IMG/VR virus record: IMGVR_UViG_3300017727_000107
Coordinates: 1-28,843 of that record
Strand: one strand, 5' to 3'
DNA: 28,843 nt
Source: a virus
Below, piece after piece: positions 1 through 28,843 of the stretch (position 1 is its first letter; every line of letters starts with the position of its first letter). The notes under the pieces were generated by a model. It saw only the letters and a list, made by a program, of their open reading frames with translations. It was not told where the DNA came from and did not search any database. Position numbers and translations under genes: made by a program.

Positions 1-1
1 G

Positions 2-100
2 GGCAAGCACATGGAACATGTGGGCGAGACTCACACCATCCTTTCTGTCGTCAAGGGCGATGTGAAGTGGGCGGGACTACCGTTTTTGAATTGGAAGTGA
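2..100 (+). CDS. C-terminal end of an unknown protein (partial)
   Basis: Only the last 32 codons are visible, in the frame that enters from the left edge and stops with TGA at 98-100. The readable tail ends GLPFLNWK. This frame is preferred because the next gene's ribosome-binding-like GGAAGTGAT overlaps its stop, as in the compact operon that follows; the other two frames give less protein-like sequence. No family can be assigned from so little. It sits directly upstream of the clamp operon, so a replication or DNA-handling role is possible, but that is context only. Confidence 0.5.
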   Translation, partial: GKHMEHVGETHTILSVVKGDVKWAGLPFLNWK

Positions 101-104
101 TTTT

Positions 105-305
105 TTGACCGAGACTTGGAAGGAAATGGAGAAAGCCCAAAAGAGGCTTTTGGATGAAATCAAGGAATTGAAATCACGAGTCGCAGACCTTGAAACCATC
201 ATTGACGAGATTCCCAACATCGGGAAGGTTTTCGGGGCTGTCAAGGAGTTGCAGGAACAACACGAAGCACCAGCGAACAAATTCACCCACTATATTGGAG
301 GTTAA
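105..305 (+). CDS. Small coiled-coil protein upstream of the sliding clamp
   Basis: This is a 66-residue, highly charged, helical protein. Residues 8-50 show heptad-like spacing of Leu, Val and Ile between Lys and Glu, typical of a short coiled coil, and it has no membrane segment. I chose the TTG start at 105 because GGAAGTGAT at 93-101, close to the anti-Shine-Dalgarno complement, is well placed for it; an in-frame ATG at 126 is the alternative. The stop codon overlaps the strong GGAGGT site that serves the clamp gene, so the two are probably co-transcribed and co-translated. The function is unknown; a small partner or regulator of the neighbouring clamp or polymerase would be a guess. Confidence 0.6.
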   Translation: MTETWKEMEKAQKRLLDEIKELKSRVADLETIIDEIPNIGKVFGAVKELQEQHEAPANKFTHYIGG

Positions 306-309
306 TTTC

Positions 310-1149
310 ATGGCAAAAACAAACATCAGCAACACCCGACTTAAGCGCATGTTGAACATCACCAAGCGCAAGCAGACCGTCAACGGCAAGCAACAGGCGC
401 AGGTTGAATCCTGTGTATTAGTCTGTGAGGAAAACACCGCACGAATATGCAGCCTAACCCGCGACTTGACTGGACTCACCGAAGTCACCACTGCATGCGT
501 TGGTGGCGGCTCCTTCCCCATTCCCGACATTGACCGTGTGCTTGGGGTTCTTGCTTTGCATGGAGAAAACCTCACTATTTCTTGGGAGGCTGGCAAGTTG
601 CGCTTCAAGTCGGCTGGCAAACAAACCACACTTGATGCTTCTTTTGACGCAAAAGCATTTACTCACAGTCAAGAAAGCATCATGGATTTCATGGTCCGCT
701 CGCAATCTCTCGCAGACAAAATCAACGCCAACATGGGAACATACACCTTAAGCGACGGAACCAAGCAACATTCGTTCTGTGCTTTTTCGGTAAATGTAGC
801 CGACCTTTACGATGCTTGCCGATGCGACACCATCAACGGCCAACGCCTCAACCGCTACACCTTCAAGGTTGATTTGGAAGAAAGTCTTGATATTGAAATC
901 ACCGTTGGTGACCCGACGCTCGGACAAACGACCAGCATCATCACCGTTGAGAATCCGACGACACAACCGATTCATCCGGACTGTGCTTTCACTTGGGACT
1001 TTGACGGTGGCCTTGACGAATTGTTCAAGGGTTTTACCGGCAAAGCAACTTTGAATTTCTTTGACTTCCGTGAACACGGTCAAGGCATCCGTTTTTCCGT
1101 TTCCTTCGGCAACGGCGAATGGGCTTGGGCGGCAGGAATATTGAAGTGA
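310..1149 (+). CDS. Probable DNA sliding clamp (PCNA-like)
   Basis: This 279-residue protein is rich in beta strands and has the general pattern of a two-domain sliding clamp. The C-terminal part (about residues 230-270) has the clamp-like order of a helix (LDELFKGF), a strand with an acidic turn, and a final hydrophobic strand (IRFSVSF). It is slightly longer than archaeal PCNA (about 245-250 residues). It begins with ATG at 310 behind a perfect GGAGGT (297-302); a longer reading from 190 only extends into the upstream gene's other frame. A ring-shaped clamp tethers the replicative polymerase to DNA, and PolB lies four genes downstream. The family call rests on overall pattern and context, because clamps have few invariant residues; another beta-rich DNA-binding protein cannot be excluded. 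Confidence 0.6.
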   Translation: MAKTNISNTRLKRMLNITKRKQTVNGKQQAQVESCVLVCEENTARICSLTRDLTGLTEVTTACVGGGSFPIPDIDRVLGVLALHGENLTISWEAGKLRFKSAGKQTTLDASFDAKAFTHSQESIMDFMVRSQSLADKINANMGTYTLSDGTKQHSFCAFSVNVADLYDACRCDTINGQRLNRYTFKVDLEESLDIEITVGDPTLGQTTSIITVENPTTQPIHPDCAFTWDFDGGLDELFKGFTGKATLNFFDFREHGQGIRFSVSFGNGEWAWAAGILK

Positions 1150-1175
1150 ACAACATGGGGGTTTGGTCAAGGTTT

Positions 1176-1239
1176 TGGTCCTAAAGATGCGAAGTCCTCC
1201 GACTGACCATAGGGGTTGTGCATTCCCCTTGCATCTTTA
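1176..1239 (+). promoter_or_regulatory. Structured intergenic RNA element, possible pseudoknot
   Basis: The 117-nt gap after the clamp gene holds a perfect 9-bp inverted repeat, TAAAGATGC (1182-1190) with GCATCTTTA (1231-1239). Inside it GGGG (1212-1215) can pair with CCCC (1225-1228). TGGTC (1176-1180) can also pair with GACCA (1205-1209); because those pairs cross the outer stem, the whole could fold as a pseudoknot. It lies just upstream of the winged-helix gene's ribosome-binding site, so control of its translation, transcript processing or termination are all possible. No promoter-like TATA box is evident here. Confidence 0.5.
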
Positions 1240-1266
1240 CCCCGCCTGTTGTTTGAGGTTTTTATT

Positions 1267-1590
1267 ATGACAGAAGCACAGAAGGTTAGGAATGGCACTA
1301 TGAAGTTATTGAGCGACGAACAGGTTTCCCATCTTTTGGAGCGCATGGGTGACAGACCATCTATGCGTCGGGTGTATCTCAAGTTGGCTTGTCTCGCTGT
1401 TCTTCGTTATGACGCTAATGGAAGATATTTGAACGCTTCACAGATAGTGGCTTTAGCGGAAAAGTATTTGCCAAAAACCGTTGGTATGAGCGCACAACAG
1501 GTCGGGACTATTCTTGGGACTCTTTGTAGGATGAAAATTGTCAATCGTTCTTACGAAAGACCTCATACCTACTGGTGGAGGGATAAATGA
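1267..1590 (+). CDS. Winged-helix-like small protein
   Basis: This 107-residue protein starts at ATG 1267 behind GAGGT (1255-1259); an upstream in-frame ATG at 1216 lies inside the intergenic hairpin and has no binding site. Residues about 30-105 read as a winged helix: a helix pair around LACLAVLRYD, a helix after LNASQIVALAEKYL, a recognition-type helix SAQQVGTILGTLCRM, then a short hairpin wing (IVNRSYERPHTYWW). Such domains usually bind DNA, so this may be a viral transcription or replication regulator. It follows the structured element and overlaps the next gene by 4 nt (ATGA). No close family is recognised. Confidence 0.65.
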   Translation: MTEAQKVRNGTMKLLSDEQVSHLLERMGDRPSMRRVYLKLACLAVLRYDANGRYLNASQIVALAEKYLPKTVGMSAQQVGTILGTLCRMKIVNRSYERPHTYWWRDK

Positions 1591-1718
1591 TGTGGTATGA
1601 CTGTAAGTCTTGCGGTAAAAGAAAATACACATCATGGTCAAAAAGGAAGGGGCCGGTGAAGTGCGCTCGCTGTTGCCGCTTGGAAAGGGAGGGTCGTCTT
1701 GAGTCGCAGTCCCCGTAA
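1587..1718 (+). CDS. Zinc-ribbon microprotein (43 aa)
   Basis: This 43-residue basic protein starts with ATGATG overlapping the previous stop codon (ATGA), with GGAGG in the end of the upstream gene as its ribosome-binding site. It has two knuckles, CKSC (residues 6-9) and CARC (26-29), 16 residues apart, which is the arrangement of a zinc ribbon, embedded in Lys- and Arg-rich sequence. A nucleic-acid-binding role is likely from the fold. It forms a tight cluster with the winged-helix gene before it and another Cys-rich microprotein after it. Confidence 0.6.
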   Translation: MMWYDCKSCGKRKYTSWSKRKGPVKCARCCRLEREGRLESQSP

Positions 1719-1836
1719 ATGCCTTCGTCGCTGCACGGGCTGTGGCGTGGAGAGAATGACATCTATGACTAACCACAAAGTAATGACCGCAGGTGTTAGG
1801 CGGCAGTGTGGGATATTTAGGGTGGCTGACCGTTAA
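1699..1836 (+). CDS. Cys-rich basic microprotein (45 aa)
   Basis: A second tiny frame overlaps the previous gene by 20 nt. It starts with TTG at 1699 behind GGGAGGGT (1687-1694), a strong purine-rich site with normal spacing. The 45-residue product has a Cys cluster CLRRCTGC (residues 8-15) and a lone later Cys (CGIF), so it may bind zinc, and it is strongly basic. The support is the good ribosome-binding site and the similarity of style to its neighbour. The non-ATG start and small size leave real doubt. Confidence 0.42.
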   Translation: MSRSPRKCLRRCTGCGVERMTSMTNHKVMTAGVRRQCGIFRVADR

Positions 1837-1848
1837 GGTATCAATGGT

Positions 1849-1877
1849 TTTATATTGTATGCAGGTGTGGATATAAC
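1849..1877 (+). promoter_or_regulatory. Putative archaeal promoter for the HTH gene
   Basis: TTTATATT begins at 1849, 29 nt before the ATG at 1878. Archaeal transcription usually starts about 25 nt downstream of a TATA box, so the mRNA would be leaderless or nearly so. Nineteen nucleotides on a 22-nt frame are shared with the site at 5665-5686 (two differences), including GCAGGT at its centre. Confidence 0.55.
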
Positions 1878-2186
1878 ATGGTTGAAGTGGTTGACCCTAA
1901 CAGCGGCGAATGGGTTCGTGTGTGCGATGCACAATTTACGGAATCCGGTTTCCAAAGACACGAAATCAACAGTGGAGACGGGGATGTTCTCGTCGTTGAA
2001 ATCAAACACTTCATTAAACCGGCTAAACCACTGTATCACCGAAAGGAGTGGTTGGAGGAAGAATATATCGGTAAAAATAGAACGATGGCCGAGATTGCAG
2101 GACAATTCGGGATTACACCGATGAGTATTCACCAATGGCTCGTCAAGCATAACATTCCAACAAGAGGCCGTGGACGACGAGCGTGA
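1878..2186 (+). CDS. HTH-domain DNA-binding protein
   Basis: This is a 102-residue protein. The N-terminal half (1-50) is acidic and beta-like. The C-terminal half (about 52-98) is a helix-turn-helix of the type common in phage proteins: WLEEEYIGKNRTMAEIAGQF, then a turn, ITPMSIHQWLVKHNI, then a basic tail RGRGRRA. The HTH should bind DNA. It may be an early regulator of the virus, since it has its own TATA box and lies directly before the polymerase gene, which also has one. No narrower family assignment is possible. Confidence 0.7.
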   Translation: MVEVVDPNSGEWVRVCDAQFTESGFQRHEINSGDGDVLVVEIKHFIKPAKPLYHRKEWLEEEYIGKNRTMAEIAGQFGITPMSIHQWLVKHNIPTRGRGRRA

Positions 2187-2191
2187 AACCC

Positions 2192-2219
2192 TTATAAACC
2201 TACACGGTAAGGGTCATTT
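2192..2219 (+). promoter_or_regulatory. Putative archaeal promoter for PolB
   Basis: TTATAAA starts at 2192, 28 nt before the PolB ATG, with GGTAAGG at 2206-2212. There is no clear Shine-Dalgarno between it and the start codon. This agrees with a leaderless transcript and matches the layout before 6352. Confidence 0.6.
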
Positions 2220-4460
2220 ATGATTGTGGAGCAAGTAGGACGCAACGATGTGTTGGTTCGTTATCGTGATGCCAACAACAACCGACAACAAACGGCAATC
2301 AAAGACAGACTTCCCTATCTCTATCTTCGTGATGAAGATGCACAGTTTGTTCACGAGCAGAAGGAGTCGGGCTACACAGGCGTTTTCGGTGAACCTTTGA
2401 CGAAGGTCACTTGTTATACGACGGACGCTGTTCGCAACATTGCTAAGACCGGTCTTTCATGGGAAGGGAACATCCCGTTCACGAATCAAGTGTTGACGGC
2501 TCGTGTGAAGGGTGGCGACAAACCCTTTCCTTCCTACAAACATCGCGTTTGGTATCTTGACGGCGAATGGAAAACAGATAGCGGTCAAATCACGATGCTT
2601 ACGGTCTATGATAATTTTACCGAAAATCTGTATTCTTGGGCGGTTCTGCCTAATGGTGTTGCGTTGAATGCTGAACAAACAGGCAAGAAAGACTTCCTGT
2701 TTGATGCCAACGGAAACAGATATGATTACGATACTCCTGTTCTTCTTTTCAACACGGAAGCCGAATTGCTTACCCACTTCACGGCGTTTATGCGAAAGCA
2801 AGACCCCGACATCATCACCGGCTGGTATGTCGCTGGTGCAGACTTGAAGCAAATCGTTGAGCGGTGCAACAAAGTGGGCGTTCGTGCGTCTAACATGTCG
2901 CCTCTCAACCGCATTCGCTACGACTTCGGTGATTGGGCGCAACCCATCGTCGGACGGAATGTCATTGACTTGCGCCTCGCTTTCCCTAAGTTGTGGGAGT
3001 TGAAGAATGGCAAGTTGCCAAATTACAAATTGGGTGATGTTGCTTGGGAATGTTTAGGGGAAAAGAAAACCGAATTGTCCGACGGACACGACACCTACTA
3101 CAGCGACCCAATTCTTTACCTTGAATACAACCGACAGGATGTGCGCTTGCTTCCTCGTTTGAACAGACTCGTCAACGCTTTGGAGTATTTTATTGCGGTC
3201 CAACATATCTCTCAATGTGAAATCCGTAGCACCCCGTTCATCACGCAGGTCTTTACCTGCCTTGCTTTGGGCGACCCCGATTTCAAGAAACAAATCCCTT
3301 CCAAACCAATGTTTGACAAGGTGAATTATGACGGCGCAATCGTCATGGACGGAGAGAAGGGTATTTACCAAAACATCGGTATTTTTGATGTAAAAGCAAT
3401 GTATCACAGCAACGCTGACCTCCACAATATCTCATGGGACACGCTTTCTCACGGCGGTAAGGACTGTGGGAATGGGACTCGGTTCTCACAGGAGAAGAAG
3501 GGGTTGTTGGTGCGACAGATGGACAACATGACGGTTCTCCGTGACCACTACAAGCAACTGATGAAGGATGCTACAACGGACGAAGAACGGGTGCGCTATG
3601 ACGCCCTGCAATACGCCACGAAGTCTCTCGTCGCATCCATGTATGGCGTTGCTGGCGATTCCAAGTATGGGCTGTATCACCCCGACATCGCCGCCGCAAT
3701 CACTTTTACCTCAAGACAAACCTTGCTCAAGTTGAAGGAAGTTGCCGAGGACTTAGGACATCCTGTGGTCTATGGACACACCGACTCGGTGATGTGTAGG
3801 GTTAGGAATCCCGACGATGGCGAAATCTCGCTCCACGAAATAAACGCTCGGATGCACCCCATCATCGTGCAATTTGAGAAGTGGTCGTCGTCATTCATCC
3901 TCATGGAGAAGAACCGCTACGCTGGTCTCGTGTGTTGGACGGACGGGGAAAGCCATCAACCCAAGCGGTATGTGAAGGGTATTGAGTTGAAGCAAAACCG
4001 GATGCCTCCCGTGATGAAGGACGCTATGGGTAAAGTCATTGACGGCATCCTCGGCGGTTATCACGAAGAACAAGTCACATCCCCGTTGGTTAAACTGATT
4101 GATGAAATAATTGCGGGAAAAACAAACGACATGGATTTGTGTATGAAAGGTAAGTTGGCTAAGAATCTCAACGAATACCGAAGTGTTAGTGGTTCTGCTG
4201 CTGGCGCACAGTGGGCCAACAGGACACTCGGAAAGGGTTATCGTGCCAACGATTATTTCCTTGTGGCTATTGACCCCAAGGGACAATACCTCGCCTTTGA
4301 CGACCCGTCGGAGATTGAGGGTATCGCTGAAATTGGTTATCGCACAATGGTTGAAAGATTTATTGTCAAGAAGGTTTTACCTTATTACGAAGTTGCGAAG
4401 TGGGATATTACCCCCCTGTATCGCGCTGTTGAAGGCAAATCACGGATGGCTTGGTTATGA
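2220..4460 (+). CDS. polB: Family B DNA polymerase
   Basis: This 746-residue protein is a replicative DNA polymerase with proofreading exonuclease. Exonuclease motifs: D114/E116 (LDGEW), D208 (GADL) and YNRQD (303-307). Polymerase motif A is DVKAMYHS (390-397), motif B is KSLVASMYG (468-476) and motif C is YGHTDS (518-523); KNRYAG and VKGIEL follow in the thumb region. The length is typical of compact archaeal and viral PolB. Two residues depart from the common pattern: motif B has Ala where Asn is usual (NSxYG), and motif C has His in place of the first Asp of DTDS. The metal-binding Asp of motif A and the second Asp of motif C (D522) are kept, so activity is expected. It has its own TATA box, and its stop overlaps the methyltransferase start (ATGA). 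Confidence 0.95.
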   Translation: MIVEQVGRNDVLVRYRDANNNRQQTAIKDRLPYLYLRDEDAQFVHEQKESGYTGVFGEPLTKVTCYTTDAVRNIAKTGLSWEGNIPFTNQVLTARVKGGDKPFPSYKHRVWYLDGEWKTDSGQITMLTVYDNFTENLYSWAVLPNGVALNAEQTGKKDFLFDANGNRYDYDTPVLLFNTEAELLTHFTAFMRKQDPDIITGWYVAGADLKQIVERCNKVGVRASNMSPLNRIRYDFGDWAQPIVGRNVIDLRLAFPKLWELKNGKLPNYKLGDVAWECLGEKKTELSDGHDTYYSDPILYLEYNRQDVRLLPRLNRLVNALEYFIAVQHISQCEIRSTPFITQVFTCLALGDPDFKKQIPSKPMFDKVNYDGAIVMDGEKGIYQNIGIFDVKAMYHSNADLHNISWDTLSHGGKDCGNGTRFSQEKKGLLVRQMDNMTVLRDHYKQLMKDATTDEERVRYDALQYATKSLVASMYGVAGDSKYGLYHPDIAAAITFTSRQTLLKLKEVAEDLGHPVVYGHTDSVMCRVRNPDDGEISLHEINARMHPIIVQFEKWSSSFILMEKNRYAGLVCWTDGESHQPKRYVKGIELKQNRMPPVMKDAMGKVIDGILGGYHEEQVTSPLVKLIDEIIAGKTNDMDLCMKGKLAKNLNEYRSVSGSAAGAQWANRTLGKGYRANDYFLVAIDPKGQYLAFDDPSEIEGIAEIGYRTMVERFIVKKVLPYYEVAKWDITPLYRAVEGKSRMAWL

Positions 4461-5659
4461 GATTGTTTGAAGGCGACTGTTTGAGTGTGTTGAAGGGACT
4501 TCCCGACGACTCGGTGGATAGCATCGTCACCGACCCTCCATACGGACTTTCTTTTATGGGAAAGAAATGGGACTACGATGTTCCCTCGGTTGAGGTGTGG
4601 CGTGAATGCCTTCGTGTGTTAAAGCCCGGAGGACACCTACTGGCCTTCGCTGGCTCTCGCACTTATCACCGCCTCGTCATCAATGTTGAGGACGCTGGCT
4701 TTGAGATTCGTGACCAAATCATGTGGGTCTATGGTTCGGGTTTCCCGAAGTCGCAAAACATCAGCAAGGCGATGGACAAAGCCGCAGGTGCGGAACGAGA
4801 AGTGATTGGTGACGACCCACAAATCGCCAAAAGAAATAAGAAAACCAGCAAGTTTGGAGGAATATATGGTTCAATTGATGATGTCCCTTCTGTTCCTTTA
4901 ACAAAACCCACTACACCCGAAGCACAACAATGGGATGGTTGGGGTTCAGCCCTCAAACCCTCCCATGAGCCTATCGTAGTCGCTCGTAAGCCCCTTATTG
5001 GCACACTTGTTGCGAATGTGCTTGAACACGGCACAGGCGGCTTGAACATTGACGCTTGCCGAGCAGAAGGCGGTCGCTTCCCCGCTAATTTTATTCACGA
5101 TGGCTCGGATGAAGTCGTGAGCCTGTTTCCCGAATCCAACGGCGGTGCGGCCCCTGCAAGAACACTTACCCCCGCAGGTCAACACTACGAAGGCGGATGG
5201 GGCAACATGACGCGTGAATCACGGATTGAGTATGGCAACGGTTCTGCCGCACGATTCTTTTACTGCGCTAAAGCGAGCAAGTCCGAGCGCAACGCTGGAC
5301 TTGAAGCGTTTGAGAGCAAGAAGTCCCAACACAACGCAGGTGGTATTGGGAGAAAAGTAAGTGTGGAGAAGCGACTTGAGCAGGGCAAGGAGAACGCCCC
5401 GATGATGAAGAATATCCATCCTACCGTCAAGCCTGTGGACTTGATGAAATACCTTTGTCGCTTGGTCACGCCACCGGAAGGTGTTGTGCTTGACCTATTC
5501 ATGGGAAGCGGGACTACGGGCATAGCCGCTAAGATTGAAGGTTTTAATTTTATCGGAATAGAAATGGATAGGGAATATCTCGCCATAGCAGAAGCCCGAA
5601 TAGGATATTGGGTTGAAGAGGCGGAGGCTACCTACAAGACCCTACACAACTGGCTTTAG
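4457..5659 (+). CDS. DNA methyltransferase, DPPY type (probably N6-adenine)
   Basis: This 400-residue protein is an amino-group DNA methyltransferase of the beta class, because the catalytic motif comes before the AdoMet-binding motif. Motif IV is TDPPYG (25-30) and the AdoMet loop is LDLFMGSGTT near residue 348, preceded by HPTVKPVDLM. DPPY usually goes with N6-adenine methylation. The start at ATG 4457 overlaps the PolB stop. The central region (about 110-300) is variable and presumably carries target recognition. No restriction endonuclease gene is adjacent, so it is an orphan enzyme, likely used to protect viral DNA from host restriction or to mark replicated DNA. Such enzymes are common in tailed viruses. 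Confidence 0.92.
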   Translation: MRLFEGDCLSVLKGLPDDSVDSIVTDPPYGLSFMGKKWDYDVPSVEVWRECLRVLKPGGHLLAFAGSRTYHRLVINVEDAGFEIRDQIMWVYGSGFPKSQNISKAMDKAAGAEREVIGDDPQIAKRNKKTSKFGGIYGSIDDVPSVPLTKPTTPEAQQWDGWGSALKPSHEPIVVARKPLIGTLVANVLEHGTGGLNIDACRAEGGRFPANFIHDGSDEVVSLFPESNGGAAPARTLTPAGQHYEGGWGNMTRESRIEYGNGSAARFFYCAKASKSERNAGLEAFESKKSQHNAGGIGRKVSVEKRLEQGKENAPMMKNIHPTVKPVDLMKYLCRLVTPPEGVVLDLFMGSGTTGIAAKIEGFNFIGIEMDREYLAIAEARIGYWVEEAEATYKTLHNWL

Positions 5660-5664
5660 TCAAG

Positions 5665-5702
5665 TTTATATTGTGTGCAGGTATGGAAGGAGTTGAAGGG
5701 CC
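5665..5702 (+). promoter_or_regulatory. Putative archaeal promoter before the CxxC protein
   Basis: TTTATATT at 5665 is followed by GCAGGTATGG, matching the site at 1849-1870 in 20 of 22 positions. It lies 38 nt before the start codon at 5703, so a short leader of roughly 12 nt is expected, carrying a GGAGTTGA ribosome-binding site. A 7-codon ATG frame at 5683 overlaps the next start (ATGA) and could be a leader peptide. Confidence 0.55.
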
Positions 5703-6020
5703 ATGAACGGTGTGCGACCACAGAAGAAATTGAGCCAAAACCAACTTACTCAATCGCTGGTTGAGTTGTCGTCTCGCGTTCACGCTTTGTCAATGGCTAC
5801 TGCCAACGACATGCAACGAACCAACATACTTCTCTTCACTTTGTTGAAGGAGTTGGGTAAGGTTGATGAGGTCAAATGCGAGTCATGTGATGTTATCAAT
5901 CTCCGACCAATCATGGAAGGTATTGAGGTAAATCCAATGTGTGTTGAATGTGGCGCACGAATTGACCCACTACCCGAAGAAGCGTTCAAGGGTGAGATGT
6001 TGGACGACTCAGAGGAATAA
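5703..6020 (+). CDS. Small protein with two CxxC knuckles
   Basis: This 105-residue protein has a helical N-terminal half (about 10-50, with SLVELSSRVHALSM and a hydrophobic patch ILLFTLLKEL) and a C-terminal zinc-knuckle pair, CESC (60-63) and CVEC (80-83), followed by an acidic tail. The two CxxC pairs about 17 residues apart suggest a zinc ribbon. It sits alone between two promoters, so it is probably transcribed as a single gene or with the next one. The function is unknown; a nucleic-acid-binding or protein-bridging adaptor is possible. Confidence 0.65.
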   Translation: MNGVRPQKKLSQNQLTQSLVELSSRVHALSMATANDMQRTNILLFTLLKELGKVDEVKCESCDVINLRPIMEGIEVNPMCVECGARIDPLPEEAFKGEMLDDSEE

Positions 6021-6050
6021 TTTAAACGACAAAAGTAATGTGGTGTTATC
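6021..6050 (+). promoter_or_regulatory. Putative archaeal promoter before the Lys-rich protein
   Basis: TTTAAAC begins at 6021, right after the previous stop codon and 30 nt before the ATG at 6051, with TGGTG about 20 nt further on. The spacing matches the other TATA-like sites of this strand. The TATA match itself is weaker. Confidence 0.4.
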
Positions 6051-6320
6051 ATGCGATTCATTGTAGGTTCAAGCGAAGTCTCCGAAGTTGAAACCGCCGT
6101 TAGCGAACACGGTGGTGATTCGGTTTATTGGCTAACCGATAGCACCAATGAGCGAGCGGCCATGGCCGCTGGCCTTCCCCGAAACCACATCCTCTCAATT
6201 CAAAATCTCCAAAGCATGAAGAATGCTCTTGAGGTTCTTGGTGAAGGATGGAGCGAATACAGCGCAAAACCAGCCGCCAAGCCAAAAGCCAAGAAATCGG
6301 CCAAAAAGGGCGAAGAGTAA
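6051..6320 (+). CDS. Small protein with histone-like Lys/Ala tail
   Basis: This 89-residue protein has an N-terminal alpha/beta part (1-68) with alternating strands and helices: RFIVGSS, DSVYWLTDS, ERAAMAAGLP, HILSIQN and MKNALEVLG. The order resembles a small Rossmann-like half-domain, but no signature motif is visible. The C-terminus (about 72-89) is rich in Lys, Ala and Pro (AKPKAKKSAKK), like histone H1 or HU-type tails that contact DNA or RNA. It precedes the Cas4-like nuclease gene. No family is recognised. Confidence 0.65.
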   Translation: MRFIVGSSEVSEVETAVSEHGGDSVYWLTDSTNERAAMAAGLPRNHILSIQNLQSMKNALEVLGEGWSEYSAKPAAKPKAKKSAKKGEE

Positions 6321-6323
6321 GCC

Positions 6324-6351
6324 TTATAAGCCTTCAAACCTATGGTAAAAC
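6324..6351 (+). promoter_or_regulatory. Putative archaeal promoter for the Cas4-like gene
   Basis: TTATAAG starts at 6324, 28 nt before the ATG at 6352, the same distance as before PolB. GGTAAAA at 6344-6350 touches the start codon. No Shine-Dalgarno fits, so a leaderless transcript is likely. Confidence 0.58.
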
Positions 6352-7260
6352 ATGGGCGAGACTAAGCGCACTTCAACATACGACCCGACTAAGGTCACGA
6401 AAGATTTGGTTCTTCGCGTGAGCAAGTCGTCATACAACAACTACGCCATGTGTCCCCGCCAATACTGGTGGAACAAAATCGCCCTGCCCGACATGGACAT
6501 TCCTTCCAGCGAGGCCGCTATCCGTGGGACAGCCATTCACCAAGTCATGGAGGACGGACTTCGTGAGGTTTCCGAGGATAAGAAGGCAAACATTGTTCAC
6601 CAAATCAACAGCGATTTGTCCGTTGTTTTTGACCGACACGCTATCGCCCAAGGTGTGCAAACCGAGGCTGGCGTGGACGCCATGCGTGAAATCCTTGAAG
6701 CGATTGCCGAGGAATGGGGACACATTGAGATTGTGGAGTTGGAGGATAAGCATGTTCACCCCTACACAATCAGCGTCTTGACCGACGATGGGGAAATCCA
6801 CTATCCTGTTGAGTTGGTGGGTATGATTGACGGTGTGTTCCGACACCCCGATGGACACCTTGTCGTCGTTGAGTTGAAGACGGGCAACGCCAACCAAAGC
6901 AAACTTTCACGGACTCGTGGCGAGTTGTGCTTTTACCGCAAATTGCTTATGCTCAAGGGCTACGATGAACCGACCCACTTTTTGACGATTTTCCCCGATG
7001 CCGACAACCCCGACTTTCTTATGTCGTTGATGGGTAAGCGCAACACCGAGGTCTATATGGGAGACTCACAGGGCTTGGCTGTCTATGAAGTGGTAGGCAA
7101 GCGGAGCATCACCGCCATGGAGAAAAAGTTAAGCAACGCCGTTCACGGTATTATGACTCAAGAGTGGCCTATCAAGTGGAATGATTACTTTTGCACTCAA
7201 TGGTGCGAATTTCATTTGTCATGCAACGAAGAATTGTTAGGGATTGGTGAAGCAATATGA
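6352..7260 (+). CDS. Cas4/RecB-like PD-(D/E)XK nuclease
   Basis: This 302-residue protein carries the RecB/Cas4 nuclease layout: SKSSYNNYAMCPRQYWW near the N-terminus, RGTAIH (59-63) with the motif His, GMID (D160), VVELKTG (E174, K176), then the helix ELCFYRKLL (191-199) in the place of the usual QxxxY motif. Cys34 and the C-terminal set C281, C285, C291 (CTQWCEFHLSC) form the four-cysteine pattern that holds a 4Fe-4S cluster in Cas4 and AddB-type enzymes. The expected activity is a metal-dependent DNA exonuclease that trims ends during replication or recombination. No cas1, cas2 or CRISPR array is present, so this is a stand-alone viral Cas4 homologue. Its stop overlaps the next start (ATGA). 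Confidence 0.88.
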   Translation: MGETKRTSTYDPTKVTKDLVLRVSKSSYNNYAMCPRQYWWNKIALPDMDIPSSEAAIRGTAIHQVMEDGLREVSEDKKANIVHQINSDLSVVFDRHAIAQGVQTEAGVDAMREILEAIAEEWGHIEIVELEDKHVHPYTISVLTDDGEIHYPVELVGMIDGVFRHPDGHLVVVELKTGNANQSKLSRTRGELCFYRKLLMLKGYDEPTHFLTIFPDADNPDFLMSLMGKRNTEVYMGDSQGLAVYEVVGKRSITAMEKKLSNAVHGIMTQEWPIKWNDYFCTQWCEFHLSCNEELLGIGEAI

Positions 7261-7397
7261 AGGAATGCGAGAAGTGTAGTAGCAAAAATATGCAAGTTGA
7301 AGTTATGTGGTTCGTAGCAGGTCAACAAGGTAAGCCCCCAAAACAACTGGATGTAGCCGAGTGCAAGGATTGTGGACACCGATGGACGCTGGACTGA
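7257..7397 (+). CDS. Zinc-ribbon microprotein (46 aa)
   Basis: This 46-residue protein starts at ATG 7257 and overlaps the nuclease stop by 4 nt. It has CEKC (residues 4-7) and CKDCGHRW (36-43). The second half is the classic end of a zinc ribbon of the kind seen in transcription factors, where CxxCGHxW closes the fold. About 28 residues separate the knuckles. The downstream methyltransferase starts inside its last codons. A nucleic-acid-binding role is likely; the partner is unknown. Confidence 0.68.
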   Translation: MKECEKCSSKNMQVEVMWFVAGQQGKPPKQLDVAECKDCGHRWTLD

Positions 7398-8146
7398 GAA
7401 ATGAGATTTTGTGCGGCGATGTGTTGGACAGACTCGCTGGACTGCCGGACGAGTCCGTAGACATCGTGGTGACAAGTCCCCCTTACAACCTCAAGACTTC
7501 AACCGGAAACGGCATGAAGGATGGAAGGGGTAGCAAGTGGACTTCCGCTGACAAAGGTTTGCGTGAAGGCTACGCAAAACATAACGATTCTATGAACCGA
7601 GAGGACTACATCAATTGGATGAACAAGGTTTTATCGGAAATCTTTCGTGTTTTGAAGCCCGAAGGTGCGTTGTTTTTCAACCACAAATTTCGTGTGCAGG
7701 GGGGCTTAATGGAAGGACACCCGTTCCTTGAAGGTTTTAATGTGAGACAGATGATTATTTGGGCAAGGTCGGGTGGTTTCAATTTCAATGCCGGTTATTT
7801 CGTTCCTACATACGAAGTCGTTTATTTGATGCCAAAGACACCAAAGGGAAAAAACTCTTTCAAATTAAAGAAGGGAGCAAACAAAATCGGTGATGTTTGG
7901 AGAATACATCAAGAAACCAACAACCCTCACCCTGCACCTTTTCCTGTGGGCTTGGTGGACAACATTTTGCTTTCATGTGAAGGTAGTGTCGTTCTTGACC
8001 CTTTCGGCGGTTCGGGAACGGTGGGTGTTTCGGCTATTAAGAACGGATGGGACTACATTTTGATTGACAATAGCGAGGACTATTGCAGAATGGCTGAAAA
8101 CAGAATCAATTCGGAGGTGGCTCAAAGTGAAAATGAATGGCTTTGA
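7382..8146 (+). CDS. DNA methyltransferase, TSPPYN type (N4-cytosine or N6-adenine)
   Basis: This 254-residue beta-class amino-methyltransferase has catalytic motif TSPPYN at 31-36 and AdoMet loop LDPFGGSGT near residue 208, with PFPVGLVDNIL before it. TSPPY enzymes methylate either N4 of cytosine or N6 of adenine, so the modified base is not decided by sequence alone. I chose ATG 7382 over GTG 7361 because it is an ATG with AAGGATTG upstream and because conserved sequence begins at residue 8. It overlaps the zinc-ribbon gene by 16 nt. As with the first methyltransferase, no endonuclease partner is adjacent. It is much shorter than the DPPY enzyme and has little room for a separate recognition domain. 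Confidence 0.9.
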   Translation: MDAGLRNEILCGDVLDRLAGLPDESVDIVVTSPPYNLKTSTGNGMKDGRGSKWTSADKGLREGYAKHNDSMNREDYINWMNKVLSEIFRVLKPEGALFFNHKFRVQGGLMEGHPFLEGFNVRQMIIWARSGGFNFNAGYFVPTYEVVYLMPKTPKGKNSFKLKKGANKIGDVWRIHQETNNPHPAPFPVGLVDNILLSCEGSVVLDPFGGSGTVGVSAIKNGWDYILIDNSEDYCRMAENRINSEVAQSENEWL

Positions 8147-9152
8147 AACAAACCTTCTCCCCTTCCCCCGTGAGATGGGACTCAAGCGTTCTTTGTGCAA
8201 GAGCCGACAACAACTCCGAACATACATCGGAAAACTTAACGGCAAAAGTAATCTTTACACATCCCTTTATTCGTTCCAAGATGTGGAGCGAACAAAGCCG
8301 TGGAAGGTTGATACGACGACGGCGATAATTGACCGTGCATGGTGGGACTTTGACGCTGGTGAACGAGGAAACATTGAACAGGTCAAGAGCGATGTTCGTG
8401 AATTACTCACCCGTCTTGATGGAGATTGCAGAGTTGTTGCCACGGGTCGCGGATTTCATGTTCATCAGTTATTTTCACGACCAGTTGTGGGAAGAGATTT
8501 TAATTCTCATTTACAGCGATACCAAAGAAGAATGAGCGAAGGGCTTGCTACATTGGACGGTTTTGCTTTTCCTGCAAAACTGACCCGCTTGCCGAACACA
8601 TACAATGTCACACGCAAACGATGGGCTGTCGTCATCCCACCGAATGCTCTTTTCCTTGATGATTTCAAAATCCCATCTCGTCCCGTGACAGACTACAAAG
8701 AACACTGTCCGTTCTTTGGGCGACCAAACGAAAGCACCTTTGACATCGTTATGTGGGTCAACAACAATCCACCCCCGAAGGTTGAGATGCAACCATTCAC
8801 GGGCGATGTAGGTTCGGCTGGTGATGTCCCCCTCATGCCCTGTTTGGAGAAGGCTGTCAACGCATCAAGCCCAACACACGAAGTCCGTGTGGCTTTGGTT
8901 CAACACATGAGCCAAGAGTTGCGATGGTTTGCAGACCCGACGAGCCTAAGCCAAGAGCAACGGAATGAGATTGAGGAAACAATCTTTTCTTATCTTAAAA
9001 GTCTTAATTGGGATAACTGGAATGAATACCGAAGCCGACAGGGAATACGAACCAACATCGGCTACGCTAACGCTCCTTCTTGCCGATGGTTCAACCTGCG
9101 TGGGATGTGCGAAGGCAAATGCTGGCGTTATGATGGAACGATAGGTGATTGA
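8127..9152 (+). CDS. Archaeo-eukaryotic primase, apparent PriS-PriL(CTD) fusion
   Basis: This 341-residue protein should make primers for the viral polymerase. Catalytic AEP motifs: WDFD (D74, D76), TGRGFHVH (107-113, H111/H113) and TRLPNTYN (153-160), which takes the place of the basic nucleotide-binding motif. The C-terminal part has C239 followed 80 residues later by C319, then C328 and C332, with R254 and Y301 between. This is the cysteine order of the 4Fe-4S domain of the large primase subunit; in human PRIM2 the first gap (C287 to C367) is also 80. The GTG start at 8127 has ideal spacing from GGAGGTG (8113-8119); ATG 8133 is the alternative and a longer frame from 8064 lacks support. 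It overlaps the methyltransferase end by 20 nt. Confidence 0.85.
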   Translation: MKMNGFETNLLPFPREMGLKRSLCKSRQQLRTYIGKLNGKSNLYTSLYSFQDVERTKPWKVDTTTAIIDRAWWDFDAGERGNIEQVKSDVRELLTRLDGDCRVVATGRGFHVHQLFSRPVVGRDFNSHLQRYQRRMSEGLATLDGFAFPAKLTRLPNTYNVTRKRWAVVIPPNALFLDDFKIPSRPVTDYKEHCPFFGRPNESTFDIVMWVNNNPPPKVEMQPFTGDVGSAGDVPLMPCLEKAVNASSPTHEVRVALVQHMSQELRWFADPTSLSQEQRNEIEETIFSYLKSLNWDNWNEYRSRQGIRTNIGYANAPSCRWFNLRGMCEGKCWRYDGTIGD

Positions 9153-9153
9153 T

Positions 9154-9432
9154 ATGGAGACTAAACCACACATTGGAGATGTTATTTTTAAAATTATTAT
9201 GACCCCGTGGTATATGTTGGTTTTGGGATTAGAGTTTTTATGCTTGGCAATAAGTCCATTTTTATTTTTGGCGGCTATGTATTCATTACCCATTGACATC
9301 TTGCTATTCCCCTTCGTTAAGAAAAAGTGGGGAGCAACTAAGTGGGTGTATGAAGGTTTGTTCATGCTGATTTGGGACGGAACGATTAGGGACATTAAAG
9401 AAATCAATCAATGGTATGACACGATATATTGA
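9154..9432 (+). CDS. Small membrane protein
   Basis: This 92-residue protein begins at ATG 9154, one base after the primase stop, with AGGTGAT in the end of the primase gene as binding site. A long hydrophobic region at about residues 8-55 (IIMTPWYMLVLGLEFLCLAI, then FLFLAAMYSL) forms two transmembrane segments, followed by a basic loop (KKKWG) and a soluble C-terminus with several Trp and Tyr. No signal-peptide cleavage site stands out. Its codon use is more A/T-rich than its neighbours. It could anchor replication complexes, alter the host membrane or take part in lysis, but nothing in the sequence decides between these. Confidence 0.65.
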   Translation: METKPHIGDVIFKIIMTPWYMLVLGLEFLCLAISPFLFLAAMYSLPIDILLFPFVKKKWGATKWVYEGLFMLIWDGTIRDIKEINQWYDTIY

Positions 9433-9457
9433 TAAAACGAAGGTATGATTCATCACC
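9425..9457 (+). promoter_or_regulatory. Putative archaeal promoter for the ERCC4 nuclease
   Basis: TATATT at 9425-9430 overlaps the end of the membrane-protein gene and lies 33 nt before the ATG at 9458. AGGTATGA (9441-9448) falls between, as at the related sites. A very short leader is expected. Confidence 0.48.
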
Positions 9458-10177
9458 ATGCTTCTCATAGACCACCGTGAAAACCCAAAACTGATTCACA
9501 AATTGCTCGTCAAGTTGGGAGATGCAGATAAGGACGAAAGAGGACACGCCCGAACCTTGCAGATGACGAGCGGGGATTATGTGCTTGGTGATTGGGGAAT
9601 AGAGGCAAAAGAAATCAACGACCTTTATCGCTCCATCCTCGGCATCGGACGCTCACGAACAATTGTCGCCCAACTCACCGACCTATGCGAATCGTTTGAG
9701 AAGCCGTTCCTCGTGGTCTATAACACAGAGTTGAAGCCTTGGTTCCACGGACGAAGGCCTTCGGCCCGTGAGACATCCGAAGAACGACGCAAGATGGCGG
9801 CTGTCATCCATTCGTTCAAGTTGACGATGCACCAACGCTTTCCCAAGTTGCACTTCCTCCAACTGACGACGATGGACGACTTCGTGGAATGGCTTTACAT
9901 GAATCATCGTCAAACTCTTATCGCAAAAGTAAAACCACCGAAGGCACACAAGCCGGAACAGGTTGTTCTTGAAGAGACTGATGATAGGATAAAAGCATTG
10001 ATGGGGTGCGGCATCTCACGAGAACAGTCCGTCGCTCTGCTTGAACACTATGGCTCAATCAGCGTTCTCTTGCAGAAGAAAACCCGACAAAAAGAAATGA
10101 CAAAAGTAAGTGGTATCACCCACAAACAGGCCAAGCGGGTATTGTCTTTACGCAAAAACTTCACTGATAAGGCGTGA
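9458..10177 (+). CDS. ERCC4/XPF-type nuclease with helix-hairpin-helix
   Basis: This 239-residue protein has the nuclease core of the XPF/Mus81 family: DHRE (5-8), GDY (39-41) and IEAKEINDL (48-56), which corresponds to the family IERKxxxDL with Ala in place of Arg. E49, K51 and D55 of the metal site are kept. The C-terminal segment (about 175-232) has two helix-hairpin-helix-like units (MGCGISREQSVALLEHYGSI and VSGITHKQAKRVLSL) that bind DNA. It would cut branched DNA such as flaps or recombination intermediates made during viral replication. It is the last gene of the + strand module and its end overlaps the convergent tail hub gene by 17 nt. ERCC4 nucleases are a known part of archaeal virus replication gene sets. 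Confidence 0.9.
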   Translation: MLLIDHRENPKLIHKLLVKLGDADKDERGHARTLQMTSGDYVLGDWGIEAKEINDLYRSILGIGRSRTIVAQLTDLCESFEKPFLVVYNTELKPWFHGRRPSARETSEERRKMAAVIHSFKLTMHQRFPKLHFLQLTTMDDFVEWLYMNHRQTLIAKVKPPKAHKPEQVVLEETDDRIKALMGCGISREQSVALLEHYGSISVLLQKKTRQKEMTKVSGITHKQAKRVLSLRKNFTDKA

Positions 10178-13100
10178 AGCCCAAAGACGAGTTGCTAAAC
10201 CCTTTGAGACTAAACCGTTGGAAGTTGACCGATACATTGTGAACCACGAGCGAAGAGAAGTTTGCGTCGTCGTCGCCTGTTGCTGGTGTTCTTTTCATCG
10301 TAATTTTAATTGTGTTTCCAACAGTTGATGCTCCACTTAGGCTCGCAGTCAGCATTGGGAACGATTGCTTTTCTTTGTTGCCGCTTAGAGTCATGGTCCG
10401 TGTGTTGCTGGCTCCTGTTTCCACGCACGACGCTTCAATAGTCAAAACTGCCTTGGTTGTCCCATTCCCACCGAGCGAGTAAAAGCCGCCCACCGTGAGG
10501 ATTTCGTCGGACACATCGTCGGGGACTTTGACGCTCATAGTGTGGGTCTGTGTGAACCTGTTTGCGGATTCGGGATTTACAATTCCCGTGAAAACCATTC
10601 CTTCATCGGAAGTCAATGTTGTGGATGATGTCGCTTGCATGTTGTTTCCGATGCCGTCAACGGCTCGTTGTGTGTTCATCGGGGGTGGACTACGCTTCTG
10701 CCCAAGAATGCCAAAAGAAGAGTCGGAGACCCCATTTTCAAGGAAGTCCATACGACCCTTCGTGTTGCCATAAAGTGCGGAAGTGATTTGATTGCTGGTT
10801 AGATTCTTCAAGAACGCATCTTGGATGTCTTGACCCTTACCACCTTCAAGGATTTGCTGTGTGTCAACTTGTGATGTTCCAATTGGTCCGATAGGTTGCC
10901 CAACAGGAGGTCTGTTGCGGCGAGGTTTTTCACGAGAAGTGCCCCCTCCAACTTGACCACTTGAAGATTGTTGCCCACGACCACGGGAGACAGACGGGAA
11001 CAGGTATGCTCCCAAGCCACCTTTGTCCTTGGTTTGGTCACGCTCAAGAATTAGAGATACATTTTCCACATTGCGACCGTCAACTCGCCATTGGATGTCG
11101 GTGATGACCATAGGTTCAGCCGCAAGGCCAAGTCCGCTATCGGTGAAGGTCACCGTAGTCGCCGGTCGCCATCTCACATCTTCCACGATATGCAACCGTG
11201 GACAATACCAAGAATTTCTCGCCCCCATCAATCCCGACATTTTGTCGTATTTTCGTGGTCCGATTGGGAATATTGAATCGGCGTTGGTTGCCGCCCATGC
11301 GCTTGGACCCATTTCTGTTATGTTGTGAGCGTTGTGTAGGATTCCCGAAGCCGTTGGGTCACCACATCGGTGATAGAGTAGTGATTTGAGGTAGTCCACA
11401 TTTACCGATAAAGTAATTTTTGCACCCGAAGGTTTGTCAGCCCAATAGGTTGACGGTATGTCAATCTCATAAAATCCGTTTCTCTTAACATTGACAGTAG
11501 CAAACGACGATGACGCACCGGCAAGTGTTGGGGAATATGTGCTTGGGCCACCCGTGTGATTGGTGAAAGACGATAATGTAGTGGAAAAAGTTGGGTCTGT
11601 CAAACCAATCGTAAATTCAGCGTTTTCAATATCTGTGCCGGACTGATTATCTTTTAGGGCAACCCAAACCCGCAACTCGTTATTTGATGTATCACCGTTG
11701 GCAGGACAACCGCTTGGAATATGCACCACTTGAACAGCATGACTTACGCTGTGTGCGCCCCACCACCAAAAGTGTTTATCGTAGGTGTTAGTCGCATCTG
11801 CGGCTGTGTTCGCTATCGCTGTGTAGCCTTTGCCAAACCTATCACGGTAAAACCTGTCGCTTCCGTTCTGTCGTCCAAGGTTGCCGTCTAAGGCGTTGCA
11901 CATGCCGCTCGCCAGCGTTCCCTGTTGTCCTGCCCAATCCCAATTCAATGAGGAAATAACGGGGGCGTAAGCGGGGCCGAGAACGGCATGTTGTGTGACA
12001 CCACGCTCGCCGTGTCGTGTCGGGTCTGCGATGTAGCCGTATCGCCCCTTGTCCAACATTTTGTCGTCGTGGGTCAAATCTCTCATCACCTCTCCCTTGA
12101 CCTTGATTGCTTTGGTTTTAGCCTTGAAGTATTCTTCTTTTGCCACGGCCTGTGCTTCTTCGTCAAAGGTGATTTCGGGAACCTCAACAATTTTCCAACG
12201 ATATGTTTGGTTGAGGGTCGGGGCAGGGAAATCAGCAAATGATGAACCGTTGTTGTAATACACACGGACATTGGTGATTTGTCCCGACATCTGTGCATTC
12301 ATTGAAGAGACGGTGAGGATGTCGCGATTCACGGCTTCACCAAGATTGTAGGTTGGGCGAATCTCCAACTTGTTATCGCGCCCCATTTGATATGTGATTG
12401 GCAACCGAATACTGTTTTCATATCCGAATCCAGTAGCCTCCACCGACTCTCGTAAGATGGAAAACAGAGATTTGCCTCCCCGTGCGTCATATGCAGCACC
12501 GAAGGAGTCAAAGTTGGCATCTGTGCCGTCAGTGGTTTGGTTGTTCGTCATTGGGATTGAACCATGGTCAAACCAGCACGAGATAGAGGACTGAGCAAGC
12601 CAAGTCTTTGAAAGATTCAGCGACCACAGGAAGCGAGCCTTGTCGCTCAACCAATATGTTCCAAGGTTGGGTGATACTACATGACCATCAACCCTCATCA
12701 AGAATCGCAGTGCGTATCGGGGACTTACACTTCCCACAATAATAACTTCATCAAATGCTCCTGTTGTTCCTGCTGAACCTGCGGCGTTGATAGCGAGGTT
12801 GGCTGTGCTTCCGTTGCTCTTGAGAACATCGTCCATCAACACACCTTCAAGGTATGCTTCTGCGTTTTCTGCACTTCGGTTGGTTCCAGCGTCGGATTCA
12901 AGGTAAATACCGTAAAGTTGTTGTGGTATGCTGATGCTGTCGCTGATTGCGACATCCTGTCGTGTGCTTCCAGTCTCGGCAAAAATCGTTGAGGTGTCAA
13001 TTGTTATAGCCGTAGCAGTCACGGCTGTGATTTGAGCAACCCATTTTGCCGTCACATTTCGCACCCTCATACCGACCTCAACACCATCGTTCACGAAGTC

Positions 13101-16100
13101 GCCGCCGCTACATGTGATGATAAATGGGCTTGCCGTGGATGCCGTAGCCGAGGTTGCGCTCTCAACAACGGACGCATCTAACTTTCCATCATAAACATAC
13201 CAAAAAATCTCAAATGATGGGTTCTGTGAGTTGACCCCACGACTTGCTTTGATTTTACCAAAACCGTTTTCGGGGAAGGAAGAAATCAACGACGAAGATG
13301 GTTTGGTTTCAATCACGGTATCGCCAGCATTGATGCTCCGGTTCAACTCACCGGATGCACCAATCCACTTTCGGAAGTTTTCGTGAAAGCCATATGGTGC
13401 TGCGTTGTTGTCGTTAGTGCTGGTTGACTCTAACCAGTAGTTGTCCATCAGCACAGGGAATCCGTGAAACTCCGTTTCGTAGTCGCCAACATTCCGTGTT
13501 CCTCCACTTCGCTGTCCGTAGGTTCCTCCGTTGATAAAAGTATTGAGGTTAAAGAATTTTGAACAATCATAAACCAAAAACGACCCTCCCTTGTTCTCCC
13601 AATCACGCAGCACCGATTCTCGGTGTCCTACCTCGGCTTTGCGGACAAATGGTCCTGTGGCAGTGTAGGTTTCATTTGCCGTAAAAGCAGATGTTGAGCA
13701 AGTGATTTCTTTTAGGCTCGTTCCGGTGATTCCCGAAATCGTGTGGATGCCGTCGTAGTTGTCCGAGTTGAAGATAATCACTTTATCCCCAACTGCCAAA
13801 TCGGAAACGCCGCTATCGGAAGCCAATAACTTGAATTTGATTCCTCCACTTGCGTTGTTGATGGCGTTTCCCGAATATCCGTTAGTGAGTTGTAGTGTGT
13901 TGCCTGTTCCGAGTGGTGTTGACCAAGGAGCGTTAGTTGTTGGGTCCACTGACGAATCCAATTCCCACAAATCTAAGTCATCCCCAACTTTCAAGTCGGT
14001 GAATGCGTCATACGAGCCATCTTCTTTGAATTGGTCTGTAAAAGAAATAGATACTTCGTAGTTTTCTTTGACTGGTTTCATTAGCCCAAAAGTTTTCTTA
14101 CGATACCCACCGTCAGCATCCGCATCTGCGTCGTTTCGCATATCCGCCCAATGCAACCATACATGCTTGTAGTCGTTGCTCGTGGAAAGCGTATAAACCG
14201 ACTCTCCTGCCTCGTGGTCAATAGATAGACCCTTGACCCCTACAAGGTAGTAATTGCCGTCGTCAGCAGGGCTTATGTGGCCGTTGTAGGTAAAGGTGTC
14301 AATGAACCCATCGGAATTGATGACTTGACCCACCCCATGAGTCTCGGACGAATCAATGAAAGAGGACGAAACTTGAATGACATCGGAGTTTGCTGTGAAT
14401 GCCGCTTGTGCTGTTCCAGCATCCACAAAAGAGAAGCCATAAACCCCAAAGTGTTTTTTGAACCAAGCCGACTTGGGTAAGTCTCGCATCCAAACGGCAT
14501 GTTGGTCACGATACAACAGTTGAGAATTGTCATCGGTTGAAACAAACCCTTCTTCAAAGGTGTAGTCCACCGAGCGACCCGTGATGACAGGTGCGCTACC
14601 ACTCGTCTTATCAGTTTTGACATAAAACTTTCCACCATCGGTAATGGTAGCCATGACAGTGTAAAATCCGGCAGGTGGGTCTGTCCCACTGTTGCCGTTT
14701 TCCGATACAGTAATGATGTCACCAACCTTGAGCAAGGTTCCGTCGCTCTTGGCTGGATGGACGCTAAATTGTAAAATATTGAAGCCGGACTCAGCACCAG
14801 TGGATGGGAAGGTGCTTCTGTCGCCCTCAAGGACACCCGAACCACCCGTAGCGTTTGGGACATAAGCGATTGCAGAAGAGGCGTATTCCAAACCCTGCGT
14901 CCCCGAAACACCAAACGGTGATGAGTCAATGGATGTAATTGTTTTACCGTTGGCGTTGTGGTTGACCGTTCCGTAAATGTCGGGTGTGTCGCTGGTTGTG
15001 TAGCCTGTTGAACCGTGGGCGAGAATAACTTGGGTCAATCCACCCGATGTTTTGTTGATGCCCTTAATTTTGTAGCCCAACCATTCGTTCTCAACACTGT
15101 TCGGACCTGCCGAATCCTCGTTGTTATACATTTGAATTGGGTGAGCCGTGTTGAGTTGTGTTCGCTGGTTGGTCAATTCTTTATAAGAAGTAGCCGATTC
15201 ATACCCAATAGTGTTTTGTGATTCTCTAAGACGGGCCGCACCCATAAACATTGATTCGGACAACAAATCAACTTCACCTTGTCGTGAAAGCACTTGGTCG
15301 CTTTCTCCAAGACCTATTTGACCAATCTCCCAAGTGGATATTTGTCGGTCAAGCAAGGAAAGAGAATCGCGAGCGGTAATTTGAATTTGTCGTGTCCTTT
15401 CACTTGCCGATTGTGCGACATTGACTGTTTCAATAATTCCCGACCACAAAGGACGGTCAATGTTACTGCTAAACATGAGCAACCGCCAATCGGTTATGTC
15501 GTCGTTAGTGAACCAAGGCGTAAGGTTCTGTTCGGTATCGTCGTCAAAAATCGTGATGCTTGCTTGACTCACTCCGTTCACGGGCATAGTGCAAGTCCAC
15601 GAGTTGACAGGAGCGGGAAGTAGCGTTCCATCGGGTATGTCAGTGAGAGGACGATAAAGAGCCACGCGGTCAATGAGCGTGGCGACGACCATGTTGTTGT
15701 AGGTTGCAGAAACACCCTTCACGAACAACTCCCATCCTGTCATTTCCGATGGAAGGAAAGCCGCAGAAGTCTGTGTGTTGTTAGCCATGGTATATCCCGA
15801 AGAGTAAGAACCAGCCGTGGGGTTGGTTGCCGTCACTTCTGTCCCGTCGTGATAAACCTTGAATTTATTATTGGTGTAATCTAACTTGAAGTCCAAGTCA
15901 AACCAAACATCGTCCGTTTCGTTTCCAACCTTGATTCCGGCAAGATACAATGCGTGATATTGACTGATGATTGCACTCAATCCTGTTCCGTCGTGTGGTT
16001 TGATTGTCCAATCAATGGCAGATACCCCACCGCCACTACCCGTTGTTCCCCAAGATGTATTTACCGGAAAACCAATTTTAAGGGTGTATTGAGCCTGTCC

Positions 16101-17021
16101 TGCTGATGGAGCGTTTTCATTGACTACACCTGCGGCAGAACCCATCATGGCTTGAACGCTCATACGAATTGTGAAGTAGTCCCCATCAGCCTTACTGTTA
16201 AGGTTGGATGGCGAAGCGACTACAGGTCGGAATTGACCGCTTGGTGTTTGATTGTCTAATTGATTGGCCGAGTCGTCTTTCATGTAAGTTGTAACAGCCA
16301 AAAAAGGCTTTTTTGAGGGTGATTTTATCGGAATAAAAATTGCTTCGGGTGTGTTTTCGTGTGTGGTTGCGTTTCCTGTTGTGCCGTCATAAGCACCCAT
16401 TTGAATTCGCTCGCCCATCCACACACCCGTCAAATGACCATGTTGCATAAAGTCGGGTGCGACTCCCGATGATTGTCCCGCTTGTCCTTTGAACCAATTG
16501 CGACCACTCCATTCGTAGCGAGTCTGCCGACCATTTGTGGGGTCGGTGTCGCCAGTGGGGATGTAGTATTGAATAGAAGAGTCGGAAGAACCGCTAATAA
16601 GCATGTAAGCATCTGCGGTTGAAGCAACGCCTGTTTTGCCAAAACGGATTCTGTTCCCATTGACATTTGTGTTCGGGTATTGAATCTGTGAACGACCAGC
16701 CCAATAACTTCCTTTGCCCAAACGAATTTTATCAAAGGTTGCCCAACGAGCAACACCATCATTGCTCAAAGAAAAATCAGCATCGGTTGAAAATCTGCTC
16801 GCCGCAGAAGCCGTTGAATCACGGTCGTTGACGGCCCAACGATAGCGGGGATTCAAAGGTGCTTCGCCATTAAGGGTGTTTCCGTGGTGTGTATCAGTTG
16901 AGTTGTATGCTCCATCTGTGGAAGGAGCGTTAGCGTCGTCTGCAATCACGCGAGAACCAAGCCAATCCTCGTAGTAGCCAGCGAGCCAAAATCCATATTT
17001 GCTTGTGCCTGTTCTCGTCAT
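10161..17021 (-). CDS. Giant tail hub / tail-tip protein
   Basis: At about 2286 residues this is the largest gene in the window and lies directly after the tape measure, where siphoviruses keep the tail-tip hub. Residues about 1-455 are beta-rich with a lectin-like (LamG/ConA) look (DLDFKLDYTNNKFKVYHDGT near 400). Residues about 475-570 match the start of a baseplate hub: WTCTMPVNG, ITIFDDD, RPLWSGIIE and ITARDSLSLLDR. A long variable insert of Ser, Thr and Gly-rich strands follows. Residues about 1640-2000 resume hub-like sequence (DKGRYGYIAD, VTFTDSGLGL, NVSLILERD). The end is low complexity then a final beta domain. It likely closes the tail tip and contacts the host. ATG 17021 is preferred over GTG 17030 because GAGAAGTGA sits just before it, as before 21393. 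Confidence 0.8.
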   Translation of the reverse strand: MTRTGTSKYGFWLAGYYEDWLGSRVIADDANAPSTDGAYNSTDTHHGNTLNGEAPLNPRYRWAVNDRDSTASAASRFSTDADFSLSNDGVARWATFDKIRLGKGSYWAGRSQIQYPNTNVNGNRIRFGKTGVASTADAYMLISGSSDSSIQYYIPTGDTDPTNGRQTRYEWSGRNWFKGQAGQSSGVAPDFMQHGHLTGVWMGERIQMGAYDGTTGNATTHENTPEAIFIPIKSPSKKPFLAVTTYMKDDSANQLDNQTPSGQFRPVVASPSNLNSKADGDYFTIRMSVQAMMGSAAGVVNENAPSAGQAQYTLKIGFPVNTSWGTTGSGGGVSAIDWTIKPHDGTGLSAIISQYHALYLAGIKVGNETDDVWFDLDFKLDYTNNKFKVYHDGTEVTATNPTAGSYSSGYTMANNTQTSAAFLPSEMTGWELFVKGVSATYNNMVVATLIDRVALYRPLTDIPDGTLLPAPVNSWTCTMPVNGVSQASITIFDDDTEQNLTPWFTNDDITDWRLLMFSSNIDRPLWSGIIETVNVAQSASERTRQIQITARDSLSLLDRQISTWEIGQIGLGESDQVLSRQGEVDLLSESMFMGAARLRESQNTIGYESATSYKELTNQRTQLNTAHPIQMYNNEDSAGPNSVENEWLGYKIKGINKTSGGLTQVILAHGSTGYTTSDTPDIYGTVNHNANGKTITSIDSSPFGVSGTQGLEYASSAIAYVPNATGGSGVLEGDRSTFPSTGAESGFNILQFSVHPAKSDGTLLKVGDIITVSENGNSGTDPPAGFYTVMATITDGGKFYVKTDKTSGSAPVITGRSVDYTFEEGFVSTDDNSQLLYRDQHAVWMRDLPKSAWFKKHFGVYGFSFVDAGTAQAAFTANSDVIQVSSSFIDSSETHGVGQVINSDGFIDTFTYNGHISPADDGNYYLVGVKGLSIDHEAGESVYTLSTSNDYKHVWLHWADMRNDADADADGGYRKKTFGLMKPVKENYEVSISFTDQFKEDGSYDAFTDLKVGDDLDLWELDSSVDPTTNAPWSTPLGTGNTLQLTNGYSGNAINNASGGIKFKLLASDSGVSDLAVGDKVIIFNSDNYDGIHTISGITGTSLKEITCSTSAFTANETYTATGPFVRKAEVGHRESVLRDWENKGGSFLVYDCSKFFNLNTFINGGTYGQRSGGTRNVGDYETEFHGFPVLMDNYWLESTSTNDNNAAPYGFHENFRKWIGASGELNRSINAGDTVIETKPSSSLISSFPENGFGKIKASRGVNSQNPSFEIFWYVYDGKLDASVVESATSATASTASPFIITCSGGDFVNDGVEVGMRVRNVTAKWVAQITAVTATAITIDTSTIFAETGSTRQDVAISDSISIPQQLYGIYLESDAGTNRSAENAEAYLEGVLMDDVLKSNGSTANLAINAAGSAGTTGAFDEVIIVGSVSPRYALRFLMRVDGHVVSPNLGTYWLSDKARFLWSLNLSKTWLAQSSISCWFDHGSIPMTNNQTTDGTDANFDSFGAAYDARGGKSLFSILRESVEATGFGYENSIRLPITYQMGRDNKLEIRPTYNLGEAVNRDILTVSSMNAQMSGQITNVRVYYNNGSSFADFPAPTLNQTYRWKIVEVPEITFDEEAQAVAKEEYFKAKTKAIKVKGEVMRDLTHDDKMLDKGRYGYIADPTRHGERGVTQHAVLGPAYAPVISSLNWDWAGQQGTLASGMCNALDGNLGRQNGSDRFYRDRFGKGYTAIANTAADATNTYDKHFWWWGAHSVSHAVQVVHIPSGCPANGDTSNNELRVWVALKDNQSGTDIENAEFTIGLTDPTFSTTLSSFTNHTGGPSTYSPTLAGASSSFATVNVKRNGFYEIDIPSTYWADKPSGAKITLSVNVDYLKSLLYHRCGDPTASGILHNAHNITEMGPSAWAATNADSIFPIGPRKYDKMSGLMGARNSWYCPRLHIVEDVRWRPATTVTFTDSGLGLAAEPMVITDIQWRVDGRNVENVSLILERDQTKDKGGLGAYLFPSVSRGRGQQSSSGQVGGGTSREKPRRNRPPVGQPIGPIGTSQVDTQQILEGGKGQDIQDAFLKNLTSNQITSALYGNTKGRMDFLENGVSDSSFGILGQKRSPPPMNTQRAVDGIGNNMQATSSTTLTSDEGMVFTGIVNPESANRFTQTHTMSVKVPDDVSDEILTVGGFYSLGGNGTTKAVLTIEASCVETGASNTRTMTLSGNKEKQSFPMLTASLSGASTVGNTIKITMKRTPATGDDDANFSSLVVHNVSVNFQRFSLKGFSNSSLGFTPYQ

Positions 17022-17036
17022 TTCTTTCACTTCTCA

Positions 17037-20000
17037 CTACGACGATTGGATGTTAAGTCCCAAACCGTTTAACTGTTCTATAACTTGCTTTGTGATTTCA
17101 TTTGCTGCTTGACCCGTGGTCATACCGTTGAAATTGTTGGTCATAATAACTTCGGTAGTGTTGATAAGCGTTTCCACGCCTTTGTTCACTACTTGCTTCA
17201 CCATGTCTCCTGTAATATTACCTTTACTCATACCGAAGAACATTTCTTCACGAGCGTTGCTAAACTCAAAGGCGGCTTCCTTTGCGGCCTCAATCGGACC
17301 AATGAAGTTTTCCTCTATGCCGCTTCCAAAGTTGCCAAAAGGATTATCAAAACTTTCTTCTTCTGCCATAGCACTCAATCTGTTGTTGAATTCGTCAATA
17401 CTTGTGCTTGCTTTTGCTGCCTCTAAGATAGCACCGTGCATGTTTTCGGGTATTTTTTCCAACGCATCATTGTAGGCTGAAAGTGCGGCTTCTTCATCTC
17501 TGTCATAAAACGCCATTGGCGCACCGGCAAGCAAATTCACACCAAAGAAATCTTCTGCTGTTCTTCCAGCCGCCCCAGTTGGGAATTTACCAAACAAGAG
17601 GGGTGACCTTTTTTCAGCGTCTTGATACTCTTTTTCAGCATCCTGTAATGCTTTTACATTACCGAAAAATGCGTTTGCAGCCGAAGAGTCATCCAACAGA
17701 GCAGAAGATTGCCGTTCGGCAGCAATGTCTTGTTGAATGGAAAGTTGTTCTTCAAGCAGAGTCAATTCTTGGTTGAGTTGGTCAATGATAATCGGATTGG
17801 TGCTGTTTTTTAGACTATCTTTAATTTCTTTAATTTGATTTTCAGTGTCATTGACCTCTTGAACAATGTCAAGAATACTTTTATCGGTAAGGCTATTAGC
17901 AATATCGGAATACATTTCTTTGTTGAATGATACTGTTTTGTTAAGATTGTCAAATCCAGCCGCTAAATCATCGGTATCATCTTTTGCATTTCTCGTGGCA
18001 CGCGACAAAGCCATGAAAGCGACACCAATCAAAAGGACTCCGCCAAGTGCCAAAGCAACTTTTCCAGCAGAAAGCGCAACACCTTTTAGGGCAATAGAAG
18101 TTTTTTGGGCTTGGACCTCAGTTTTTGCCATGCTACCGACTAAGGCCATAGATGCACTTGTAGCAGTGAACATTTGAAAGGTCATGGGGACCATTGAAAG
18201 CGTCATTAGCATCATGGAAGCCCTTGCTGCATCCTCGTTTTCCGAAAACATTGACATCATCATGCTTGCTCCACCAAGCGCACCGGAGACTTTCATAAAT
18301 GCCATTTGAGTTGCCATTGCCGCATCCACTGTCAATTTGCTTTGTTCTTCAACGCCGTTCAATGCCTGTTGGAAAACTTTTAAAGAAGGTATCAACTTTC
18401 TAAGAGCCGCTTCGTCAAGACCATACGCCACAGCCAATTCTCGTGCGGCTTTCTCGGCTTGCTCCATAATTAGGTTGTTTTGGACCTCTGCGGAAGATTT
18501 TTGTCTTGTAATACCAATCAATTCAATGTGAGCGTTGCGTAGGATTTTTGCGGCTTCTGTTTCGCCTCCAATCGCTTGTGCGTTCATCAAAGAGAAAATA
18601 ACACGCTCCCCTTCTTGTGAAAGTTGTTGATTGACTAATTTCAATTGTGTTTTTTTGTTTTCCATCTGTGTTTTTTCTATTTGCGTAAAAGGTATGTTAA
18701 GCGCACCTCTTCTTTGCTCAATGTTTAAAATTTGCTGCTCCAATACAGACCGTATTTGTAGGTTTTCAAGGTTAGATTCATTTAGTATTTTTTCGGCCTT
18801 AGCGTGAATAAAGTGTGTGCTTTTGTAATTCATCAAACGCTGTGCCGTCATTCCTTCTTTTTCAGCCAACTTACCTGCCGCAGCGATATAAGCCTGTTCT
18901 CGTGTCATCAATTGTAAATTGTTTTGTGTAATGGTTTTTTTTCTCAATAAAATTTGAAGGTGTCTGTCCTCGGTAAAAAGGGAATCCTGTTCCTTTCTGT
19001 TTAATACTCCTTGAATTTCCAGTTGGTTCTTTTTGTTTTGTAATGTAGCGAGGCCCCTTTCCAACGATTGTCGTTGAGTAAATAGGGCTTGTTGATTGTT
19101 TGTCACTTCGCCTTGTGATAGTTGCATTGCACGCTGTCGTGCGTCCGTAGCAGTTTTATCCATCCGTAGTTGAGATACGGCTAACATTGCCCTTCTGTTC
19201 TCTATTGCAGCCGTCGCTTGTATTGAGCCTAAGTTGGCACGAACCATTTCACCCTGTCGTCCATAAGCACTTGCGTTCACAAGCGATTGTCCTCCGATGG
19301 CACGCTGGATTTGCAGTTGTGTTTGGAGGGAAACCGTGAGGCTCATCATGTTAAGATTGGCTTCAATCATAGGAGCAAAAATCTGTCCCATCTGTTGTGC
19401 ATTAACAATAACACCCGAAAGCATCCTTATGAAAGAACCATCCAATCCTGCCTCTTGCCCCATAGCAGCAAACTCTTCGTTTAACGATGCCTGTGCGTTT
19501 GTGGCACGAATTACGGCTGGTGTGAACATACCACCAACCAACGCTTTTGCGTCAGTTAGTCGTGATTGTGCTTGTTGTAAAAGGAAAGCGTTGTCCTCAA
19601 ATCGCTTATTCAATTCGGTTTGTGCTGTGTCTAACTCTTGAACAGCCATTGTTTGAAGTTGAACAGAGCGATTATACCCTTCTATCAACTTGATAGCACG
19701 AACATAGTGGTCGTTTCCAGCGATTGCCTGTGCAATTTCCATTTTGGCTGATGCTTGTTGCTCAACAGCCAGTTTTGATATTGCTGACGAAACATCACCT
19801 ATAATTTCTTCCATTGACCGAAGTTGGTCGTTGGAATCTTTTGTGGCGATTCCGTATTTTTGTAAAATTTCGGCGTTGTTTCCTGTGTCAGCACCAAGCC
19901 GAGCATACATCATTTTGAGCGCACGACCAGCCTTACCTTGTTCTTCACCGGCTTCAATCAGTGTGGCTGATGCTGCTGCCATAAAAGTAATTTCGTCGCC

Positions 20001-20732
20001 AGCCAACCGAGCCGACGAAGCAAACTGGTTCATTACGAAAGTAATTTGAGACATCGTAGCAGAAGAACGATTTTCAACTGTGTTTAGTTGATTCAACAAC
20101 TTGATGCTGTTCGCCCTAATTATGTTGGCTTTTTCTTCGGCTTCCAACCTGTTGAATTGCTTTTCCGTCAATTCTCCAAACATAAATCCTGTCTGTTGTT
20201 GTAGCGAAATCATCTTACGCATTGCTTCTTCCGTTTGCATACCACCGACCATACCGAAGGCGATACCAACTTGAGTTGCGGCGGGAATAGCGGCCCCACC
20301 ACCAACGACGGAAGAAAGTTGTGCCATCCTTGAACCGGCGGCAAGTGCTTGGTCGGCAGTGAATCCGAATTGTGTTCCAAGATTTTCAATTTGTCCAGCA
20401 AGGAGGTCTGCGTCATCCCCCGATGCAACGAATTTTTCAAACTCAATGCGAGCAAAACCAATCTCTTGAGCAAGGGGAACGGTGCTATCAACAAGCATCC
20501 CTATTTGTTCGCCTATTAGCCCAACACCTTCTGTGATACCCGACAAACCGTCAAGAACCAAACCTTGAAGAACAGTGATTTTGGCTTGTGCGTCACCAAT
20601 CAATCGTGTCGCTTGGAAAGAACCGACGACATCAAAGAAAATACGGGATGCACCAGCCCGAAGAACGAGCATCGTCATTGTGGCAAAAAGAAGCACCACG
20701 GGCATTAAGGATAGGAATAACTCTTCTATCAA
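17037..20732 (-). CDS. Tail tape measure protein
   Basis: This 1231-residue protein is mostly helical with long coiled-coil stretches, lies between tail chaperones and the hub, and has the usual tape measure sequence style: an early region (residues 90-330) with GFTADQALAAGSRMAQ, followed by EQGKAGRALKMMYARLG, as in the phage tail tape measure family. Hydrophobic segments lie near residues 7-27 and again around 850-960 (VALALGGVLLIGVAFMAL). The TTG start at 20732 follows GAGAGAGGG. Tape measures set tail length at roughly 1.5 angstrom per residue, so a tail near 180 nm is expected (inference). It also enters the host envelope during injection. The C-terminus (about 1150-1231) contains a region rich in NITGDMVKQVV-type helices. 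Confidence 0.9.
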   Translation of the reverse strand: MIEELFLSLMPVVLLFATMTMLVLRAGASRIFFDVVGSFQATRLIGDAQAKITVLQGLVLDGLSGITEGVGLIGEQIGMLVDSTVPLAQEIGFARIEFEKFVASGDDADLLAGQIENLGTQFGFTADQALAAGSRMAQLSSVVGGGAAIPAATQVGIAFGMVGGMQTEEAMRKMISLQQQTGFMFGELTEKQFNRLEAEEKANIIRANSIKLLNQLNTVENRSSATMSQITFVMNQFASSARLAGDEITFMAAASATLIEAGEEQGKAGRALKMMYARLGADTGNNAEILQKYGIATKDSNDQLRSMEEIIGDVSSAISKLAVEQQASAKMEIAQAIAGNDHYVRAIKLIEGYNRSVQLQTMAVQELDTAQTELNKRFEDNAFLLQQAQSRLTDAKALVGGMFTPAVIRATNAQASLNEEFAAMGQEAGLDGSFIRMLSGVIVNAQQMGQIFAPMIEANLNMMSLTVSLQTQLQIQRAIGGQSLVNASAYGRQGEMVRANLGSIQATAAIENRRAMLAVSQLRMDKTATDARQRAMQLSQGEVTNNQQALFTQRQSLERGLATLQNKKNQLEIQGVLNRKEQDSLFTEDRHLQILLRKKTITQNNLQLMTREQAYIAAAGKLAEKEGMTAQRLMNYKSTHFIHAKAEKILNESNLENLQIRSVLEQQILNIEQRRGALNIPFTQIEKTQMENKKTQLKLVNQQLSQEGERVIFSLMNAQAIGGETEAAKILRNAHIELIGITRQKSSAEVQNNLIMEQAEKAARELAVAYGLDEAALRKLIPSLKVFQQALNGVEEQSKLTVDAAMATQMAFMKVSGALGGASMMMSMFSENEDAARASMMLMTLSMVPMTFQMFTATSASMALVGSMAKTEVQAQKTSIALKGVALSAGKVALALGGVLLIGVAFMALSRATRNAKDDTDDLAAGFDNLNKTVSFNKEMYSDIANSLTDKSILDIVQEVNDTENQIKEIKDSLKNSTNPIIIDQLNQELTLLEEQLSIQQDIAAERQSSALLDDSSAANAFFGNVKALQDAEKEYQDAEKRSPLLFGKFPTGAAGRTAEDFFGVNLLAGAPMAFYDRDEEAALSAYNDALEKIPENMHGAILEAAKASTSIDEFNNRLSAMAEEESFDNPFGNFGSGIEENFIGPIEAAKEAAFEFSNAREEMFFGMSKGNITGDMVKQVVNKGVETLINTTEVIMTNNFNGMTTGQAANEITKQVIEQLNGLGLNIQSS

Positions 20733-20749
20733 CTTGAACCCTCTCTCAA

Positions 20750-21049
20750 CTATTTGCTACGCTGTATGGGCAAGCCTAAGCCGCCTAACAAGGACACCGT
20801 TTCGTTGTCGTTTAATAATTGGCGTTGTTGTCTCCGTTGTTTTAAGCGGGATGCCATACTTTTGCCGTCAAACTTTTTCTTGGCGTTGTTTGTTGCTTCG
20901 GATATTTTGTCATTCATATCCATAGCCACAAGCAGGTCAAGCGTCATGCGCTCTTGACCGCCTTCGCAGTCATACCTATCCCACAAATCCGAGGGTAGCG
21001 TCCCTTTGTATGCCATACAAAGCGTTGGTGCTACTCGGAAGAATTGTCC
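20750..21049 (-). CDS. Tail assembly chaperone, -1 frameshift extension (gpT-like part)
   Basis: This frame supplies the last 99 residues of a predicted 214-residue fusion, like lambda gpGT. An ATG at 21016 (88 residues) is available but has no ribosome-binding site and is caught in a hairpin. The frame is open upstream through GQFFRVAPTLC to the slippery CCCTTTG in the upstream gene and is in the -1 frame relative to it. The product has a typical T-part look: SDLWDRYDCEGGQERMTLDLLVAMD and a basic region with KQRRQQRQLL. In siphoviruses the short and long chaperone forms coat the tape measure and recruit tube subunits. Its place between the short chaperone and the tape measure is exactly as expected. 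Confidence 0.85.
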   Translation of the reverse strand, partial: GQFFRVAPTLCMAYKGTLPSDLWDRYDCEGGQERMTLDLLVAMDMNDKISEATNNAKKKFDGKSMASRLKQRRQQRQLLNDNETVSLLGGLGLPIQRSK

Positions 21050-21055
21050 AAAGGG
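20989..21055 (-). promoter_or_regulatory. Programmed -1 ribosomal frameshift signal
   Basis: On the coding strand the heptamer CCCTTTG (21055-21049) is read C CCT TTG in the upstream frame, the canonical X XXY YYZ form. Ten nucleotides later CCGAGTAGC (21038-21030) can pair with GCTA and CTCGG (20999-20989, with a 2-nt bulge). Inside it CTTTGTAT (21022-21015) pairs with ATACAAAG (21011-21004) around a GGC loop. The structure contains the zero-frame stop TAG and the internal ATG. Slippage gives ...APPL-GQFFRV... and fuses the two chaperone frames. Confidence 0.82.
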
Positions 21056-21393
21056 GGCGCACCATCGGGGTCATCTCCCCGAACAAAGCCCAAAATCATC
21101 CGCAATTCTTCACTGGTCAACGAGTCAATATCAAAGTCCTTTGGCTCAATGATTGAGCGAGGAATCCATTCACGCATTTGAGATTCAAGACCTGCTCCCT
21201 CTTGCTCCAATGCGTCAGCAAACTGCTTCTGTTGTTCGTCAGTCCATTCGGATGTGTCTAAACCAAAGTGTATGTGTTCGCGAAAAACCTTCGCTTGGAT
21301 GTTTTCAATCCGTAGTTTGGTCATACCACCTGCTTGTCGGCAGGTGATTTTTGTTCCGTCGTCTAATTCAAACTCTTTTGTCAATACTGGCAT
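21031..21393 (-). CDS. Tail assembly chaperone, short form (gpG-like)
   Basis: This 120-residue protein has the features of the first tail chaperone: an N-terminal beta hairpin region (KEFELDDGTKITCRQAGG), a central acidic helix part (TDEQQKQFADALEQE) and a C-terminal helix LTSEELRMILGFVRG followed by an acidic, Pro-rich end. It starts at ATG 21393 behind GAGAAGTGA. It lies downstream of the tail tube gene and upstream of the tape measure, the conserved siphovirus location. A fraction of ribosomes should shift to the -1 frame at residues 114-115 (Pro-Leu) to make the 214-residue form. It acts in the cytoplasm during tail assembly and is not expected in virions. Confidence 0.85.
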   Translation of the reverse strand: MPVLTKEFELDDGTKITCRQAGGMTKLRIENIQAKVFREHIHFGLDTSEWTDEQQKQFADALEQEGAGLESQMREWIPRSIIEPKDFDIDSLTSEELRMILGFVRGDDPDGAPPLDNSSE

Positions 21394-21433
21394 ACTTTTC
21401 TCACTTCTCTTTCCTTTTAGGGGAATACTATAC

Positions 21434-21628
21434 TTATGCTATAATCGCAACAACTGTGCAAATCACGGTGTTACTGTCTTTCTTTCTGCTTGTGGACGCA
21501 TTGATAATGATGTCGTCGTTTGCGATTGCGGCTCGCAGGGCCGTGGTCACGGCTGATGCCGTTCCTTCAAATGATAATACCGTTAGTTTGGTTTTGTCGG
21601 GAATCGCAGTGCCGCCGTTGTTAGCCAA
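21434..21628 (-). CDS. Small protein between tail tube and chaperone
   Basis: This frame encodes about 64 residues from a TTG at 21628, which is well placed behind GAGGTGAT (21641-21634, overlapping the tail tube stop). A GTG at 21637 gives 67 residues but would place the binding site inside the gene. The product is a small alpha/beta protein (KLTVLSFEG, a helix SAVTTALRAAIAN, DDIIINAS, then VICTVVAIIA) with a hydrophobic C-terminal strand. No family is recognised. Given its location in the tail module and co-directional overlap with the tube gene, a minor tail or tube-capping role is possible. Confidence 0.6.
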   Translation of the reverse strand: MANNGGTAIPDKTKLTVLSFEGTASAVTTALRAAIANDDIIINASTSRKKDSNTVICTVVAIIA

Positions 21629-21638
21629 CCAAATCACC

Positions 21639-22622
21639 TCAATAAGCGGATGATTGAGCGTTCTTCATAACAACATCCATCATCTTGCTGTCGTTGGGGC
21701 TGAAAAGAGCAATGAACGGCACAGTCATGGTCTGCGTGTCACGACCCGACACATTGGCATCGGGAGCCTCAAAGCGGATTTTGTAAAAGTTGAAGGTGAC
21801 AACATCAGCAGTGCTTTCGTCGCCAAACTGAACCTTCAATTCAACGCCGCTTCCGCTTAATTCCAAACCGTCTGCGGCTGTCAATTCAGCGTATGTCGGC
21901 TCACTTTCAACGGCGGTGTGAATAATCTTGTTAAACTCAATACTTCCGGAAATTTCACGGCGTTGGAACGGAGGAAGGCGGGTGTAGGTTGCATCGCCAA
22001 GACCACAAGCGTTGTCTCCATCACGGTTCATGTTGATGTCAAAGGAGATGGACTTCACAAGGTTAGAAGCGGTAGCGTCTCCATTGAAGAAAACCTTTGC
22101 GTCAGCGAAGTAAAGAGGGTCGTTGGTGTTGAAGGATGGACTGGATGCACCAATAGTAGCAAGTCCGCTTTCTGCTTTACCCATAAAAGAAGCAGAAATC
22201 ATAGCGTATTCGTTGATGTTTGCGCTCACGGACATGCTATCAACAGCAATGCCCGTGTAGGTGTGTTCTTTTTCTTCACGACCAACAAGCATCGTAAATG
22301 AGCGGTCTGTTCCGGCTTCGGTGAAAGTGTGGCTGTAAGTTGGGCTTGAGCCAGTCACCGTGTCGGTTGGGAAAAGTCCAGTCAAAACCGTTCCCAAAAA
22401 GTTGTCAGCGAGCATAGCCATGTTAATATCGCCTTCGGAAAACTCCTTGCCCGTGTTGGACTTGGCCGTTCCGTATCGGCTCATGTCTGTGCGTTGCATC
22501 ACTTCGTAAGTGTGTTTGATGGACTCGTCGTCAACTTCTCCAAAAACATATCCGCTTGTTGGGTCTGTTCCGTAGGTTGTTTCTTTAACAATCCCTACAT
22601 ATCGGTTGTTGAATCCGCTCAT
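21639..22622 (-). CDS. Major tail tube protein
   Basis: This 327-residue beta-rich protein fits the phage tail tube family: an N-terminal segment NRYVGIVKETTYGTDPTSGY, then VDDESIKHTYEV, a central domain with GREEKEHTYTGIAVDSMSVS, and an insertion-like part FQRREISGSIEFNK. GxxxEttyGt near the N-terminus is a very common opening of such proteins. Subunits stack as rings to form the tail tube around the tape measure. It starts at ATG 22622 behind GAAGGTGAT and has its own TATA-type promoter, consistent with a need for many copies. It follows the tail terminator gene and precedes the chaperones, the classic order. Confidence 0.85.
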   Translation of the reverse strand: MSGFNNRYVGIVKETTYGTDPTSGYVFGEVDDESIKHTYEVMQRTDMSRYGTAKSNTGKEFSEGDINMAMLADNFLGTVLTGLFPTDTVTGSSPTYSHTFTEAGTDRSFTMLVGREEKEHTYTGIAVDSMSVSANINEYAMISASFMGKAESGLATIGASSPSFNTNDPLYFADAKVFFNGDATASNLVKSISFDINMNRDGDNACGLGDATYTRLPPFQRREISGSIEFNKIIHTAVESEPTYAELTAADGLELSGSGVELKVQFGDESTADVVTFNFYKIRFEAPDANVSGRDTQTMTVPFIALFSPNDSKMMDVVMKNAQSSAY

Positions 22623-22668
22623 GGTATCACCTTCTCGGTGTTTAGACTACCAATGGGTTGATATTTAA
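22623..22668 (-). promoter_or_regulatory. Putative promoter for the tail tube gene
   Basis: In the 51-nt gap before the tail tube gene the coding strand reads TTAAATAT (22668-22661), then TTGGTAG (about 22653-22647), then the ribosome site GAAGGTGAT. The TATA box lies 46 nt from the ATG, so a leader of about 20 nt carrying the ribosome site is expected. It is the only clear intergenic promoter seen on this strand. Confidence 0.55.
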
Positions 22669-22673
22669 GCGTT

Positions 22674-23729
22674 TCATCGGTGTCGCATATTCAAACGACG
22701 CATGTAGGTCAGTGTTAGCAAATGTGTGCAAATCGTGACCTCGTCATCCATGCGGGACTGCAATTGTAAATCGTATTCAAAAAGACTGTCCGTTGTTCCG
22801 TTCAAACCTGTTGTCGTATATAACTCGTCAAAACATTCCCCGACAATGTTCAACCCCAAACGGTATGCGTCCTCGTAAGTGGTTCCACGAGTAGTCACAT
22901 AGATGAGAACATCGTATTCTTGGTCAATGCGTCCACCACCGAGGGCGGCAAAGGTCGGTGAACCAAGCCCACGCAACAACACATGAATAAATGGTGGGAT
23001 GCTACGAGTAAGCATTTCCTGTGAGATGTCATAACCGTATCGGATTGAGCCAGCGTCAAGATGAGTTTTTAGGTGCGCCCTGCGGCTATTCCGTAAGTTT
23101 TCAACGATGGATAAGCCCATACGAAGCAGGGTGTCAGTAGCCAAGTCGGAGGGGGCCAACTCAAGCGGGGAAAAAGCACCCATGTCAGTTGCATATACCG
23201 AGGCCCACTTGATGGTTCCGCTATTGTTTCCCCAAGCGATGTTTCGGCTTGAGCCGGATGCGCCAGCAACTGATAGATAGACCGTTTGTGCGTCGTCGTC
23301 CTCAATCATTTCACGCAGATACAGACGAGCGTTGCCCGAAGCATCAAGTGTTAGTCGGAGAGCGAGAGGCACAGGATTTTCCTCAGCCATTAGTGGGTCA
23401 AGGTCAACGCTGGTTACTGTCGTAGCACCAACCAACTTTACTTTTGTCCCAAAAGCCTTTACCTCCACTTTCTTTGTTCCGTTGTCCAAAGACATAAGGA
23501 TTTCATCGTTGCTTGGGGTGCTGGTGTATTGAAGCACCGTAAAAAGCGTATAAGCGTTGGTTGTGGGCGTCACATTGTATCGGGCATCCGACACCACCCA
23601 AAACTTATCCACTTCGCTTGCGCCGCTTCCTGTGGCCGTCCAAGGGTTATTGTTTTCACCCGTAGGGGATGTAGGGTTTTCACCGTTCAAACGGTGATTC
23701 CAAAACTGTTCTGTTGTTGCTATTGCCAT
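22674..23729 (-). CDS. Tail terminator candidate with N-terminal lectin-like domain
   Basis: This 351-residue protein appears to have two parts. Residues about 1-200 are a ConA/LamG-like jelly roll: YTLFTVLQYTS, KVEVKAFGTKVKLVG, LRLTLDASGNARLYLREM and WGNNSGTIKWASVYATDMG. Residues about 205-351 resemble a tail terminator or completion protein (gpU-like): VENLRNSRRAHL, IPPFIHVLLRG, DQEYDVLIYVTTRGTTYEDA, VGECFDELYTTTGL and a final strand pair ending TLTYMRRLNM. Terminators are usually about 130-150 residues and cap the tube next to the neck; its position just before the tail tube gene agrees. The added N-terminal domain is unusual and would be exposed near the neck. The assignment rests on position plus pattern. 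Confidence 0.6.
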   Translation of the reverse strand: MAIATTEQFWNHRLNGENPTSPTGENNNPWTATGSGASEVDKFWVVSDARYNVTPTTNAYTLFTVLQYTSTPSNDEILMSLDNGTKKVEVKAFGTKVKLVGATTVTSVDLDPLMAEENPVPLALRLTLDASGNARLYLREMIEDDDAQTVYLSVAGASGSSRNIAWGNNSGTIKWASVYATDMGAFSPLELAPSDLATDTLLRMGLSIVENLRNSRRAHLKTHLDAGSIRYGYDISQEMLTRSIPPFIHVLLRGLGSPTFAALGGGRIDQEYDVLIYVTTRGTTYEDAYRLGLNIVGECFDELYTTTGLNGTTDSLFEYDLQLQSRMDDEVTICTHLLTLTYMRRLNMRHR

Positions 23730-23731
23730 AA

Positions 23732-24358
23732 TTAAAACACCAACTCTCTTTCCACTTCTTTCTTAATTATACGATTAAAGAAGTTGGAGGCATGAGAAAT
23801 GTATTCTGTTCCCTTGATGCCTACAAAATCAGCACTACCACCTTTTCCATACCATGCTGTCGGTCCCTTGGCTCGTCCAATTTGACGACCATGTTCTTTT
23901 GCACCGGGACTTGCTTTGAAAGAAAATGTTCTTGGATTTATGCCTTCTTCAACGGCTTGACCAATGTTAAATGTGCCACCATTGTCGTCGGGACTCGTAT
24001 GAACACCGAAGCCGATTTCTCCACCGTGGATTCTTGGTCCACGGCTACCGAACATGGCTTCCAATGTAATTTCATCGCCACGGATTTCTGCTTTTCTTTC
24101 CGCCCCTTTGCTGTAATCCAAGGAGTTAGCGACTTTCTTTGCCTGTGGGGTTTGAAATGTCAAGGAACGCAAGTATCTATCGGTTTCTCTTTTTGTTTGG
24201 TCAAAAGCCCTTCCCGAACCCCTAAACATAGCATCTGCGATAACCTTTTCAGCATCGCGCATAGCCATATTAAACTCTCGTGTATCAACACGAATACGGG
24301 TTGAACCACCACCGCCTGTTGTAACCTTTGTCATTGGTTCAATGTGGAGGCCACGCAT
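23732..24358 (-). CDS. HK97 gp10-like neck / tail completion protein
   Basis: This 208-residue protein has the charged helix-strand pattern of gp10-family neck proteins: TREFNMAMRDAEKVIADAMFRG, QTKRETDRYLRSLTFQTP, ITLEAMFGSRGPRIHGGE, then a Gly-rich segment and a final helix ISHASNFFNRIIKKEVEREL. It is close to the usual length for the family, with a longer loop (SPDDNGGTFNIGQAVEEG). The start codon overlaps the adaptor stop (TAATG); GGGGAG upstream may be its binding site. It lies between the adaptor and terminator genes, as in HK97-like modules, and would help join head to tail. Confidence 0.68.
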   Translation of the reverse strand: MRGLHIEPMTKVTTGGGGSTRIRVDTREFNMAMRDAEKVIADAMFRGSGRAFDQTKRETDRYLRSLTFQTPQAKKVANSLDYSKGAERKAEIRGDEITLEAMFGSRGPRIHGGEIGFGVHTSPDDNGGTFNIGQAVEEGINPRTFSFKASPGAKEHGRQIGRAKGPTAWYGKGGSADFVGIKGTEYISHASNFFNRIIKKEVERELVF

Positions 24359-24891
24359 TAGTCAACACTCCCCAAGTGAGCCAATCGGTGAAGGTTATCA
24401 AATCCACGCTCTCTTAGGTAGTTGGCACGCACCGACCCATCGTTGTTGGCGGTTTGAAAAACGGCTTCATCTTCAAGATAGTAGGAAGCAGCAATATCCG
24501 CACAAATTTCACGGAGTATGTGAGCCATTTCGCCCTCTTGAACCTTAACACCGGTTGCGTGGTCAAAAGAGATACCGGTGCATCCTGTTAAGTCGTTGGA
24601 GGATTTACCAGTCCATTTAAAGGAATCACCGTTAATGTTGCCATTTCCAGCAGTTGAGAATCCTGTTGCACTTGTCAATGTAATAGTTGTTGCACCCGCA
24701 CTTACATTTCCGTCAAGAGTTGTTTCGGCCATGTAATTGCTTGGGACATCTCTTCCGTAGTCACGAAACATTTGGTCAATATCAATACCAGCACGGCGAA
24801 GCACGCTGATTAGTCGGTTATTTGCTCGCTGTCTTTGTGCGCTATCAAGAGCAAGACGGGAGCCAACATCGGTTGTTTCGGCGTAGGACAT
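24358..24891 (-). CDS. Head-tail adaptor candidate with a beta-domain insert
   Basis: This 177-residue protein opens with MSYAETTDVGSRLALD and a helix of the kind found in gp6-like head-tail connectors, and closes with a helical bundle (HILREICADIAASYYLEDEA, VRANYLRERGFDNLHRL). Between them, residues about 55-115 form a small beta module with SAGATTITLTSATGF and SFKWTGKSSNDLTGCTG, a pattern often found inserted in tail proteins. Connectors of this family form a ring below the portal. It overlaps the next gene at TAATG. A second connector-like protein is encoded at 27929-28315, so which occupies which ring is unknown. Confidence 0.62.
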   Translation of the reverse strand: MSYAETTDVGSRLALDSAQRQRANNRLISVLRRAGIDIDQMFRDYGRDVPSNYMAETTLDGNVSAGATTITLTSATGFSTAGNGNINGDSFKWTGKSSNDLTGCTGISFDHATGVKVQEGEMAHILREICADIAASYYLEDEAVFQTANNDGSVRANYLRERGFDNLHRLAHLGSVD

Positions 24892-24892
24892 A

Positions 24893-25045
24893 TCACATCA
24901 CACCCTGCACATCAACACCAAGGGAAGCGAACAGAGCGATAGCGGCATATTTGAGATACTTTGCCATGGTGGACAATTCAAGAACGGCTTGCTCAAGCAA
25001 ACGGGTTCTTTCTTCCAGCGAATCTATTCGCTCATCGGGTGTCAT
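24893..25045 (-). CDS. 50-aa coiled-coil protein with hydrophobic C-terminus
   Basis: This small frame begins at ATG 25045, overlapping the previous stop (ATGA), and stops one base before the adaptor start. The 50-residue product has a short coiled coil (DERIDSLEERTRLLEQAVLE) followed by a hydrophobic stretch (MAKYLKYAAIALFASLGVDV) that could be a membrane helix or a buried helix. Translational coupling to the membrane-protein gene before it suggests they work together, perhaps as a membrane-active pair. Its function is not known. Confidence 0.6.
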   Translation of the reverse strand: MTPDERIDSLEERTRLLEQAVLELSTMAKYLKYAAIALFASLGVDVQGVM

Positions 25046-25248
25046 TCTTCTTCGCCTTCCAACTTGTCAATTGTTTCTTTGACCTTATCAACCACTTCGT
25101 CAGCAACATCAAGGACTTCATCAAGTGTGACTTTTCCGTCGGCTTTCATTTCCTTCCACTTTCCAAGCAACCACTTTCCGGCAGCAGCAAGAATTAGTAA
25201 ATCAACCAAAATAGCAGTTGCTATGAGCAGCATTGTTTCAATTTCCAT
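25042..25248 (-). CDS. One-helix membrane protein, possible holin or anchor
   Basis: The 68-residue protein starts at ATG 25248, behind a near-perfect AAGGAGAT; a longer frame from 25284 lacks this support. It has one clear transmembrane helix (MLLIATAILVDLLILAAAG, residues 5-23), a basic juxtamembrane stretch (KWLLGKWKEMK) and an amphipathic acidic tail (about 35-68) ending EGEEE. A short N-terminal membrane helix followed by a charged amphipathic helix is common in phage holins and in membrane adaptors. It lies in a cluster of tiny genes behind the fibre gene, typical of host-lysis or host-interaction genes. The function is inferred only from architecture. Confidence 0.65.
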   Translation of the reverse strand: MEIETMLLIATAILVDLLILAAAGKWLLGKWKEMKADGKVTLDEVLDVADEVVDKVKETIDKLEGEEE

Positions 25249-25252
25249 ATTT

Positions 25253-25423
25253 TCAATCTCCTTTGTAAAGCACTTCTTTTGCACAGGATAGAGGAATAAC
25301 AGTGAAATGACGCGATTCTCCTATCCGATAAATCTTGTAGCCATGCGGTGTCTCTTCAATGTTCACATTAGTGTAGCACCTTTCCGGTGGCTGATACACA
25401 ATTTTTCCTTTTCTTTTACTCAT
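25253..25423 (-). CDS. Small basic protein (56 aa)
   Basis: This 56-residue frame starts at ATG 25423 with AAGGTGA before it and ends 4 nt before the membrane-protein start. The N-terminus is very basic (MSKRKGKIVY), followed by a strand-rich part with NIEETPHGYKIYRIG, HFTVIPL and a final CAKEVLYKGD, which suggests a tiny beta domain. It overlaps the upstream 31-codon frame by 8 nt. The clean binding site and tight spacing support it being real. No family is recognised. Confidence 0.55.
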   Translation of the reverse strand: MSKRKGKIVYQPPERCYTNVNIEETPHGYKIYRIGESRHFTVIPLSCAKEVLYKGD

Positions 25424-25511
25424 TTTTTTTCACCTTTTTCTTAAAAATACTGTTCGTCACAATTTGTTGTTTCATCACTTTTTCCACATATTCATCAAGC
25501 CATTTATCCAT
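25416..25511 (-). CDS. 31-aa microprotein downstream of the fibre
   Basis: This very short frame starts at ATG 25511, with GAGGTGA overlapping the stop of the fibre gene, and overlaps the following gene. Its product is helical and ends in Lys-rich sequence (KKKVKKNE). The strong binding site is the main support; the size makes it uncertain. No function can be given. Confidence 0.42.
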   Translation of the reverse strand: MDKWLDEYVEKVMKQQIVTNSIFKKKVKKNE

Positions 25512-25520
25512 GTTTTCACC

Positions 25521-27926
25521 TCATGCAAATAATCCAAGAGCCTGTAATGCCGCTATAATTGAATCAAGGCTTGTTTGTAATGCTACTTCGTTGACACTTG
25601 CACCAACCGGATTGAAACCTGCTGCTGCGGGGTCCACTACGCTCTGTTGTGCTACCGGCGTAGCCCCTAAGAAGCCGATTTGCTTCGCTCCCGATGCGCT
25701 ATTGGAGGCTCGCTTGAGCGTAAGCAAAGAATCCGAAGCCGCAACCAAGTGGTTGCCTGCTAAGTTGCCAAATGCTATGTCTAATTGTCCTGCGTCTCGC
25801 TGTCCGATTTGAAATAGTGGGGCGTCAATTGTCGTCCCATCAACTGGGGTTGAGTTATCGTTTTGAATTTGAAGGTGACCAAAATTGTTTATACGGAGAT
25901 TTCCCCCGTTTCCTTGAAATCGGAATGGGAAGTTGCCTGTGCCAACAGCATGAATGGTGTTTCCGGGCGTATTCGTGCCGATACCCAAACGGTTGTTTGC
26001 ATCATCCCAATGCAGGTTTGCATCGTCCGAATCAAAAGCCGAGCCGTCGCTAAATTGGATAGAGCCAGCCGCACCCGATGGCGTTCCTCCGCCAGCAGGT
26101 AAGTCCACCCATGAAAGGGTTCCAGCCCCGTCCGTTTGCAGGATTTGGTTAGTTGCGCCATCAACGCGTGGGGCTGTTCCGGGGAAGGTAAGAATTTCCT
26201 TGATTTCTCCCCATGTCGCTTGAACATCGCCCTCTCCGCTACGGAAGAACAACGGCGTTTCATCCACACTACGAGAAGAGGTTGAAGCGTCGGAAAATAT
26301 CTGCCATGCTCTATAACTGTCCGACCAGCCTTTCATGGTCATAACAGAATCCCAAGAGGTTGGGGAGCCTGTTATGTCGTCGGTGAAGTCAAACGACACG
26401 GCTTTATCTTGAAAATCAGCAGGTGGAACATCTCCATCGTCCCTTGAATCACGAATGCGAAGTTGGTTCACGCCACCATTTCGGCCAACCTTGATACCCT
26501 CACCCCGAATCCACTCCTTGACCTCGGTAAAGGTGATTTTGCGGTTTGTTCCGTTTGCCCCATCGTCAAGCAAAAGCAAGTCTGCGTCAGCAATTGCCGT
26601 GTTAGCAGTTAAGGCTGAAATGTTAATCGTATTTCCATCTGCACCTGCTGGACCTGCTGGCCCTGTCGGTCCGGTTGCACCTGCCGCACCATCGGAGCCG
26701 TCTGCTCCATCAGCACCGGCTGGTCCCGTTGCTCCTTGTGGGCCTTGTGGTCCCGCCGGTCCTTGCGCTCCGCTACCGCTAACTTCGCTTGAGCCGAGAT
26801 ACAACTTGTTGCTGTCGGTGCTGTTCAACCATAGCGTGTTTGCGGTGACGCCGCCGGGATTGCTGGATTGTGGATTTAATTCAAGTCCTGTTGGGTCAAT
26901 CAATCCGTCCACATCTAATTTTCCCGTAATGTGAAAGTTTCCATTAACCTTGGGCATCGGTCCCGAAGCGTTTCGTGGGCTTCGGTAAATCCCCGGAGAG
27001 ATTTGACTAAAAGACCATGTTCCCCTTACCTTTGGGGTTTTCATTGAACGAATATCGGCTCCTTGGTCATCGGCGGCTACCGGTCCTTTCAAAACTACGC
27101 CATCGTTAATTTCAAATTCTTCAACGGAAATATAGGTGTTATCGCTCATCAAAATTTTATCACCTGCGGTATTTGCATTTAAGACAATTTTTCGGTAATA
27201 AGCATCTATGAATCCAGTTGGCATACTACTTGCCCCTGCTGTTGGAATATGAAACCCACTGGTTGTGGCGGTAAATTCCGTTGTTGAAAGGCCGAAGTCA
27301 ATACTCGTGCTGGCAATAGAAAATGCAGTAAAAGAAAAAACTTTGAGCCTGTCGTTATCCACTAAATCACCATCGGGTGAAAAATTTGTTGATGTGGAAA
27401 TGGTAAAGGAATCAAAGGTGGCTTTACCACTTGTTCCCGTTGGTGCGACATAATCCGGTGCAAACTGACCACCCCCGATAACCACTATTGGATGTGGGCC
27501 ATCGTCAAACTTTGTGACAGGAGTGGATAAACCAGTCATTTCAAAGGTAATACCTGTGGCGTTTCCGCTATCACCAATTAACACAAATCGTTCGTTGTAT
27601 GTTTTGTAAGAACCAAAAAAGTTAGGGGATGCCCCGTGTTGAAAAATAATTTTATTTCCAGCACTCGGAACAATAGTTTTATTGAGAAACAAACCCTTGA
27701 CTCTCATATTGACACCCATAGTAAGGGTGTGTGCAAAAGAGGATTCAAGGATAATTTCATCAACAGAAAAGGCTGTGGCTGGCAAGACTATATCCCACAC
27801 ACAATTTTGCTGTCCCAAATTGTCAAAGATGATAACATCACCTGCGGCTGGCGTTCCGCTTGGATTCCAATTCGCTGCTGTGCTTGCGAGCGTGGAAGAA
27901 GCACCGACCCATTGATAATTAGTCAT
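25521..27926 (-). CDS. Fibre protein with collagen-like shaft
   Basis: This 801-residue protein has an N-terminal beta-rich part (residues 1-380) opening with YQWVGASS and AANWNPSGTPAAGDVIIFD, a common opening of phage fibre and adhesin-like proteins. Fifteen uninterrupted Gly-X-Y repeats (about 386-431) form a collagen-like triple-helical shaft. Residues about 435-770 are further beta-rich sequence with fibre-type motifs (KITFTEVKEWI, NNRLGIGTNTPGNTIHAVG), and the end (about 780-801) is an amphipathic helix likely to trimerise. It probably forms a trimeric fibre that binds the host or decorates the neck or head. It is encoded among head-tail connector genes rather than after the hub, which makes a neck or head fibre as likely as a tail fibre. 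Confidence 0.8.
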   Translation of the reverse strand: MTNYQWVGASSTLASTAANWNPSGTPAAGDVIIFDNLGQQNCVWDIVLPATAFSVDEIILESSFAHTLTMGVNMRVKGLFLNKTIVPSAGNKIIFQHGASPNFFGSYKTYNERFVLIGDSGNATGITFEMTGLSTPVTKFDDGPHPIVVIGGGQFAPDYVAPTGTSGKATFDSFTISTSTNFSPDGDLVDNDRLKVFSFTAFSIASTSIDFGLSTTEFTATTSGFHIPTAGASSMPTGFIDAYYRKIVLNANTAGDKILMSDNTYISVEEFEINDGVVLKGPVAADDQGADIRSMKTPKVRGTWSFSQISPGIYRSPRNASGPMPKVNGNFHITGKLDVDGLIDPTGLELNPQSSNPGGVTANTLWLNSTDSNKLYLGSSEVSGSGAQGPAGPQGPQGATGPAGADGADGSDGAAGATGPTGPAGPAGADGNTINISALTANTAIADADLLLLDDGANGTNRKITFTEVKEWIRGEGIKVGRNGGVNQLRIRDSRDDGDVPPADFQDKAVSFDFTDDITGSPTSWDSVMTMKGWSDSYRAWQIFSDASTSSRSVDETPLFFRSGEGDVQATWGEIKEILTFPGTAPRVDGATNQILQTDGAGTLSWVDLPAGGGTPSGAAGSIQFSDGSAFDSDDANLHWDDANNRLGIGTNTPGNTIHAVGTGNFPFRFQGNGGNLRINNFGHLQIQNDNSTPVDGTTIDAPLFQIGQRDAGQLDIAFGNLAGNHLVAASDSLLTLKRASNSASGAKQIGFLGATPVAQQSVVDPAAAGFNPVGASVNEVALQTSLDSIIAALQALGLFA
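26634..26771 (-). repeat. Collagen-like Gly-X-Y coding repeat
   Basis: Forty-six codons of the fibre gene encode 15 Gly-X-Y triplets plus a final Gly, with X-Y pairs mainly PA, AD, AT and PQ and no interruption. The DNA shows the expected 9-nt periodicity rather than perfect repeats. Confidence 0.9.
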
Positions 27927-27928
27927 GT

Positions 27929-28315
27929 TTAGAGCCTCGTCTTGGTTTGGCTAAACTTTACAGCCGTTCCGCCAACCTCCGAGACAAGAGCAAGCATTTC
28001 TTCTCCACGCTTCATAAATCCCCGCATTTGTGCGGTTAATCGTATGTCTTGCTGTTTTCGCTCGTTCTCGTTGACATAGGAAGGAATTGTATCAATCATA
28101 ACCTGCAAACAATCGGCACACACCAAAGCCTTAATTGCTGATTCTTTTTGCGCTGTCGTAACAACATTTGTTGAATCTTCTGCAAGAAACGCATTGTTGC
28201 GGGCAGATTTGTTGACTTGTTCTGTTCGCATACTGATATATTCAGTTATGGTTGCGTCGTTCAAGCCTCGTGGTCTGTTTAGCAAATCCCGAATGTTGTC
28301 AGTTGTGACAGTCAT
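27929..28315 (-). CDS. Connector-like helical protein
   Basis: This 128-residue protein is largely helical. The opening MTVTTDNIRDLLNRPRGLND and ITEYISMRTEQVNKSA, a middle helix KESAIKALVCADCLQVMIDTI and a final helix MRGFMKRGEEMLALVSEVGG resemble the size and fold pattern of head-tail adaptor proteins (gp6-like). It overlaps the previous gene by 4 nt (ATGA) and is followed by the fibre gene. A role in the neck is likely from context; a scaffold or head protein cannot be excluded. Confidence 0.55.
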   Translation of the reverse strand: MTVTTDNIRDLLNRPRGLNDATITEYISMRTEQVNKSARNNAFLAEDSTNVVTTAQKESAIKALVCADCLQVMIDTIPSYVNENERKQQDIRLTAQMRGFMKRGEEMLALVSEVGGTAVKFSQTKTRL

Positions 28316-28665
28316 TCTTCTTCACCCAATTGATTTACAGGCCATTTGTCGTTAAAGTCTTTGGGGACATCAATGACTTCCACGCCTTCGGGTGCAACTG
28401 GTGTGCGTCCAAGAACAAAAACCAACTTGGTTTCAATGATTTCCTTTGCCATTCGGCTATCGGGAATCCAAACAGTGTCTTTGGTTGTTATCAAAGAAAT
28501 GGGGTTATTGGGCTTACGAGATGCAGGTTTCGCCAATCGGACAAGCCAACCGTTTGATGATAACCAATATTCAAGACGGTGTTTAAGGTCTGCTACCTTA
28601 GCACCTTTAGGGACTTGAATTCCTTTTTTGTTGAGTTGTTTTACTAATTTTGCACGCTCGCTCAT
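28312..28665 (-). CDS. Small protein with SAP/HeH-like N-terminus
   Basis: This 117-residue protein begins with a helix-extension-helix (about 4-35): AKLVKQLNKKGIQVPKGAKV then ADLKHRLEYWL, which is the SAP/HeH pattern that often binds DNA and occurs in several phage structural gene sets. The rest (36-117) is strand-rich (VWIPDSRM, TKLVFVLG) and ends acidic. It overlaps both neighbours by ATGA-type junctions, so it belongs to the virion operon. It may contact DNA at the head vertex or be a head decoration or scaffold-like protein. Confidence 0.6.
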   Translation of the reverse strand: MSERAKLVKQLNKKGIQVPKGAKVADLKHRLEYWLSSNGWLVRLAKPASRKPNNPISLITTKDTVWIPDSRMAKEIIETKLVFVLGRTPVAPEGVEVIDVPKDFNDKWPVNQLGEEE

Positions 28666-28799
28666 GCCTTCTTCTCCTTCTTTGCTTTACTGGTCTTTTT
28701 CTTAGCAGGTGCTTTTGCCTTCTTTTGCAGAAGGTATCGGTTTGAATCGGCATCCCAACGGTAAATATCACCGTTTTTGTCGGTCCATTCTTCAAGCAT
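28662..28799 (-). CDS. Lys-rich microprotein (45 aa)
   Basis: This 45-residue frame starts at ATG 28799 behind GAGGTTGAT and overlaps the next gene at ATGA. The N-terminal part (MLEEWTDKNGDIYRWDADS) could form a small beta hairpin, and the C-terminal 20 residues are almost all Lys, Ala and Pro (KAPAKKKTSKAKKEKK). The tail probably binds DNA or RNA. A longer frame over the same bases (28607-28825) is rejected because it ignores this binding site and reads as Arg-rich shadow sequence. The function is unknown. Confidence 0.6.
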   Translation of the reverse strand: MLEEWTDKNGDIYRWDADSNRYLLQKKAKAPAKKKTSKAKKEKKA

Positions 28800-28811
28800 G
28801 AAGAATCAACC

Positions 28812-28843
28812 TCAGTTGCCTTCAATGTATTTGATGAAAAGAC
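28812..28843 (-). CDS. C-terminal end of an unknown virion-module gene (partial)
   Basis: Only the last ten codons lie in the window, ending LFIKYIEGN and a TGA at 28814-28812. The stop is followed at once by the binding site of the Lys-rich microprotein, as in the rest of this operon, which is why this frame is preferred. No identity can be given. Confidence 0.4.
   Translation of the reverse strand, partial: LFIKYIEGN

Follow-up and report, generated by a model that had tools for sequence, protein, structure and literature searches.

A predicted pseudoknotted RNA element between the sliding clamp and winged-helix genes of uncultured tailed viruses

What lies between the sliding clamp gene and the winged-helix gene of an uncultured tailed virus, and does it act as an RNA? 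The locus belongs to the IMG/VR virus record IMGVR_UViG_3300017727_000107 (positions 1-28,843, the whole stretch analysed, hereafter the window), where the gap 1150-1266 is flanked by the clamp stop codon (TGA, 1147-1149) and by the winged-helix start codon (ATG, from 1267). A preliminary description had called it the only sizeable gap in the replication module. This is roughly right for the module, but 1591-1854 is also devoid of plus-strand ORFs of at least 60 aa. At least one small frame falls in that interval (1587-1718), directly 3' of the winged-helix gene; it encodes 43 residues with paired cysteines (CKSCGK...CARCC) and resembles, by eye, a zinc ribbon.

The clamp gene (310-1149, plus strand) encodes a protein for which profile searches of Pfam, PHROG and NCBIfam returned no match. 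Its AlphaFold2 model (pLDDT 84.4) matches bacterial DNA polymerase III beta clamps and PCNA in Foldseek, with a best E of 5e-10. The AlphaFold2 model (pLDDT 87.6) of the winged-helix gene product (1267-1590, plus strand) has Foldseek matches that are mostly winged-helix regulators, with a best E of 8e-3 and nothing at E<=0.001; the sequence also has a sub-threshold match (E 0.021) to Phage_rep_org_N, the domain of phage replisome organisers. For the downstream family-B polymerase, haloviruses rank first among phage records with 23% identity, and cyanophages and others match too. Positions 9458-10177 match a Hef nuclease model with E 1.6e-10, far under the cut-off of that model. The host is likely archaeal. 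No DNA match to 310-4460 and no clamp protein match were found among phage records.

The element is about 105 nt long on the plus strand. Comparison among relatives shows the overall layout of the predicted fold: P0 forms an outer stem around a pseudoknot made by the crossing of P1 and P2, the hairpin P4 is fitted between these two helices almost or entirely without linker, and the segment between P2 and P1 exposes an invariant CUCC. P0 shares one base with the clamp stop codon. Its outer part, P0a, pairs AACAACA (1149-1155) with TGTTGTT (1247-1253) as inverted repeat I1, and its inner part, P0b, pairs four bases of GGGGG (1157-1161) with CCCC (1240-1243). They are separated by an internal loop with U (1156) opposite GCC (1244-1246), where CATGG and NCC recur among relatives and L081 deviates. 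P1 is made of TGGTC (1164-1168) and GACCA (1205-1209), and P2 of TAAAGATGC (1182-1190) and GCATCTTTA (1231-1239), where an AAA in the 5' strand recurs in relatives even where it is unpaired. A CCUCC loop occupies 1196-1200, with CUCC invariant in 19/19 sequences of alignment A9, and a possible short P3 (GUC/GAC, 1194-1203) surrounds it. P4 (1210-1230) pairs (U)AGGGG (1210-1215) with CCCCU(U) (1225-1230) and abuts both P1 and P2. Directly after P0 we read GAGG (1255-1258), which we take to be Shine-Dalgarno-like; relatives have GAGGTG, GGTGAT or GGTTGAT at this position.

The complementary segments pointed out in the preliminary description are all present. The perfect 9-bp inverted repeat is found by an inverted-repeat search and corresponds to P2, and the inner GGGG/CCCC pair (1212-1215/1225-1228) lies in P4. 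The crossing TGGTC/GACCA pair exists too, and it covaries, but its 5' partner is by homology 1164-1168 and not the copy at 1176-1180, since the P1 5' strand of the relatives directly follows the G-run. The outer arm pair (1149-1161/1241-1253) is an inverted repeat which that description had missed. The two copies of TGGTC in the window lie 12 nt apart, as they do in L001-L003 and L022, and the second copy is absent from L004, L006 and L011. Where present, it could compete with the first copy for GACCA, so acting as a switch of register.

Taken from the window sequence alone, the evidence is modest: a perfect repeat of at least 9 bp arose in 46 of 2000 dinucleotide shuffles of the 117-nt segment (2.3%), and of the 246 tiles into which the window was cut, 2 contain one. 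The folding energy is ordinary (MFE z -0.85), with 40 of 200 shuffles folding equally well. Since this single-sequence evidence is weak, the proof has to be comparative.

Searching IMG/VR with the clamp yielded 38 loci, and 48 loci with an alignment, mostly on the same contigs, while the winged-helix protein retrieved 45 loci on contigs already found. The element is present in 41 of the 47 clamp loci with an inspected downstream gap, many of them near-duplicates, and is missing from the other six (L005, L007, L008, L009, L010 and L038). Pair counts were made on the 19 distinct sequences of A9, from which sequences identical or nearly identical in the helices had been dropped (L001-L003, L012, L014, L018-L022, L026-L031, L033, L035, L036, L064, L065, L068, L069 and L082). 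In A9, whose strands were hand-picked per sequence, like those of A6, with a leaning towards structure that the slid controls and swap tests address only partly, 91.5% of the cells are paired, against 65.2% in shuffles. Of the 27 pairs, 21 show double changes; the doubly changed cells number 138, where 41 are expected, and slid versions reach covariation scores of 0.044-0.175, compared with 0.708 for the true pairing. In these entries, two A's of L024 and L084 are counted in both P1 and P4, the P0a of L081 is given as N, two loop-adjacent bases are skipped in the P0a of L016, and L017 retains its bulged letters, at the price of some pairs.

In P1, 88.4% of cells are paired and 5/5 pairs are doubly changed; in P2, 96.8% of cells are paired and all 5 inner pairs counted are doubly changed (19 sequences in both cases). 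The crossing helix reads TGGTC/GACCA in the window, ACACA/TGTGT in L004, GCACG/CGTGC in L011, TCCGC/GTGGA in L015, AGGTT/AACCT in L067, TGTCA/TGGCA in L081 and TGCGT/GTGCG in L161; it is weakest in L025, L032 and L034 (3/5 pairs), followed by L024 and L084 (4/5). Double changes are also found at the outer 4 of 7 pairs of P0a and at 4 of 6 pairs of P4, including its outer pairs 32-43 and 33-42. Two of the four P0b pairs are composed of GC:15 AU:2 UG:2 and GC:16 UG:2 UA:1. The knotted shape predicted here, and not its letters, is kept across many related viruses. The preliminary description had proposed a functional pseudoknotted RNA, and had named as the observation that would speak against it relatives that share the gene order but lack compensatory changes; the outcome is the opposite, and the double changes in both the crossing helix and the repeat support its proposal. 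G-U outnumbers A-C by 31 to 3 in P0b, P1, P2 and P4, and one P4 pair retains a G-U wobble in 15 of 19 sequences; in P0a the counts are 0 and 9, five of the nine A-C being at the innermost column in the L024/L025 group. Together, these counts and the kept wobble point to an RNA of the plus strand.

The fold was also examined by a swap test that uses no alignment, in which the energy of the two regions of each sequence is compared with that of regions swapped between sequences (100,000 permutations). With 12 representatives, the observed sum was reached by 13 permutations for P0a, 1 for P1 and none for P2, and by 460 for P4, whose two regions share bases. With ten deep representatives the numbers were 10 (P0a), 419 (P1) and 1 (P2), while three control pairings of unrelated regions showed no signal (31135, 92720 and 36736). 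P3 was not supported (7152 of 100,000). A covariance model, R1, was built from 17 sequences with a structure that we supplied (P0, P2 and P4, without P1). Outside its training set it matched four divergent sequences at E<=0.0004, L067 (1.5e-7), L161 (1e-6), L062 (9.8e-6) and L081 (3.5e-4), and it reached only E 0.06-0.26 on L061, L063, L064 and L065, the elements of L063-L065 scoring 15-16 bits. Unaided RNAalifold on the MAFFT alignment A4 recovered P0 only (8 pairs, energy -2.94), so that for P1, P2 and P4 the support comes from the curated strands, from the swap tests and from R1.

To which genes is the element attached? Two DNA patterns, one for each of two element types, were run against IMG/VR and gave 31 and 14 stretches. 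The 14 stretches of the first pattern that are not clamp loci were inspected and scored with R1, and none is an element; two stretches of the second pattern (L362 and L365) lie outside the known clamp contigs and have no R1 match. In whole records, R1 matched 18 of 26, with one clear match each, and missed L063, L064 and L065. A second weak match in the record of L036 (G018:C1:14485-14587, minus strand; 14 bits, E 0.039) is probably due to chance. In cellular genomes, the pattern of one element type hit at least 120 stretches; scoring 80 of these plus 2 viral ones with R1 gave three matches (best E 0.1), which we take as chance. A pattern for clamp relatives gave 48 stretches in cellular genomes, none of which was confirmed.

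A search with the polymerase gave at least 80 loci, 43 of which were scored with R1 and 29 by protein profile search. L161 was the sole R1 match among the 43. A clamp is present at 26 of the 29 loci, and only L161 and L175 among these have a winged-helix gene (E<=0.01); R1, which also missed known weak members, matched 0 of the 24 clamp loci devoid of it. L175 (3520-3987) belongs to a more distant virus, in which a winged-helix-like gene, whose product has a long N-terminus, comes directly after the clamp, and R1 finds no match. In the loci searched, every element seen has a winged-helix gene behind it. So, within the searched set, the candidate element appears to accompany the winged-helix gene, and a clamp by itself is not enough.

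On a clamp tree with 23 rows carrying the element and 3 lacking it, the distribution takes three changes, and well-supported branches impose no fewer than two of these, with the reservation that the tree has only three element-free rows and gave a long-branch warning. Three changes fit an old element lost repeatedly, and we suggest that it was probably lost two or three times. In the element-free L009, the winged-helix protein is 86% identical to that of the window. In L005, L007, L009 and L010, also devoid of the element, the clamp and winged-helix genes overlap or are 4-9 nt apart.

We consider, with a probability of roughly 55%, that the element is a cis-acting plus-strand leader, or operator, in the clamp-winged-helix mRNA, tuning translation of the winged-helix gene. 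P0 adjoins the ribosome-binding site and, when folded, would limit initiation there and uncouple winged-helix from clamp translation. The fold would probably be held by a protein or a small ligand reading the CUCC, AAA and NCC nucleotides, the winged-helix protein itself being one candidate partner. In relatives without the element, where the genes overlap or lie within 9 nt, translation would be coupled. Among the roles suggested in the preliminary description (a translation switch, a processing site, a small RNA, or a leader bound by the winged-helix protein), translation control appears to fit best because of the regular spacing between P0 and the start codon and because each element seen is followed by a winged-helix gene. 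This spacing is 12-19 nt in 17 of the 19 measured sequences with a non-coding element (12, 15 and 17 nt in L015, L016 and L161; L081 was left out of the survey), and the spacer carries a purine-rich GAGG, GGTG or GGTTGAT-like site. The two others, L017 and L020, have P0 54 nt from the start. Their spacer, longer than the 19 nt of L018, opens with an ATG directly after P0.

Other observations complicate this leader reading. In L061, L062, L063, L065 and L067 the winged-helix frame appears to continue upstream through the element. The fold would thus coexist with translation in this clade, where simple blocking of the ribosome site is excluded as the mechanism. The regions concerned (L061:1404-1526, L062:3831-3963, L063:3828-3950, L065:2464-2586 and L067:3826-3953) have no normal start codon right after the element; in L061, L063 and L065 an ATG overlaps the clamp stop (TGATG). 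Differences in this clade, by eye, are mainly at third positions around RNGT codons. It may represent an overlap of coding sequence and RNA structure, or else an unusual start. Against the leader reading also stands the loss of the element on two or three occasions while the winged-helix protein changed little.

Other roles have to be weighed against translation control. The element could be a processing or stability element, that is, a nuclease site or a barrier separating the clamp and winged-helix mRNAs. Its position exactly after the clamp stop would suit such a role, which is compatible with the in-frame clade and with dispensability, but 24 of 26 clamp loci have no winged-helix gene after the clamp, and the element was found at none of these; we consider such a role doubtful. 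We are a little more doubtful about a riboswitch of a new class, with the unpaired AAA, CUCC and NCC forming a metabolite or ion pocket and the P0 stem as output. In its favour are the conserved single-stranded letters within covarying helices and the pseudoknot with an extra hairpin, which is the layout of the three-stemmed fluoride and preQ1-II riboswitches (PMC11262651). These differ, however, in gene context, and the element was seen only ahead of one kind of viral replication gene. It also has no Rfam match: the window gave none in Rfam 15 at the gathering threshold, and for the region 1100-1320 only a snoRNA model at E 9 appeared in a search up to E 10. An origin of replication, or a primer RNA used by the winged-helix protein, is improbable. 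One clear match in each matching record, the location in the replication module and the weak Phage_rep_org_N matches would agree with it; on the other hand, at least two lineages lost the element, with no R1 match elsewhere in five element-free records (possibly fragments, and R1 can miss weak copies), and the conserved G-U pair points to RNA rather than DNA.

Several narrower readings of its parts were discarded. That CCUCC pairs with the Shine-Dalgarno site downstream is contradicted, by eye, by the variation of that site (GAGG, GGTGAT, GGTTGAT or none) against an invariant CUCC. Pairing with the G-run of P0 is possible in several sequences; the G-run covaries with its C partner, which leaves the invariance unexplained. 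A terminator is disfavoured since no conserved U-run follows P0 in the spacers examined. Archaeal bulge-helix-bulge introns have two 3-nt bulges four pairs apart, and the P0 loop, by eye, has 1 nt opposite 3 nt. A self-cleaving ribozyme of the HDV type is very improbable, despite an identical strand order (P1, P2, loop, P1', P4, P2'), which phage theta ribozymes also have, and a C-rich loop where L3 would be. In HDV ribozymes, the CC of L3 pairs with a GG after P1' to form P1.1, giving a nested double pseudoknot. The invariant CUCC of the element would offer the first partner, but its invariant GG lies inside P4, whose neighbouring pairs covary, so that a GG free for P1.1 appears to be lacking. 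Moreover, P1 is short and has no fixed first G, and no Rfam HDV model matched up to E 10. P4 abuts P2, which leaves no J4/2 junction and no position for the catalytic cytosine, as these are described in PMC10879173. Finally, chance inverted repeats devoid of function would agree with the ordinary folding energy and with the frequency of such repeats in shuffles, but this reading is refuted by the compensatory changes, and the swap test and the distant copies found by R1 stand against it as well; we regard its probability as negligible.

The translational leader proposed here has a parallel in phage T4. The autogenous operator of its gene 32 is a pseudoknot 5' of the ribosome-binding site, bound by gp32, and there was reportedly no sign of it in one relative, RB49 (both according to PMC535899). 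The likeness, in that a replication gene has a pseudoknot ahead of its Shine-Dalgarno site, holds for the non-coding lineages only. The T4 pseudoknot is about 28 nt long, in contrast to the element of about 105 nt with its enclosing P0 and its P4 (the sequences themselves were not compared), and none of the spacers examined has the UUAAA/UAAA repeats seen in T4 between pseudoknot and start codon. Another phage-encoded RNA, the VIPR vrRNA, is about 100 nt long and, in one of its clades, carries a pseudoknotted tail; it differs by 9-16 tandem YNNGG repeats before the tail (PMC13142463); six elements checked have at most 2, and the longest YNNGG run in the window, of 3, is at 7759, outside the element. 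Among the open-licence papers listed on structured RNAs from archaea, from their viruses and from phages, no motif beside a viral clamp gene came up, and the same holds for parts of the motif table of PMC2864571. From these comparisons, we rate the element as a putative new RNA family of a known general kind, the pseudoknotted leader.

More tentatively, it may be a lineage-confined new RNA class, in which the pseudoknot presenting CUCC would sense a ligand or a replication protein and set the ratio of clamp to winged-helix protein; in the one in-frame clade, the fold would act on ribosomes translating through it. In the literature searched, little has been described of structured control RNAs from tailed viruses that are uncultured and probably archaeal. 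The strong covariation, including that of the crossing helix, together with clear borders, element-free relatives and a ready gene context, makes the proposal directly testable, and the element may show by what means these viruses keep their replication proteins in balance.
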